Source of the DNA: Micromonospora sp. WMMD882
GTDB lineage: Bacteria > Actinomycetota > Actinomycetes > Mycobacteriales > Micromonosporaceae
Assembly (NCBI RefSeq): GCF_027497255.1
Contig: NZ_CP114903.1
Coordinates: 4,340,001-4,404,000 of the forward strand
Direction: 5' to 3'
Length of the DNA stretch: 64,000 nucleotides
Position 1 is the first letter of the stretch. Each line of letters starts with the position of its first letter. Under the pieces are notes generated by a model. That model was not told where the DNA came from, did not search any database, and saw only the letters and a program-made list of their open reading frames with translations. Below, piece after piece: positions 1 to 64,000 of this stretch. A program made the translations under genes and the position numbers.

Positions 1-1046
1 GGGTCCCCGACGACTGGGTCTCCGGCCTCTACCAGGCGGTGTTCACCTCCGCCGACGGCTGGCACGCCTACACCCCGTTCGTGGTACGCGACGACCGGCG
101 GGCCGCCGCGCTCTGCGTGGTGCTGCCGTTCACCACGTACCAGGCGTACAACCAGTGGCCGATGGACGGGGTGGCCGGAAAGAGCCTCTACTACGGGTAC
201 CGGGCCGGTGGGCTGGACTACCCGCGACGGTCCCTGACCGTGTCCTTCGACCGCCCGTACGCGAACGAGGGCCGACCCAAGCACCTCGACCGGGAACACG
301 ACCTGATCCGCTGGGCGGAACGGAACTCGTTCGACGTCACGTACGCGACCAGCGAGGACCTGCACCTCGGCCGGCTCGACCCGACCCGGCACCGGGGGAT
401 CGTGTTCGGCGGCCACGACGAGTACTGGTCCGCGCCGATGCGGCAGGCCGCCGAGCGTGCGGTGACCGTCGGCGCCAGTCTGGCGTTCCTCGCCGCGAAC
501 AGCGTCTACTGGCACGCCCGGCTGGCCCCGGCGGCGGACGGTCGCCCCGCCCGGCTGCTCACCTGCTGCAAGACCTCACCCGACCCGTGGGCGGACCACG
601 CCGGCCCCACCACGTACTGGCGCAGCGTCGCCCCGGACGGCAGCCGCGCCGAGCAGGGCCTGCTCGGCGTGCAGTACAACGGCATTTTGCCCGACCCGCA
701 GCCGCTGGTGGTCCGCTCGGCCGACCACTGGTTCTGGGCCGGCGCAGGCGTCACCGACGGTGACCGGATCCCCGGCCTGGTCGGCGGGGAGGCGGACGGC
801 CGCTCCGCCGGCTACCCGAAACCGGCGGCGGTCAGCGGGGCGACGCTGAGCGCGTCGCCGTACCAGACCCGCTACCGGCAGCGCCGTACGCAGCACACCC
901 ACCTGTACGAGACGCCGCAGGGCGGGGTGGTCTTCGCCGCCGGGACGTTGCACTGGACGATGGCCCTGGACCGCCCCGGCCACCGGGACGAACGCGTCGA
1001 ACGGGCCACCGCCAACCTGCTGACCCGGATGGCCCGCCCCCGCTGA
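1..1046 (+). CDS. N,N-dimethylformamidase large-subunit-like protein (5' truncated by window)
   Basis: The frame is open back to base 3, and the first in-frame GTG (39) lies inside conserved-looking sequence, so the true start is upstream of the window. About 347 residues are visible. They resemble the C-terminal domain of the large (beta) subunit of N,N-dimethylformamidase-like proteins: an early VRDD followed by LPFTTYQAYN, then GGHDEYWS near visible residue 135 and FLAANSVYW shortly after. In the characterised enzyme this subunit helps hydrolyse dimethylformamide, but most actinobacterial relatives have no proven substrate. The stop at 1044-1046 is followed by only 50 bases before the convergent purD. 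Family assignment is from motif memory; the substrate is unknown. Confidence 0.6.
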   Translation, partial: VPDDWVSGLYQAVFTSADGWHAYTPFVVRDDRRAAALCVVLPFTTYQAYNQWPMDGVAGKSLYYGYRAGGLDYPRRSLTVSFDRPYANEGRPKHLDREHDLIRWAERNSFDVTYATSEDLHLGRLDPTRHRGIVFGGHDEYWSAPMRQAAERAVTVGASLAFLAANSVYWHARLAPAADGRPARLLTCCKTSPDPWADHAGPTTYWRSVAPDGSRAEQGLLGVQYNGILPDPQPLVVRSADHWFWAGAGVTDGDRIPGLVGGEADGRSAGYPKPAAVSGATLSASPYQTRYRQRRTQHTHLYETPQGGVVFAAGTLHWTMALDRPGHRDERVERATANLLTRMARPR

Positions 1047-1096
1047 CCGCCCCGGCCACCACCGGCCGCCGTGGCACGCCGGGCGCCGGGCAGTGG

Positions 1097-2344
1097 TCAG
1101 GCCGGCAAGCGGATCTCGCCGCGTACCGCCGCCCCGGCGATGTCCCGCCGGTGCTGTGAGCCGGCCAGCTCCACCCCGCCCACCAGCGCGTACGCGGCGT
1201 CGCGGGCGGCGGCCAGGCTCGGGCCGGCGGCCGTGGCGCAGAGCACCCGCCCACCGGCGGAGCGCAGCGTGCCGTCCTCGGCCCGGCGGGTGCCGGCATG
1301 GATGATCCCCGGCCGCTCCGCCCCGGTGATCACGTCGCCGGTACGCGGACTGCCCGGGTAGTTGCCGGCGGCCACCACCACGGTCACCGCCGCGCCGTCC
1401 TGCCAGCGCAACGCCGGGTGCCCGGCCAGCGTGCCGGTGGCCGCCGCGTGCAGCAGCCCGCCGAGCGGCGACTCCAGCAGGGCCAGCACGACCTGGGTCT
1501 CCGGGTCGCCGAACCGGGCGTTGAACTCGATCACCCGGGGGCCGGCGGCGGTGATGGCCAGCCCGACGTAGAGCAGACCGGCGAACGGCGTGCCCCGCCG
1601 GCGCATCTCGGCGAGCGTCGGTCGCACCACGTCGGCCATCACCTCGTCGACCAGGCCGGACGGGGCCCAGGGCAGCGGCGCGTACGCCCCCATGCCGCCG
1701 GTGTTCGGGCCGGTGTCACCGTCGCCGATCCGCTTGAAGTCCTGGGCCGGCAGCAGCGGCACCGCCGCTTCGCCGTCGGTGACCACGAACAGCGACACCT
1801 CGGGGCCGGCGAGGTACTCCTCGACGACCACCCGTCCGCACTCGGCGGCGTGGGCCAGCGCGGCGGCCCGGTCGTCGGTGACCACGACGCCCTTGCCGGC
1901 GGCCAGCCCGTCGTTCTTCACCACGTACGGCGGCCCGAACTCGTCGAGCGCCTTCGCCGTCTCCGTCTCGTCCACACAGGTGTACGCGCGGGCGGTGGGC
2001 ACTCCGGCGGCGGTCATCACGTCCTTGGCGAACGTCTTGGAGCCTTCCAGCCGGGCGGCCTCGGCGGACGGCCCGAAGCAGGCGACGCCCTTGGCGCGTA
2101 CCGCGTCGGCGACCCCGGCGACCAGCGGCGCCTCCGGCCCGATCACCACCAGGTCGACGGCCTCCTCGACGGCCAGCCGGGTGACCGCGGCGGCGTCCGT
2201 CGGGTCGACCGCCCGCAGCTCCGCCACGCCCGCGATGCCCGGGTTACCCGGCGCCGCCAGCACCGCGGTCACGCCCGGATCCCGCGCCAACCCCAGGGCC
2301 AGCGCATGCTCGCGCCCCCCGCCACCCACCACAAGTACCCGCAC
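1097..2344 (-). CDS. purD: Phosphoribosylamine--glycine ligase (GAR synthetase)
   Basis: This 415-residue ATP-grasp enzyme joins glycine to 5-phosphoribosylamine, the second step of purine synthesis in the cytoplasm. It starts with the typical RVLVVGGGGREHAL nucleotide-fold motif. It carries the ATP-grasp segments VVKNDGLAAGKGVVV (about residues 140-155) and FNARFGDPETQ (about 275-285). Length matches the family. The start is a GTG with no ribosome-binding site; a TAGGAT hexamer ends eight bases before it, so a leaderless transcript is likely. purA lies just upstream on the same strand, separated by about 100 bases holding a repeat element, so the two purine genes may be co-expressed or read from separate promoters. 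Confidence 0.96.
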   Translation of the reverse strand: MRVLVVGGGGREHALALGLARDPGVTAVLAAPGNPGIAGVAELRAVDPTDAAAVTRLAVEEAVDLVVIGPEAPLVAGVADAVRAKGVACFGPSAEAARLEGSKTFAKDVMTAAGVPTARAYTCVDETETAKALDEFGPPYVVKNDGLAAGKGVVVTDDRAAALAHAAECGRVVVEEYLAGPEVSLFVVTDGEAAVPLLPAQDFKRIGDGDTGPNTGGMGAYAPLPWAPSGLVDEVMADVVRPTLAEMRRRGTPFAGLLYVGLAITAAGPRVIEFNARFGDPETQVVLALLESPLGGLLHAAATGTLAGHPALRWQDGAAVTVVVAAGNYPGSPRTGDVITGAERPGIIHAGTRRAEDGTLRSAGGRVLCATAAGPSLAAARDAAYALVGGVELAGSQHRRDIAGAAVRGEIRLPA

Positions 2345-2352
2345 GTCGGAGC

Positions 2353-2358
2353 ATCCTA
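2353..2358 (-). promoter_or_regulatory. Candidate -10 hexamer for leaderless purD
   Basis: On the minus strand the bases read TAGGAT, followed by eight bases and then the GTG of purD. No Shine-Dalgarno sequence is present. The spacing would place the transcription start at or next to the start codon. No convincing -35 box is visible. Confidence 0.45.
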
Positions 2359-2377
2359 CCCACCCCCTCCCCCACCC

Positions 2378-2400
2378 CGTTGATCGAGAAGTTTCCGTCC
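2378..2400. repeat. Dispersed intergenic element, copy between purA and purD
   Basis: The core CCGTTGATCGAGAAGTTT is flanked by a C-rich tract on its left (2359-2377) and a G-rich tract on its right (2431-2461). The same arrangement with a related core, CGGTGATCAAGAGATTT, occurs at 21856-21918 downstream of clpB. Both sit just past the stop codon of a minus-strand gene. Function is unknown; a terminator-like or REP-like role is a guess. Confidence 0.45.
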
Positions 2401-2446
2401 CAGATCCCGGGTCACCAGCGGGCGGGAAGGTCGGGGGTGGGAGGGG

Positions 2447-4874
<2,428 letters not shown>

Positions 4875-4978
4875 CCGTGCCGGGTCCGGGCGTCCGGCTG
4901 CGGCTACCGCCCGGTTCGGCACCGGATGGGCGACTTTCAGGGCCTATCCTCGGCGGAGGTATGGGGGGAGGAACCGTG

Positions 4979-6580
4979 GTGCACGACGACGCCGACCGGG
5001 TCCGTCTGCCGGATCAGCAGGTGGGACCGCTGACCGAACGGGACATCGAGCCGCTCTGGACACCGGACCAGTTCCCGGCCGACGCCGGCCCGGCGTGGCA
5101 GCCGTCGGTCGGGCTCCAGTGGGCGCCTCCACCGCCCCCACCGCCCCCGCCGCCGCCGGAACCGGACGGGAACGTCCAGCGGGCGGGCGGGGCACGCGGG
5201 TCGATGGAGTCGCCGTGGGCGTACCCGCCGCAACGACCGTCCGGTCCGACGACCGACCGGCACCCTCGTCGGGTGACGACCGAGGAACAGGCTCGTCACC
5301 TGACGACCGAGGACCAGCCGTCCGGCCCGGCGGTGGATCCGCCGTCACCCGCCCCGCCGGTGGCGCCCCGGCAGCAGCCGGCGCACGACACCGGGCAGGG
5401 CTGGTACTCCCCGCCGCCACCGGTCGACCCGGACCCCGCCGACGGGCAGCGGCATCCTGCCGGCTGGGCGCCGCTGCCGCCGGACCCGGTCGCGGCACGG
5501 GTCACGGCCCCGGTCTCGGACCCGTTCGCGGCACAGGTCACGGCCCCGGTCTCGGCACAGGTCACGGACCCGTTCGCGGTGGAGTCCGCGCCCCGGGTCT
5601 TCCCGCTGTCCTCGGCCGGCTACTCGGACCCGCTGTGGTCGGACGGCGCGACACCGACCGCCGAGGACTTCGCCCGGCGACGGCAGGCCCGCCCGGTCGA
5701 CCCGGTGGCCACCATGGGCGTACGGGCGGTGGTGAACCGGTCGACCCTGGGGCTGGTGAAGCTGCCGCCGGGCCGGCACGAGCAGGAGGTCAAGCAGGAC
5801 GTCGAGATGGTCCGGCGTAACTTCGGCGGCCTGCGTCAGGTGACCGTGGTCAACCCGAAGGGCGGGGCGGGCAAGACGGTGGCCATCCTGCTGCTCGCGA
5901 TGACCTTCGGGCAGAAGCGCGGCGGGTACGTGCTGGCCTGGGACAACAACGAGACCCAGGGCACCCTCGGCATGCGGGCCCAACAGGACTTCCACTCCCG
6001 TACCGTGCGGGACATGCTGCGGGACCTGGGCCAGTTCCAGGGCCCGCACGGGCGGGTCGGCGACCTGTCGCAGTACGTCCGTTCCCAGGGTGAGGGCATG
6101 TTCGACGTGCTGGCCTCGGACGAGTCGGCGACCGGCGGCGAGATGCTCACCGCCTCCGCGTTCGCCGAGATCCGGGACGTGGTCAGCCGGTTCTACAAGC
6201 TGATCTTCGTGGACACCGGTAACAACGTCCGGGCGCAGAACTGGCAGGCGGCGATGGACGCCACCGACCAGCTCGTGGTCACCATGTCGGCGCGTAACGA
6301 CTCGGCCGAGACCGCCGCCCGGATGCTCGACCACCTGGAACAGAGCGGGCGGCAGCGGCTGGTCCGGCAGGCGGTGACGGTGGTGTCGATGCCACCGTCC
6401 CGCAAGGAGATCGACCTGCCGGCGATCCAGGAGCACTTCGCCGCCCGGACCCGGGCGGTGCTGCTCGCGCCGTACGAGCGGCTGATCGACACCGGGGAGC
6501 CGATCCGGTACGGGCAGCTCTCCTCCGCCACCCGGGACGCCTGGCTGAAGATCGCGGCGGCGGTCGCCGAGGGCCTCTGA
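4979..6580 (+). CDS. MinD/ParA-like ATPase with long proline-rich N-terminus
   Basis: With the GTG at 4979 the product has 533 residues. The first 280 or so are proline-rich and disordered, including a run of eleven prolines near residue 43. A deviant Walker A motif KGGAGKT lies at residues 294-300, followed by LAWDNNETQGTLG (switch region) and LIFVDTGNN (Walker B-like). This architecture is shared by EspI-type and other actinobacterial ParA-like proteins that act at membranes. No ParB, ESX or pilus gene is nearby. Start choice: AGGGGGGAGGAACC precedes GTG codons at 4976 and 4979; an ATG at 4961 lies only two bases after a GGAGG. Partner and cargo are unknown. Confidence 0.7.
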   Translation: MHDDADRVRLPDQQVGPLTERDIEPLWTPDQFPADAGPAWQPSVGLQWAPPPPPPPPPPPEPDGNVQRAGGARGSMESPWAYPPQRPSGPTTDRHPRRVTTEEQARHLTTEDQPSGPAVDPPSPAPPVAPRQQPAHDTGQGWYSPPPPVDPDPADGQRHPAGWAPLPPDPVAARVTAPVSDPFAAQVTAPVSAQVTDPFAVESAPRVFPLSSAGYSDPLWSDGATPTAEDFARRRQARPVDPVATMGVRAVVNRSTLGLVKLPPGRHEQEVKQDVEMVRRNFGGLRQVTVVNPKGGAGKTVAILLLAMTFGQKRGGYVLAWDNNETQGTLGMRAQQDFHSRTVRDMLRDLGQFQGPHGRVGDLSQYVRSQGEGMFDVLASDESATGGEMLTASAFAEIRDVVSRFYKLIFVDTGNNVRAQNWQAAMDATDQLVVTMSARNDSAETAARMLDHLEQSGRQRLVRQAVTVVSMPPSRKEIDLPAIQEHFAARTRAVLLAPYERLIDTGEPIRYGQLSSATRDAWLKIAAAVAEGL

Positions 6581-6624
6581 CCCGGGCCACCTGACCGCCC
6601 CGCCGCAGGCCCGGGCCGCCGGCC

Positions 6625-6670
6625 GGAAGGGACCCCTCCGCCGCCCGGGGCAGCGGAGCGGGCCCCTTCC
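6625..6670. terminator. Bidirectional hairpin between convergent genes
   Basis: GGAAGGG...CTCCGC pairs with GCGGAG...CCCCTTCC around an 11-base loop. It sits between the ends of the ParA-like gene and the DUF3151 gene. The outer arm resembles the hairpin at 49679-49724. Confidence 0.65.
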
Positions 6671-6678
6671 GCGGCGCG

Positions 6679-7107
6679 TCAGTTGCTGGCGAGCGCGTCC
6701 CCGGCGGCGGGGTCACAGTCGCGGAGGAACTGGGCGCAGCGGGCCGCCTCGTCGGCCTCACCGATCTCTCCGGCGGCCTTCGAGAGCACGTGCAGGCACC
6801 GCAGGAAACCCCGGTTGGGTCGGTGCGACCACGGCACCGGGCCGTGCCCCCGCCACCCGCTGCGACGGAGCTGGTCCAGGCCACGGTGGTAACCGGTCCG
6901 CGCGTAGGCGTACGCGGCGATCACCTGGCCCTGAGCGAGCGCCCGGGTGGCCAGCGCGGCCCACGCCGCGCTGAAGGTCGGGAAACCGGCGGCCACCTCG
7001 GCGTACGCCTCGTCGGTGTCGGTTTCGAGCGCGGCGGCCAGCGCGGCCTCGGCCTCGTCGTGGACGGGCAGCATGGTCGCCGGCGGCTCTGGCAAGAGGT
7101 TCTGCAT
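6679..7107 (-). CDS. DUF3151 family protein
   Basis: The 142-residue acidic soluble protein matches the actinobacterial DUF3151 family: an opening NLLPEPPATMLP, the helix-rich core AEVAAGFPTFSAAWAALA, and YAYARTGYHRGLDQLRRSGWRG near the middle. Function is unknown. The frame remains open upstream, but the ATG at 7107 has a GAGG site about seven bases before it and begins at the family start. It is convergent with the ParA-like gene and divergent from the LOG-domain gene 125 bases away. Confidence 0.85.
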   Translation of the reverse strand: MQNLLPEPPATMLPVHDEAEAALAAALETDTDEAYAEVAAGFPTFSAAWAALATRALAQGQVIAAYAYARTGYHRGLDQLRRSGWRGHGPVPWSHRPNRGFLRCLHVLSKAAGEIGEADEAARCAQFLRDCDPAAGDALASN

Positions 7108-7220
7108 CGCCTCATTCAACCCCGCTTCGCTCGGCGGCCCGCGAGGGGCCCCGGTAACCGGCACGGCTGGGTGGACCAGGCTCCCGCCGACCGCCGGTTT
7201 GACCGGTTGACGGCGGTGGG

Positions 7221-7226
7221 CAGGAT
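7221..7226 (+). promoter_or_regulatory. Candidate -10 hexamer for the LOG-domain gene
   Basis: CAGGAT followed by six bases and the ATG at 7233, with no ribosome-binding site. The same CAGGAT-N6-start arrangement recurs at 10146 (minus) and 58545 (plus). Confidence 0.3.
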
Positions 7227-7232
7227 GTCCTG

Positions 7233-8450
7233 ATGCCGAGCCCTCCTCCAGCGGACGTCGTCGAGCCGCACACCGCCCCCGACGAGATCGAGACCCGGGC
7301 CGCCTTCGACCGGCGGCTGACCACCGGCAGTCTGGCCGGGTGGACCGTGCAGGGCCTCCGGCTCGACCTGCCGCCCGTACCCGATCTGAGCGCCGTGGAC
7401 GTGGCGGGCGCCCTCTTCGTCGGCTGCCGGTTCGCCTCCCGCGAGGTCGGGGCGGATCTGGTCCGGCGCGGGGCGAACGTGGTGCCGCCGTTCTCCGGGC
7501 TGCCCTACCCGACCCAGCCGTCGCACCTCTACCGCCCGGACGACCTGGCAGACGGGTTCGCCGAAGGCGGCTTCGCCGGCATGTACGACACCCGGGTGTA
7601 CGAGCACTTCCGGGCACACGGCGGCGCGTTGCCGGACGTCCGGGAGGCGCTCGGTCAGCGGCTGCACGACCACGGCGTGGACAACGCCCTGGGTGACGCG
7701 ACCCGGGCGTGGCTGGCCACACACGGGCCGCAGTCCGTGGTGGGCGTGATGGGCGGGCACGCCGTGCGGCGCGGCAGCGTGCCGTACCGGATGGCGGCCA
7801 CGCTGGGCTGGGAGTTGGCCCGCGCCGACCGGTTGGTGGTCACCGGGGGCGGGCCGGGGGTGATGGAGGCGGCGAACCTGGGCGCGTACCTCGCCTCCCA
7901 CCCGTTGGCGGCGCTGGCCACGGCGATCGACATGCTGGCCACCGCGCCCGACTTCACCGACCACGACCGGTACACCGCCGTCGCGCTGGAGGTCCGGCAG
8001 CGGTACGCGCCGAAGCCCGGCCTGCCGGGCGCGCCCGGTGAGTTGTCCAGCCTCGACTGGGCCCGGACCGGTGGGTTGTCCATCCCGACCTGGTTGTACG
8101 GGCACGAGCCGGCGAACCTGTTCGCCGGGCGGATCGCGAAGTACTTCTCGAACGCCATCCGGGAGGACACCATCCTGCGGCTGTCCCGGGGCGGGATCGT
8201 CTTCGCGCCGGGTCGGGCCGGCACCGTGCAGGAGGTGTTCCAGGCGGCGACGAAGACCTACTACGGCACGGACGGGGCCAGCGGCGCGTACGTCTTCCTG
8301 GACCGCGAGTACTGGACGCGGGAGCTGCCGGTCGAGGCGCTGCTGCGCCCGTTGCTGGCCGGCTCGCCGTTCGGTGACCTGTCCGGCACCGTGCACCTCA
8401 CCGACGACGTCGCCGAGGCGGCCCGCGCCCTGATCGGCCGCGCGGGCTGA
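7233..8450 (+). CDS. LOG-family (Rossmann) nucleotide-binding protein
   Basis: The 405-residue product has a LOG/lysine-decarboxylase-like domain in its C-terminal two thirds. Visible motifs are VGVMGGHAV, VVTGGGPGVMEAAN (about residues 203-216) and APGRAGTVQEVF (about 326-337). The last corresponds to the PGGxGTxxE signature, but the second glycine is arginine here. Classic LOG enzymes release cytokinin bases from nucleoside monophosphates and are about 190 residues; this longer type is closer in size to PpnN nucleosidases. Substrate is not known. The start has no ribosome-binding site and is preceded by a CAGGAT hexamer. Confidence 0.75.
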   Translation: MPSPPPADVVEPHTAPDEIETRAAFDRRLTTGSLAGWTVQGLRLDLPPVPDLSAVDVAGALFVGCRFASREVGADLVRRGANVVPPFSGLPYPTQPSHLYRPDDLADGFAEGGFAGMYDTRVYEHFRAHGGALPDVREALGQRLHDHGVDNALGDATRAWLATHGPQSVVGVMGGHAVRRGSVPYRMAATLGWELARADRLVVTGGGPGVMEAANLGAYLASHPLAALATAIDMLATAPDFTDHDRYTAVALEVRQRYAPKPGLPGAPGELSSLDWARTGGLSIPTWLYGHEPANLFAGRIAKYFSNAIREDTILRLSRGGIVFAPGRAGTVQEVFQAATKTYYGTDGASGAYVFLDREYWTRELPVEALLRPLLAGSPFGDLSGTVHLTDDVAEAARALIGRAG

Positions 8451-8512
8451 ACCGGCGGAGCGGGCCGGATCGACGGCGGGGGTCGGCTGAACCGGCGGGC
8501 CGGGAGACGGGA

Positions 8513-8540
8513 GGAGCCCCCGGCGTGGGCCGGGGGCTCC
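8513..8540. terminator. Hairpin terminator between the LOG gene and fba
   Basis: GGAGCCCCCGG pairs perfectly with CCGGGGGCTCC around a six-base loop. It lies between two convergent genes and can serve both. Confidence 0.75.
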
Positions 8541-8553
8541 TGACTCGTCCGGG

Positions 8554-9579
<1,026 letters not shown>

Positions 9580-9767
9580 GGGAAAAGCTCCTTAACTACC
9601 GCTCTCGGCCGTGCTGGCCGCTGTCTTCCATGGCTGCGCCGGACCGCGCTGTCCTCCGCGGGCAGTATCCCGTAACCGGGTCGGGCGGGCACACCCGACC
9701 CAGGGACGGGCCCACCGCGCGGACGCCCCGGTGACGCCCGGACACCGGCCGGAGGGGCACGCCGGCC

Positions 9768-10139
9768 CTAGCGGTCCCGGACGGCGATGCTGATCAACCA
9801 GGTCACCACCGCCACCACGAGCGCGCCCCAGAACGCCGGCCAGAAACCCTCCACCCGGAACGGCAGGTCGAGGTGCCGGGCGATCCAGTCCGTCAGCAGG
9901 AACAGCAGCGCGTTCACGACCAGCGCGAACAGACCCAGGGTCAGCAGGTAGAAGACACAGCCCACCACCTGGATGACCGGTTTGAGGACCGCGTTGACCA
10001 CGCCGAAGATCAGCGCCACCGCGAGCAGGGTCAACACGGTGCCGGTTCCGGACCGGCCGCCCACGTCGACCCCGGGCACGACCAGGGTGGCGACCCAGAG
10101 CGCGACCGCGCTGGTCACCAACCGGATCAGGAAGCCCAC
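9768..10139 (-). CDS. Small phage-holin-type membrane protein
   Basis: The 123-residue product has four hydrophobic segments (about 4-22, 33-52, 58-80, 97-118) and the family sequence GVVNAVLKPVIQVVGC. This matches the chromosomal 'phage holin family' (PF04020-like) membrane proteins, which are not phage genes despite the name. Function is unknown. The GTG at 10139 directly follows GGGAGG, which is too close for a normal ribosome-binding site; a CAGGAT hexamer six bases before the start suggests a leaderless message instead. It is divergent from the next small gene. Confidence 0.75.
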   Translation of the reverse strand: MGFLIRLVTSAVALWVATLVVPGVDVGGRSGTGTVLTLLAVALIFGVVNAVLKPVIQVVGCVFYLLTLGLFALVVNALLFLLTDWIARHLDLPFRVEGFWPAFWGALVVAVVTWLISIAVRDR

Positions 10140-10145
10140 CCTCCC

Positions 10146-10151
10146 ATCCTG
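10146..10151 (-). promoter_or_regulatory. Candidate -10 hexamer for the holin-type gene
   Basis: CAGGAT on the minus strand, six bases before the GTG at 10139. Confidence 0.25.
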
Positions 10152-10301
10152 GCACCGGCCCCCGGTCCGGGGTGGCCGATCGGCGGGACTCGGCCGACCC
10201 GTCGCCCCGGTCGGTTTCGGGTCACCTCCCGGTGGGCACGAGTCACAGCCCGTACGGTGTGGAGAAGCGCCAGCATCCTGCCGTGACACGAAGGAGGGAC
10301 G

Positions 10302-10514
10302 ATGGGCCAGCCCGACGAGGAGTTCACCCCCAGCGACCATCTCGCCCCGGACGAGCGGGATCCGGAGGCGCCCCCGGCCGACGCCGTCGAACAGGCGACG
10401 GTGGTCGGTCCGGTCGACGGCGACACCGAACCGCGCCGGGGCCTGGAGGTCGCCGACTGGGACGCGGTGGAGCAGTCCCGGGTGGTCGCGGCGGACGAGG
10501 ACGACTACCGCTGA
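10302..10514 (+). CDS. Small acidic protein of unknown function
   Basis: The 70-residue product is strongly acidic and Pro-rich, with HLAPDERDPEAPPADAVEQ in the first half and ADWDAVEQSRVV plus a DEDDYR C-terminus in the second. It resembles short acidic hypothetical proteins seen across actinomycetes that share the 'ADAxEQ ... DEDDYR' pattern. The ATG has a strong AAGGAGGG site six bases upstream, which supports real translation. No domain or partner is recognised. A gene-free stretch of 667 bases follows. Confidence 0.7.
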   Translation: MGQPDEEFTPSDHLAPDERDPEAPPADAVEQATVVGPVDGDTEPRRGLEVADWDAVEQSRVVAADEDDYR

Positions 10515-11181
10515 ACCGGGCCGCACCCCCGGCCGGCGGTGGGAAGCCGGCGGTCGGGAAGCCGGTCGCTACCCGCGCGCCAGCCCTCACCCCGTCACTC
10601 TGAGAAAGGGCCGCCCCTACCACCGCACCGTCACGTTTCGTCACCACTTTCGACCGTGTCATGGTCCGATCTCGCCACCTTCCGCCAACCGCGACGAGCT
10701 CACCAGGGATTTCTCTACCTGACCCTGCCCGCCCACACCATCCCACCAAAGCCTTTGCTCTGCCCCCACGGGCGCACCAGTCACACCTCGTGCCTGGCGC
10801 GTGAACGGGTGCAGAGCAAAGGATCGAAAACGGAGAGCAGAGACCAGTCGTTCGATTACTTTCCGCGTTCGGGGGTGAGTGTCGTGAACGGGCCGGTTCA
10901 GGAGGAGCAGCCGGGGCGGCCATCACGGGAGGGGCAGCAGGGGTGGTCATGCTGCGACGAGCACAACCGCGTGCCGCAGCAGCGCGGTCAGCCGTGAGTC
11001 GGCGAACGCCTCGTACGTCACTGAGCCTCCCCGGGTGCCGTCCTGTTGACGGGTACGACCCCGGAGAACGTTGCGTCTCCGCGCCGCCGGGTACCGGGTG
11101 CGAAACGGGCACCTAGACTACGAGGTGCCATCGCCGGCGGCGGAGGATCGCCGCCCCCTGGCCGACATCGGAGGTCACCTC
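10515..11181. other. Gene-free stretch with dyad element
   Basis: No convincing gene lies here. The base composition is visibly less G+C-rich than the flanking genes. It holds the inverted-repeat element at 10752-10822 and, just after it, a weaker repeat (ATCGAA near 10823 with TTCGAT near 10851). A possible 40-residue ORF (10875-10997, GTG start, with CC in its centre) has no clear ribosome-binding site and was not called. The ribosome-binding site GGAGGT of the DedA gene is at 11171-11176. Confidence 0.6.
10752..10822. repeat. Dyad element, copy 1 (short form)
   Basis: CCTTTGCTCTGC (10752-10763) is perfectly complementary to GCAGAGCAAAGG (10811-10822). With one mismatch the arms extend to 16 bases. 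Further in, GCGCACCAG faces CTGGCGC. The same two-part arms occur at 46269-46395. Both copies lie in long gene-free stretches. Origin and role are unknown. Confidence 0.8.
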
Positions 11182-12474
11182 GTGCCGACACCCACGATCA
11201 CCCTGGCCCTCGGGCCGGACTGGCTCGACCCGGAGTGGTTGATTTCGACGTTCGGGTTGCTCGGCATCCTGGCCATCGTCTTCGCCGAGTCCGGCCTGCT
11301 GATCGGATTCTTCCTGCCGGGGGACTCGCTGCTGTTCACCGCCGGCCTGCTCACCGCCGACGGGAAGTACATCACCTACCCGCTCTGGCTGGTCTGCCTG
11401 CTGATCACCATCTCCGCGATCGCGGGTGACCAGGTCGGGTACGCCTTCGGGCGCAAGGTCGGGCCGGCGCTGTTCCGCCGGCCGAACTCCCGGCTGTTCA
11501 AACAGGAGAACGTGCTCAAGGCGCACGAGTTCTTCGAGAAGTACGGCGCCCGGTCGATCGTGCTGGCCCGGTTCGTGCCGATCGTGCGGACGTTCATCCC
11601 GATCGTGGCCGGGGTGAGCCGGATGGACTACCGCACGTTCGTGATCTACAACGTGGTGGGCGGCATCCTCTGGGGCACCGGCGTCACGGTGCTCGGGTAC
11701 TTCCTCGGGCAGATCCCGTTCGTCAAGGCCAACATCGAGATGATCCTGATCGCCATCGTGCTGATCTCGGTGGTGCCGATCGCGGTGGAGCTGCTCCGGG
11801 CCCGGATGGCCGCCAAGCGCGGCACCACGCCGCAGGAGCGGACGGCCGCCGAGGAGGCGATCCGGGAGGTCCACGAGAACCACGCCGACCAGGCACGGGA
11901 CGCCGGCCAGCCGTACCCCGGCAGCGCCCAGCCCTACGGCAGCGCCCCACAGCCGTACGGCAGCGCCCAGCCCTACGACGCCGGCCAGCAGCAGTACAGC
12001 GGAGGCGGCCAGCAGTACGGCGGCGGCCAGCAGCAGCCCTACGGCCACGGCGGCGGCCAGCAGCCGTACGGGGACGGGCAGCAGCAGCCGTACGGCGGGG
12101 GGCAGCAGCAGTACGGCGGGCCGGCCCCGTCCTACCGGGACGAGCGGCAGCAGTCGTACGGGGGCGACGCCGGTCAGGCCCGGCCCCGGACCGGCCAGGT
12201 CTACGGCGGCGGGCAGCAGCCGTACGGGGACGGGCAGCAGCAGCCGTACGGCAGTGGCTACGGCGGGCAGCAGCCCTACGGGGGCGGCTACGGCGGCGGG
12301 CAGCAGCAGCCGTACGAGGAGGAGACCGAGCGGTTCAGCGCGCAGGCCCACCCGGGGCAGCGGTACGCCGGCCAGCAGCAGCCCCCGCACGGTGCCGAGC
12401 AGCCGTACCCGGACCGGCAGCCCTACGGCGACCGGCAGCAGCCCTACGGCGGTCAGCCGTACGGCCGGCACTGA
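11182..12474 (+). CDS. DedA family membrane protein with QPYG-repeat tail
   Basis: The first 215 or so residues form a DedA/VTT membrane domain: FAESGLLIGFFLPGDSLLF near residue 35, an amphipathic LFRRPNSRLFKQE, and the hallmark ARFVPIVRTFIPIVAG near residue 130. DedA proteins are linked to lipid flipping and membrane homeostasis. Residues from about 243 to 430 are low-complexity, built from repeats such as QQPYGGG, and should be disordered and cytoplasmic or periplasmic. The tail is absent from the core family. The GTG at 11182 has GGAGGT seven bases upstream; an in-frame GTG/ATG further up lacks a site. A hairpin terminator follows at 12516. Confidence 0.88.
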   Translation: MPTPTITLALGPDWLDPEWLISTFGLLGILAIVFAESGLLIGFFLPGDSLLFTAGLLTADGKYITYPLWLVCLLITISAIAGDQVGYAFGRKVGPALFRRPNSRLFKQENVLKAHEFFEKYGARSIVLARFVPIVRTFIPIVAGVSRMDYRTFVIYNVVGGILWGTGVTVLGYFLGQIPFVKANIEMILIAIVLISVVPIAVELLRARMAAKRGTTPQERTAAEEAIREVHENHADQARDAGQPYPGSAQPYGSAPQPYGSAQPYDAGQQQYSGGGQQYGGGQQQPYGHGGGQQPYGDGQQQPYGGGQQQYGGPAPSYRDERQQSYGGDAGQARPRTGQVYGGGQQPYGDGQQQPYGSGYGGQQPYGGGYGGGQQQPYEEETERFSAQAHPGQRYAGQQQPPHGAEQPYPDRQPYGDRQQPYGGQPYGRH

Positions 12475-12515
12475 CCGGACTGTCGACGCGCGACACCCGC
12501 CCCGGTGACGGCTGT

Positions 12516-12537
12516 GGCCGCCCTCGCCGGGGCGGCC
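12516..12537 (+). terminator. Hairpin after the DedA gene
   Basis: GGCCGCCC and GGGGCGGCC pair around TCGCC, 41 bases past the stop. Confidence 0.55.
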
Positions 12538-12667
12538 GTCGTCGTACCAGATCGGTGCGTCACCAGAGCGTGCGTCAACCGTGCACCCGTGACTCCGGGT
12601 CGGGCGCGCGTGTCACCCACATCGGAGCCCGCGCCTGCCGTACGACGCCGGCCCAGGGCGAACCCGG

Positions 12668-12714
12668 CCGGTCGCCTGGCAGCCACCCCCGGCGGAGCGG
12701 CACCAGGCGACCGG
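12668..12714 (-). terminator. Hairpin after arsR
   Basis: CCGGTCGCCTGG and CCAGGCGACCGG pair perfectly (12 bp) around a 23-base loop, six bases past the stop of the minus-strand ArsR gene. Confidence 0.6.
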
Positions 12715-12719
12715 GTAGG

Positions 12720-13067
12720 TCAGCGAGCCTTCTTGGTGGCGCGCTTACGGGGCGGGGTGAGCAGATCGGCGATCGTGGCGATCGCCGACGGCACCAGCCG
12801 GTAGTACGCCCAGACCCCACGCTTCTCCCGCTCCAGCAAGCCGGCCTCGGTGAGGATTCGCAGGTGGTGGCTGACCGTCGGCTGGGAGAGGCCGAGCGGC
12901 GCGGTCAGGTCACAGACGCACGCCTCGCCCTCGGGGGCCGACTGGATCAGGCTGAGCAGCCGCAGCCGGGCGGGGTCGGCGAGGGCCTTGAGGACCCCCG
13001 CCAGCCGCTCGGCGTCGGCACGTTCGATCGGCTCGCCGGCAAGCGGCGAGATCTGAGGCATAGTCAT
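12720..13067 (-). CDS. ArsR/SmtB-family metalloregulator
   Basis: With the ATG at 13067 the product has 115 residues: a winged helix-turn-helix with LADPARLRLLSLI, the metal-binding-type motif ACVCDL (about residues 50-55), and the recognition helix LSQPTVSHHLRILTEAGL. The CVC pair is the ArsR-type As/Cd/Zn sensor site. The C-terminus is a basic tail (RKRATKKAR). Other possible starts are ATG 13061, ATG 13097 and TTG 13136; none has a good ribosome-binding site. A palindrome typical of ArsR operators lies at 13129-13143, so autoregulation is likely. pyrE lies immediately upstream on the same strand. Confidence 0.85.
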   Translation of the reverse strand: MTMPQISPLAGEPIERADAERLAGVLKALADPARLRLLSLIQSAPEGEACVCDLTAPLGLSQPTVSHHLRILTEAGLLEREKRGVWAYYRLVPSAIATIADLLTPPRKRATKKAR

Positions 13068-13128
13068 TTCAGCCAATGCAGTTCCCACGTTTTCCATCCT
13101 TCCACCAGCAGCATCGAAACGCCTGCAT

Positions 13129-13143
13129 ATTCGCAATCCGAAT
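13129..13143. promoter_or_regulatory. Candidate ArsR operator
   Basis: ATTCG-CAATC-CGAAT is a perfect inverted repeat with a five-base centre, located 62 bases upstream of the chosen arsR start and just past the pyrE stop. Its AT-rich, interrupted form resembles ArsR/SmtB sites. No binding data. Confidence 0.45.
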
Positions 13144-13153
13144 CGGCAAACTT

Positions 13154-13693
13154 TTAGGCCACAAGGCCTAGGTCAGCCAACGTATAGGCCGCCCGGTAGG
13201 GCAATCCGGCTGCTTGCACGGCGTCGCCGGCACCTCGATCAACAATAACCGCTACCCCGACGACCTCCGCCCCCGCCTCTCGTAACGCTTCGACTGCGGT
13301 GAGTACACTCCCACCGGTAGTCGAGGTATCTTCCACCGCCAATACCCGGCGCCCGGGCACATCAGGCCCTTCGATACGGCGTTGCAGCCCGTGCGCCTTC
13401 CCCGCCTTGCGCACGACGAAGGCGTCCAGCGGTCGCTCCGTCGCGGCTGCGGCGTGCAGCATCGACAGGGCGATCGGGTCGGCGCCCAACGTCAGTCCGC
13501 CGACGGCGTCGTACTCCCAGTCGGCGGTGAGCTCCCGCATGACCCGCCCCACCAGCGGAGCAGCCTGGTGATGGAGCGTGACGCGACGCAGGTCGACGTA
13601 CCAGTCCGCCTCGCGTCCAGAGGAGAGCACCACCCGGCCATGGACCACGGCCAGGTCAGTGATGAATTTACGCAGGTCGTCGCGGTCCCCCAT
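13154..13693 (-). CDS. pyrE: Orotate phosphoribosyltransferase
   Basis: The 179-residue enzyme makes orotidine 5'-phosphate from orotate and PRPP in pyrimidine synthesis. It has the OPRT sequence SSGREADWYVDLRR, the FVVRKAGKAHGLQRRIEG loop (about residues 93-110) and the PRPP-binding motif VLAVEDTSTTGGSVL (about 118-132). The ATG at 13693 lacks a ribosome-binding site; TACCCT lies eight bases upstream, suggesting a leaderless message. The TAA stop overlaps a small perfect hairpin (TAGGCC-ACAA-GGCCTA at 13155-13170). Base composition here is a little less G+C-rich than in the neighbours. Confidence 0.95.
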   Translation of the reverse strand: MGDRDDLRKFITDLAVVHGRVVLSSGREADWYVDLRRVTLHHQAAPLVGRVMRELTADWEYDAVGGLTLGADPIALSMLHAAAATERPLDAFVVRKAGKAHGLQRRIEGPDVPGRRVLAVEDTSTTGGSVLTAVEALREAGAEVVGVAVIVDRGAGDAVQAAGLPYRAAYTLADLGLVA

Positions 13694-13701
13694 GGCGCAC
13701 A

Positions 13702-13707
13702 AGGGTA
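13702..13707 (-). promoter_or_regulatory. Candidate -10 hexamer for leaderless pyrE
   Basis: TACCCT on the minus strand, eight bases before the ATG, with no ribosome-binding site between. Confidence 0.4.
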
Positions 13708-13859
13708 CTGCGGAAGTCTGGGAGCCGGGGCCCGGGCCCACCTCCGGTCAGCCCTGTGGGCGACCCATCGGCGCCGGTGTCCATTTACTCTCTGCAACAT
13801 GCAGCGCTGTCGCTGTGATCGCCGCCGGTCGGGCGGGGGACGGTCGGGGTCGGGGGCGG

Positions 13860-14702
13860 TCAGCGTTCCCGGCGTCCGGCCGGGGACCGGGTGTCCCGGG
13901 TGAGCCGGTGCAGCAACCGTTGGGGCGTGTGCCGCAATCCCACCACGGCGAGCTTGTACTTCCAGTCCGGCACGCTCACCAGCCGACCTTTTCGCAGGTC
14001 GCGCAGACCTTGGTCGATGACATCGTCGGCGTCGAGCCAGATCCAGGAGGGCATCTTCGTCGTGTCGATGCCGGCCCGCTGGTGGAATTCGGTTCGGGTG
14101 AAGCCGGGGCACAGCGCCATCACCCGTACCCCGTGGGGTCGGGCGGCCTGGCCCACCGACTCGCTGAAGTTGGTCACCCACGCCTTGGTGGCCGAGTAGG
14201 TCGAGCCCGGTTCGAGCGCCCCGAAACCCGCAACCGAAGAGACATTTATCACTGCCCCGCGTCGTCGGCCGATCATGCCGGGCAGGACGGCATGGGTCAG
14301 TCGCATCACCGCGTCGACGTTGAGCCGCAGCAGCCTGGCCTCGTCGTCTACCCCGGACCGCAGGAAGGACCTGGTCAGGGCGATGCCGGCGCTGTTGACC
14401 AGTAGGTCGACCGGGCCGGCGTCGGCGAGTCGGCGGGTCACCGCCGCGCATCCGTCCTCGGTGCAGAGGTCGGCCGGCAGGGTCTCCACCCGGCGGCCGT
14501 GCCGCTCGGTCAGCTCGGCGGCGAAGGCGGCGAGCCGGACGGCGTCCCGGGCCACCAGGACGAGGTCGTGCCCGTCGGCGGCGAGCCGGCGGGCGAAGGC
14601 CGCCCCGATACCGGCGGTCGCGCCGGTGACCACCGCGACCGGGGCGACAGAGGCGACAGGGGCGACAGGGGTGGACCCGACCGGGTCGGGCGTCGCGGAC
14701 AC
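13860..14702 (-). CDS. SDR-family NAD(P)-dependent oxidoreductase
   Basis: The 280-residue product is a classical short-chain dehydrogenase: cofactor motif [16 protein letters not shown] (about residues 27-42), LVNSAGIA, catalytic serine in [10 protein letters not shown], and YSATKAW with the catalytic Tyr and Lys (about 168-174). The [23 protein letters not shown] segment places it in the group often annotated as short-chain acyl-type dehydrogenases; the substrate is unknown. The GTG at 14702 was chosen because GGAGG lies eight bases before it. An upstream start at 14735 has no site. Confidence 0.88.
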
Positions 14703-14746
14703 GGGCGGATCCTCCACCTCGACGGGACGGGGCACGACAGAGCTGG

Positions 14747-14787
14747 TCCCTCCGGGCAGGCGGCGCGCGGCGACCTGCCCGGAGGGA
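14747..14787 (-). terminator. Strong hairpin terminator
   Basis: TCCCTCCGGGCAGG pairs perfectly with CCTGCCCGGAGGGA (14 bp, 13-base loop). It lies 27 bases past the stop of the minus-strand membrane gene at 14814 and upstream of the SDR gene. Confidence 0.75.
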
Positions 14788-14813
14788 TCAGCGGAAGCCG
14801 ACCTGTGGACCGG

Positions 14814-15659
14814 TCAACTGACCGGTGGCGGCGGGTTCTGCCCCGGCTGGTCGTCCGGCCGGTCCGTCGTGGACCCCGGCCGGTCGCCGGGGGTCTGGCC
14901 CGGCCCGCCGTACGGGGACTGGCCCGGCGGCGGGTAACCCGGCTCACCCGACTGGCCGCCGGCCGGCGGGTAACCCGGCTGGCCGCCGGAGGACGGGTAT
15001 CCCGGCTCACCCGACTGCGGGTAGCCCGGCTGGCCGCCGGCCGGCGGGTAACCCGGGTAGCCACCGGGGGTCGGGGGCTCCCACGCCGCCTGCGGCTTGC
15101 GGAAGAACGCGTTCGAGGCCGGCAGCGCCAGCAGCACCAGGGCCGCGATCAGGGCGAGCACCGTGACCACCCCGAGCAGCATGGTGACCGGCGTGTACCA
15201 GGACGGCAGGACCTCGTCCAACCGGCGCTGGATCTCCTCCTGGCTGGGCATGTCGGCGTCGGAGCCGCCGACCGGGCCGGTCAGCGAGCCGGCCGCGCCG
15301 CTGAGCAGGCCACCGCCGGAGCAGCAGAGGAGGATGCCGCCGACCACCCAGGTGGTGATCCGGGAGCCGTTCTTGCCCCGGTTGTTGAGCACCGCCAGGA
15401 CGACCAGGGCGACCGCGAGCAACAGGGTGAGCAGGCTGCCTCCGACGGCGGCGACGGTGGCGAAGTCGGCCACCGCGTCCATCCCGTCGACGGAGCTGTC
15501 CCGGTAGGCGTCCTCCAGCACCCGGCGGGTGTCGCCGAGGGTGGCGAGCGTGATGATCAACGAGATCACCTGTAGGACGGCCACCAGGATCAACAGGTAG
15601 CTGGATATGGTCACGCTGCCCGGACGTACCCGGGCCGGCGCGCTGTGGGATTCGGCCAC
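14814..15659 (-). CDS. Membrane protein with PGYP-repeat tail, unknown function
   Basis: The 281-residue product has about four membrane segments (roughly 15-37, 65-87, 95-118 and 150-175) followed by a Pro/Gly/Tyr-rich tail from about residue 190 with repeats such as GGQPGYPPAGG. Similar tails occur on the proteins at 11182 and 20295. No catalytic motif is recognised. The GTG at 15659 has AAGGAG five bases upstream. The tail could mediate condensation or protein contacts at the membrane; that is inference. Confidence 0.7.
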   Translation of the reverse strand: MAESHSAPARVRPGSVTISSYLLILVAVLQVISLIITLATLGDTRRVLEDAYRDSSVDGMDAVADFATVAAVGGSLLTLLLAVALVVLAVLNNRGKNGSRITTWVVGGILLCCSGGGLLSGAAGSLTGPVGGSDADMPSQEEIQRRLDEVLPSWYTPVTMLLGVVTVLALIAALVLLALPASNAFFRKPQAAWEPPTPGGYPGYPPAGGQPGYPQSGEPGYPSSGGQPGYPPAGGQSGEPGYPPPGQSPYGGPGQTPGDRPGSTTDRPDDQPGQNPPPPVS

Positions 15660-15753
15660 GCCTCTCCTTCCCTCGGTTCGCCACCACACCGTAACGGCAT
15701 TCGGCCGTTCGCACCGGGCGGCGCGGACGACCCGCCGTACGGATCGTGACTGG

Positions 15754-17331
15754 TCAGTACCCCCGCCACTCGGCGCGGGCGTATTCGAGCACCTTCGGTC
15801 GCAGCAGCGTCGAGGCGGGCACGTCGACCCGGCGCCGGTCGGCCGGGAAGGCGCCGGCCGCGGCGAGCGTGTCGGCGTCCAGGAACCGCAGCGGCGGCCC
15901 GTCGGCCGGCAGCTCCAGGACGGGCGGTCGCGCCCCGGGCGCGGCGAGCACGAAACCCCAGTCGCCGAAGGAGGGCACGTCCACGTGGTAGGGCCGGGTG
16001 GCGAACCCGGCCGCCCGGATCGACGCCTCGATCGACCAGTACGACCGGGGCGCGAAGTACGGCGAGCCGGACTGCACCACCAGCCGGCCGCCGTCGGCCA
16101 GCACCGCCCGCACCAGGGAGTAGAACTCGACGGTGTAGAGCTTCGCGGTGGCCGTCTCGTCGGGGTCGGGCAGGTCCGCCAGCACCACGTCGAAACGTTC
16201 CGCGGCGGTGCGCAGCCAACCGAACGCGTCGGCGTGCACCACCCGGACCCGGGGGTCGGCGAACGCGTCGCCGTTGAGCCGGCGCAGTTGCGGCTCCTCG
16301 CGGGCCAGCGCCACCACCGCCGGGTCCAGGTCCACCACGGTGACCCGGCGTACGTCCGGGTAGCGCAGCAGCTCCCGTACGGCCAGCCCGTCACCGGCGC
16401 CGAGGACCAGCGCCTCGCCGCGCGGGCCGGTCAGCGCCGGATGCACCAGCGCCTCGTGGTAGCGGTACTCGTCGACCGAGCTGAACTGGAGATCGCCGTT
16501 GAGGAAGAGGCGCAGGTCGCTGGCCTGCCGGCTCACCTCGGACACCGAGCGGGTCAGCACGATCTCCTGGTAGCGGCTGCGTTCGGCGTGCACGACCGGG
16601 TCCCGGTAGAGCTGCTGGCGGGCGGTCACCTCGAAGTCCCGGGCGGTGACCCAGGCGTACGAGAGGCTGAGCGCGACCAGCACGGACCCGGCGGTGAGGG
16701 TCACCCACGCCCGGCGGCTCAGCTCCCGCCGGAACACCGTGACCACCAGCGCCAGCCCGGCCACGGCGTTCACCGCGCCGACCACCAGCGCCCCCTTGAG
16801 CTGCCCGAAGACCGGGATCAGCAGGAACGGGAAGGCCAGCCCGCCGAGCAGCGCGCCCACGTAGTCGGCGGCGAACAGGTCGGCGACCGCGCTGCCGGCG
16901 GACTGCTCGCGGATGCGTTGCAGCAGCACCATCAGCAGCGGGATCTCCGCGCCGATCAGCAGGCCGAGCACGAACGCGGTGCCGACCAGCGCCGGGCCGT
17001 ACAGGTCCAGCCAGGCGAACGCGGCGTAGAGCCCCAGCACCGACAGGCCGCCGAGCAGCGCCAGGGTCAGCTCGATCAGCGCGAACGCGGCGGCGGCCCG
17101 GGGCTGGAACGGCTTGGCGGCGAGCGCGCCGACGCCCATCGCGAAGACCATTACGCCGAGCACGATGGACGCCTGGCCGACCGTGTCGCCGATCAGGTAG
17201 CTGCCCAGCGCCACCAGCGCCAGCTCGTACACCAGACCGCAGGCCGCGCAGACGAAGACCGCGAGCAGGACCGCCGCCCGGGCCGCCCGCCACCGTGGCC
17301 GGTACGACGGTGGGTCCGCCGGGCTGGTCAC
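15754..17331 (-). CDS. Membrane-anchored spermidine synthase-like aminopropyltransferase
   Basis: The 525-residue product has about seven N-terminal membrane segments (residues 15-215) and a soluble SpeE-like domain after residue 245. The latter shows YQEIVLTRS, LFLNGDLQFSSVDEYRYHEALVHPAL, the nucleotide loop VLGAGDGLAVREL and VVDLDPAVVALA, then VVLADLPDPDETATAKLYTVEFY. These correspond to the spermidine synthase methylthioadenosine-binding and catalytic regions. The enzyme would transfer an aminopropyl (or similar) group at the membrane; no AdoMet decarboxylase gene is in the window. The GTG start overlaps the previous stop as GTGA, so it is translationally coupled as the last gene of a six-gene operon. 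Confidence 0.85.
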   Translation of the reverse strand: MTSPADPPSYRPRWRAARAAVLLAVFVCAACGLVYELALVALGSYLIGDTVGQASIVLGVMVFAMGVGALAAKPFQPRAAAAFALIELTLALLGGLSVLGLYAAFAWLDLYGPALVGTAFVLGLLIGAEIPLLMVLLQRIREQSAGSAVADLFAADYVGALLGGLAFPFLLIPVFGQLKGALVVGAVNAVAGLALVVTVFRRELSRRAWVTLTAGSVLVALSLSYAWVTARDFEVTARQQLYRDPVVHAERSRYQEIVLTRSVSEVSRQASDLRLFLNGDLQFSSVDEYRYHEALVHPALTGPRGEALVLGAGDGLAVRELLRYPDVRRVTVVDLDPAVVALAREEPQLRRLNGDAFADPRVRVVHADAFGWLRTAAERFDVVLADLPDPDETATAKLYTVEFYSLVRAVLADGGRLVVQSGSPYFAPRSYWSIEASIRAAGFATRPYHVDVPSFGDWGFVLAAPGARPPVLELPADGPPLRFLDADTLAAAGAFPADRRRVDVPASTLLRPKVLEYARAEWRGY

Positions 17332-18056
17332 CGTCGGGCCCGCCGTTGCCGGTGGCGCTGGACCAGGCCGACGGTGACCAGCAGCGCGGTGACCAGCAGC
17401 AGTCCGGCGGCGGTGAGCGTGGGCGCCCAGCGGTCACGCCAGAAGTCGCTGCCCGCGTCCGGCAGCGTGGCCGGGGCGGCGGCGGGGACCGCGGCCGGGG
17501 TGGCGGCCGGCGCGACCAGCTCCGCCTCGACGGCGAGCAGCGGCAACGTGACGGCGGCCCGGGTGACCGCCCAGCCGGGGTCTTCGACGAAGACGTCCGG
17601 GGTGAGCCCGAAGCGGGGCAGGGCGGCGTCGATCTGCCAGAGGGCCGACTGCGGAATGTCGTCCGAGCCGGTCACCCGGACCAGCGCGGAGTCCTCGCTC
17701 TCGCTGCTCTCCGACGTGTAACGGACGTCGGCGACCACCTGGATCCAGCGCGGGCAGCCCGGGTCGCCCTCCACCGGCGCCCCGTCGCCGAGGTTCGAGC
17801 CGACGCTGACCTCGTCGTAGCCGAGGTCCTGGAGTTTCCAGCCGTAGCAGAGGCCCTGCGCGGTGGCGTTGCGCTGGAGCACGGCCACGGTGTCGGCACG
17901 TTCCGTGGTGGCCGGTGGCGGCACCTCGGTGCCCCCGTCGTCGTTGACGATCCCGGCGGCCACGCAGACGCCGACGACCGCGACCGTGACCACGCCCACC
18001 CAGATCCCGGCCCGGTTCGAGGACTTCTGGGCCGCGGCGGACCTGGTGGCGGCCAT
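17328..18056 (-). CDS. Unknown two-TM membrane protein in the DUF350/spermidine-synthase operon
   Basis: The 242-residue product has a membrane segment near residues 17-37, an extracytoplasmic middle with two cysteines (GLCYGW and PGCPRW), an Ala/Pro hinge and a second membrane segment near 212-232 ending in a basic RHRQRRARR tail. I do not recognise a family. The ATG overlaps the DUF350 stop as TGATG and the stop overlaps the next start as GTGA, so it is coupled on both sides. Position alone suggests it is a membrane partner of the aminopropyltransferase-like enzyme. Confidence 0.75.
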   Translation of the reverse strand: MAATRSAAAQKSSNRAGIWVGVVTVAVVGVCVAAGIVNDDGGTEVPPPATTERADTVAVLQRNATAQGLCYGWKLQDLGYDEVSVGSNLGDGAPVEGDPGCPRWIQVVADVRYTSESSESEDSALVRVTGSDDIPQSALWQIDAALPRFGLTPDVFVEDPGWAVTRAAVTLPLLAVEAELVAPAATPAAVPAAAPATLPDAGSDFWRDRWAPTLTAAGLLLVTALLVTVGLVQRHRQRRARR

Positions 18057-18478
18057 CAGATGATCGCGGCGGCGATGATCGCGCCGGTGGCGAGGTGGAT
18101 GACGGCGCTCACCCAGACCGCCGGGTGCGGCTCCGGGTCGACCAGGATCTCCCCCAGCTTGCCGGGCGTCGCCACGTCCAGCACCAGGAACGCCGACGCC
18201 ATGATGACCAGGCCGAGCACGCCGTACGCGGCGGCGCCGGTGATGCCCAGCGCGAAGTCGTCCTCGCTGGCGACGATCGCGGCGACCACGATGACGCCGA
18301 CGCCGGCCAGGTTGGAGGCGAGCAGCAGCGCCGCGTTGCGGTTGCGGTGGGTCCAGATCAGCTCGTTGAGCCGGCCGGGGGTGGCCACGTCGACGAGGAC
18401 GTAGCCGACGGCCATCAACAGCACGCCGACCACCCCGTAGGCGAGGGTGACCAGCAGATCGGTGACGAGGGTCTGCAC
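18056..18478 (-). CDS. DUF350 family membrane protein
   Basis: The 140-residue product has four membrane helices arranged as two similar halves. Each half contains VLVDVATPGRLNELI or VLDVATPGKLGEIL, the signature of DUF350 (YjfL-like) proteins. Function is unknown. The GTG at 18478 has GGAG eight bases upstream. The stop overlaps the next start by one base (TGATG). In several bacteria DUF350 genes neighbour polyamine- or glutathionylspermidine-type enzymes, which fits the last gene of this operon. Confidence 0.88.
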   Translation of the reverse strand: MQTLVTDLLVTLAYGVVGVLLMAVGYVLVDVATPGRLNELIWTHRNRNAALLLASNLAGVGVIVVAAIVASEDDFALGITGAAAYGVLGLVIMASAFLVLDVATPGKLGEILVDPEPHPAVWVSAVIHLATGAIIAAAII

Positions 18479-18513
18479 GGTGGGACTCCGGAGGACGAAG
18501 GGGTTCGGTCGGA

Positions 18514-18939
18514 TTACTTGCCGCTGCCGGGGCCGCCGCCTCGGACGGTGCTGCCACGCCCCCAACCCCAGGCGTTACCCACCGTGGAGTGGTAGCGCGG
18601 GTAGGCGGTGGAGAGGCGTTCGAGCAGGATCAGCGACCCGGCCGCCACCGGCAGGATGACCACCGAGTCGTCGTCGTACCGCAGGTAGACGCCGCTGCCG
18701 TCGACGTACTGGTCGGCCGGTTTCCAGGCGTCGGTGACCTCGTCCGCCACCTGGCTCGGCGACTTCGACGAGGTGTAGGCGATCGCGTCCCGACCGATGT
18801 CCCGGCCGTTGGCCCGGGTGTACCGGTCCTCGACGTAGCCGCGCGGGGAGAAGTTGCCGTAGCCGATGGCGAACGCGGCGACCAGCGCGCCGATCACGGC
18901 GAACGCCGCGCCCACCACGAACCATCTGCGGTACGTCAC
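18514..18939 (-). CDS. DUF4247 family protein
   Basis: The 141-residue product has an N-terminal membrane anchor (about residues 7-27) then an extracytoplasmic domain with SPRGYVEDRYTRA, YLRYDDDSVVILP and a Gly-rich C-terminus. This matches DUF4247, a family of unknown function. The GTG start overlaps the DUF2617 stop as GTGA. It is the third gene of the operon running from 20194 down to 15754. Confidence 0.82.
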   Translation of the reverse strand: MTYRRWFVVGAAFAVIGALVAAFAIGYGNFSPRGYVEDRYTRANGRDIGRDAIAYTSSKSPSQVADEVTDAWKPADQYVDGSGVYLRYDDDSVVILPVAAGSLILLERLSTAYPRYHSTVGNAWGWGRGSTVRGGGPGSGK

Positions 18940-19556
18940 CGTGTCACCACCGTCTCGGTCAGGACCAGCTCGTTGGTCTGCGGGTACGCGTGCCAGGTGC
19001 GCCACCGCGTCACCCCGCCCGTCGGGTCGGGGGTGACCGCGAGGGCGGTCACCGCGTCCGGGTCACCGGGAAACACCCCCACCAGCGCGTACGGGTCGTC
19101 GGCCAGCTCGGCCCGGAGGCGGGCGACCCGCCGGCCCAGGCCCCCCGGCTCGGGCCGGAGCACGCTCGCGCTGAACGTGTAGCCGCTCGCCGGCTCGTGC
19201 ACGGTCGCCGGCAACTCCGGACGCCGCCCGGGCAGGCAGGCCACCGTCTCGGTCAGCACCACCCCGACCCCGCCGGGGTCACCGCCCCACGGCCGGCCGT
19301 CTCCGCCGGACGGGGCGTCTCCGCCGGACGGGGCGTCTCCGCCGGACGGGGCGTCTCCGCCGGACGGGGCGTCTCCGCCGGACGGGGCGTGCAGGAGCAC
19401 CTGGTGGGACGCGCCGAGCAGCCGCAGCCGCAGCCGGTGGCCGTCGGGCAGCGCCAGGTCGAGCACGTGCAGGGCGGGCAGCTCGGGGCCGCCCAGCGCC
19501 AGGCTCAGGTCCCCGGCGCTGGTGTCGACGTACGGGGCTTCCAGGGTGACCAGCAC
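18936..19556 (-). CDS. DUF2617 family protein with in-frame hexapeptide repeats
   Basis: The 206-residue product matches DUF2617 at both ends: an opening LVTLEAPYVDTSAGDLSLAL and a closing WRTWHAYPQTNELVLTETVV. Between them, residues 56-85 consist of five copies of the hexapeptide SGGDAP, encoded by an 18-bp tandem repeat, inserted in a loop. DUF2617 is unknown in function. The stop overlaps the DUF4247 start, and the GTG start lies two bases after the DUF4178 stop, so it is the second gene of the operon. Repeat number may vary between strains. Confidence 0.83.
   Translation of the reverse strand: MLVTLEAPYVDTSAGDLSLALGGPELPALHVLDLALPDGHRLRLRLLGASHQVLLHAPSGGDAPSGGDAPSGGDAPSGGDAPSGGDGRPWGGDPGGVGVVLTETVACLPGRRPELPATVHEPASGYTFSASVLRPEPGGLGRRVARLRAELADDPYALVGVFPGDPDAVTALAVTPDPTGGVTRWRTWHAYPQTNELVLTETVVTR
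19302..19391. repeat. 18-bp minisatellite (five copies) in the DUF2617 gene
   Basis: TCCGCCGGACGGGGCGTC repeats five times head to tail with a single change in the last copy. The unit is a multiple of three and codes for a hexapeptide on the minus strand. Confidence 0.92.
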
Positions 19557-19558
19557 GC

Positions 19559-20194
19559 TCAGCCCACCTGCTCCGGGCCGGACTGCGGGTAGATCATCAC
19601 CTCGGGGCGGTGCACCTGCTCGCCCCGGGCCACCTCCCAGCCGGCGTCCCCGTACCGCTCGAAGGAGAGCCGGGCCCCGCCGGAGGCCCGGTAGTCGTGG
19701 TAGCGGAGGCCACCGGTGGGGTTCAGGCCGGTGGTGCCGGTGGCGGTCCAGCGGGCCTGCCCCGACTCGTGGCTGCGGTAGCGACGCCCGTCGAAGTCGA
19801 CGGTGGCCGGTCCCGGGGCCACCGTCGCTCCCGGCTCGTCCGTCCAGAGCACCAGCTCCAGCTCCGGGTCCTCCTCGACAGAGAGCCAGCGGCGAACGCC
19901 GTCGGCCGTCTCCAGCAGGTGCTCACGCCAGCTCCACTCCCCCTCGGTGAGGAGGAGCGAGCCGCGTACCGCGTACGACACCTGGCGGATCTCGATGATG
20001 TCACCGGGTCGCAGCCGGCGCGGGTCGCCGCGCAGGGCGTCGGCGTCGTGGTCCCGCAGCGGGTCGACGCCGGTGGCGGTGGCCGGACGAGTGGCCCGGC
20101 GGGACCGCCGCAACGCGATCACCGCGACGACCACTCCAGCCACCGCGACCAGGCAACCCGTGGTCGCCATCAGGTACGCCAACGTGCCGTTCAC
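19559..20194 (-). CDS. DUF4178 family protein
   Basis: The 211-residue product has one N-terminal membrane segment (about 5-27) and a soluble domain with RPGDIIEIRQVSYAVRG, EGEWSWREHLLE and RWLSVEEDPELELVLW, which is diagnostic for DUF4178. The family is unknown in function but is repeatedly found next to DUF350 and polyamine-type enzymes. The GTG at 20194 has GGGGAGG about ten bases upstream; the longer frame to 20344 lacks a site. It is the first gene of the operon, so the promoter should lie in 20195-20294. Confidence 0.84.
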   Translation of the reverse strand: MNGTLAYLMATTGCLVAVAGVVVAVIALRRSRRATRPATATGVDPLRDHDADALRGDPRRLRPGDIIEIRQVSYAVRGSLLLTEGEWSWREHLLETADGVRRWLSVEEDPELELVLWTDEPGATVAPGPATVDFDGRRYRSHESGQARWTATGTTGLNPTGGLRYHDYRASGGARLSFERYGDAGWEVARGEQVHRPEVMIYPQSGPEQVG

Positions 20195-20294
20195 GGTCGC
20201 CCGCCTCCCCTGCGCCGGTCGATCATCGTCCGTCGGCGCACGACGGTAACAACCGTTCGCACCTGCGGGAACAGGGGCGCTGTCGAGTGACTGG

Positions 20295-21362
20295 TCAGTT
20301 ACCCGAGGTCGTCGACCCGGACGGCGGATCGACCGGCGGGCCAACGTCCGTCGACGTCGTGCCGGGCGCGGCGGACTCCGGGCCGGGCGCGGCGGACTCC
20401 GGGCCGGGCGCGGCGGACTCCGGGCCGGGCGCGGCGGACTCCGGGCCGGGCGCGGCGGACTCCGGGCCGGGCGCGGCGGACTCAGGATCGGACCCGGTGG
20501 GCTCCGGGCCGGGCGCGGCGGACTGCGGGCCGGGCGGTGGTGGCAGGTGCCGGCCGGGGTCGGGGCAGACCAGGTATCCCGGCGGCGGATAGCCGGACGG
20601 TGGCGGGTACCCGGGCGGAGGCGTCGGATAGCCGGACGGCGGCGGGTAGCCGGGCAGGAGCGGCTGCCCGGGCGGCGGGGCGTACCAGGGCAGGCCGACC
20701 GGCGGGGCCGGGTAGTGCCAGGGCGGCTGCGCCGGGCCGGCGGGCTGCTCGGCGCGCGGCCGGAAGTACCTGTCGGCGGGCGGCAGGGTCAACAGCAGCA
20801 CCACCGCCACGGTGAGCGCGACGGCCAGCAGGATCCCGCCGAGCGAGCCGAGGCTGAGGAACTGGTAGGTGGGGTCGTCGGCGCCGTACAGGGTCTCCGC
20901 GAACTCGGACTCCTGCCAGACCAGGTCGCCGTTGTCGTCCTCGGTCCAGTCGCCGTCCGCGCCGATGCCGAACGGGACGGTCAGCGCGCCGACACATCCC
21001 CCGACGACGCAGAACAGCAGGTGCAGGCCCGCGCCCACGTAGACCAGGGTCCGGGCGGCGAGACCGCCCCGGCGGGTCGGGCGGGCGGTGGCGGCGAACC
21101 AGACCGCCAGAAACAGCGCGGGCAGCCCGGTGGTCACCGCCAGCAGCACGTTGCCGAACCGCTCACCGGAGACCTCCGCCGGGTCGGCGTCGGAGACGAT
21201 CTCGGCGGCCCGGGTGATCTGGCCGTCGAACTGCGCCGCCGAGGCCACGGCCAGACCGGCCACGGCGAGCAGCAGGCCGACCGTGGCGAGCTGCAACCAG
21301 AACGCGACGGTGACGGTGGTCGGCCGGGCCGGACGCGCCGGCTCATCGGCGGTGGAGGTCAT
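20295..21362 (-). CDS. Membrane protein with PGYP and PGPESAA repeat tail
   Basis: The 355-residue product (ATG at 21362; 21383 is an alternative) has four membrane segments in its first 190 residues, with an acidic extracytoplasmic loop (WTEDDNGDLVWQ). From residue 200 it is Pro/Gly/Tyr-rich (PPPSGYPPPGY) and ends in repeats of PGPESAA encoded by a 21-bp array. Its layout mirrors the protein at 14814; the two flank the DUF4178 operon, which suggests related roles or an old duplication. No enzymatic motif. Confidence 0.7.
   Translation of the reverse strand: MTSTADEPARPARPTTVTVAFWLQLATVGLLLAVAGLAVASAAQFDGQITRAAEIVSDADPAEVSGERFGNVLLAVTTGLPALFLAVWFAATARPTRRGGLAARTLVYVGAGLHLLFCVVGGCVGALTVPFGIGADGDWTEDDNGDLVWQESEFAETLYGADDPTYQFLSLGSLGGILLAVALTVAVVLLLTLPPADRYFRPRAEQPAGPAQPPWHYPAPPVGLPWYAPPPGQPLLPGYPPPSGYPTPPPGYPPPSGYPPPGYLVCPDPGRHLPPPPGPQSAAPGPEPTGSDPESAAPGPESAAPGPESAAPGPESAAPGPESAAPGPESAAPGTTSTDVGPPVDPPSGSTTSGN
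20361..20486. repeat. 21-bp minisatellite (six copies) in a membrane-protein gene
   Basis: Six head-to-tail units of GCCGGGCGCGGCGGACTCC plus two bases, with two more diverged units up to about 20528. The unit codes for seven residues of the C-terminal tail on the minus strand. Confidence 0.9.
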
Positions 21363-21432
21363 ACCTGCCGACGGTACGGCCATCGACGCGCTGGGCGCAG
21401 CCCTCTTCAGCCGACGCGCGTCGTACTCATGA

Positions 21433-21774
21433 TCATTCTGCGGTGAGCTGTTCGGCCGCGTGGTCGCGGAGCGCGCGGCGGCCCATGACGCAGCCGGAGA
21501 AGGTGGTGAACTCGCCGTCGGCGTCGGCGAGCCGGGCCCAGGCGGCTCGGGCCGCCGTCGGGTCGATCCGGCCCAGCAGCGTCGCCGCGTACGCCCGGCC
21601 GGCCGGCGAGCCCTCCGCCAGCAGCCGGTCGACCGCCGCGCGCACCTGGTCGGCCTGCTCCGGCAGGGCCGCTTCGAGCCGCCGGTACGCCTCGGTCGCC
21701 GGCAGCGGCTGCGCCGCGAACCCGACCCCGCCGAACGCGAGGGTGTCCGCCCGCGCCAACTCGTCGGCGTCCAT
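21433..21774 (-). CDS. Conserved hypothetical protein
   Basis: The 113-residue soluble protein is helix-rich, with DELARADTLAFGGVGFAA at the start, LPATEAYRRLEAALPEQAD, then AYAATLLGRIDP and FTTFSGCVMGRRALRDHAAEQL. The pattern suggests a HEAT-like helical protein, but no family is firmly recognised. The ATG at 21774 was chosen at the start of the ordered part. The ATG at 21819 has a better site (GGGAGAGGGG) and would add a basic 15-residue lead. It lies downstream of clpB on the same strand, separated by a repeat element. Confidence 0.65.
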   Translation of the reverse strand: MDADELARADTLAFGGVGFAAQPLPATEAYRRLEAALPEQADQVRAAVDRLLAEGSPAGRAYAATLLGRIDPTAARAAWARLADADGEFTTFSGCVMGRRALRDHAAEQLTAE

Positions 21775-21855
21775 CTCGACCGCCGACCGCCGTCCCCGCC
21801 CACTTCTCCGCCACCTCATACCCCTCTCCCTTCCCACCCCGCCCCGCCCCGACCC

Positions 21856-21918
21856 CGGTGATCAAGAGATTTGTGTCGCCGAACCGGCCGGTCCGGCACG
21901 AGAACCTCTTGATCACCG
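21856..21918. repeat. Dispersed intergenic element, copy downstream of clpB
   Basis: CGGTGATCAAGAG (21856-21868) and CTCTTGATCACCG (21906-21918) form a perfect 13-bp stem around a 37-base loop containing ACCGGCCGGT. C-rich sequence precedes and G-rich sequence follows, as in the related element at 2378-2400. It starts 29 bases past the clpB stop. Confidence 0.7.
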
Positions 21919-21946
21919 TCGAGGGGCGGGGGTGGGGTGGCTGGGG

Positions 21947-24538
<2,592 letters not shown>

Positions 24539-24585
24539 GGGCTCCCCCGGAATCGGCGTGTCCACTCAGACAGACACAACCAGAG

Positions 24586-24604
24586 TTGAGCCTATTCCAC
24601 TCAA
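24586..24604. promoter_or_regulatory. HAIR operator (HspR site) upstream of clpB
   Basis: TTGAGC-CTATTCC-ACTCAA matches the HspR-associated inverted repeat CTTGAGT-N7-ACTCAAG apart from one inner base and the outer bases. hspR is encoded in this window at 27703-28143. Confidence 0.8.
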
Positions 24605-24694
24605 CTCCCGCCATGTGAGCTGAGTCACCTATCACCATGAGTCGATGCGCTGGGCGGCTCGCACCACCCGTGGCCAGCCCTCGCGTCGGTACCG

Positions 24695-24700
24695 TACCGT
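24695..24700 (+). promoter_or_regulatory. Candidate -10 hexamer for the antiporter operon
   Basis: TACCGT followed by six bases and the GTG at 24707; no ribosome-binding site is visible. Confidence 0.4.
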
Positions 24701-24706
24701 GACCGC

Positions 24707-25207
24707 GTGCGAGTACGTGTTGAACAGACAGCCCTGCCGGGCATCGGCGTCCGTCACGACATGATGACGGAGTCCGGCCGCCGCCTCGGGGTGGTCTCCC
24801 ACCGCAACGGCCGACGTGACCTCGTCCTGTACGACCCGGACGACCCCGACTCCTGCCAGCACGACATCCCGCTGACCGACGACGAGGCGGAGGCGCTGGC
24901 CGACATCCTCGGCGCGTCGCTGATGCTCGGCCAGCTCGCCGGGCTGCGGGACCAGGCCGCCGGCCTGCTCACCGAGCAGATCGCCATCCCGGCCGGGTCG
25001 AGGTACGTCAACCGCCGCCTCGGTGACACCAAGGCCCGCACCCGCACCAGCGCCTCCATCGTGGCGGTACTGCGTGACCGCGAGGTGATCGCCTCGCCGG
25101 ATCCCGCGTTCCGTTTCGCCGCCGGTGACGTGGTGGTCGTGGTCGGCACCCGACAGGGTCTCGACGGCGTCACCGCCATCCTCGCCGACAGTGACCCGGA
25201 CGGCTGA
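24707..25207 (+). CDS. Cation:proton antiporter regulatory subunit (KhtT/TrkA-C type)
   Basis: The 166-residue protein has an N-terminal ligand-type domain (residues 1-75) and a C-terminal RCK_C/TrkA-C domain: AIPAGSRYVNRRLGDTKARTRTSASIVAVLRD and DVVVVVGTRQGLDGV. It should sit on the cytoplasmic face of the antiporter encoded next and gate it, probably by nucleotide or pH sensing as KhtT does. The gene precedes the antiporter by five bases. The GTG start lacks a ribosome-binding site; a TACCGT hexamer six bases before it suggests a leaderless message. It is divergent from clpB. Confidence 0.85.
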   Translation: MRVRVEQTALPGIGVRHDMMTESGRRLGVVSHRNGRRDLVLYDPDDPDSCQHDIPLTDDEAEALADILGASLMLGQLAGLRDQAAGLLTEQIAIPAGSRYVNRRLGDTKARTRTSASIVAVLRDREVIASPDPAFRFAAGDVVVVVGTRQGLDGVTAILADSDPDG

Positions 25208-25212
25208 GGCGG

Positions 25213-26403
25213 ATGCACGAAACCACCACGCTGCTCGTCGAGGTCGGCGCGCTGCTGTTCCTGCTCGGCCTGCTCGGCCGGCTGAGCCGCCGGATCGGTC
25301 TCTCGCCGATCCCGCTCTACCTGCTCGCCGGCCTCGCCGTCGGCCACGGCGGCCTGCTGGAGATGCACGCCAGCGAGGAGTTCTTCGCCGTCGGAGCGGA
25401 GATCGGCGTCATCCTCCTGCTGGTCATGCTCGGCCTGGAGTACTCCGCGAACGAGCTGGTCGGCAACCTCCGCTCGGCGGCCCCGGCCGGCCTGATCGAC
25501 GGCGTGCTCAACGCGCTGCCCGGCGCGGGTTTCGCGCTGCTGCTCGGCTGGGACTGGACGGCCGCCGTGGTGCTCGCCGGCATCACCTGGGTCTCCTCGT
25601 CCGGGGTGATCGCCAAGGTGCTCGCCGACCTGGGCCGGGTGGGTAACCGGGAGACCCCGGTGATCCTCTCGGTGCTGGTCATCGAGGACCTGGCCATGGC
25701 GCTCTACCTGCCGCTGGTCACCGCCCTGCTGGCCGGGGTCGGGCTGTTGGGCGGGCTGAAGGCGCTGGCCATCGCGGTCGGCACGGTGCTGCTGGTGCTG
25801 GTGGTGGCGATCCGCTACGGCCACCTCATCTCCACCGCGATGTCCGCCAAGGACGCCGAGGCGCTGCTGCTCGGCGTGCTCGGGCTGACCCTGCTGGTCG
25901 CCGGGGTCGCGGCCAAGCTCCAGGTGTCGGCGGCGGTCGGCGCGTTCCTGGTCGGCATCGCGCTCTCCGGGCCGGTGGCCCACCACGCCACCGAGCTGCT
26001 CACCCCGCTGCGGGACCTCTTCGCCGCGGTCTTCTTCGTCTTCTTCGGCCTGGTCACCGACCCCAGGGACATCCCGCCGGTGCTGCTGCCGGCGCTCGCC
26101 CTGGCCGTGGTGACCATGGGTACGAAACTGCTCACCGGGTACCTCGCCGCCCGCCGCGTCGGCATCGCCGAGCCGGGTCGCTGGCGGGCCGGGCTGGCGC
26201 TGGTGCCCCGGGGGGAGTTCTCCATCGTCATCGCCGGGCTGGCGGTGGCCAGCGGCCGGGTGCCACCGGCGCTCGCCGCCCTCGCCACCGCGTACGTGCT
26301 GATCACCGTGGTGACCGGGCCGATGCTGGCCCGTCTGCCGGACTTCGCCTGGTTCAAGCAGTGGCTGCGCGGCCGCGCCGCCGTACAGCGGGTGGCCCGC
26401 TGA
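25213..26403 (+). CDS. Cation:proton antiporter (CPA2, KhtU type)
   Basis: The 396-residue product has about 12 membrane helices. It carries CPA2 motifs: LSPIPLYLLAGLAVGHGG early, EIGVILLLVMLGLEYSANEL, TWVSSSGVIAKVL and VIEDLAMALYLP with the conserved acidic residue, then ALVPRGEFSIVIAGLA. Together with the upstream TrkA-C subunit it forms a KhtTU-type potassium/proton exchanger for pH and cation stress. There is no C-terminal TrkA-N domain, consistent with regulation by a separate subunit. GAGGCGG precedes the ATG. A terminator follows at 26420. Confidence 0.9.
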   Translation: MHETTTLLVEVGALLFLLGLLGRLSRRIGLSPIPLYLLAGLAVGHGGLLEMHASEEFFAVGAEIGVILLLVMLGLEYSANELVGNLRSAAPAGLIDGVLNALPGAGFALLLGWDWTAAVVLAGITWVSSSGVIAKVLADLGRVGNRETPVILSVLVIEDLAMALYLPLVTALLAGVGLLGGLKALAIAVGTVLLVLVVAIRYGHLISTAMSAKDAEALLLGVLGLTLLVAGVAAKLQVSAAVGAFLVGIALSGPVAHHATELLTPLRDLFAAVFFVFFGLVTDPRDIPPVLLPALALAVVTMGTKLLTGYLAARRVGIAEPGRWRAGLALVPRGEFSIVIAGLAVASGRVPPALAALATAYVLITVVTGPMLARLPDFAWFKQWLRGRAAVQRVAR

Positions 26404-26419
26404 GCACAGGGAGACACGG

Positions 26420-26453
26420 GCGCCCTGCCGACGCCGCACGCACGGCAGGGCGC
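26420..26453 (+). terminator. Hairpin terminator after the antiporter gene
   Basis: GCGCCCTGCCG pairs perfectly with CGGCAGGGCGC around 12 bases, followed by TTCCCG; it begins 17 bases past the stop. Confidence 0.75.
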
Positions 26454-26597
26454 TTCCCGATCCGGCCCCTTCCCGAGCGGGCCCGTTCCTGATCCGGGGC
26501 CTTCCTAACTCGGCCGCGCCGCGCTACCGTTTCGCCCCAGCAAGCCAGGTCCCCGCGGGCGCCCGGTACGCCCCGCGGGCCCGAGCGGAAGGTGCCG

Positions 26598-27029
26598 GTG
26601 ACCGTGCACGGTCCGACGTTCCACGGCTTCGCCAACCCGGTGGACCCGTCCCCGGCCGAGCTGCGCGCCTGGGCGTACCAGCCGGACTCGGTGCCGTTGA
26701 GCACCATGCCCCAGGACTGGGACCTGCTCGTCTCCGGCAACCACCTGGCCACCACCCTGTTCGAGCTGGCGATGGATCCGGCCTGCCCGGCCCGCCGGTT
26801 CGCCCTGCACTGTCTCTACATCTACGCCGGCGACGGCATCCGGACCGGCTTCCGCGCCCACCCGAGACGCCGGCTACGCAAACTCGTCGAGCAGGCCGAG
26901 CTCAGCGGTGACCACCTGGTCCGCACCTGGGCGTACAACACCAGGACGCTGATGGACCGGCCGGAGCTCTTCGACTACCACGACTGGTGCGAGGGCGGCC
27001 TGGTGCGGGAGAACCGCCGGATCGGCTGA
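26598..27029 (+). CDS. Conserved hypothetical protein
   Basis: The 143-residue product (GTG at 26598, with GGAAGG about six bases upstream; GTG 26592 is an alternative) is soluble and aromatic-rich: GPTFHGFANPVDPSPAELRAWAYQ, PQDWDLLVSG, then CPARRFALHCLYIYAGDGI and HLVRTWAYNTRTL. No family is recognised beyond resemblance to actinomycete hypothetical proteins. It stands alone between two terminators, so it is a single-gene unit. Confidence 0.68.
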   Translation: MTVHGPTFHGFANPVDPSPAELRAWAYQPDSVPLSTMPQDWDLLVSGNHLATTLFELAMDPACPARRFALHCLYIYAGDGIRTGFRAHPRRRLRKLVEQAELSGDHLVRTWAYNTRTLMDRPELFDYHDWCEGGLVRENRRIG

Positions 27030-27046
27030 CGCCGGCCGGGCGGGGT

Positions 27047-27079
27047 ACGGGCCGGGATCCCCCGTGGCTCCCGGCCCGT
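27047..27079. terminator. Bidirectional terminator between convergent genes
   Basis: ACGGGCCGGGA pairs perfectly with TCCCGGCCCGT around an 11-base loop, three bases before the stop of the minus-strand gene. Confidence 0.75.
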
Positions 27080-27082
27080 GGC

Positions 27083-27574
27083 TCATCGGGGCTGGTCGGG
27101 GCGTTCGGCTCCGGCCCGTTCGGCGTCCGGTTTCCCGCTCTCCGCCCCGGCGGCGCCTGATCTGGCGTTCTCCGGCCGCGGGCCCGGTTTGCCGCCCTGC
27201 GGGCCGGGGCCCGGCTTCGCGCCCGCCGGCCGCGGGCCTGGTTTGGCGCTCTGCGGTCCGCTGGGGCCGGACGGCGGCGGGCCGGGCTTCGGTGGGCCGG
27301 GTTTGGGCGGGCCCGGTTTCCCCGGACCGGACTGCGCGGCACCGGACTGCGCGGGGCCCGACTGCGCGGGGCCGGACTGCGCGGGGCCGGACTGCGCGGG
27401 GCTGGACGGCACGGCGCCGGCTTTCGCCGGGTCGGACTGCCGTTCGACCGGGCGTCCGGGTTTGCCGGCGAACCGGCTGTCGGTGATCCGGTCGAACTTC
27501 TCCCGTACGGTCTCGGCCGCCTTCTCCAGGCGGTCCTCCGCCTGCCGGGCCACGTTGCGGGCAGACTCCGCCAT
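27083..27574 (-). CDS. Low-complexity Pro/Gly/Lys protein of unknown function
   Basis: The 163-residue product has an amphipathic helical start (ARNVARQAEDRLEKAAETVREKF) and then a disordered tail with PAQSG repeats (15-bp units) followed by KPGPPKPGPPPSG-type repeats. GGGGGAG eight bases before the ATG supports translation. The strand choice over other long frames here rests on that site and on the charged helix. No function is recognised; the tail is reminiscent of nucleoid- or RNA-contacting extensions, but that is speculation. Confidence 0.6.
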   Translation of the reverse strand: MAESARNVARQAEDRLEKAAETVREKFDRITDSRFAGKPGRPVERQSDPAKAGAVPSSPAQSGPAQSGPAQSGPAQSGAAQSGPGKPGPPKPGPPKPGPPPSGPSGPQSAKPGPRPAGAKPGPGPQGGKPGPRPENARSGAAGAESGKPDAERAGAERPDQPR

Positions 27575-27702
27575 CGCTCCCCCTCACCATGCCGATATGC
27601 CCCATTTGTGGCATCAGGGCGTGCTGGTGAGCTTACCCACGCCACCCCGCCCCGGGTGCGCTTTCCGGCGAACCCGGGACGGAGCACTGGGTCGGGACGC
27701 GG

Positions 27703-28143
27703 TCAGCGGTCGGGCGTCCGGCGGGGCCGCCAGACCACCAGCGCCGTGGAGGTGCGGTTGGTCGGGACGATGTCCCGACCCGGGAAGCGCGCCGCGGCCT
27801 CCAGCTCGGCCATCCGGCGGTACGCGGCGTCCAGCTCCGCCTCCAACTGGGCGACCCGGGCCTGCGCCTGCTCCAGGAGCTGCTCCAGCCCGATGATCCG
27901 CTTGATGCCGGCCAGGTTCACCCCGTCGTCCTGACTGAGCCGCTGCACCTCGCGCAACAGCACCACGTCCCGGACGCTGTACCGGCGACCGCCACCGGCC
28001 GCCCGGCCCGCCTGCACCAGCCCCAACCGGTCGTACTGGCGCAGGGTCTGCGGATGCATGCCCGCCATCCGCGCCGCGACCGAGATCATCAACACCTTGG
28101 CTTCGTAGGCAGGGTCACCCGAGCCGACGAAATCACCCGCCAT
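27703..28143 (-). CDS. hspR: Heat-shock repressor HspR (MerR family)
   Basis: The 146-residue MerR-type regulator has the helix-turn-helix VLMISVAARMAGMHPQTLRQYDRLGLVQ, a wing with GGGRRYSVRDV, and a coiled coil (LEQLLEQAQARVAQLEAELD). HspR binds HAIR sequences and represses dnaK and clpB operons, using DnaK as co-repressor in Streptomyces. ATG 28143 has GGAGG eight bases upstream; GTG 28152 is immediately adjacent to that site and is less likely. It is the last gene after dnaK, grpE and dnaJ. HAIR sites are visible upstream of dnaK and clpB. Confidence 0.95.
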   Translation of the reverse strand: MAGDFVGSGDPAYEAKVLMISVAARMAGMHPQTLRQYDRLGLVQAGRAAGGGRRYSVRDVVLLREVQRLSQDDGVNLAGIKRIIGLEQLLEQAQARVAQLEAELDAAYRRMAELEAAARFPGRDIVPTNRTSTALVVWRPRRTPDR

Positions 28144-28205
28144 CCCGCTCACCTCCGCGTGTACTCCACCGGTCGGTCGACGCGACGCACCCGCGCGCGC
28201 CCAGG

Positions 28206-29393
28206 TCAGTTGAACCGACGCACCCGCGCGTCGAGATGTTCCCGCGCCGCCGGCGCGGTGTGCTCGGCGAACGTCTCCAACGCCTTGCGGGCCTCCTCGG
28301 AGACGGTGGCCGGGACCACCACGTCCAGGGTCACCAGCAGGTCGCCGGCCTGCCCGTCGCGGCGGACCACCCCCTTGCCCCGGGCCCGCAGCACCCGGCC
28401 CCCCGGCGTGCCCGGCGGCACCCGCAGGGTCACCGTGCCGTCCAGGGTGGGCACCCGCAGGTCGGTGCCGAGCACCGCCTCCGCGTACGTGATCGGCACG
28501 GTCAGCGTCAGGTCGTCGCCGCTGCGCCCGAACAGCTCGTCGGGGCGCACCTTGACGTGCACGAAGAGGTCGCCGGCCGGGCCGCCACGCTCGCCCGGCT
28601 CACCCCGGCCGGTCAGCCGGATCCGCTGGCCGTCGGCCACCCCGGCGGGAAAACGGACGGTCAGCGTACGGGTCTTCGTGACCCCGCCGGTGCCCCGGCA
28701 CTCCGGGCACTTCTCCTCGACGACGGTGCCCACGCCCTGACAGTCACGGCACGGCTCGGCGAAGCTGAACGAGCCCTGGTTCCGGGTGACCGTCCCGGAG
28801 CCGTGGCACTGCGGGCAGGTCACCGGCCGGGTGCCCGGCTTCGCGCCGTCCCCGTGGCAGGTGTCGCAGACCCCGGGAGCGCGCAGGGTCAACGGCAGGG
28901 TGACCCCCCGTACCGCGTCGGAGAAGTCCAACCCGACCTCGGCCTCGACGTTGCGTCCCTTGGCCGGGCCGCGCGGGCGTCCGGGGCCACCGGGGCCGCC
29001 ACCGGAGAAGATCGAGCCGAACAGGTCGGTGAAGTTCCCGCCGGCGAAGCCGCCCCCGCCACCGCCGCGCGCGCCGCCCCCGAACAGGTCGGACACGTCG
29101 AACGGCATGCCGCCCGGCTGCCCCGCGCCCCGGGCGTTACGGCGGAACGCTCCCGAGCCGAACAGGGAACGCATCTCGTCGTACTCCCGCCGCCGCTGGT
29201 CGTCGGAGAGCACGTTGTACGCCTCGGACGCGGCCTTGAACCGCTCCTCGGCCCTGGGATCGTCCGGGTTGTGGTCCGGGTGGGACTCCCGGGCCAACTT
29301 CCGGTACGCCTTCTTGATCTCGTCCGAGGAGGCGGACCTCTCCACGCCCAACACGGCGTAGAAGTCCTTCTCCACCCAGTCCTTGGCACTCAC
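28206..29393 (-). CDS. dnaJ: Molecular chaperone DnaJ
   Basis: The 395-residue type I J-protein has the J-domain with the HPD motif (ARESHPDHN), a long Gly/Phe region, four zinc motifs (CDTCHGDG, CPQCHGSG, CRDCQGVG, CPECRGTG) and the C-terminal substrate domains. It stimulates the DnaK ATPase and delivers clients. The GTG at 29393 starts the conserved SAKDWVEKDFYAVLGV sequence, with GGGTGG upstream. It lies in the dnaK operon, but an unusually stable hairpin (29416-29470) separates it from grpE and may lower its expression relative to the first two genes. Confidence 0.96.
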   Translation of the reverse strand: MSAKDWVEKDFYAVLGVERSASSDEIKKAYRKLARESHPDHNPDDPRAEERFKAASEAYNVLSDDQRRREYDEMRSLFGSGAFRRNARGAGQPGGMPFDVSDLFGGGARGGGGGGFAGGNFTDLFGSIFSGGGPGGPGRPRGPAKGRNVEAEVGLDFSDAVRGVTLPLTLRAPGVCDTCHGDGAKPGTRPVTCPQCHGSGTVTRNQGSFSFAEPCRDCQGVGTVVEEKCPECRGTGGVTKTRTLTVRFPAGVADGQRIRLTGRGEPGERGGPAGDLFVHVKVRPDELFGRSGDDLTLTVPITYAEAVLGTDLRVPTLDGTVTLRVPPGTPGGRVLRARGKGVVRRDGQAGDLLVTLDVVVPATVSEEARKALETFAEHTAPAAREHLDARVRRFN

Positions 29394-29415
29394 CGGTCCA
29401 CCCTCTTCCACCCGA

Positions 29416-29470
29416 CCTGCACGGGACGTCCCGCCCGCCGGTCGTCGGCGGGCGGGACGGCCCGTGCAGG
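29416..29470 (-). promoter_or_regulatory. Very stable intercistronic hairpin between grpE and dnaJ
   Basis: CCTGCACGGG pairs with CCCGTGCAGG, then after one two-base mismatch GTCCCGCCCGCCG pairs with CGGCGGGCGGGAC around GTCGT. That is 23 paired bases in 55. It lies eight bases past the grpE stop and 23 bases before the dnaJ start. It could be an attenuator, a processing site or a terminator with a separate dnaJ promoter. Confidence 0.8.
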
Positions 29471-29478
29471 GTCGCGCA

Positions 29479-30216
29479 CTATTCCGGATCGGCGACCGCG
29501 ACCATCGCCGGTCGCAGCAGGCGCTCGCCGAGCTGGTAGCCCCGGCGCATCACCTGGACGCAGGTCGGCTCGCTGACCTCGGCCGAGGTCTGGTGCGCGA
29601 CCGCCTCGTGCCGGGTCGGGTCGAACGGGTCGCCCTGCTCGCCGAAGGCGGTCAGGCCGAACTTGCCCAGCGCCGTGGTGAGCTGCTCGGCAACGCTGCC
29701 GAACGGGCCCACCAGGTCGCCGTGCTCGCGGGCCCGGTCGAGGTCGTCGAGGATCGGCAGCAGCGCGGTCAGCACCGCGCCGGTCGCCTGCTCGCCGACC
29801 AGGGCCCGGTCCCGCTCGACCCGCTTGCGGTAGTTGGCGTACTCGGCCGAGACCCGTTGCAGGTCCCGGGTCCGTTCCTCCAGCTCCGCGCGGAACGCCT
29901 CCGACCCGACGCCGGACGACGCGGCCGGACCGCCGTCGGCCGGCTGGGCCGGGGCGTCCACCACGGGCGCGTCACCCGGGGCGGGCTCGGTGAGCGTCGA
30001 CTCGACCTCGATCTCGTCGACCACCACCTCGGCCTCCTCGACCAGGCCGCTGGCCTGCTCGGCGTCGCCGCCGGCGGCGTCCACCGAATCGGTGCCGCCG
30101 GCTGCGGTCGGCGCCCCGCCGACCGTCGGCTCCGCGCCGCCGGCCGACCCCGCGGAGTCACCCGACGTCGCCCCGGCGGTCTCCTCCGGGTCGGCGGCTC
30201 GTGGCTTGTCCGTCAT
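29479..30216 (-). CDS. grpE: Nucleotide exchange factor GrpE
   Basis: The 245-residue product has an acidic disordered N-terminus (residues 1-95), a coiled coil with RDLQRVSAEYANYRKRVERD, and the beta-rich head with DPTRHEAVAHQ and VMRRGYQLGERLLRPAMVAV at the C-terminus. It releases ADP from DnaK. It is longer than typical GrpE because of the Ala/Gly/Pro-rich lead, as is common in actinomycetes. The ATG has GAGGT eight bases upstream. It starts 50 bases past the dnaK stop. Confidence 0.96.
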   Translation of the reverse strand: MTDKPRAADPEETAGATSGDSAGSAGGAEPTVGGAPTAAGGTDSVDAAGGDAEQASGLVEEAEVVVDEIEVESTLTEPAPGDAPVVDAPAQPADGGPAASSGVGSEAFRAELEERTRDLQRVSAEYANYRKRVERDRALVGEQATGAVLTALLPILDDLDRAREHGDLVGPFGSVAEQLTTALGKFGLTAFGEQGDPFDPTRHEAVAHQTSAEVSEPTCVQVMRRGYQLGERLLRPAMVAVADPE

Positions 30217-30266
30217 GCGGCTACCTCATCCCTCTGTGCCGTGAGCTCGTGACCGGGGGCGGGAGG

Positions 30267-32129
<1,863 letters not shown>

Positions 32130-32195
32130 CTTCGCTTCCTCGCTTCGTAACGTTGAGCAGGTGACGGGCACCGCCCGAAGAACACCCACCGTAGG

Positions 32196-32214
32196 TTGAG
32201 TGGAGTTGACTCAA
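32196..32214. promoter_or_regulatory. HAIR operator (HspR site) upstream of dnaK
   Basis: TTGAGT-GGAGTTG-ACTCAA matches CTTGAGT-N7-ACTCAAG at all positions except the outermost base on each side. Confidence 0.9.
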
Positions 32215-32326
32215 TAGTGCCACGCCCATCGGGATCGTCAAGTCGAGGTTGAGCCGACCCGACGCAAGATGTGGTTCATCGACCCCGCTGTTGTCTTCTC
32301 TTGCCTCGGTCGGGCACGCTTTAGCG

Positions 32327-34246
32327 GTGACGACGCACGGGGACCCGGCCACCGCAGCAGGCGGGCCGGCCGTCGCCGCCCGTACCGGACCAGTCAGCGC
32401 CACGGAGGACCCGCCCGGGACACCCGGCGGCGACCTGCCGCCCGCCCGGACGCCCGGAGCCGCCCCGCCGGCCGCCGCGACGCCCCGGGCCGACCCGCCG
32501 CCCGCCGGAACGCCCGACGGTGATTCCGCTCACGGAACGCCCGGCAGTGGCCTCTCCGGCGCGCTCGCCGGCCTGCGCGCCGCGACCACGACCGCCCGGT
32601 TCCCGCTGGAGCTGCCCTCGGCCGACCCGGCCCGCCGCGACGCCGCCGCCCTCGGCGACCAGCTCGACGACTACCTGCTGCCCCGGTTGGCCCGGCTCGA
32701 CGCGCCCCTGCTGGTGGTCGTCGGCGGCTCCACCGGGGCCGGCAAGTCGACGCTGGTCAACAGCCTGGTCCAGGCGCGGGTCAGCGCCGCCGGGGTGCTC
32801 CGGCCCACCACCCGCTCCCCGGTCCTGGTGTGCAACCCGGCCGACTCGGGCTGGTTCCGGCAGGGCGAGCTGCTGCCCGGCCTGACCCGCACCTCCGAGC
32901 CCAGCGAGGACCCGCGCGCCCTGCAACTGGTCACCGCGCCGGCCCTGCCCGCCGGGCTGGCCTTCCTCGACGCCCCCGACATCGACTCGGTGGTGGACGC
33001 CAACCGGGCGCTCGCCGGCCAGCTCCTCGCCGCCGCCGACCTGTGGCTCTTCGTCACCACCGCCGCCCGGTACGCCGACGCGGTCCCCTGGGAGCTGCTG
33101 CACAACGCGCGGGCCCGGGGCGCGGCCATCGCGCTCGTCCTGGACCGGGTACCCCCCGAGGCCGCCGACGAGGTCGCCGCCCACCTCACCGAGATGCTCG
33201 CCACCCACGACCTCGGCGCGGCCCCGCTGTTCGTCCTGCCGGAGACCCAGGTGGACGGGCAGGGGCTGCTGCCGGCGCGGGTCACCGCCCCGCTGGGCGA
33301 CTGGTTCGCCCGGCTCGCCGCCGACGCTGACGCCCGCGCCGCCGTCGTCCGGCAGACCCTCGACGGTGCGCTGGCCGCGCTCGGCCCGATCACCGAGACG
33401 CTGGCCCGGGCCGCCGACGAGCAGGCCGCCGCCGCCGACGCGCTCGACGAACGGGTCCGCGCCGCGTACCGCACCGCCCGGCGCGCCACCGCCCAGGGGC
33501 TCACCGACGGGCGGCTGCTCCGGGGCGAGGTGCTGGCCCGCTGGCAGGAGTTCGTCGGCACCGGGGAGTTCTTCCGCACCCTGGAGGCCCGGATCGGCCG
33601 GCTCCGCGACCGGCTCGTCGCGGCGGTCACCGGGCGACCCGCGCCCGCCTCCGAGCTGCGCGACGCCATCGAGTCGCAACTGGTCACCCTGCTGCGCGGG
33701 GTGGCCGCCGAAGCCGCCGAGAACGCCTACACGGGGTGGCGGGCGCACCCGGCCGGCGCGGCGCTGCTCACCCCGGAGCTGGCCCACCCCTCCGCCGACC
33801 TGCCCGAACGCGCCGAACGGCTGGTCCGTGACTGGCAGCGCGGGGTGCTGGAGCTGGTCCGCGTCGAGGGCGGCGACAAACGGTTCGTGGCCCGGACGGC
33901 CGCGTACGCGGTGAACGCCACCGGGCTCGCCGTGATGATCGCGGTGTTCGCCTCGACCGCGTTCGTGCCCACCGGCCTGGAGGTCGCCACCGGGGCCGGC
34001 ACCACCGTCGCCGCCCAGGCCGTGCTCCAGGCGATCTTCGGTGACCAGGCGGTACGCAACCTCGCCCGGCAGGCCCGGGAGGACCTCCTCGACCGGGTCG
34101 GCGCCCTCCTCGACGAGGAGGCCGCCCGCTACCTGGACCGGACGGCCGACGCCCGACCCGACCCGGAGACCGCGCCCGCCCTGCGCGCCGCCGCCGCCCG
34201 GGTGGCCGAGGCCCGCGAGCACGACGGCCTGGGCGTGCCCCGGTGA
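32327..34246 (+). CDS. Dynamin-like membrane GTPase, first of a pair
   Basis: With the GTG at 32327 the product has 639 residues: a Pro/Ala-rich lead (1-75), a P-loop GGSTGAGKSTLVN near residue 142, a LAFLDAPDIDS G3 region and LVLDRVPPE in the G4 position, then a long helical region and one or two membrane segments near 535-575 (GLAVMIAVFASTAFVPTG). The layout fits dynamin-like or YfjP-type GTPases that act on membranes. The start is uncertain, since no ribosome-binding site is visible. It overlaps the second GTPase gene by four bases (GTGA), implying a heteromeric pair as in bacterial DynA/DynB systems. It is divergent from dnaK. Confidence 0.78.
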   Translation: MTTHGDPATAAGGPAVAARTGPVSATEDPPGTPGGDLPPARTPGAAPPAAATPRADPPPAGTPDGDSAHGTPGSGLSGALAGLRAATTTARFPLELPSADPARRDAAALGDQLDDYLLPRLARLDAPLLVVVGGSTGAGKSTLVNSLVQARVSAAGVLRPTTRSPVLVCNPADSGWFRQGELLPGLTRTSEPSEDPRALQLVTAPALPAGLAFLDAPDIDSVVDANRALAGQLLAAADLWLFVTTAARYADAVPWELLHNARARGAAIALVLDRVPPEAADEVAAHLTEMLATHDLGAAPLFVLPETQVDGQGLLPARVTAPLGDWFARLAADADARAAVVRQTLDGALAALGPITETLARAADEQAAAADALDERVRAAYRTARRATAQGLTDGRLLRGEVLARWQEFVGTGEFFRTLEARIGRLRDRLVAAVTGRPAPASELRDAIESQLVTLLRGVAAEAAENAYTGWRAHPAGAALLTPELAHPSADLPERAERLVRDWQRGVLELVRVEGGDKRFVARTAAYAVNATGLAVMIAVFASTAFVPTGLEVATGAGTTVAAQAVLQAIFGDQAVRNLARQAREDLLDRVGALLDEEAARYLDRTADARPDPETAPALRAAAARVAEAREHDGLGVPR

Positions 34247-35964
34247 CCGGGATCGTCGGCCGGCTGCGCGAGGCGCTCCGGCCCGGGCCGCCCCGGGTCG
34301 ACCCGGACGACCTGATCGCCCGCCTCGACGCGGTACGCGAATTCCTCACCGTGGTCGACGGCCACCTGCCCGACGACCGGCTCGTCCCGGCGCACACCCT
34401 GGTCGAGCGGGCCGGCGCCCGGCTGGCCCTCTCCCGGGACCACACCCTCGTCGCCCTGGCCGGGGCCACCGGCAGCGGCAAGTCCAGCCTGTTCAACGCG
34501 CTCGCCCGGCTGGACCTCTCCCCGGTCGGCGTGCGCCGGCCGACCACCGGCATGGCGCACGCCTGCGTCTGGGGGCCGCTGGACGCCGCGAACCGGTTGC
34601 TCGACTGGGTCGGGGTGCTGCCCCGGCACCGGTTCATCCGGGAGAGCGCGCTGGACGGCGACGACGAGTCCGCCCTGCACGGGCTGGTCCTGCTCGACCT
34701 GCCCGACTTCGACTCGGTGCAGCGCGCCCACCGGCTGGAGGTGGACCGGCTGCTCGGCCTGGTCGACCTGGTCATCTGGGTCGTCGACCCGCAGAAGTAC
34801 GCCGACCGGCTGGTGCACACCGGGTACCTGCGCGAGTTCCACCGGCACCGGGACGTCACCCTGGTCGTGCTGAACCAGGCCGACCGGCTGCCCCCGGCCG
34901 AACTGCCCCGGGTCCTCGCCGACCTGCGGCGGCTGCTCGACGCGGACGGCCTGACCGGGGTGCCCCTGCTGGCCACCACCGCCGTCGCTCCCGACGGCAG
35001 CGCCGCGCTGCGGGCCGCCCTGGAGGAGACCGTCGCCGAACGGCAGGCCGCCCTGCGCCGGCTGGTCGGCGACGTCGACACCGTCGTCGAGGGCCTCGGC
35101 GACCTGGTCGACCCGGCCGGCACGCCCGCCGGGCCGGACGGACGCGCCAGCCGTACGCTCACCGCCGCCCTGGCCGGGGTGGCCGGGGTCCCGGCGGTGA
35201 CGGTGGCCGTCGGGGACGCCTACCGGCACCGGGCCGCGGGCGCCACCGGCTGGCCGCTGCTGCGGGGCTGGCGGAAGCTGCGCCCCGACCCGCTGCGCCG
35301 GCTGCGCCTGCCCGGGCCGGACGGGCTGCGCCTGCCCGGCCCGGAAGCCGACGCCGACGCCGACGAGCCGGCGGTACGCCCGGTCGGGGCGACCTCCGTA
35401 CCCGATCCGACCGCCGCGCAGCGCTCGGCGCTGGGGCTGGCCGTACGGGCGGTGGCCGAGCAGGCCGGCGGCGACCTGCCGGCCCCCTGGCCCGCCGCCG
35501 TGACCAGCGCGGCCCGGTCCCGCCTCGGCGACGTGCCCGACGCCCTGGACCGGGCGGTCGCCGGCGCCGACCTCGGCGTGCCGCGCCGCCCGCTGTGGTG
35601 GCGGCTCGTCGGCGGCCTCCAGTGGCTGGTCACCCTCACCGCCGCCGTCGGCCTGGCCTGGCTGCTCCTCGGGTACGCGCTGCGCGCCCTCGGCCTGCCC
35701 GAGCTGGACCACCCGATGGTCGGCGAGGTGCCGCTGCCGACCCTGCTGCTGCTCGGTGGCGTGCTCGCCGGCCTGCTGCTGGCGGCGGTGACCCGGCCGG
35801 TGGTGCGCTGGGCGGCCGGGCGGGCCCGCGCCCGGGCCCACCGGCAGCTCACCGCGGCCGTGGCCGACGTCGGCGACGAGTACGTGCTCGCCCCCGTCCG
35901 GGAGGTGCTGACCGCCTACACCGGGGCCCGGGACGCGCTGCGGGCCGCCGCCGGAAAGATGTGA
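34243..35964 (+). CDS. YfjP-type membrane GTPase, second of a pair
   Basis: The 573-residue product has G1 AGATGSGKSSLFN (about residues 74-86), G3 LLDLPDFDSV, G4 VVLNQADRL, and two membrane helices near 455-480 and 495-520. It is similar in plan to the preceding gene product, with a canonical NQAD G4 motif that the first lacks. The overlap by GTGA means translational coupling. Together they probably form a membrane-remodelling or envelope-stress GTPase complex; this is inference. A short C-terminal helical domain follows the membrane pair. Confidence 0.8.
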   Translation: MTGIVGRLREALRPGPPRVDPDDLIARLDAVREFLTVVDGHLPDDRLVPAHTLVERAGARLALSRDHTLVALAGATGSGKSSLFNALARLDLSPVGVRRPTTGMAHACVWGPLDAANRLLDWVGVLPRHRFIRESALDGDDESALHGLVLLDLPDFDSVQRAHRLEVDRLLGLVDLVIWVVDPQKYADRLVHTGYLREFHRHRDVTLVVLNQADRLPPAELPRVLADLRRLLDADGLTGVPLLATTAVAPDGSAALRAALEETVAERQAALRRLVGDVDTVVEGLGDLVDPAGTPAGPDGRASRTLTAALAGVAGVPAVTVAVGDAYRHRAAGATGWPLLRGWRKLRPDPLRRLRLPGPDGLRLPGPEADADADEPAVRPVGATSVPDPTAAQRSALGLAVRAVAEQAGGDLPAPWPAAVTSAARSRLGDVPDALDRAVAGADLGVPRRPLWWRLVGGLQWLVTLTAAVGLAWLLLGYALRALGLPELDHPMVGEVPLPTLLLLGGVLAGLLLAAVTRPVVRWAAGRARARAHRQLTAAVADVGDEYVLAPVREVLTAYTGARDALRAAAGKM

Positions 35965-36019
35965 CCGGGTCCGGGAAAGATGTGCTTCCGCGCCTCCTGT
36001 TCCGGCGCGCACGGCAGCG

Positions 36020-36025
36020 TAGGGT
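36020..36025 (+). promoter_or_regulatory. Candidate -10 hexamer for the 36032 gene
   Basis: TAGGGT, then six bases, then the ATG at 36032. No ribosome-binding site is visible. Confidence 0.4.
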
Positions 36026-36031
36026 CGATCC

Positions 36032-37243
36032 ATGGCCACGACTCACACCCCCTACGACGCGGTTCTGCACGCGGCCCGCGACGTGAGCCGGCTCGACTGT
36101 GCCCTCGACGCCGAGATGCTCGGCACGGCGCTGCTCGGCAGCGTCTACGCGGTCGCCGAGTGCGACCGCAGCGCGGCCGTCCGTGAGTTCGTCAGCGGCT
36201 TCCTCGCCGCCACGTCGCGCCGTCGGACGGCCTCCGCCACCACCATCCGCCAGGTCTTCGCCCGGCTCGTGCCGGACGCCGAGGGCACCGAACGGGTCCG
36301 CCCCGGCGCGCAGGCGCCCGCCTGGCACGCGCAGCTCGGCCGGGTCCACCTCACCGGCTGCTGGGCGTACGGCGACGTGTACGGCGACCAGACCTCCTAC
36401 CTGGCCACCTTCGCCTACGACGAGGCGGACGGCGGCCCGGAGCACGCGGTGGTCGCCCTGGTCGACCACAACATCGGCATCACCAAGGACATCTTCGTCG
36501 GTGGCCCGGCCGCCGGCGTCCTCGACCAGGTCCGGCAGATGTGCGACGGCGACGAGCTGACCTGGTTCCGCCCCGAGGACCCGGCCCGGCTGCACGGCGA
36601 GGTGGCCCGCCACCTGGCGGTCACCGACGACCTGGGCACCCTGCCGGGCGAGGGGTCGCTGGCCACCGACCGGACCCTCGCCGGGGCCCGGCTGGCCCTG
36701 CTGCCCGGGCCCGCGCCCGCGCCGCCGGAGCGCGCGCCGCTCACCCCCGCGGAGCGTACGGAGCTGGTCCGGCACTTCCTCGCCGCGCCGGAGGCCGCCC
36801 GGTACGGTCTCGACACCGTGGACGGCCCCGAGCTGGCGTCCCTGCACTTCTGCCTGAGCCTGCTGCTGGACCACGCGGCGAGCTTCCCGAGCGCCGACCC
36901 GATGCGGTGGAGCCCCACCGTGGCCGAGCTGTTCCTGCTGGACTGGGTGCACCGGCGGGCCGTGCTCGACATGGACGACGCGGCGCTGCTGCCCCGGGTG
37001 CTGCGGAGCTGGGTCGGGTACGCCCTGCGCCGGCGGGGCCTGCCCGAGACGGCGATCACCCAGACGGACACCGCCGTCGAGGAGATGGTGCCGGAGTTCG
37101 CCCGCCTCTACAGCACCGGTGAGCGGCGCAGCCCGGCCACGGCGGCGGTCGCCCAGTTGATGGCCGACGGCGTCGACCCGGACGACCCGGCAGCCCTGCA
37201 CGCCTGGATCGAAGCCAACCGCCACCACCTCACCGACGACTGA
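36032..37243 (+). CDS. Conserved hypothetical protein (403 aa)
   Basis: The product is soluble with no membrane segment or signal peptide. Notable stretches are HLTGCWAYGDVYGDQTSYLATFAYDE broken by charged residues, VVALVDHNIGITKDIFVGGP (about residues 142-161), and a helical C-terminal half with MRWSPTVAELFLLDW and SWVGYALRRRGL. I do not recognise a family. It follows the two GTPase genes by 67 bases but appears to have its own leaderless promoter. A terminator starts seven bases past its stop. Confidence 0.72.
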   Translation: MATTHTPYDAVLHAARDVSRLDCALDAEMLGTALLGSVYAVAECDRSAAVREFVSGFLAATSRRRTASATTIRQVFARLVPDAEGTERVRPGAQAPAWHAQLGRVHLTGCWAYGDVYGDQTSYLATFAYDEADGGPEHAVVALVDHNIGITKDIFVGGPAAGVLDQVRQMCDGDELTWFRPEDPARLHGEVARHLAVTDDLGTLPGEGSLATDRTLAGARLALLPGPAPAPPERAPLTPAERTELVRHFLAAPEAARYGLDTVDGPELASLHFCLSLLLDHAASFPSADPMRWSPTVAELFLLDWVHRRAVLDMDDAALLPRVLRSWVGYALRRRGLPETAITQTDTAVEEMVPEFARLYSTGERRSPATAAVAQLMADGVDPDDPAALHAWIEANRHHLTDD

Positions 37244-37250
37244 CCGCCCC

Positions 37251-37283
37251 GCGCCCCGCGCTCCCCGCGGGGGCGCGGGGCGC
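37251..37283 (+). terminator. Hairpin terminator
   Basis: GCGCCCCGCGC pairs perfectly with GCGCGGGGCGC around 11 bases, which themselves can fold (CCCCGCGGGG). Confidence 0.78.
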
Positions 37284-37354
37284 ACGCCCTTTTCCAGGAT
37301 GTGGCGGTGTCGTTGACCCGGGATGCCCCCACATCAGGGAGACCGAGTCGATCA

Positions 37355-38134
37355 TCAAGCGCGCCATGGCGGTGTCGACGCGGAACACGCCCAGGTCAGG
37401 GAAGGTGTGTCGATCAGGGGCCCGGCCGAGGCGCTGCCGCCGACCGGGGCGGCCGGGACGCGTTTCGGCCAGGGCGGTCGGGGTGACGGCGGCGGCGGGT
37501 TCGTCGGCGGCGGGTTCGTCGGCGCCGGCCCCGGTGGGCGGTTCGGCTGGTCGGCCGTACTGGTCGGCTCGACCGTGGGCGCCGGATGCGGGGCGGGCAG
37601 GGTCGGTCGCGGGGTGGGGTGCGGCGCGGGGGTGGTCGGTCGCGGGGTGGGGGTGGTCGGCCGGGGCGCGGGGGACGGCACGGGCCGGGCCGGACGGGCC
37701 GGCGCCGGCCGGGACCCCGTCGGGGGCCGGGACCAGCCTGGCGGCAGGCCGTCCGCGTCGAGGCCCGAGGTGGGCCCGGCGGCGGGCCGGGTGGGCGTGG
37801 CCGACGGGCCGACCGTGCTGGACGGGCGTGGGCTGCCCGACGCCGTCGACCGGGGCGACGTGATCACCACCGGCCCCCGGGAGGGCGTCGGAATGAACGG
37901 GGTGTTGGTGCCCGGCGGGGCGGTACCGCCGACGGTGGCCGAGCCGGTGCTGATCGCCGCGATGATCGGCATCGATGCGGTGCCGGCGAGCAGCGCGACG
38001 GTGAACAGGTAGCCCCGGGGCGGACCGGACGCCCCCGTCGCCCGGTGCGCCCCGACGATCCGCCGGTAGCCGCCCACGCCGGAGGCGCGGTGCCGGCCCA
38101 GCAACGGCGGACCGGGGCCATCACTTTCGGACAC
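37355..38134 (-). CDS. Membrane-anchored proline-rich protein
   Basis: The 259-residue product has a basic lead, one membrane segment near residues 42-62 (YLFTVALLAGTASMPIIAAI) and then a Pro/Thr-rich extracytoplasmic stalk with PTTPTPRPTTPAPHP-type repeats. The GTG at 38134 has GAGGAG eight bases upstream. A competing plus-strand frame (37323-38012) is rejected because it lacks a site and a hydrophobic segment pattern. The stalk resembles wall-spanning linkers; no catalytic domain is present, so a structural or adhesive role is possible. Confidence 0.62.
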   Translation of the reverse strand: MSESDGPGPPLLGRHRASGVGGYRRIVGAHRATGASGPPRGYLFTVALLAGTASMPIIAAISTGSATVGGTAPPGTNTPFIPTPSRGPVVITSPRSTASGSPRPSSTVGPSATPTRPAAGPTSGLDADGLPPGWSRPPTGSRPAPARPARPVPSPAPRPTTPTPRPTTPAPHPTPRPTLPAPHPAPTVEPTSTADQPNRPPGPAPTNPPPTNPPPPSPRPPWPKRVPAAPVGGSASAGPLIDTPSLTWACSASTPPWRA

Positions 38135-38578
38135 CCTACGAACTCCTCACTCGCGCCCCACCCCAGCCTGGACCAGTCACGCTGGGTCCGCCAACCCTGC
38201 ACAGCGTGTCGACACGCGTTTTGCCTGCGACGACGCGGCCGGAGCCCACCGAACCGGAGACCGAAGCCCGAATAGCCGGAAATCCGACAGCCGTTCGCTG
38301 ATCGGGCCGGGCATGGTGTGGGCGCGCTCACCTCCTCTGGGAGGATGGACACACGACGGCGGCGCTGCCGTGTCTCTCGCGTACCCCGCGACAGGCGCGA
38401 CGCACCGTCGACGCTCCCGAACCGGGTTCGGCCAGAATCCGGCTCACGCCGTACGGCACCCCCCACAAGGGGCCCAGGTGCGGCTGCCAGGAGACCTCCC
38501 GGCACCTGCCGGGCGGGCGCACGAGTTGCGCGGCCGGGCAATCCCCGGTGCCGACGCAGACATGACAGGGAGAGACGG
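38135..38578. other. Intergenic region between divergent genes, with palindrome
   Basis: It separates the minus-strand Pro-rich gene from the plus-strand pdhA. It should hold both promoters, though no clear -35/-10 pair is visible. The main structure is the 14-bp perfect palindrome at 38204-38217. The frame of pdhA is open through most of it, but the family start is 38579. Confidence 0.5.
38204..38217. promoter_or_regulatory. Perfect 14-bp palindrome, candidate operator
   Basis: GCGTGTCGACACGC is a perfect palindrome in the divergent region upstream of the 2-oxoacid dehydrogenase genes, followed by the A/T-containing GTTTTGCC. No regulator is nearby. Confidence 0.4.
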
Positions 38579-39766
38579 ATGGCTAAGGGCGACCCCGGGG
38601 TCACCACCACCCGCGGCAGACGTGCCGCACCCAGGTCGAAGCGGACCGGGACGAAGGGTGCCGGTGACCCGGAGCTGGTGCAACTGCTCACTCCGGAGGG
38701 CGAGCGGATCGAGAGCGTCACCGGAGCGGACGGTGTCGAGTACCGCGTCGACCTCACCGACGACGAGTACCGGAACCTCTACCGGGACCTGGTCCTGGTG
38801 CGGAAGCTGGACGCCGAGGCGACCGCCCTGCAACGGCAGGGCGAGCTGGGTCTCTGGGCGAGCCTGCTCGGCCAGGAGGCGGCGCAGGTCGGCTCGGGTC
38901 GGGCGCTGCGCCCGCAGGACATGGCCTTCCCCACCTACCGGGAGCACGGGGTCCTCTACTGCCGGGGCATCGACCCGATCATGCCGCTCGGTCTCTTCCG
39001 TGGCGTCGACCAGGGCGGCTGGGACCCGAACGAGTTCAAGTTCAACATGTACACGATCGTGATCGGGGCGCAGACCCTGCACGCGACCGGGTACGCCATG
39101 GGCGTCGCGATGGACGGCAGGACCGGCGGCGACGACGGCGAGGCGGTGATCGCCTACTTCGGCGACGGCGCGACCAGCCAGGGTGACGTCAACGAGGCCT
39201 TCGTCTGGTCGAGCGTGTTCAACACGCCGCTGGTGTTCTTCTGCCAGAACAACCAGTACGCGATCTCCGAGCCGCTGGAGCGGCAGACCCGCGTGCCGCT
39301 CTACCGCCGGGCCGCCGGCTTCGGCTTCCCGGGCGTACGGGTGGACGGCAACGACGTGCTCGCCACGTACGCGGTGACCCGGCACGCGCTGGACAACGCC
39401 CGCAACGGGCAGGGCCCGAGCCTGATCGAGGCGTACACCTACCGGATGGGGGCGCACACCACCTCGGACGACCCGACCCGGTACCGGATCGCCAGCGAGG
39501 TCGAGGCCTGGCAGGCCAAGGACCCGATCGCCCGGATGAAGGCGTTCCTGGAGCGGCAGCAGATCGCCGACGCCGACTTCTTCACGGCCGTGGACGAGCA
39601 GGCGAAAACCGAGGCGGTGCACCTGCGGGAGCGGGTGCTGGCGATGCCGGACCCGCAGCCGGTGACCATGTTCGACCACGTCTATCCGACCGGGTCGCCC
39701 GAGCTCGACGAGCAGCGGGCGCAGTTCACCACGTACCACGCGTCGTTCGAGGGGAGTGGGCACTGA
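38579..39766 (+). CDS. pdhA: 2-oxoacid (pyruvate or branched-chain) dehydrogenase E1 alpha
   Basis: The 395-residue thiamine-diphosphate enzyme subunit has the E1-alpha signatures FPTYREHGVLY, YFGDGATSQGDVNEAF (ThDP/Mg binding, about residues 190-205), FFCQNNQYAISEPLERQ and YRMGAHTTSDDPTRYR (phosphorylation-loop region). It decarboxylates a 2-oxoacid and acylates E2. The ATG at 38579 has AGGGAGA upstream and follows a lead of basic residues. The sequence is closer in feel to actinobacterial BkdA/PdhA, so branched-chain substrates are as likely as pyruvate. The next gene overlaps by one base (TGATG). Confidence 0.92.
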   Translation: MAKGDPGVTTTRGRRAAPRSKRTGTKGAGDPELVQLLTPEGERIESVTGADGVEYRVDLTDDEYRNLYRDLVLVRKLDAEATALQRQGELGLWASLLGQEAAQVGSGRALRPQDMAFPTYREHGVLYCRGIDPIMPLGLFRGVDQGGWDPNEFKFNMYTIVIGAQTLHATGYAMGVAMDGRTGGDDGEAVIAYFGDGATSQGDVNEAFVWSSVFNTPLVFFCQNNQYAISEPLERQTRVPLYRRAAGFGFPGVRVDGNDVLATYAVTRHALDNARNGQGPSLIEAYTYRMGAHTTSDDPTRYRIASEVEAWQAKDPIARMKAFLERQQIADADFFTAVDEQAKTEAVHLRERVLAMPDPQPVTMFDHVYPTGSPELDEQRAQFTTYHASFEGSGH

Positions 39767-40755
39767 TGGCCACGGAGACGCTCACCCTCGGCAAGGCCCT
39801 CAACGCCGGCCTGCGCCGGGCCCTGGAGCAGGACCCGAAGGTCGTCGTCATGGGCGAGGACGTCGGCAAGCTCGGCGGGGTGTTCCGGATCACCGACGGG
39901 TTGCAGAAGGACTTCGGCGACCAGCGGGTGATCGACACACCGCTGGCCGAGTCCGGCATCATCGGCACCGCGGTCGGCCTGGCCATCCGCGGCTACCGGC
40001 CGGTCTGCGAGATCCAGTTCGACGGTTTCGTCTACCCCGCGTACGACCAGATCGTGTCGCAGGTGGCGAAGATGCACTACCGCTCGGGCGGCAAGCTGAG
40101 CATCCCGATGGTCATCCGGATCCCGTACGGCGGCGGGATCGGCGCGGTGGAGCACCACTCGGAGTCGCCGGAGGCGTACTTCGCGCACACCGCCGGGCTG
40201 AAGGTGGTCTCCTGCTCCGGCCCGCAGGACGCGTACACGATGATCCAGCAGGCCATCGCCTCGAACGACCCGGTCGTCTTCCTCGAGCCGAAGCGGCGTT
40301 ACTGGGAGAAGGGGCCGGTGGCGGTGGACGCGCCGCTGGACTCGGCGTACCCGCTGCACGCGGCCCGGGTGGCGCGGCCCGGCACGGACGCCACCGTGCT
40401 GGCGTACGGGCCGATGGTGCGGACCTGCCTGGAGGCGGCGACCGCCGCCGCCGAGGACGGCCGGGAGCTGGAGGTCATCGACCTGCGCACGCTCTCCCCG
40501 CTCGACCTCGCCCCGGTGTACGAGTCGGTGCGGCGCACCGGCCGGTGCGTGGTGGTGCACGAGGCCCCGGGCAACCTGGGTCTGGGCGCCGAGGTCGCGG
40601 CCCGGGTCACCGAGGAGTGCTTCTACTCCCTGGAGGCCCCGGTGCTGCGGGTCACCGGTTACGACATCCCCTACCCGGCGGCCCGGGTGGAGGAGGAGTA
40701 CCTGCCCGACCTGGACCGGGTGCTCGACGCCGTCGACCGCGCGTTCGGCTGGTGA
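39766..40755 (+). CDS. 2-oxoacid dehydrogenase E1 beta
   Basis: The 329-residue subunit pairs with E1-alpha to form the alpha2-beta2 decarboxylase. It shows VVVMGEDVGKLGGVFRIT, TPLAESGIIGTAVGLA, the catalytic-interface GGGIGAVEHHSESPEAYF, and a C-terminal VDLRTLSPLD-like ELEVIDLRTLSPLD followed by GRCVVVHEAP. All are in the transketolase C-terminal layout. The start overlaps the E1-alpha stop and its stop overlaps the E2 GTG, so the three genes are translationally coupled. Confidence 0.94.
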   Translation: MATETLTLGKALNAGLRRALEQDPKVVVMGEDVGKLGGVFRITDGLQKDFGDQRVIDTPLAESGIIGTAVGLAIRGYRPVCEIQFDGFVYPAYDQIVSQVAKMHYRSGGKLSIPMVIRIPYGGGIGAVEHHSESPEAYFAHTAGLKVVSCSGPQDAYTMIQQAIASNDPVVFLEPKRRYWEKGPVAVDAPLDSAYPLHAARVARPGTDATVLAYGPMVRTCLEAATAAAEDGRELEVIDLRTLSPLDLAPVYESVRRTGRCVVVHEAPGNLGLGAEVAARVTEECFYSLEAPVLRVTGYDIPYPAARVEEEYLPDLDRVLDAVDRAFGW

Positions 40756-42377
40756 GCGGCATGTCGCGGATCAAGGAGTTCAACCTGCCCGACCTGGGCG
40801 AGGGGCTGACCGAGGGCGAGATCCTCGCCTGGCTGGTCAAGGTGGGCGACACCATCGAGCTGAACCAGCCGATCGTCGAGGTCGAGACGGCCAAGGCGGC
40901 GGTGGAGATCCCGGCGAAGTGGGCCGGGCAGGTGCAGGCGATCTTCCACCCGGAGGGGACCACCGTCGAGGTCGGCTCGCCGATCATCGCGATCGACACC
41001 GACCCGGGGGCCGGGCCGATCGAGCCGCAGTCCACCACCGGCGCCCCGACGGCCGAGCTGCCCGTCCCGTCGGCGGCGTCGCTGGCGGCGGTGCAGGTGG
41101 CCCCGGACGAGGGCATGGTCGAGCCGGGCCTGATCGGGGGTGTCGCCCCGGGTGGGCGGACGGCGGTGCTGGTCGGCTACGGCCCGCGTACCACGGCCGC
41201 GAAGCGCCGTCCACGCAAGACCGGCGTGCCCGCCCAGGCCGCGCCCCCGACCCAGGCCGCGCCCGCCGCGCCCCCGACCCGGGACCCCGCTGCGGGCCTG
41301 GCGGCTCCCGCCACCCCGGCCACGTCGACGGCCCCGACCACGGCTGTCCCGGGCACAGCGACCGCGACCACGACGGTCCCGGGCACGGCGGCGGCTGCGG
41401 CGAACGGGCACGGGCTGGTCGGCGGGCCGGTGCTGGCCAAGCCGCCGGTGCGCAAGCTGGCCCGGGACCTCGGGGTCGACCTGGCCACGCTGACCGGCTC
41501 GGGTCCGCTCGGCTCGATCACCCGGGACGACGTCCAGCGGGCGGCGACCCTGGGCACGACGGCGACCCCGGGCACGACCACGGCCCTCGACCCGGCGGCG
41601 GCGCTGGACCCGGCGGCGGCCGGGTCGGCGACGGCGTCCGCGGTGGTCCCGGCGACCGGCGCGGCGCGCTTCGGCGCGGACCGCGAGCAGCGCATCCCGG
41701 TCAAGGGGGTACGCAAGCTGACCGCCGAGAACATGTCCCGCTCGGCGTTCACCGCCCCGCACGTGACGGAGTTCCTGACCGTCGACGTGACCCGGGCGAT
41801 GAAGTCCCTGGACCGGCTGCGCGCCAAGCGGGAGTGGCGGGACGTACGCGTCTCGCCGCTGCTGCTGGTCGCGAAGGCGGTGCTGCTGGCGGTCCGGCGG
41901 CACCCGATGGTCAACTCGACGTGGGCCGGCGACGAGATCGTCGTCAAGGAGTACGTCAACCTGGGCATCGCGGCGGCCACCGAGCGCGGCCTGATCGTGC
42001 CGAACATCAAGGACGCCGGGCGACTGTCGCTGCGTGAGCTGGCCGACGCGATGACCGATCTGGTACGGACGGCGAAGGCGGGGCGGACCTCCCCGACGGA
42101 CATGTCCGGCGGCACGCTCACCATCACCAACGTGGGCGTCTTCGGCGTCGACACCGGTACGCCGATCCTGCCTCCGGGCGAGTCGGCGATCCTGGCCTTC
42201 GGCGCGGTACGCGAGCAGCCCTGGGTGCACAAGGGCAAGGTCAAGCCACGGCAGGTGACCACGCTGGCGCTGTCCTTCGACCACCGGATCATCGACGGTG
42301 AGCTGGGCTCGAAGTTCCTGCGGGACGTGGGCGACTTCCTGACCGACCCGGAGGCGGCGCTGCTCGCCTGGACGTGA
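40752..42377 (+). CDS. Dihydrolipoamide acyltransferase (E2)
   Basis: With the GTG at 40752 (GTGA overlap with E1-beta; ATG 40761 is the alternative) the product has 541 residues. It has one lipoyl domain with the modified lysine in VETAKAAVE (Lys 48), a long Ala/Pro/Thr linker, a peripheral-subunit-binding domain (PPVRKLARDLGVDL, about 230-262) and a catalytic domain with the active-site DHRIIDGELG near residue 510. E3 is not encoded in the window and must come from elsewhere. A perfect terminator begins 20 bases past the stop, so the operon is three genes long. Confidence 0.94.
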   Translation: MSGMSRIKEFNLPDLGEGLTEGEILAWLVKVGDTIELNQPIVEVETAKAAVEIPAKWAGQVQAIFHPEGTTVEVGSPIIAIDTDPGAGPIEPQSTTGAPTAELPVPSAASLAAVQVAPDEGMVEPGLIGGVAPGGRTAVLVGYGPRTTAAKRRPRKTGVPAQAAPPTQAAPAAPPTRDPAAGLAAPATPATSTAPTTAVPGTATATTTVPGTAAAAANGHGLVGGPVLAKPPVRKLARDLGVDLATLTGSGPLGSITRDDVQRAATLGTTATPGTTTALDPAAALDPAAAGSATASAVVPATGAARFGADREQRIPVKGVRKLTAENMSRSAFTAPHVTEFLTVDVTRAMKSLDRLRAKREWRDVRVSPLLLVAKAVLLAVRRHPMVNSTWAGDEIVVKEYVNLGIAAATERGLIVPNIKDAGRLSLRELADAMTDLVRTAKAGRTSPTDMSGGTLTITNVGVFGVDTGTPILPPGESAILAFGAVREQPWVHKGKVKPRQVTTLALSFDHRIIDGELGSKFLRDVGDFLTDPEAALLAWT

Positions 42378-42396
42378 TCCACCGACCGGACGACGA

Positions 42397-42436
42397 CGGC
42401 CGGTGTGCCGGGGGTGAACTCCCGGTGCACCGGCCG
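42397..42436 (+). terminator. Strong terminator after the E2 gene
   Basis: CGGCCGGTG pairs with CACCGGCCG and, after a TG/TG mismatch, CCGGG pairs with CCCGG around GGTGAACT. Confidence 0.8.
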
Positions 42437-42597
42437 CCATCATGAGAACAACAGAAAGCTTGGTCACCAGCCCTTCTGGCCTTCGATTGTTCGGCTCGTG
42501 TCTCAGCTCACCTTGTAATCGATGGCAAGTCGCAGGTTTCTGCGCTTCAATGGAGACACGACCGGCTGACAACCGAATAGTCCAGGAGGAGAGTCCC

Positions 42598-42738
42598 GTG
42601 AGCATGATCGAGCGAATCCGTAACCGCCGCGACGCCAACCGCCGCGCCCGTGCCATCGAGCACGCGCTGCGTTCCGCCAACTCGCCCGCGGTCCGTGACG
42701 AGATCATCGCCATCGCCCAGCGTCACATGATGCGCTGA
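42598..42738 (+). CDS. 46-residue basic peptide of unknown function
   Basis: The GTG at 42598 has an excellent AGGAGGAG site eight bases upstream, while the longer frame back to 42442 has none. The peptide is Arg-rich in its first half (IERIRNRRDANRRARAIEHA) and helical, ending IIAIAQRHMMR. It may be a nucleic-acid- or ribosome-associated small protein, similar to short actinomycete hypothetical proteins. It is isolated between two terminators with an A/T-rich leader of about 150 bases, so it is expressed by itself. Confidence 0.72.
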   Translation: MSMIERIRNRRDANRRARAIEHALRSANSPAVRDEIIAIAQRHMMR

Positions 42739-43085
42739 CGCGACCCGAACCTTCCTCACCTCCTCCAGATCGACGGCCCGCCCGGCCCCACCGGGCGGGC
42801 CGTCGGCGTTCCCGGCCCCCGGCACCGGGATTCCGCCTAGGACGGAGCGCCCGGTACGGTGGGGCACGGTCGCCAACGCCCCTGTCGGGAGGGTTCGGGC
42901 AGATAGAAACTGCTCGACACCACACGGCAACGGGGAGTGACGGCCGGTGCTCCCCCGGCCGCCCTGGGCGGCACCCGATACGGTGCGGGGAGCACGGCAC
43001 GGCCGGTGAGCCGGCTAGGCCGGCAACCAAGCCGACGGCACCCGATCGGCGTCGGCGGCCGACATGTGATGGAGGAGGCGCAGCC
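42739..43085. other. Intergenic region with terminator, no gene
   Basis: It holds the terminator at 42772-42804 and the upstream region of the LppU-type gene, including GGAGGAGG at 43072-43079. No other gene is supported. Confidence 0.5.
42772..42804 (+). terminator. 14-bp perfect hairpin terminator
   Basis: GACGGCCCGCCCGG and CCGGGCGGGCCGTC pair perfectly around CCCCA, 34 bases past the small-peptide stop. Confidence 0.85.
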
Positions 43086-45872
43086 ATGACGTCCGAGGGC
43101 CCGCACCACCCCGGCCAGGAGCCGGACGAGGTGTCGCCGGGCGCCGGCGGATCAGCGCCGTACGGCGACCGGTCAGCGCAGCAGGAGAACGGGTACGGCA
43201 CAGCCGCCCCCGACCTGGGCTGGGCGCCCCCGCCACCGGCCGCTCGTCCGAGCTCGCCCGCCCCGGCGTGGGGCGCACCGGGAGAAACGCCCCCGACCGT
43301 CGGGTGGAAGTCCCCCGGCGAGCAGCAGCAGCCGGGGCAGTGGGGTCCGCCACCCGGTTCCGGCCAGCCGTACGGCGGTCAGGGCGGCCAGCAGCAGTCC
43401 GGCGGCTGGGATCCGCAGGCCGACCAGCAGCAGCCGACCACCGCGTGGGCCGCCGCCCAGCCGCAGCAGCAGCCCTGGGGGCAGCAGGACGCTCCGGGCG
43501 GCCAGCAGCCGGCCTGGGGTCGGCCCGGTGACTCCGCCCAGCAGGACTGGCCCGGTCAGGGGCCGGCACAGCCGGCGTGGGCCGCCGGGCCGGGCGCCGT
43601 CCCGCCCGGCGGGCAGCCGACCCGCGGTGAGCAGCCGGCTCGTGGCCAGCAGCAGCCGACCGAGCCCTGGAGCCCCTCCGGCGCTCCGCCGCAGGCCGCC
43701 CCGTGGGGCGGTGACCAGCCCCAGGGCGGCAGCCAGTGGGGGGGCGGCCAGGAGCAGTCGTCGGGCGCCCCGTGGGGCGCCGCGCCGGAGCAGCACCAGC
43801 AGCCCACGGCTTGGGGGCCACCGCAGTCGTCCCCGGACCGCCAGCCGGGCTGGACTCCCGGCAACCCCGGCGAACAGCAGCCGGGCTGGGGCCCTGGCGG
43901 CCCTGGCGAGCAGCAGCCGGGCGCCCGGGGCTCGGCCTCCGTCCGCCCGCCGGGCGACCCGCAGCCGTCGGCGTGGGGCCCCGGCCCGCAACACAGTGGT
44001 CAGCAGTCCGGCCCGTGGGGTCCGGCCGACGAGCAGACGTCGGCCCCGGCCTGGGGCGCCGCCTCCGTGCCGGCGCAGCAGGAGCAGCAGCGTCCCGACT
44101 TCGATCCGCCGGCCGGCCAGTCCCGCCCCACCGAGTCCTGGCCGGGAGCCGACCAGTCCCGCCCCACCGAGTCGTGGCCGCCGGCCGAGCCGACCTCCGC
44201 GCCGCCCGCCCGGGCGACCGCGTCGGTCCGGGTCGAGAGTGGACCGGCCTGGGGGGCGACGCCCGACCGCCCCGGAGACGAACCGGTGCCCGCCCGACCG
44301 GTCGTGCCGGAGGGCGAGCCGTGGTCGGCGGACGAGGTCTGGGGCAAGGCCGCCCCCGCCCCCACCGACGAGGCGGCCGGCAACCCGAGCTGGGAGCCGA
44401 CCCGCGCCGAGAACGGCCCGATGTACCAGCCGGCCCCGGGACCGGGCATCTCGCCCGCCAACGCGGTTCCGCTGCCGCCACAGGAGACCCGGGTGCCGGG
44501 GGCCAGCCTGGCCGCGTCGCCGCCCGCCGACTACGTTCCCCCGTCCGGCTACGCCGAACAGGGTGGGTACAGCGAACAGGGTGGCCAGGGCGGCTTCGAG
44601 GCCGAGCAACGTGGTGACGGCTGGGGCGGCGAGCCGCAGGCCGCCTCCGCGCCGGTGGTTCCGCAGCCGCGTACGTCGCCGGAGTCGGCGGGCGCCGGGG
44701 AGGCGGGCGGCAGCGTCACGGCGAGTGCCTCCGTACCGCTCTCCAGCCGGGTGACACCCCCGACGGACCAGGCGCTGCACCCGACCGCCATGCCGGCCCC
44801 GCAACCCCGGGTGTACGGCCGGCCGGCCAGCCCGGACCAGTCGGACCACAGTGGTGGGCAGCAGGCCGAGCCGCACCGCTTCCCGCACGACGGCGAGCCG
44901 GGGGGCCGGTTCGACGGCGAGCCGGATCCGCGTTTCTCCGGAGCGGCCCCCGGCCCCCGGTTCGACGGACCCGAATCGCGATTCGACGGGCCGGAGTCCC
45001 GGTTCGACGCGCCCGAGTCCCGGTTCGACGGTCCCGAGGCGGCCCGGTTCGACGCGCCGGAGCACCGGTTCAACGGTCCCGACGCGGCCCGATTCGACCG
45101 GGGGCCCGGGAACCGGTTCGACGAGCGTGACCAGCACGACCGCCCGGGTGGATTCGGTGACGTGCCGGCCGCCGCCGCGTCCGCTCCGCCCGTCCCGCAG
45201 CCCGCGCTGCCCAGTTTCCCGCCGGGCATGCCGGCCTTCGCCGACCCGGTGCCGAGCCAGCGTCCGGTCAACGGCACCAGGCCGCACAGCGAGCCCAACC
45301 AGCCGGGTGACCGGTTCAGCGGCGCGGCGGCCCCGGTCAGCGGCGGCGCTGTCAACGGCACCGTGCCGGGCCACGGGCCGGGGTCGGCCGACCCCACCCG
45401 GGGCTTCCCGGCGGCCTTCCCTCCCGGCGGCGACCAGCCCGACCGTCCGCTCTGGGATCTCGGGGAGCCGGCCGGCGAGGCGAACCAGGGCCGGTTCGAC
45501 GCTTTCAAGCCGGAGGCCGAGACGCCGAAGCCGGCGGAGCCGCCCACGCCGAAGGTACGCAACGGGCGGGTGCTGGCAGCGGTGCTCACCGCCGCCGTGC
45601 TCATCCTGGTCGTCCCGCTCGGGTTGCTCATGCTGCTCGGCAAGATCGGCGGCTCCGACGCGCCCCCGGCCTTCAACCCGGCCGTCGGTTCCTGCGTCAA
45701 GCAGTCCGGCGCCGGCGCGGTGGCCGCCGGCTGCGGCGACGAGGGAGCGTTCAAGGTCGTCTCCAGGGTCGACGCGAAGGAGAAGTGCGCCGACCAGGCG
45801 CAACCGCACGTCGTGCTGCCCGGCGACGCCGCGAACCGGGTGCTCTGCCTGGCTCCGGCCACGACCGGCTGA
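43086..45872 (+). CDS. Long disordered membrane protein with LppU-like C-terminal domain
   Basis: The 928-residue product is low-complexity for its first 820 residues: Gln/Trp/Gly/Pro-rich (QQPWGQQDAPG-type) to about 350, then mixed, with FDGPESR-type repeats near residues 620-680. A single membrane helix (about 826-850) is followed by a 70-residue extracytoplasmic domain with four cysteines (SCVK, AGCGD, EKCAD, VLCLA) that matches the LppU/SCO3897 family. The ATG has GGAGGAGG eleven bases upstream. The antisense 878-residue frame lacks such features. Function is unknown; it could scaffold cytoplasmic factors at the membrane. Confidence 0.78.
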   Translation: MTSEGPHHPGQEPDEVSPGAGGSAPYGDRSAQQENGYGTAAPDLGWAPPPPAARPSSPAPAWGAPGETPPTVGWKSPGEQQQPGQWGPPPGSGQPYGGQGGQQQSGGWDPQADQQQPTTAWAAAQPQQQPWGQQDAPGGQQPAWGRPGDSAQQDWPGQGPAQPAWAAGPGAVPPGGQPTRGEQPARGQQQPTEPWSPSGAPPQAAPWGGDQPQGGSQWGGGQEQSSGAPWGAAPEQHQQPTAWGPPQSSPDRQPGWTPGNPGEQQPGWGPGGPGEQQPGARGSASVRPPGDPQPSAWGPGPQHSGQQSGPWGPADEQTSAPAWGAASVPAQQEQQRPDFDPPAGQSRPTESWPGADQSRPTESWPPAEPTSAPPARATASVRVESGPAWGATPDRPGDEPVPARPVVPEGEPWSADEVWGKAAPAPTDEAAGNPSWEPTRAENGPMYQPAPGPGISPANAVPLPPQETRVPGASLAASPPADYVPPSGYAEQGGYSEQGGQGGFEAEQRGDGWGGEPQAASAPVVPQPRTSPESAGAGEAGGSVTASASVPLSSRVTPPTDQALHPTAMPAPQPRVYGRPASPDQSDHSGGQQAEPHRFPHDGEPGGRFDGEPDPRFSGAAPGPRFDGPESRFDGPESRFDAPESRFDGPEAARFDAPEHRFNGPDAARFDRGPGNRFDERDQHDRPGGFGDVPAAAASAPPVPQPALPSFPPGMPAFADPVPSQRPVNGTRPHSEPNQPGDRFSGAAAPVSGGAVNGTVPGHGPGSADPTRGFPAAFPPGGDQPDRPLWDLGEPAGEANQGRFDAFKPEAETPKPAEPPTPKVRNGRVLAAVLTAAVLILVVPLGLLMLLGKIGGSDAPPAFNPAVGSCVKQSGAGAVAAGCGDEGAFKVVSRVDAKEKCADQAQPHVVLPGDAANRVLCLAPATTG

Positions 45873-45951
45873 CCCACGCTGCCCGCAACGGCAACGGCAA
45901 CGGCAGCAACGGCCGGCAGCGGCCGGCAGCGGCAGCGGGCGACGACAAGCG

Positions 45952-45990
45952 ACGGCGGGCGGCGGACCGAACAGGTCCGCCGCCGGCCGT
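45952..45990 (+). terminator. Hairpin terminator after the LppU-type gene
   Basis: GGCGGCGGACC pairs perfectly with GGTCCGCCGCC around GAACA, the stem can extend outward, and TTTCGTC follows. Confidence 0.75.
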
Positions 45991-46268
45991 TTCGTCGGGG
46001 TGCTGGGCCCGCCCCCGCTCCCCCGCAGGGACGGACCCCACCGCAGACGCAGCCGCCGGGCCTCGCCTCCACCGACCGCGCCGCTCTCTACCTAGAGGCT
46101 GCCAGCCTTTCCGCCCGCGCACACCCGCTCCCGTGCCGTCCTGCACCGCAGCAGGCGGACGGGAGCCCCACCGGGCCGAAGTCAACTACGTCCAGTAACC
46201 GAACCTTGGCTCAACAGCTCTCTCACGCTGGGTGTTCCTCGTCGTCGAACCACGCCAGACAATTTCCT

Positions 46269-46395
46269 CCTTTGCTCTGCACCCATATCAGCGACACCAG
46301 CCCTGAGCAGGCGTTCGGTCCTGCGATCACCGCCTGCGCGGCAGTGCGACAAGTAGCCGGTTGTGTCTGGCGCGGATGTGGGTGCAGAGCAAAGG
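46269..46395. repeat. Dyad element, copy 2 (long form)
   Basis: CCTTTGCTCTGCACCCATAT (46269-46288) faces its complement at 46376-46395 with one mismatch. Inside, GCGACACCAG faces CTGGCGC, and GCAGGCG (46307) pairs with CGCCTGC (46331). The arms match those of copy 1 at 10752-10822; the interior differs in length and sequence. Confidence 0.85.
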
Positions 46396-46568
46396 AAAAG
46401 CAGCGCAGTCCTTGTCCGACCGAATGACCACCCAGCGTGACCAGATCACCCGGCTCCGACCTTTCCGCAGCAACCGTGTGGCGCGCGGTCGTGCATGCCC
46501 GGACCCCGGGATCGACAAGGGACCGTTGACGGTACGTCACCGCACGGTCGGCCGGTATGCGCCGATGG

Positions 46569-47645
46569 CTACCGCACGGTGAAGTTCAGCGGGTTCGAGA
46601 TGCCGATGCCGCCGTGGGAGTCGTAGACCCGCACGGTGAAGGTGTACGAGGTGGCGGCGGCCAGGTCCACCTGGAACTGGTAGCGCTGCCCGCTGCCGGT
46701 CGCCGAGGTGGCGATCCGGGTGGCGCCGGAGTACAGCTCCGCCCGGTCAACGCCGTCCCCGGGGTCGGCGTCGGTGGCGTCGGCCACCAGGGTGACGATG
46801 GTCGGTTCGAGGAAGTAGCTGCTGCCGGACGTGGTGCTCAGCGACACGGCCGGCGGGTGGTTGCCGCCCGAGGTCGGCGGCGTGACCACGGTGATGCGTA
46901 TCGGCGGCGCGCTGCCGCTCAGCGACTGGCTGGTGCCGGCCGAGACGGACACCACGTAGGTCGTGCTGGTGCCGGGGTCCCCTGTCGGCGGGGTCCACTG
47001 CGCCTCGTACCGGTTGCTGCCCGCCGGCACTCCCTGGGCCACCGTGACGCCGTCCACGCGGAACGACACCGAGGTGATGCTGACGCCGCCGCCCACGGTC
47101 GCCGTCGCCGCCAGCGGGATGGTGACGGGAGCGGTGTACACCGCTCCGGCGGCCGGGCTGAGGAAGGCGACCTGCGGCGGCCAGTCGGCGACCGGCGGCG
47201 GGGTGGTCCGGGTCGGCGTCGGGGTGGGCAGGATCGCGCCGGTGCACGGCCTGCCGTTGAGCGTGAACGTCGTCGGCGCGGGGTTGCTGCCCGACCAGGC
47301 GCCGACGAAGCCGATGACCGTGGACCGGTTGGTGCCCAGGGTCGCGTTCCAGGGCAGGTTGGTGGCGCTGACCTGCTGGCCCGACTGGTCCCAGGTGGCG
47401 CTCCAGGTGTGCGCGAGCCGCTGCCCGGCGGCGGGGAACGTGAAACCGAGGGTCCATCCGTCTACCGGGTCGCCCAGGTTGGTGATCGTGACCTCGGCGT
47501 TGAAGCCGCCGGCCCACTCGCTGCCGACCACGTAGTCCACCCGGCACCCGGCCGCCGCGCTCGCCACGCCGGCGTACGCCATCCCGACGCCCACCGCGGC
47601 CGCGGCGACGACGCCGGCCAGCACGGCCGTCAGCGACTTCCTCAT
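46569..47645 (-). CDS. Secreted CBM2-Ig protein without catalytic domain
   Basis: The 358-residue product has a signal peptide (cleavage probably near ASAAAG, residue 32), a family 2 cellulose/chitin-binding module (about 34-135: CRVDYVVGSEWAGGFNAEV, WSATWDQSGQQVSATN, the closing cysteine in GRPCTG), a Pro/Thr linker and two Ig-like beta domains (about 160-255 and 265-358). No glycoside hydrolase or LPMO domain is present, so it is a free binding protein or an accessory adhesin. The ATG at 47645 has GAGGT six bases upstream. Confidence 0.85.
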   Translation of the reverse strand: MRKSLTAVLAGVVAAAAVGVGMAYAGVASAAAGCRVDYVVGSEWAGGFNAEVTITNLGDPVDGWTLGFTFPAAGQRLAHTWSATWDQSGQQVSATNLPWNATLGTNRSTVIGFVGAWSGSNPAPTTFTLNGRPCTGAILPTPTPTRTTPPPVADWPPQVAFLSPAAGAVYTAPVTIPLAATATVGGGVSITSVSFRVDGVTVAQGVPAGSNRYEAQWTPPTGDPGTSTTYVVSVSAGTSQSLSGSAPPIRITVVTPPTSGGNHPPAVSLSTTSGSSYFLEPTIVTLVADATDADPGDGVDRAELYSGATRIATSATGSGQRYQFQVDLAAATSYTFTVRVYDSHGGIGISNPLNFTVR

Positions 47646-47794
47646 GACGCACCTCGCCAAAGCATCGTCGGACATCGATTAACAGGATGACTCTCCGGTG
47701 CGCCGGGCCCGCTGTCAAGGCGCAGACCGGCCGACCTGCCGCCCGTAAGCACCGTTACACCGATGACGCACCACCCGTACGGCACGATGGGGGC

Positions 47795-49654
47795 ATGAGC
47801 GCACGCGTACGCGCCCCCGAACTGCGGGGGCGGGCCTGGCTGAACACCGGAGGAAAGCAGCTCACGCTGGCCGACCTCCGGGGCCGCATCACGATTCTCG
47901 ATTTCTGGACCTTCTGCTGCGTCAACTGTCTGCACGTGCTGGACGAGCTGCGCCCGCTGGAGGAGAAGTACGGCGACGTGCTGGTCGTCGTCGGCGTGCA
48001 CTCGCCGAAGTTCGAGCACGAGAAGGACCCGGACGCCGTGGCGGCGGCGGTCGAGCGGTACGGCGTGCGCCACCCCGTCCTGGACGACCCCGAGCTGGAC
48101 ATGTGGCAGCAGTACGCGGCGAAGGCGTGGCCGACCCTGGTTGTGGTCGACCCCGAGGGGTACGTGGTCGCCACGATGGCCGGCGAGGGGCACGCCGAGG
48201 GGCTGGCCCGGCTGGTCGACGAGCTGATCGGCGTACACGAGGCCAAGGGCACCCTGCGCCGGGGCGACGGGCCGTACGTGCCGCCGCCGGAGGCCGCGAC
48301 GACCCTGCGCTTCCCCGGCAAGGCCGTGGCGCTCGGCCCCGGAACCGCCGGCGGGGACGACGGGAGCGGGCACCTGCTGGTCTCGGACTCGGCCCGGCAC
48401 TCGCTGGTGGAGCTGGCCCCCGATGGCGAGACGGTCCTGCGGCGGATCGGCGCCGGGGCGCGCGGCAACGCCGACGGCCCGCCTGGCACCGCCACCTTCG
48501 CCGAGCCGCAGGGGCTCTGCCTGCTGCCCGCGCACGTCGCCGAGGTCGCCGGGTACGACCTGGTCGTCGCGGACACCGTCAACCACCTGCTGCGCGGGGT
48601 ACGGCTGGACACCGGTGAGGTCGTCACCGTCGCCGGCACCGGCCGGCAGTGGCGTTCCACGGTCGACGACCACGCGCACGACGCCCGCTCGGTCGACCTC
48701 TCCTCCCCCTGGGACCTCGCCTGGTACGACGACAAGGTGATCGTGGCGATGGCCGGCATCCACCAGCTCTGGTGGTTCGACCCGGTCAGGCGGACCGCCG
48801 GCAGGTACGCCGGCACCACCGTCGAGGCGCTGCGGGACGGCCCGCTGGCCGAGGCGTGGCTGGCCCAGCCGTCCGGGCTCGCCGTCTCCACCGACGGGGT
48901 ACGGCTGTGGGTCGCCGACAGCGAGACCAGCGCGATCCGGTACGTGGAGAACGGCGTCCTGGGCACCGCCGTGGGGCAGGGGCTGTTCGACTTCGGGCAC
49001 GTGGACGGGCCGGCCGACCAGGCGTTGCTCCAGCACCCGTTGGGTGTCTGCGCGCTGCCCGACGGGTCGGTGCTGGTCGCCGACACGTACAACGGCGCGG
49101 TGCGCCGCTTCGATCCGGCGACCGGGCTGGTGGCGACGGTCGCCGACGGGCTCGCCGAGCCGAGTGACGTGGTGCTCACCCCGGCCGGGGACGTGCTGGT
49201 GGTCGAGTCGGCCGCGCACCGGTTGACCCGGCTCGCCCCGGGCGTGCTCTCCGCCGCCGGGGCGAGGACCGTCGACGGGCCCCGGCACCGCGCCGAGCGT
49301 CCGCCCACGCCTGTCGCTCCCGGTGCGCTGACCCTGGACGTGATCTTCACGCCGCCGCCCGGGCAGAAGCTGGACGAGACGTTCGGCCCGTCCACCCGGC
49401 TGGTCGTCTCGGCGTCCCCGCCGGAGCTGCTGCTCGACGGGGCCGGCGCCGGCACCGACCTGTCCCGCCGCCTGGTGGTCGACGGTGACGTGCCGGCCGG
49501 GGTGCTCCAGGTGACCGCCCAGGCGGCCACCTGCGACGTCGCCGACGAGCACGGCGCGTGCCACCTGACCCGGCAGGACTGGGGGGTGCCGGTCCGGGTG
49601 CTCGCCGACGCCCCGGCCCGCCTCGCGCTGGTGCTGCGCGGCCTGGACGCCTGA
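47795..49654 (+). CDS. NHL-repeat thioredoxin-like protein (NHLRC2 type)
   Basis: The 619-residue product joins an N-terminal thioredoxin-like domain (1-165) with the CCVNC motif in LDFWTFCCVNCLHVLDEL (about residues 35-52) and a beta-propeller of NHL repeats (about 190-480), then a C-terminal beta domain. The same CCxNC motif marks the NHLRC2 family. No signal peptide is visible, so it is probably cytoplasmic. The ATG at 47795 follows a run of G and lacks a clear site. Redox partner and role are unknown. Confidence 0.85.
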   Translation: MSARVRAPELRGRAWLNTGGKQLTLADLRGRITILDFWTFCCVNCLHVLDELRPLEEKYGDVLVVVGVHSPKFEHEKDPDAVAAAVERYGVRHPVLDDPELDMWQQYAAKAWPTLVVVDPEGYVVATMAGEGHAEGLARLVDELIGVHEAKGTLRRGDGPYVPPPEAATTLRFPGKAVALGPGTAGGDDGSGHLLVSDSARHSLVELAPDGETVLRRIGAGARGNADGPPGTATFAEPQGLCLLPAHVAEVAGYDLVVADTVNHLLRGVRLDTGEVVTVAGTGRQWRSTVDDHAHDARSVDLSSPWDLAWYDDKVIVAMAGIHQLWWFDPVRRTAGRYAGTTVEALRDGPLAEAWLAQPSGLAVSTDGVRLWVADSETSAIRYVENGVLGTAVGQGLFDFGHVDGPADQALLQHPLGVCALPDGSVLVADTYNGAVRRFDPATGLVATVADGLAEPSDVVLTPAGDVLVVESAAHRLTRLAPGVLSAAGARTVDGPRHRAERPPTPVAPGALTLDVIFTPPPGQKLDETFGPSTRLVVSASPPELLLDGAGAGTDLSRRLVVDGDVPAGVLQVTAQAATCDVADEHGACHLTRQDWGVPVRVLADAPARLALVLRGLDA

Positions 49655-49678
49655 GCCCCGCCACGCGGTCGTGTGCCG

Positions 49679-49724
49679 GGAAGGGACCCTTTCGATGCCC
49701 GAGGCGTTGGTAGGGTGCCCTTCC
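49679..49724. terminator. Hairpin between convergent genes
   Basis: GGAAGGG-ACCC pairs with GGGT-G-CCCTTCC (one bulge) around a 23-base loop. The arms resemble those of the hairpin at 6625-6670. Confidence 0.6.
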
Positions 49725-50477
49725 TCACACCGCGAACGGGGCGAGCGGCACCCCGGCGTCGATGAGGGCGGCGCGCACCAGCTCCGCCGCGCGTACCGCC
49801 CCCGGGGTGTCGCCGTGCAGGCAGATCGACTCGACCGGGCAGGCGACGGCGCTTCCGTCGACGGCCTGGACGGTCCCGTCGGTGGCGAACCGCACGGCGC
49901 GGGCGGCGATCTCGTGCGGGTCGGTGACCAGGGCGTTCGGGGCGGAGCGGGGCACCAGGGCCCCGTTCGGCTGGTAGTTGCGGTCGGCGAAGCCTTCGGC
50001 GACCACCCGCAGCCCGGCCCCGGTGGCGAGTTGGGCGAGCACCGAGCCGGCCGGGCAGAGCACCGGCAGATCGTGGTCGTAGTCGCTGACCGCCGCCACC
50101 ACGGCGGCGGCCTGCGTCTCGTCGGTCGCCGCCGCGTGGTAGAGCGCGCCGTGCGGCTTCAGGAAACGCACCTGGGCGCGGTACGGCCGGCAGAACGCGT
50201 TCAACGCGCCGAGCTGGTAGGTGATCTCGTCGCGCAGCTCCTCGAACGCGTACGCGATGTGCCGGCGGCCGAAACCGGCGAGGTCCCGGTAGCCGACCTG
50301 CGCGCCCACGGCGACACCCCGTTCGGTGGCCGCGGCGCAGACCCGCCGCATGGTGGACGGGTCGCCGCCGTGGAAGCCGCAGGCGACGTTGGCGGAGGTG
50401 ATCAGGTCCAGCAGCGCCTCGTCGTCGCCGAGCCGCCAGATGCCGAATCCCTCCCCGAGATCAGCGTTGAGGTCCAT
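49725..50477 (-). CDS. pxpA: 5-oxoprolinase subunit A (LamB/YcsF family)
   Basis: The 250-residue protein has the LamB/YcsF signature NADLGEGFGIW at the N-terminus, SANVACGFHGGDPSTM, GAQVGYRDLAGFGRR and VRFLKPHGALYH, and ends with CLHGDTPGAV. With PxpB and PxpC it hydrolyses 5-oxoproline to glutamate using ATP. The ATG overlaps the last 17 bases of pxpC. A TACCGT hexamer (minus strand 50486-50491) lies eight bases upstream, so an internal promoter is possible alongside coupling. Confidence 0.95.
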   Translation of the reverse strand: MDLNADLGEGFGIWRLGDDEALLDLITSANVACGFHGGDPSTMRRVCAAATERGVAVGAQVGYRDLAGFGRRHIAYAFEELRDEITYQLGALNAFCRPYRAQVRFLKPHGALYHAAATDETQAAAVVAAVSDYDHDLPVLCPAGSVLAQLATGAGLRVVAEGFADRNYQPNGALVPRSAPNALVTDPHEIAARAVRFATDGTVQAVDGSAVACPVESICLHGDTPGAVRAAELVRAALIDAGVPLAPFAV

Positions 50478-51408
50478 GGAACCTGACGGTAGTACCCGGA
50501 CGGGCCTGCGCGAGCGGGGTCACGTCGTCCACCACCCCGACGACCGGGTAGCCGCCGGTGGTCGGGTGGTCGGCGAGGAAGACCAGCGGCTGCCCGTCGG
50601 CGGGCACCTGCACCGCCCCGAGCACGATCCCCTCGCTGGGCAGTTCCCCGGCCACCGCACGGGGCAGCGGCGCGCCGACCAGTCGCGCGCCGATCCGGTC
50701 ACCCACCGGACTGACCACGTACGGGGTACGCAGCAGCCGGTCCAGCGCGGTCGGGGTGAACCAGTCGTGCCGGGGGCCGAGGCGCAGCGTCAACCGCAGC
50801 TCGTCGACGGGCGGCGGCGGCACGGTGAAGTCGACGGGCGGCGGTGGGCCGGGCTCCGGGCCCAGCGGCAGCCGGTCGCCGTCGCGTAGCGGGGGCGGGC
50901 CGAGCCCGGAGAGGGTGTCGGTGGCCCGGCTGCCGAGCACCGTTTCGACGGCGATCCCCCCGGAGACGGCCAGGTAGCTGCGCAGTCCGTGCCGGGCGGG
51001 ACCGATCCGCAGCACGGTCGAGGCCGGCAGTGACAGCGGACGCCCGACGTCCACCGCCCGGTCGGCGGGCGGCCTGCCCAGGCGGTGGGCGGGGCCGGGC
51101 TGGTCGGCCGGGTCGCGGCCCGATCGGATGGCGGGAAGGCGGCAGCGGCAGCGCGCCGGGCAGGTCACCCGGAGGTCGGCCGGCGCTCCGGTCAGCGCGA
51201 CCGTGGCGGCCCGGCCCAACCGCAGCTCGCAGCCGGTCAGGGTGATCTCCAGGCCGGCGGCGGGCTCCGGGTTCCCGACCAGCCGGTTCGCCAGGCGCAG
51301 CGCCGCCGGGTCGAGCGCCCCCGACCGGGGTACGCCGAGGTGCGCGTACCCGGGTCGGCCCTGGTCCTGGACGGTGGTGAGGGCCCCGGCCCGGAGAATC
51401 TCGATCAC
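50461..51408 (-). CDS. pxpC: 5-oxoprolinase subunit C (biotin-dependent carboxyltransferase family)
   Basis: The 315-residue protein has the family N-terminus IEILRAGALTTVQDQGRPGYAHLGVPRSGALD, a central YLAVSGGIAVETVLGSRAT, and the C-terminal PSEGIVLGAVQVPADGQPLVFLADHPTTGGYPVV broken by variable residues. The region around residues 85-115 is unusually Arg-rich (CPARCRCRLPAIRSGRDPAD), which may be a loop insertion. The GTG overlaps the pxpB stop as GTGA and the stop overlaps pxpA. Confidence 0.92.
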   Translation of the reverse strand: MIEILRAGALTTVQDQGRPGYAHLGVPRSGALDPAALRLANRLVGNPEPAAGLEITLTGCELRLGRAATVALTGAPADLRVTCPARCRCRLPAIRSGRDPADQPGPAHRLGRPPADRAVDVGRPLSLPASTVLRIGPARHGLRSYLAVSGGIAVETVLGSRATDTLSGLGPPPLRDGDRLPLGPEPGPPPPVDFTVPPPPVDELRLTLRLGPRHDWFTPTALDRLLRTPYVVSPVGDRIGARLVGAPLPRAVAGELPSEGIVLGAVQVPADGQPLVFLADHPTTGGYPVVGVVDDVTPLAQARPGTTVRFHGPQR

Positions 51409-52082
51409 GCGGGCACCAGCCGGACCCGGGCGCCGGGGGTGAGGGTGGCCGGCGGGTCGGCGTACACGTCGAACAGGGGCAGGTCGGTCCGGCCGACCAG
51501 CAGCCAGCCGCCGGGCGAGGCGGTCGGATAGATCCCCGCGTACGGGCCGGCGAGCGCGACGGACCCGGCCGGCACCCGGGGTCGGGGCGTGGCCAGACGG
51601 GGCACCGCCCACCCGGCGGGCAGCCCGGTCAGGTAGCCGAACCCGGGGGCGAAGCCGCAGAAAGCCACCCGGAACGGGGTGTCGGCCAGTCGGCGTACCA
51701 CCTCGGGCACGTCGACCTGCCAGTGCTCGGCGACGGCGGGCAGGTCCTCCCCGTCGTACCGGACGGGCACCTCGACGGCGCGGGCGGACCGCTGCCCGGC
51801 GGTGGGCCGCGGGGCCCAGGTGGCGATCCGGGCGGCGGTGGCGGCCGGGTCGGCGACCCCGTCGAGCAGTACGGTCGTGGCGGCCGGGACGATCTCGACG
51901 GCGTCCAGTTCGCCGGCCTCCCGACGTCGCCACAGCTCGGCCCGCCAGACCTCGACCCACCACCCGGCCTCCCGCCGGCCCTTCCCCCCGCCCCGTGCCG
52001 GCCCGGGCGACGCTTCGGCTTCGGCTTCGGCTTCGGCGCAGTCGAGCAGCAGGGCGTGGGCGCCGACGGGACGGATCCGCAT
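51405..52082 (-). CDS. pxpB: 5-oxoprolinase subunit B (KipI family)
   Basis: The 225-residue protein has MRIRPVGAHALLLD at the start, a short AEAEAEAE run from a hexanucleotide repeat (about residues 17-24), the KipI-type VEVPVRYDGEDLPAVAEH, and FCGFAPGFGYLTGLP with the closing SPGGWLLVGRTDLPLFD. It is the first gene of pxpB-pxpC-pxpA. The ATG at 52082 lacks a strong ribosome-binding site; a perfect 19-bp inverted repeat sits just upstream. Confidence 0.92.
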   Translation of the reverse strand: MRIRPVGAHALLLDCAEAEAEAEASPGPARGGGKGRREAGWWVEVWRAELWRRREAGELDAVEIVPAATTVLLDGVADPAATAARIATWAPRPTAGQRSARAVEVPVRYDGEDLPAVAEHWQVDVPEVVRRLADTPFRVAFCGFAPGFGYLTGLPAGWAVPRLATPRPRVPAGSVALAGPYAGIYPTASPGGWLLVGRTDLPLFDVYADPPATLTPGARVRLVPA

Positions 52083-52090
52083 GCCGTCAT

Positions 52091-52142
52091 GGTGGCCCAC
52101 GCCACGCCGGTGGCGCATCTGATCGGCGTGGCGTGGGCCACC
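52091..52142. repeat. Perfect 19-bp inverted repeat in divergent promoter region
   Basis: GGTGGCCCACGCCACGCCG (52091-52109) and its exact complement (52124-52142) flank a 14-base centre. It begins nine bases upstream of pxpB and ends 42 bases before the hemolysin III start. It could be a terminator-like barrier, an attenuator in the pxpB leader, or a protein site. Confidence 0.85.
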
Positions 52143-52149
52143 ACGATAC

Positions 52150-52174
52150 TTACAAGTAACTTACGGTGCCGTAG
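52150..52174. promoter_or_regulatory. Tandem TTAC operator-like sites upstream of hemolysin III
   Basis: TTACAAGTAA (52150-52159) and TTACGGTGCCGTAG (52161-52174) are adjacent palindromes; the second overlaps the TAGCCT hexamer. The form TTAC-N6-GTAR is shared with two sites at 56262-56300. TetR-family operators often look like this. Confidence 0.5.
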
Positions 52175-52177
52175 CCT
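52172..52177 (+). promoter_or_regulatory. Candidate -10 hexamer for hemolysin III
   Basis: TAGCCT, seven bases (GAGGGGC) and the GTG at 52185. The GAGGGG could also act as a ribosome-binding site. Confidence 0.45.
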
Positions 52178-52184
52178 GAGGGGC

Positions 52185-52862
52185 GTGAGCACCTCGAACC
52201 CGGTCCGGCTCAGGCCGGCCGACCTCGGAAAGCCGCGGATGCGCGGCTGGCTGCACACCTACGCGTTCTTCGTCGCCGTGGTCTGCGGCGTCGTCCTCTG
52301 CTCGATCGCGGCCACCCGGCCGGGCTGGGCGCCCCTGCTGAGCTGCTTGATCTACAGCGTGACCGTCTGCGGGCTGTTCGGCACCAGCGCGCTCTACCAC
52401 CGCCGGGTGTGGACGGCCCGCGGCTTCCAGGTCATGCGCCGGATGGACCACTCGATGATCTTCGTGTTCATCGCCGGCACGTACACGCCGTTCTGCCTGT
52501 TGCTGCTGACCGACCGGGCGGCGACCGTCATGCTCGTGCTGGTGTGGGGTGGCGCGCTCGGCGGGGTCGCCCTGAAGCTGGTCCGCCCGCACGCGCCCCG
52601 GTGGGTCTCCGCCCCCCTCTACCTGGCCCTCGGCTGGGCCGCCGTGGCGATCGTGCCGGACGTCCTCCGGGCCGGCGGGGTCACCGCCCTGGTGCTGCTG
52701 GTCGTCGGCGGCGCGATCTACAGCGTCGGCGCGGTCTGCTACGCGCTGCGCCGGCCCAACCCGTGGCCGACGGTCTTCGGCCACCACGAGTTCTTCCACG
52801 CCTGCACGCTGGTGGCGGCGGTCTGCCACCACGTCGCCATCTACTTCGCCCTGTTCGCCTGA
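52185..52862 (+). CDS. Hemolysin III family (PAQR-type) membrane protein
   Basis: The 225-residue product has seven membrane helices and the PAQR/hemolysin III residues: TSALYHRRVW in the first loop, MDHSMIFVFIAGTYTP in the middle, and GHHEFFHACTLVAAVCHHVAIYF near the C-terminus with the metal-binding histidines. Family members include YqfA/TrhA, linked to membrane energetics rather than haemolysis. The GTG at 52185 was chosen for the promoter-like and GAGGGG sequences before it. Two TTAC palindromes suggest TetR-type control, though no such regulator is in the window. Confidence 0.92.
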   Translation: MSTSNPVRLRPADLGKPRMRGWLHTYAFFVAVVCGVVLCSIAATRPGWAPLLSCLIYSVTVCGLFGTSALYHRRVWTARGFQVMRRMDHSMIFVFIAGTYTPFCLLLLTDRAATVMLVLVWGGALGGVALKLVRPHAPRWVSAPLYLALGWAAVAIVPDVLRAGGVTALVLLVVGGAIYSVGAVCYALRRPNPWPTVFGHHEFFHACTLVAAVCHHVAIYFALFA

Positions 52863-52977
52863 CCGCCACCCGCCCGGCCCGTTCCGGTCCGCGGGGCCGC
52901 ACGACCCGTTCCGGTCGGGTGGACCGCACGACTCGGGGGCCCCGCGACGGGCGGGACCCCCGGCAGTCGGCTACGGG

Positions 52978-53262
52978 TCAGACCTGGTGACCCGGGCGAC
53001 GCACCTCGCGGTACTCCTGGACCACCCGGTCGTCCTGGACGGGCACGACCCGCTCCCGCACGACCCGGTCCTGCGGCGCGGTCACCACCGCCGTCCGGCG
53101 ACGGCTTTTCCAGAAGTACGCCGTCATGATCAGACCCACCAGGCCGGCGAGCATCAGCACCCAACCGACGATGTCGAGGCTGAGCCAACCCAGGTCCGCC
53201 TCGACCGCGAACGCGAGGATCGCGCCCAGCGCGATGAGGAAGATACTGCTGCCGATGCCCAT
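52978..53262 (-). CDS. DUF6458 family small membrane protein
   Basis: The 94-residue product has the family start GIGSSIFLIALGAILAFAVE, a second membrane helix (VGWVLMLAGLVGLIMTAYFW) and a charged tail (DRVVRERVVPVQDDRVVQE). The ATG at 53262 has AAGGAGGG nine bases upstream. A paralogue with the same start lies at 53944-54213, on the other side of the sixA-like gene. Function is unknown. Confidence 0.85.
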   Translation of the reverse strand: MGIGSSIFLIALGAILAFAVEADLGWLSLDIVGWVLMLAGLVGLIMTAYFWKSRRRTAVVTAPQDRVVRERVVPVQDDRVVQEYREVRRPGHQV

Positions 53263-53378
53263 CGTGTCGCCCTCCTTGGCGTTCTGCTGGCGTTCCGTAC
53301 CGCCGCGGCCATTGACGAGGTTGCGGCACACATCGACTTACCCGAGCACGGAGATCCCCAATCAGGCAAGCTGGCACC

Positions 53379-53915
53379 ATGACGGACAGCAACCCCACCG
53401 AACGCACGTTGGTGCTGCTGAGGCACGGCAAAGCCGTCCCGCCCGACGGGGTCGTCGACCGGGACCGCCCACTGACCGAACGCGGGCGGGCCGACGCCGT
53501 CGCGGCCGGCGCGTGGTTGGCCCGCCACCACCTCCTGCCCGACGTGGTGATCTGCTCACCGGCCCGGCGCACCCGGGAGACGTGGCACGCGGCGGCGTCC
53601 GGCCTGACCGGCACGTCGACGGAGGGCGCGCCGGGCGGTCCGGCGCCCCGGATCCGCTACGAGTCGTCCGCGTACGCGGCGGAGACGGCGGACCTGCTGG
53701 CGCTGCTGCGGTCCGTGGAGCCGACCGCCGGCACGGTGCTGCTGGTGGGGCACAATCCGGCCGTCTCGCTGCTGTCGATCGCCCTCGACGACGGCGGGGC
53801 GGACCGGGACGGCCTGCCCACCGGTGGCGTCGTCGTGCACCGCGTGACGGGCCCGTGGTCCGCCCTCGGCGGCGCCCCCGCCGCCGTCACGGCACAGGGC
53901 AGGGCGCCCTACTGA
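53379..53915 (+). CDS. SixA-like histidine phosphatase
   Basis: The 178-residue histidine-phosphatase-superfamily protein has the catalytic LVLLRHGKA (about residues 10-18), RPLTERGRADA, VICSPARRTRETW, and the second catalytic histidine in LVGHNPAVSLL. SixA enzymes remove phosphate from phosphohistidine in signalling proteins; the actinobacterial target is unknown. It is flanked by two minus-strand DUF6458 genes. The ATG follows GGCACC, with no clear ribosome-binding site. Confidence 0.9.
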   Translation: MTDSNPTERTLVLLRHGKAVPPDGVVDRDRPLTERGRADAVAAGAWLARHHLLPDVVICSPARRTRETWHAAASGLTGTSTEGAPGGPAPRIRYESSAYAAETADLLALLRSVEPTAGTVLLVGHNPAVSLLSIALDDGGADRDGLPTGGVVVHRVTGPWSALGGAPAAVTAQGRAPY

Positions 53916-53943
53916 GGCCGCCCCCGGGGGATCCGCGCCGGGC

Positions 53944-54213
53944 TCAGGAGGGCGGGGCGGTGGGCGGGGGCGGGTCGGGGGGCGGGGGCATCATCGCGGT
54001 CGGATGGGAGAGCCGGTTCTCCTCCACGATGAGCGTCCGGGCCCGTTTGCGCCGGTCCTGCCAGAACCACAGCGTGGTGAGCAGCACGGCCAGCCCGGCG
54101 AGGATGAACACCCAGCCGACGGCACGCAGGTCGACCCACCAGACGTTCGCCCGGACGGCGAAGGTCAGGATCGCGCCGATCGCGATGAGAAAGATCCCGC
54201 TACCAATGCCCAT
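53944..54213 (-). CDS. DUF6458 family small membrane protein, paralogue
   Basis: The 89-residue product repeats the pattern of the 52978 gene: GIGSGIFLIAIGAILTFAVR, a second helix (VGWVFILAGLAVLLTTLWFW) and a basic then Pro-rich tail (PPPPDPPPPTAPPS). GGGGGAG lies twelve bases before the ATG. A G-quadruplex-capable tract sits 50-91 bases upstream on its coding strand. Confidence 0.82.
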   Translation of the reverse strand: MGIGSGIFLIAIGAILTFAVRANVWWVDLRAVGWVFILAGLAVLLTTLWFWQDRRKRARTLIVEENRLSHPTAMMPPPPDPPPPTAPPS

Positions 54214-54262
54214 GTGCGCTGCACTCCCCCGTGCGGTGGCTCTGGGCGTCCCCTGCTCACGT

Positions 54263-54304
54263 CCCCCACCCCCTTACCCCCGATCCCCACCCCTATCCCC
54301 ACCC
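54263..54304 (-). other. G-quadruplex-capable tract upstream of a DUF6458 gene
   Basis: On the minus strand six runs of three to five G are separated by one to three bases. On the transcript strand of the 54213 gene this lies in the probable 5' leader. Confidence 0.5.
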
Positions 54305-54323
54305 TGCGGGGCGCGGAACGGCC

Positions 54324-54354
54324 GGAGGCGGCGAGCCTGACGCTCGCCGCCTCC
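54324..54354 (-). terminator. Hairpin terminator after the acyl-CoA dehydrogenase gene
   Basis: GGAGGCGGCGAGC and GCTCGCCGCCTCC pair perfectly around CTGAC, 22 bases past the stop. Confidence 0.85.
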
Positions 54355-54376
54355 GACCGGGGGGGGAATTCGCGGG

Positions 54377-56233
54377 TCAGAAGGCTTCTTCGGGGAGGTC
54401 CATGAGGTCGAGGGTGGTGGACTCGATGATGCGGCGGTCGGCGCCGATGCGGGGCAGCACCTCGCGGGCGAAGAACTGCGCGGCGGCCACCTTTCCGGTG
54501 TAGAACGCCCGGTCGGTGCCGGACACCTCGCCGGCGAGGGCGCGCAGGGCCACGTCCGCCTGCCGCTGGAGCAGCCAGCCGACCACCAGGTCACCTACGG
54601 CCAGCAGGAAGCGCCGGCTGCTCAGCCCGACCTTGTAGACGGCCCGGTGGTCGCCGGCCTGAGCCTCGCCGAGCCAGCCCGTCATGGTGCCGAGGATCGT
54701 CTGGATCTCGGCGAGCGCCCTGCCGAGGGCGAGCCGTTCCTCCTTGAGTCGGCCGTTGCCGCCCTCGGAGGTGATGAACTCCTGGATCTCGGCGGAAACC
54801 GTCAGCAGCGCCTTGCCGTTGTCCCGGACGATCTTCCGGAAGAAGAGGTCGAGGCTCTGGATGGCGGTGGTGCCCTCGTACAGGGTGTCGATCTTCGAGT
54901 CCCGGACGTACTGCTCGACGGGGTAGTCCTGGAGGAAGCCGGAGCCGCCGTAGGTCTGTAGCGACTCGTGGCCGAGCAGCTCGTACGCCCGCTCCGAGCC
55001 GACGCCCTTGACCAGCGGCAGCAGCAGGTCGTTGACCCGCTTGGCCAGGTTGGTGGCCCGCTCGTCGCCGCCGGCCTCGGCGATGGCGACCTGGTCCTGC
55101 CAGGAGGCGGTGTAGCAGACCAGGGCGCGCAGGCCCTCGGCGTACGACTTCTGGAGCATCAGCGACCGGCGGACGTCCGGGTGGTGGGTGATGGTGACCC
55201 GGGGGGCGCTCTTGTCGGTCATCTGGAGCAGGTCGGCGCCCTGTACGCGGTTCTTCGCGTACTCCAGGGCGTTGAGGTAGCCGGTGGAGAGGGTGGCGAT
55301 CGCCTTGGTGCCGACCATCATCCGGGCGTACTCGATGATCATGAACATCTGCCGGATGCCGTCGTGCTTCTCGCCCAGCAGCCAGCCCTTGGCCGGCACG
55401 CCGTGCTCGCCGAAGGTCACCTCGCAGGTGTTGGAGACCTTCAGGCCCATCTTGTGCTCGACGTTGGTGGCGTAGACGCCGTTGCGCTCGCCCAGCTCGC
55501 CGGTGTTCTCGTCGAAGTGGTACTTCGGCACGACGAAGAGGGAGAGCCCCTTGGTGCCGGGGCCGCCGACGCCGTCGACGCCGACCGGACGGGCGAGCAC
55601 GTAGTGCACGATGTTGTCGCTGAGGTCGTGTTCACCGGAGGTGATGAAGCGCTTCACGCCCTCGATGTGCCACGAGCCGTCCGGCTGGGGGACGGCGCGG
55701 GCCCGGCCGGCGCCCACGTCCGAGCCGGCGTCCGGCTCGGTGAGCACCATCGTGGAGCCCCACTGCTGGTCGATGAAGAGCTTGGCCCACTTCTGCTGCT
55801 GCTCGGTGCCCTCGACCTGGAGGACGTGCGCGAAGGACGGGCCGGAGGCGTACATCCAGATCGGGGCGTTGGCCCCGAGGACCAGCTCAGCGAGGGACCA
55901 CCAGAGGGTCCGGGGGGCGCTGCTGCCGCCGAGCGCCGGGGGCAGGTCGAGCCGCCAGAATTCGGAGTCCATGAACGCCTGGTACGACTTCTTGAACGAC
56001 TCGGGCAGCGGGGCGGTGTGGGTGGCCGGGTCGAAGACCGGCGGGTTGCGGTCACTGTCGGTGTAGCTGGCGGCCAGGTCCTCGCGGGCGAGCCGGTCGA
56101 CCTCGGCGAGGAAGCTGCGCGCGGTGTCGGTGTCGAGTTCGGAGTACGGCTCCTGGCCGAACGTCCGATCCGCCCCGAAGACCTCGAAGAGGTTGAACTC
56201 CAGGTCCCGCAGGTTGCTCTTGTAGTGGGTCAT
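54377..56233 (-). CDS. Acyl-CoA dehydrogenase (FadE5-like)
   Basis: The 618-residue flavoprotein has the N-terminus [21 protein letters not shown], which is typical of FadE5-type enzymes, then [16 protein letters not shown] (FAD region, about residues 163-178), [11 protein letters not shown] and [14 protein letters not shown], a C-terminal [23 protein letters not shown] with the catalytic-glutamate region, and an extra C-terminal helical domain. It oxidises acyl-CoA in fatty-acid breakdown. The start has no strong ribosome-binding site. Two tandem TTAC-N6-GTAR sites lie 29 and 54 bases upstream, so TetR-type repression is likely. Confidence 0.94.
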
Positions 56234-56260
56234 GGCGACTGGCCCCGCTTCCGGACAGGT

Positions 56261-56300
56261 GTTACCGATCAGTAACCACGACTGTATTACTCACTGGTAG
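56261..56300. promoter_or_regulatory. Tandem operator-like palindromes upstream of acyl-CoA dehydrogenase
   Basis: GTTACCGATCAGTAAC (56261-56276) is a palindrome with one mismatched pair, and TTACTCACTGGTAG (56287-56300) repeats its outer halves 25 bases away. Both fit TTAC-N6-GTAR, as does a site at 52161-52174. Confidence 0.6.
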
Positions 56301-56350
56301 GCACCGACAAGCGGGTGGTGAAAGTGACGGCGGCCACACAGCGGGACAAA

Positions 56351-57478
56351 TCAGCTCTCGGTGGCGCCCACCTCCCAGCTCGGCACCGCCGCGGCCGGCG
56401 CGCCGGTGGAGCCGGCGTACTCCATCAGCACCAGGGCGATGTCGTCGTCGAGCCGCCCGTACACCCACTCGACCAGGGCGGCCTCCAGGGAGGCCAGCCC
56501 GTCGGCGACCGTGCCGTGCCCGAGCAGCCGCCAGGCCCGGTCGGCGGTGGGGAAGAACTCGCCGTCCCGGCGCGCCTCGCCGAGGCCGTCGGTGAACAGC
56601 AGCAGCCGGTCGCCCGGCTCCAGCCGCTCGACCCGGGGCTGCACCACCGGCATGAAGCCCAGCGGCGGGGCCGGGGCCGGCGGCTCCAGCGGGATCACCA
56701 GGCCACGGCGCAGCAGCAGCGGCGGCGGGTGACCACAGTTGACGATGGTCAGGGTGCCGCCGCGCTCCTCCACCACCGCCGCGGTGACGAAATCCTCGTC
56801 GCCGACGCTGCGGGCCACCGCCCGGTCCAGGTCGGACACCACCGCCCGCAGGTCGGTGCGCTCGTGCGCCACGTGCCGGTACGAGCCGAGGACGATGCTG
56901 GCCAACCGGACCGCGTCCAGACCCTTGCCGCGCACGTCCCCGATGATCATGCGCACGCCGTACGGGGTGTCGATCGCCTCGTACAGGTCACCGCCGATCT
57001 CGGCGGTCGCGGTGGAGGAGATGTAGCGCGCCGCCACCGCGAGCGTCCCGACCTGCGGGCCGATCGGGCGCAACACCGCCTGCTGGGCCACCGAGGCCAG
57101 CCGGGACAACTCGGCGATCTGCTGGGCCTGCCGCTGCCGCACCCCGGCGACCGCCGTCACCAGCGCGGTGACCAGCACGATCGCCGCGATGTTGGCCATG
57201 GTGACCAACTGTGTCCTCGGCGCGTAGAACGCGAAGACCGCGGCCAGCACGGTGGCCGCCAGCCCCACCGCGAGCACCACCCGCCAGCTCGCGAAGCCCG
57301 CCGCGAGCACCGGCGCGGCGGCCATCAACGCGAGGTAGTGGGCGCCGTCGCCGTCGGCCATCTCCAGCGCGGACAGGAACACGAGCAGGACGAGGGCCGC
57401 GCCGAGGCCGGCGCGGGATCCGGGGCTCAGCGGGCTGCGCAACCGCTGGAGGAGATGCATGTTTACGCCCGACAGCAT
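56351..57478 (-). CDS. PP2C/SpoIIE-type serine phosphatase with membrane N-terminus
   Basis: The 375-residue product has about four or five membrane segments in residues 20-115, a short helix, then a SpoIIE-type PP2C domain (about 140-360): AEIGGDLYEAIDTPYG, MIIGDVRGKGLDAVRLAS, TLTIVNCGHPPPLLL, GDRLLLFTDGLGEARRDGE and DDIALVLMEY. Such phosphatases often act on anti-sigma-factor antagonists. No anti-sigma gene is nearby. The ATG at 57478 was used; ATG 57460 is possible, and neither has a good site. Confidence 0.88.
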   Translation of the reverse strand: MLSGVNMHLLQRLRSPLSPGSRAGLGAALVLLVFLSALEMADGDGAHYLALMAAAPVLAAGFASWRVVLAVGLAATVLAAVFAFYAPRTQLVTMANIAAIVLVTALVTAVAGVRQRQAQQIAELSRLASVAQQAVLRPIGPQVGTLAVAARYISSTATAEIGGDLYEAIDTPYGVRMIIGDVRGKGLDAVRLASIVLGSYRHVAHERTDLRAVVSDLDRAVARSVGDEDFVTAAVVEERGGTLTIVNCGHPPPLLLRRGLVIPLEPPAPAPPLGFMPVVQPRVERLEPGDRLLLFTDGLGEARRDGEFFPTADRAWRLLGHGTVADGLASLEAALVEWVYGRLDDDIALVLMEYAGSTGAPAAAVPSWEVGATES

Positions 57479-57578
57479 GCCCTATGAAGGTTGCTCAGCG
57501 CAGGACCGTTGGCCCGTCGGCCGAGCCGGATCTGACCGGCCGTACCTCGCTGACCAGGCTGGTCTCCGCCGCCGCCGG

Positions 57579-58250
57579 TCAGCCGAGCACCTCGTACGAG
57601 ACGGTGAGGTGACCCAGGTCCAGGGAGGCGATCGTCCGGAACGCGGCCCGGGACAGGTCGATGCACCGTCCGTCGATGAACGGGCCACGGTCGTTGATCC
57701 GTACGGTCACCGACGCCCCGGTGCCGGGGTTGGTGACCCGGACCCGGGTGCCGAACGGCAGGGTCTTGTGCGCGGCGGTCAGCGCCTCCGGGTCGAAGAC
57801 CTCGCCGTTCGCGGTCATCTGTCCCTCGGCGTAGAACGACGCCCCGCAGACGCCCCGGTCGACCACCTTCGGCGCGGCTGTGGTCTTCTTCGCCGCGGTC
57901 GGCTTGGCGGTGGCCCGCTTGGTCGGGGTGGACGCGGCCCGGGGCTTGCCGCGCGAGGCGGCCGTCGAGCGGGCGCCCGCCGGGCTGGCGGACGCGGTCG
58001 GCTTGGCGGACGCGGTCGGCGTGGCGGACGCGCTCGGGGTGGCAGACGGGGTCGGCGTGGCGGAGTCGGCGCTGCCCGCCGACGGGGACGTGACGGCGGT
58101 CGGCGCGGGCCGGGCCGCGTCCGGGTCGGTCGAGGTCAGCCGGGCCGCGCCGACCGTGCCGCCGACGCCCACCGCGACGGTGACCGCGACGGTCGCCGCG
58201 ATGCCGGCGGGCGAGGAGAACATCCGGGTCCGCAGGTGCCTACCGGTCAT
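57579..58250 (-). CDS. RlpA-like secreted double-psi beta-barrel protein
   Basis: The 223-residue product has a signal/membrane segment (about 14-36), a Ser/Ala/Thr/Pro and Lys-rich linker with short repeats of about 18 bp, and a C-terminal double-psi beta-barrel (about 133-223): GVCGASFYAEGQMTANGEVFD, TAAHKTLPFGTRVRVTNPGTG, VRINDRGPFIDGRCIDLS. This is the RlpA fold, linked to peptidoglycan binding or cleavage. The ATG has GGAAGGA nine bases upstream. An A/T-rich leader with TTGACG and TACGGT suggests a normal promoter. Confidence 0.88.
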   Translation of the reverse strand: MTGRHLRTRMFSSPAGIAATVAVTVAVGVGGTVGAARLTSTDPDAARPAPTAVTSPSAGSADSATPTPSATPSASATPTASAKPTASASPAGARSTAASRGKPRAASTPTKRATAKPTAAKKTTAAPKVVDRGVCGASFYAEGQMTANGEVFDPEALTAAHKTLPFGTRVRVTNPGTGASVTVRINDRGPFIDGRCIDLSRAAFRTIASLDLGHLTVSYEVLG

Positions 58251-58420
58251 CGGGCCGTCCTTCCGTCTACCTACAAAACGGCTCGGACCGTAACGAGAGA
58301 AGCACTTCCGACGTCAACCTGATCATGAGTATATGTAGGTATTTGTGGGGTTACGTGTAGCCGATCATCCGACCCCGGGTCGCTCGGCCGGCCGGGGCAG
58401 GTGGGCAGGGAGGCGCGGCC

Positions 58421-58556
58421 GGGGCAGGGATGGAGCGGCCGGGGCAGGGAGGCGGCGGCCGGGGCAGGGAGGCGGCGGCCGGGGCAGGGAGGCGGCGGCC
58501 GGGGCAGGGAGGCGGCGGCCGGGGCAGGGAGGCGGCGGCCGGGGCAGGATGGAGCG
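58421..58556. repeat. 20-bp tandem repeats directly upstream of a phosphoribosyltransferase gene
   Basis: Five identical units of GGGGCAGGGAGGCGGCGGCC (58441-58540) are bordered by two variant units (58421 and 58541) that both contain ATGGAGCGG. The last unit supplies the CAGGAT hexamer (58545-58550) six bases before the GTG at 58557. Confidence 0.92.
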
Positions 58557-59108
58557 GTGCCCGACGAGCTGCGCCGCCGCCTCACCGCCCGGTTCCGCTG
58601 GACCGACCCCGGGCCGGGCAGCAGCCACCTGGTCAGCGACGTCTCCGGGTGGTGGCGGGATCCGCTCCTGCTCGCCGGCCTCGGCCCGGCGCTGGTCGAG
58701 CCGTTCCGCGCCGCCGCGCCCACCGTGGTGGTCTCGCCGGCCGTCACCGGCCTGATCCTCGGCCCGCTCGCCGCCACCGCGCTCGGCGTCGGCTTCGTGC
58801 CCGCGCACAAACCCGCCGACGGTCGGCAGCCGCCCGGGCCGACCACCTGGGCGCAGAGCCCGCCCGACTTCCGGGGCCGCCGGGTCACCCTCGGCGTCCG
58901 GGACCGGCACCTCGGCCCGGACGACCGGGTCCTGGTGGTGGACGACTGGGCGGCCACCGGCGCGCAGGCGCGCGCGATCCACGACCTCTGCGCGGCGCGC
59001 GGGGCGACGCCGCTCGGCACGGCCGTCGTGGTCGCCGACTGCCCGCCCGAGGTACGCGCCGAGCTGCGCATCCACGCCCTGCTCGACGCCACCCGGCTCG
59101 ACCGGTGA
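58557..59108 (+). CDS. Phosphoribosyltransferase family protein
   Basis: The 183-residue product is a type I PRTase: a VVVSPAVTGLILGPLAA helix, the flexible loop, and the PRPP motif VLVVDDWAATGAQARAI (about residues 124-140). The two acidic residues before AATGA match the PRPP-binding signature. It resembles adenine-type PRTases, but the substrate cannot be assigned. The GTG follows GGAGCG at the end of a 20-bp repeat array; a CAGGAT hexamer lies six bases upstream. Longer frames through the repeats are not real coding sequence. Confidence 0.82.
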   Translation: MPDELRRRLTARFRWTDPGPGSSHLVSDVSGWWRDPLLLAGLGPALVEPFRAAAPTVVVSPAVTGLILGPLAATALGVGFVPAHKPADGRQPPGPTTWAQSPPDFRGRRVTLGVRDRHLGPDDRVLVVDDWAATGAQARAIHDLCAARGATPLGTAVVVADCPPEVRAELRIHALLDATRLDR

Positions 59109-59217
59109 CGGCCGCCGCCCGGCCCGACCCGGGGCAGCGCGCCACCGCCCGGCCCGATCCGTGACAGGCTCGGAGGCGGAGACGGCGGGGCGTCGCGCCG
59201 GACGACGAGCCGGCGCG

Positions 59218-59223
59218 TAGCCT
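59218..59223 (+). promoter_or_regulatory. Candidate -10 hexamer for the ASCH gene
   Basis: TAGCCT followed by seven bases and the ATG at 59231. No ribosome-binding site. Confidence 0.45.
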
Positions 59224-59230
59224 CGGCGGC

Positions 59231-59647
59231 ATGTGGCCCCGGATCGGTGACCTACGCACGCTCGCCCTCGGCACCCCCGGCGAGATGCGCGCCAACCTGA
59301 ACACCCTGGTGTTGAACGGCGTGAAGAAGGCGACCGCCGGCCTGCTCAGCGAGTACGCCGCGGAGGGCGAGGAGCTGGAGCACGTCGGTGAGCGGCTGGC
59401 GCTGGTCGACGACCACGACGCGCTGCTCGGCCTGGTCGAGGTCACCGACGTCGAGGTGGTCCGTTTCGCGGACGTGAGCTGGGAGTTCGCCCGTTCCGAA
59501 GGCGAAGGGGACCACGACCTCGACGAGTGGCGGTCCGGTCACCTGCGGTTCTGGGCGAGCGAGGGTAGCGCCGTCGACGACGACACCGAGATCGTGTGCA
59601 TCCGCTTCCGGCTGGTCCCGTCGGGCGACAGCACCCCGGGGACCTGA
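59231..59647 (+). CDS. ASCH domain-containing protein
   Basis: The 138-residue product has an ASCH/PUA-like fold: TLALGTPGEMRANLNTLVLNG and KKATAGLLSEYAAEGEELEHVGE, then LLGLVEVTDVEVVRFADVSWEFARSEGEG broken by charged residues, and HLRFWASEG. ASCH domains bind RNA or nucleotides; the exact role here is unknown. The transcript is probably leaderless. Tandem 28-bp repeats follow the stop. Confidence 0.82.
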   Translation: MWPRIGDLRTLALGTPGEMRANLNTLVLNGVKKATAGLLSEYAAEGEELEHVGERLALVDDHDALLGLVEVTDVEVVRFADVSWEFARSEGEGDHDLDEWRSGHLRFWASEGSAVDDDTEIVCIRFRLVPSGDSTPGT

Positions 59648-59650
59648 CCC

Positions 59651-59740
59651 GCCGCCGGGTCGGCGGCGACGCGAGATGGCCGCCGGGTCGGCGGCGACGC
59701 GAGATGGCCGCCGGGTCGGCGGCGACGGGAGGCAGCCGCC
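59651..59740. repeat. 28-bp tandem repeat, each unit a hairpin
   Basis: Three and a half units start with GCCGCCGGGTCGGCGGCGAC. Each contains GCCGCC-GGGTC-GGCGGC, which can fold. The array fills the gap between the convergent ASCH and LLM genes and may act as serial terminators. Confidence 0.9.
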
Positions 59741-59743
59741 GGG

Positions 59744-60622
59744 TCAGAGGCGGCGCAGCTCGGCGAGGCGTTCGGCGACCTCGGCCAGGACGTGCTCGTC
59801 GCCGGCGTACCAACTGCTGAGCCGGGGCCAGTGCGTCACCACGTCGGTGAAGCCGAGGGCGGCGGCCCGCCCGACCGCCTCGGTGAAGAAGTCCGCGCTG
59901 CTCAGCGAGAAGACCGGCGCGGCGTCCAGGGAGAGGTAACGGTCCAGGGTCGCCGGGTCGCGCCCGGCGGCGTCGAGTGTCGCGTCCAGCCGAGCGGACG
60001 CCTGCGCCACTGACCCCCACCAGCTTTCCAGGTCGTCGCCGCCGGCGCCGGTGGTCACCCAGCCCTGCCCGAACCGGGCGACCAGCCGCATCGAGCGCGG
60101 CCCGTTGGCGGCGACCACGAACGGCACCCGGGGGATCTGGACGCAGCCGGGGTTGTTCCGCGCGTCGACCGCGGAGAACCAGTCCCCGCGCCAGGTCACC
60201 CCGTCCTGCCGGAGCAGCAGGTCGAGCAGTTCGGTGAACTCGCCGAACCGGTCCACCCGGCGACGCGGCGGCAGGGTCTCCCGGCCCAGCACGGTGGCGT
60301 CGAAACCGATCCCGCCGGCCCCGATGCCCAGCAGCAGCCGACCGTTGGAGATGTCGTCGAGGGTGGTCACCTGCCGGGCGAACGCGGCCGGGTGCCGGAA
60401 GTTGGGCGAGGCGACGAGCGTGCCGAGCCGGATCCGGGAGGTCACCAGCGCGGCGGCGGTCAGCGTGGACATCGAGTCGAACCACGGCCCGTCGACCAGG
60501 TCCCGCCAGCCCAGGTGGTCGTACGTCCAGGCGTGGTCGAAGCCCCAGTCCTCCGCCTGCCGCCAGCGCCGCTGCGCCTCGGACCAACGCTGGTCGGGGA
60601 GGATCACGATGCCGATTCGCAC
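59744..60622 (-). CDS. LLM-class flavin-dependent oxidoreductase
   Basis: The 292-residue TIM-barrel protein belongs to the luciferase-like family that uses FMN or F420: RIGIVILPDQRW at the start, WGFDHAWTYDHLGWRDL, RIRLGTLVASPNFRHPA, GRLLLGIGAGGIGFDA, and RMRLVARFGQGWVT-like RSMRLVARFGQGWVT. The substrate is unknown; actinomycetes often use F420 here. The GTG at 60622 has no ribosome-binding site but TAGTCT lies seven bases upstream. Confidence 0.9.
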   Translation of the reverse strand: MRIGIVILPDQRWSEAQRRWRQAEDWGFDHAWTYDHLGWRDLVDGPWFDSMSTLTAAALVTSRIRLGTLVASPNFRHPAAFARQVTTLDDISNGRLLLGIGAGGIGFDATVLGRETLPPRRRVDRFGEFTELLDLLLRQDGVTWRGDWFSAVDARNNPGCVQIPRVPFVVAANGPRSMRLVARFGQGWVTTGAGGDDLESWWGSVAQASARLDATLDAAGRDPATLDRYLSLDAAPVFSLSSADFFTEAVGRAAALGFTDVVTHWPRLSSWYAGDEHVLAEVAERLAELRRL

Positions 60623-60629
60623 GATCGAC

Positions 60630-60635
60630 AGACTA
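60630..60635 (-). promoter_or_regulatory. Candidate -10 hexamer for the LLM gene
   Basis: TAGTCT on the minus strand, seven bases before the GTG at 60622. Confidence 0.45.
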
Positions 60636-60742
60636 CGACATACCCGGCACGGGGAGATCGTCGCCCCACGATCCCGTCGGACGGCGGCGGGCGCCGGGCG
60701 GTCCGCCTGGACGCTGCCGGTGACCAGGTCGGGGGGAGTCGA

Positions 60743-60765
60743 GCCGCCCCGTCGGGCGGGGCGGC
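60743..60765 (-). terminator. Hairpin terminator after the C5-epimerase-like gene
   Basis: GCCGCCCCG and CGGGGCGGC pair perfectly around TCGGG, 14 bases past the stop. Confidence 0.75.
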
Positions 60766-60778
60766 CCGACGACCGTCG

Positions 60779-62440
60779 TCAGCGCAGGGTCAGGTCGTTG
60801 ATGCCGACCCAGCGACCGGTGTGGTCACCGCTGGCGAGCCGGACGTGCTGCACGCCGTTGAGCACCGCGCGGACGTCCACGGTCACGCTCTGACCGACCC
60901 TGAGGTCGGTGGTCACCGAGGTCATCCGACCGTCCGCGTCGATCGTGTACGCCTTGACCGGCGCGACCGCCACCGTCGCCGGCCGGGGGATCCGGTAGCC
61001 GAGCTGGGCGCAGGCGCCGATCTGGTACACCTGGCCGGGGGTCTCGCGTACCAGGTAGCCGTTGAAGGCGCCGGCGGTGATCGCGTACCAGATGCCGGTC
61101 TGGCGCATGACCTTGAGCCGCTCGCCGGACGGCGCGTTGCTCGCCTTGGTGAGGTTGAGCTGCTTCGTCGCGGTGACCGTGCCGTTCTCGTCGAACTGGT
61201 GGCCGACGTGGTCCCCGGCGGCGAACATGACCGTGCCGCTGACCCCGCGCGGCGGGTGGTCGGAGTAGTACAGGTCGGCGATGCCGGCGAAGGTGGAGTC
61301 ACCGGTGATCGCGTGCAGCACGGTGTGCTGCACGAGGTGCGTGGTGTGGTAGTTCCCGGAGTCGTTACCGTGGGTGAGGCAGTACTTGCTGCGCCACTGC
61401 CGGGTCCGGATGTCCAGGTGCACGTCCCGGGCGGTGGTGATCGCGCCGCGCAGCAGCAGCGCCGCCCGCTCGTCCCTGGTCAGCGTCCAGTAGTCCCACA
61501 GGCCGTACGCGGAGAAGATGTGCCCGTTGTAGGTGAGGTCGCCGCGGATCTGCGCGTGGTGCGCGTACTCCTCCAGCCAGAGCAGGCCCTCCTTCACGTA
61601 GACGCCCCACGGCTTGCCCGCCACCGCCGGCACCAGGAACGACGCGAAGGTGGCGTCGGCGGCCTGGGCCCAGAACGAGTCCGACCCGACCGCCTGGGCC
61701 AGCCGGACGAAGAGGCTGAGCACCTGCCCCTGGGCCATCATCGAGTACCACGGCGGCTCGTAGATGTCGGCCGAGCGGTGCAGGGCGTGCCGGAACGGGT
61801 ACGGGTAGAACCAGCCGCCCTGGTGCTCCACCCGCCGGTCGACCAGCCGCTGCGCCTGCTTGATGGCCCGCTGGAGGTACGCCGCCGAGCGGGTCAGCCG
61901 GAAGCTCTCCAACAGTTGGATGCCGTACTGGGCCTGGTTGACCGGGTGGTCGTAGAGGACGCCGCCGAGCAGGGCCATCCGGACGCCGTGCTCGTCGTGG
62001 GTGCCGCTGTCGGTGAGCGAGACCGGCTCGCTCATGTGGTACGGCTTGATGCTGGCCGGCAGCTCACGGATCTCGAACGGGTCGTACCGGAAGGTGAACG
62101 GCACCTCGGCGTCGGCGGCGGTGGTCGACGGGCCGGCGTCCTCGGGGCTGGACCTGAGCTGGCGGCCCTGCGACGGGGACAGTCTGGCCACGTCGCCTAG
62201 CTCCCGGGCGGTCGACGGCGCGCCCAGCTCGTACGCCGGGTCGACCACGTTCGGCGCGGCGGCGCCGGCGGGGACCTTCGGGGCGGCGGGGCGGGCCGGC
62301 AGCGCGGGTGTCGTCCCGGGGCTCCGGGGCGCCGCGGTCGCCGGCTCGGTGAGCAGCGGGGCGGCGCCGGCGGCCGTGGCGGCGGCCAGCACCGACCGGC
62401 GGGACCAGCGCGAACGGGAGGACGGGGACGGCGAGGTCAT
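60779..62440 (-). CDS. Tat-exported D-glucuronyl C5-epimerase-like protein
   Basis: The 553-residue product has a twin-arginine signal (RWSRRSVLAAATAAGAAP, about residues 11-28), an Ala/Pro lead, and a helical alpha/alpha-barrel-type catalytic domain: NQAQYGIQLLESFRLT, GGWFYPYPFRHALH, YEPPWYSMMAQGQVLSLFVRL, and GNDSGNYHTTHLVQHTVLH. These match the glucuronyl C5-epimerase C-terminal family that acts on uronic-acid polymers such as heparosan. A beta domain ends the protein. AAAGGA lies six bases before the ATG. The polymer substrate in an actinomycete is unknown. Confidence 0.82.
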   Translation of the reverse strand: MTSPSPSSRSRWSRRSVLAAATAAGAAPLLTEPATAAPRSPGTTPALPARPAAPKVPAGAAAPNVVDPAYELGAPSTARELGDVARLSPSQGRQLRSSPEDAGPSTTAADAEVPFTFRYDPFEIRELPASIKPYHMSEPVSLTDSGTHDEHGVRMALLGGVLYDHPVNQAQYGIQLLESFRLTRSAAYLQRAIKQAQRLVDRRVEHQGGWFYPYPFRHALHRSADIYEPPWYSMMAQGQVLSLFVRLAQAVGSDSFWAQAADATFASFLVPAVAGKPWGVYVKEGLLWLEEYAHHAQIRGDLTYNGHIFSAYGLWDYWTLTRDERAALLLRGAITTARDVHLDIRTRQWRSKYCLTHGNDSGNYHTTHLVQHTVLHAITGDSTFAGIADLYYSDHPPRGVSGTVMFAAGDHVGHQFDENGTVTATKQLNLTKASNAPSGERLKVMRQTGIWYAITAGAFNGYLVRETPGQVYQIGACAQLGYRIPRPATVAVAPVKAYTIDADGRMTSVTTDLRVGQSVTVDVRAVLNGVQHVRLASGDHTGRWVGINDLTLR

Positions 62441-62520
62441 GGTTGTCCTTTCCGGTGTCGGGGCGGACGGTCGAGTCGGGACGGACGGTGGGGGCGCGGG
62501 TCGGGGAGGCTCGCTGACGA

Positions 62521-62554
62521 ACAGGGGCCCGGTCGCCTCCGACCGGGCCCCTGT
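62521..62554 (-). terminator. 15-bp perfect hairpin terminator
   Basis: ACAGGGGCCCGGTCG and CGACCGGGCCCCTGT pair perfectly around CCTC, 16 bases past the stop of the minus-strand gene. Confidence 0.88.
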
Positions 62555-62570
62555 CACGTCGCCGTCGCCG

Positions 62571-64000
62571 TCACCGGACGGTGGAGGTGTCCTTCAGCGA
62601 CTTGGCCGCGTCGACCGCGTCCGCCACGCTGCGGGGCTGGCCGGCGGTGGCCGGCGCGCTGCCGCGCAGGGCCTTGGTCGGGGCGGTCACGCCCACGTCC
62701 TTGGCGTTCTCGACGGAGTTCGCGCCCAGCGGGCCGCTGATCCAGGTGCCGGCCTGGGTCAACTGGGTGGCGGTGACCACCGGGGCCGAGCCGAAGATCA
62801 GCACGGTGTGGATCGGGCCGCTGCCCTCGTCGAGGCTGTACTGGGCGGCCACGCCGAGGTTCGCGCCGGTGCCCGGGGTGAGCAGCAGCGGGCCGTTGAG
62901 CCGACCCATCAGGGCCCCGCCGGCGAGCGCGTCCGGCCAGTCGAGCGCGGTGGCCACGCCGGCGTGCCGCTGCCCGGCGAAGAACACCTCGGCGGTGAAC
63001 GCCGCGGTGTCGTACCGGCTCGGGCCGGCGACCCGGTACGCGCCCGGGTCGTAGCTCTGCGCGGCGTCGGCCGCCGCGTTGCCGATGCCGAAGATCTCCC
63101 GGCTGGGCGGCAGGGTGTCCAGGAAGGCGCGGGTCGCGTCCGGCATGACCGCGTCCTTGGTGAGCAGCACCACGGCGGACGGAACGCCCTCGCCGACGTA
63201 CGAGCCGGCGGCGGCGCCCGCGGCGAGCGCGTCCGGGAAGTCGGTGCCGGTGGCCATCAGCACCAGCTCCGGGTTGGGGCTGATCTCCTTGGCGATCTCC
63301 ACCGAGGTGTCGTACCGGGTCGGGCCCTGGAGCCGGCGGACGGTGTAGCCGAGCGCGGCGGAGTCGTCGGCGACCTTCTTGGCCAGCGCGCCCTCGCTGC
63401 CGAGCAGGTAGACCGTGCCGCCCTGGGGGAGGATCCGCTGCATCTCGGCCCTGGTGTAGGCGTCCAGGCCGTCCGGCGGGGTCATCAGCAACGGGCCGGC
63501 CTTGGCGCTGGCCAGGGCCGCGCCGCTGAGCGCGTCGGCGAACATGTCGGAGCGGGACAGCACCACCGAGTTGGCCTGCTCGCGGTGGTCCGCCGAGTCG
63601 CCGACCGTCTTCCAGTGCGACTGGGAGACGGCGATGGCCGTGGTGTAGCGGTTCTGGCCGTAGAGCCGGACCACCCGGTCCTTGTTGCGCGGCTGGTAGG
63701 CCGGCACGCCGATGGTGGTGGTGACCACCGTCGGGTTCGCCGCGCCGGAGCCGTCGGACGGCGCGGTGGCGACCCGGGTCCCGTCGGTGAAGGCGAGCCG
63801 GGAGCCGTCGGGCGACCACGCCGGGAAGTCGTGCGAGGTGGCGTTGCTGGTCACCGGCACCTCGTTGTCGCCGGCCAGGTCGGAGACGATGATCTGACCG
63901 CCCCGGACGAACGCGACCTTCTTGCCGTCCGGCGAGAGGGCCGGGTTCGACCCGTTCGTGTCGATCACCACGAGGTCGGCCGGGCCGCGCTGCGGGTCGT
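62571..64000 (-). CDS. Cell-wall-binding repeat 2 protein with PD40-type N-terminus (5' end off window)
   Basis: The frame is open to the window edge, so the start and any signal peptide are missing. About 476 residues are visible. The first 75 have WD40-like/PD40 blades (NPALSPDGKKVAFVRGGQI and FPAWSPDGSRLAFTDGT). Three CWB2 repeats follow, each with the R-x-x-G-x-x-RY-x-T signature: RLYGQNRYTTA, RLQGPTRYDTS and RVAGPSRYDTA. CWB2 modules anchor proteins to secondary wall polymers. It may therefore be a wall-attached propeller protein. It lies upstream of the C5-epimerase-like gene on the same strand, separated by a strong terminator. Confidence 0.85.
   Translation of the reverse strand, partial: DPQRGPADLVVIDTNGSNPALSPDGKKVAFVRGGQIIVSDLAGDNEVPVTSNATSHDFPAWSPDGSRLAFTDGTRVATAPSDGSGAANPTVVTTTIGVPAYQPRNKDRVVRLYGQNRYTTAIAVSQSHWKTVGDSADHREQANSVVLSRSDMFADALSGAALASAKAGPLLMTPPDGLDAYTRAEMQRILPQGGTVYLLGSEGALAKKVADDSAALGYTVRRLQGPTRYDTSVEIAKEISPNPELVLMATGTDFPDALAAGAAAGSYVGEGVPSAVVLLTKDAVMPDATRAFLDTLPPSREIFGIGNAAADAAQSYDPGAYRVAGPSRYDTAAFTAEVFFAGQRHAGVATALDWPDALAGGALMGRLNGPLLLTPGTGANLGVAAQYSLDEGSGPIHTVLIFGSAPVVTATQLTQAGTWISGPLGANSVENAKDVGVTAPTKALRGSAPATAGQPRSVADAVDAAKSLKDTSTVR

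What the first reader, a model, noticed from the sequence alone, without database searches (positions are those of the whole stretch)
15754..20194. Six-gene coupled membrane operon: DUF4178, DUF2617, DUF4247, DUF350, unknown, spermidine-synthase-like
Five of six junctions are overlaps or a two-base gap (GTGA, TGATG), which implies one coupled complex. All but DUF2617 have membrane segments, and the last gene is a spermidine-synthase-type enzyme with a seven-helix membrane lead. Comparative work on DUF350/YjfL neighbourhoods has linked such genes to polyamine-type enzymes and envelope stress (from memory). A plausible reading is a system that makes or attaches a polyamine-like group at the membrane. 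No biochemical function is established for the set.
Basis: partly seen in the sequence, partly recalled or inferred. Interest (0 to 1): 0.78.

Follow-up and report, generated by a model that had tools for sequence, protein, structure and literature searches.

The report
Likely hidden AdoMet decarboxylase in operon
A six-gene membrane operon of an actinomycete carries a spermidine-synthase-like enzyme whose chemical donor has no recognised source in that genome; its neighbour of unknown function (DUF2617) looks like the missing donor-making enzyme, which would fill a gap in many related bacteria.

The parts
19559..20194 (-). Gene A, DUF4178 (211 aa), one N-terminal membrane segment
   Evidence: PF13785 6e-36; hydropathy
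18936..19556 (-). Gene B, DUF2617 (206 aa), soluble; predicted AdoMet-decarboxylase-like proenzyme (inferred)
   Evidence: PF10936 1.5e-47; AlphaFold models and VIA-align; exchange with PF02675
19407..19409 (-). Codon of Ser50 (LGASH), predicted pyruvoyl-forming serine
   Evidence: LGASH in 38 of 38 rows found by the Pfam model; the next residue aligns with the first aligned residue of human (69, Streptomyces model only) and potato (74) chains
18990..18992 (-). Codon of His189 (WRTWHxYP), predicted counterpart of His243 of the human enzyme
   Evidence: His invariant in 118 of 118; hhalign register of the C half
19047..19049 (-). Codon of Thr170 (AxTA), predicted counterpart of Ser229 human / Ser55 T. 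maritima
   Evidence: Thr invariant in 118 of 118; hhalign register
19236..19238 (-). Codon of Cys107 (ETVAC), possible counterpart of the catalytic Cys of AdoMet decarboxylase
   Evidence: Cys in 117 of 118; register by eye only
18514..18939 (-). Gene C, DUF4247 (141 aa), N-terminal membrane segment
   Evidence: PF14042 3.8e-19; GTGA overlap with B
18056..18478 (-). Gene D, DUF350/YjfL (140 aa), multi-pass membrane protein
   Evidence: PF03994 1.5e-24; 35-base gap after C
17328..18056 (-). Gene E, no family (242 aa), N- and C-terminal membrane segments
   Evidence: no Pfam or NCBIfam hit; TGATG overlap with D; relatives in Micromonosporaceae and f96 loci
15754..17331 (-). Gene F, about seven membrane helices fused to a SpeE-type aminopropyltransferase domain (525 aa)
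   Evidence: NF002956 685 bits; PF01564; donor residues; GTGA overlap with E

Best explanation
DUF2617 (gene B) is a strongly divergent, single-chain S-adenosylmethionine decarboxylase, built like a stripped-down eukaryotic (class 2) enzyme. The N half carries the serine that becomes the pyruvoyl cofactor; the C half carries the histidine and threonine that help self-cleavage. It makes decarboxylated AdoMet in the cytosol. The C-terminal domain of the membrane-anchored SpeE homologue (gene F) uses this to put an aminopropyl group on a membrane-associated acceptor that is probably not putrescine. DUF4178, DUF4247, DUF350 and gene E are accessory membrane partners, missing in lineages where B and F alone remain. 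Shown here: gene content, conservation, no PF02675 hit in the genome, mutual exclusion, predicted fold and register. Inferred: self-cleavage, decarboxylation, the acceptor, and the role of the accessory proteins.
Confidence: 0.72

Rival explanations
1. DUF2617 has the AdoMet-decarboxylase fold but another job: a pyruvoyl decarboxylase for another amino acid that makes the acceptor, or a dead regulatory paralogue; canonical decarboxylase makes it dispensable indirectly.
For: Substrate-shifted SpeD homologues (ornithine and arginine decarboxylases) are widespread, also in Actinomycetota (PMC10407285, abstract and passages). In 7 of the 11 AdoMet decarboxylase contexts the gene sits beside a soluble SpeE, so its polyamine product could be what matters.
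Against: In G050, G535, G555, G321 and G216 no soluble SpeE lies near the AdoMet decarboxylase by these models (G050's neighbours also listed), yet DUF2617 is gone there too. The fused SpeE keeps donor residues and needs a donor.
Confidence: 0.13
2. DUF2617 belongs to a PsbP/Mog1/DcrB-like fold and is a chaperone or binding protein for the membrane enzyme; the exclusion with AdoMet decarboxylase is lineage history.
Confidence: 0.1
3. The fused SpeE does not use decarboxylated AdoMet at all but AdoMet itself (methyl or 3-amino-3-carboxypropyl transfer), so no decarboxylase is needed.
For: No PF02675 in the genome; weak methyltransferase-family scores.
Against: The best families are aminopropyltransferases by far; loss of DUF2617 coincides with AdoMet decarboxylase in 16 of 17 genomes, which this reading does not explain.
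Confidence: 0.05

Closest known systems
PSP-linked SpeE/DUF350/DUF4178 operons (PMC11237479, passages read), including the variant with DUF4247 and DUF2617
   Same: Same gene families, including the 7TM-SpeE fusion, DUF350, DUF4178, DUF4247 and DUF2617; that paper already links them to polyamine chemistry and membrane stress.
   Different: [quoted passage not shown] the passages seen name no decarboxylase role, missing donor or exclusion. No PspA/CesT pair is among the six genes here.
AdoMet decarboxylase plus MFS-SpdSyn fusion gene sets (Li et al. 2019, Biochem J 476:2579; not held, seen only as cited in PMC11237479, PMC12803844 and PMC11107197; abstract recalled)
   Same: Donor-making enzyme paired with a membrane-fused SpeE and DUF350.
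   Different: There (from recall) the donor enzyme is a recognisable class 1b or class 2 AdoMet decarboxylase; here DUF2617 takes its place.
Eukaryotic class 2 AdoMet decarboxylase (human 1jl0, 1msv; potato 1mhm)
   Same: Best structural match; one chain with two halves; pyruvoyl serine in the N half, Ser229 and His243 needed for processing (PMC3975893, passages).
   Different: About 165 conserved residues instead of over 300; Ala where T. maritima has Glu62 (PMC3975893) and human Glu67 (recalled); no detectable profile match.
Bacterial class 1b AdoMet decarboxylase (PF02675)
   Same: C half aligns at GVT...IHTWPE.
   Different: DUF2617 carries the Ser and His motifs in two halves of the chain; class 1b has them 5 residues apart (rows).

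Membership tests
AdoMet decarboxylase (DUF2617, gene B) | Profile match to PF02675 or PF01536 | tested here: not met
   No such hit for 24 members at E up to 10. Hence not filed as a member of either Pfam family, only as working like them.
AdoMet decarboxylase (DUF2617, gene B) | AdoMet decarboxylase fold over the chain | tested here: inconclusive
   [not shown]
AdoMet decarboxylase (DUF2617, gene B) | Invariant internal serine at the pyruvoyl position | tested here: met
   38 of 38 Pfam-found rows; register with Ser68 human / Ser73 potato (Ser73 recalled) read from the first aligned residues.
AdoMet decarboxylase (DUF2617, gene B) | Processing His and Ser/Thr | tested here: met
   His and Thr 118 of 118, in register in the hhalign alignment; roles of Ser229 and His243 from PMC3975893 (passages).
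AdoMet decarboxylase (DUF2617, gene B) | Catalytic Cys | tested here: inconclusive
   A Cys in 117 of 118, but its register is by eye and its role recalled.
AdoMet decarboxylase (DUF2617, gene B) | Glu before the cleaved serine (ESH) | tested here: not met
   Ala in 118 of 118; 3 of 31 PF02675 rows also have Gln or Ala.
AdoMet decarboxylase (DUF2617, gene B) | Self-cleavage, pyruvoyl group, AdoMet decarboxylation | not testable with these tools
   Needs protein.
Aminopropyltransferase (gene F) | Curated family score | tested here: met
   NF002956 685 bits, cut-off 472.
Aminopropyltransferase (gene F) | Donor motif GGG(D/E)G and catalytic Asp | tested here: met
   Asp314 and Asp386 in at least 97% of 41 fused rows; the window itself reads GAGDG; motif from PMC11107197 (passage); the role of Asp386 recalled.
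Aminopropyltransferase (gene F) | Makes spermidine or spermine | not testable with these tools
   PMC12803844 (passage) says such bacterial fusions do not.
PSP-linked SpeE/DUF350 operon | SpeE fusion with DUF350, DUF4178, DUF4247 and DUF2617 | tested here: met
PSP-linked SpeE/DUF350 operon | PspA in the genome | not tested

The most novel reading that the evidence does not exclude
DUF2617 is a third, so far unrecognised class of AdoMet decarboxylase, about 165 residues, which makes decarboxylated AdoMet only for a membrane aminopropyltransferase that modifies a lipid or other envelope component; in actinomycetes it is exchanged for canonical SpeD where a genome has one.
Probability: 0.6. Interest if true: 0.87.

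Novelty: new variant of a known kind. Interest (0 to 1): 0.78.

Why it matters
Most sampled genomes with the fused SpeE (94 of 112 over three overlapping samples) carry DUF2617, and in 91 of those 94 no PF02675 was found; the three hits lack parts of the motif. They thus hold a 'spermidine synthase' without a recognised donor source. If DUF2617 is that source, a family of unknown function gains a reaction and the operon becomes a dedicated aminopropylation system. Pyruvoyl decarboxylases would gain a minimal two-half form that bears on how the eukaryotic enzyme arose. A standard complementation test in E. coli lacking speD can decide it.

Tried and rejected
Sequence search of the PDB with the DUF2617 profile: nothing up to E 10. 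First hhalign with few sequences: weak, E 0.02-0.05 for the whole and the C half; the deeper test gave a signal for the C half and, driven by it, the whole (1 of 150 shuffles), none for the N half. DUF2617 in plasmids: no match; in viral contigs: no relative. PF01536: 0 of 178, uninformative because no control rang. Print: one search found 3 papers holding 'DUF2617'; passages of two were read, the third (PMC9505326) was seen only in the listing; neither passage names AdoMet decarboxylase as the function of DUF2617. Further searches listed no paper that by title or abstract start ties DUF2617 to it; Li et al. 2019 is not held, and preprints and most subscription papers were not searchable.

Dropped or limited: one search kept 80 of 568 relatives and used an LGASH pattern. 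G398 (82% complete, contig ends directly upstream of SpeE) was in the Fisher test and dropped; G321 was kept in both although its contig ends just past D. The trees left out G398 and G265 (SpeE in two frames) and took 12 of the 80 named loci; one search also left out G321. hhalign used 118 DUF2617 and 31 AdoMet decarboxylase rows. Motifs of AdoMet decarboxylase were read in 13 of the 17 B-less genomes that have it, the rest by score. The genome samples overlap. Order-level searches used E limits of 1e-60 (SpeE) and 1e-6 (DUF2617). Totals of 112, 94, 91 and 18 were summed by hand.

Full report
What is there. The window is part of a single-contig 6.37 Mb genome. On the minus strand lie DUF4178 (A, 19559-20194), DUF2617 (B, 18936-19556), DUF4247 (C, 18514-18939), DUF350 (D, 18056-18478), an unclassified protein (E, 17328-18056) and a membrane-fused SpeE homologue (F, 15754-17331). 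Junctions are +2, -4, +35, -1 and -4 bases: four of five coupled. The named DUF2617 proteins nearest to the window's, up to 64% identical over the best segment, are from Micromonospora.

The operon type is known. [quoted passage not shown] From recall, the accessions it gives are of Mycobacterium tuberculosis, gene cluster Rv2597-Rv2601. So the set as such is not new.

The gap. SpeE enzymes take their aminopropyl group from decarboxylated AdoMet, made by AdoMet decarboxylase (PMC10407285, passage). F keeps Gln255, Tyr291, Asp314 of the donor motif (GAGDG in the window) and Asp386 in at least 97% of 41 fused rows (donor motif in PMC11107197, passage; roles of the other residues recalled). Yet the genome has no PF02675. 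The eukaryotic-type family PF01536 was not found in 178 of 178 genomes, but its control rang nowhere, so that result is weak.

DUF2617 fills the gap by distribution. Phylum sample, 149 genomes: 8 have fused SpeE over cut-off, 7 of these have DUF2617 (one, G023, with PF02675 too), and the eighth, G050, has PF02675 instead. Class sample, 178 genomes: 37 with fused SpeE; 34 have DUF2617, 2 of them also PF02675; the 3 without DUF2617 (G050, G244, G216) all have PF02675. Order sample, 273 genomes: 84 with fused SpeE; 67 have DUF2617, 1 of them also a PF02675 hit; 17 lack it, 16 of them have PF02675 (Fisher 4.5e-15). Summed by hand over these overlapping samples: 112 distinct genomes with fused SpeE, PF02675 in 17 of 18 without DUF2617 and in 3 of 94 with it. 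The one without either is G398, an 82%-complete assembly whose contig ends just upstream of SpeE. The three with both are poor counter-examples: two PF02675 proteins have ASH and lack the Cys (G023, G249), and the third lacks the motif and has a stop (G328). Collapsed to genera in the order sample: 1 of 16 against 6 of 6, Fisher 9.4e-5. Genomes and genera are related, so these numbers are not probabilities of separate events.

DUF2617 fills the gap by position. Of 18 B-less loci fetched, 16 keep A, C, D and F with B missing from between A and C, 10 of them with E as well. The other two are cut by contig ends: G321 just past D, G398 just past F. AdoMet decarboxylase lies elsewhere in those genomes, beside a soluble SpeE in 7 of 11 contexts, but without one in G050, G535, G555, G321 and G216. 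On a tree of 67 F proteins lack of DUF2617 needs 4 changes; without G321, 66 rows, it needs 3 and well-supported branches force 3. One of these rows, G216, is on a long branch. So about three separate changes, each with AdoMet decarboxylase in the genome. Conversely, DUF2617 and F are the constant core: 80 of 80 named loci have both, 52 of them nothing else of the six. Within the window's genus in the order sample, 21 genomes have both and 18 lack fused SpeE; of these 18 only G521 keeps a piece of DUF2617, in a decayed locus. Against strict coupling, G500 keeps an intact DUF2617 alone.

How it probably works. B self-cleaves at Ala49-Ser50, gains a pyruvoyl group and decarboxylates AdoMet. F, held in the membrane, passes the aminopropyl group on. 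The acceptor is open. PMC12803844 (passage) reports that bacterial fusions of this kind are not involved in spermidine or spermine synthesis, and PMC11237479 (passage) suggests aminopropylation of other substrates to alter membranes. I favour an envelope or lipid acceptor; this is inference. DUF350, DUF4178, DUF4247 and E would assist, as they are lost where B and F stay.

Verdict. The set is a known operon type; the finding worth keeping is that DUF2617 is probably an unrecognised AdoMet decarboxylase. It is not filed as a member of PF02675 or PF01536, since neither profile matches; it is claimed to work like one.

Noticed in passing
window 19299-19388 (inside gene B): Five copies of an 18-base unit (APSGGD in protein) insert a low-complexity loop in DUF2617; G232 of the same genus has another repeat there, most other relatives are shorter. 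The model has it disordered (pLDDT under 50).
   Followed up: partly
window 20360-20490: Repeats coding AAPGPES near the C-terminal end of the next gene upstream; the two proteins flanking the operon look like proline-rich membrane proteins and have no Pfam family over cut-off.
   Followed up: no
L154 6989-7414 (own genome C1:74688-75095): A second DUF350 gene directly behind a gene whose product looks like glutamine synthetase (by eye) and before a large NTPase-like protein.
   Followed up: no
L150 6140-7366 (G244): A 408-codon open frame holding an AdoMet decarboxylase followed by a SpeE-like domain: an apparent fusion in a genome without DUF2617.
   Followed up: partly
L275 (G521) and L274 (G500): Decayed copies of the operon: G521 keeps A and a truncated B overlapping an F remnant; G500 keeps only an intact B.
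   Followed up: yes
L152 and L153 (G023, G249): PF02675 proteins in genomes that also have DUF2617, with ASH instead of ESH and without the usual Cys; possibly substrate-shifted SpeD homologues.
   Followed up: no
control genomes: Corynebacterium glutamicum rings over cut-off for DUF2617 and fused SpeE but not for PF02675. Haloferax volcanii rings weakly for DUF2617 (not at E 1e-6) and for SpeE below the cut-off, not for PF02675.
   Followed up: no
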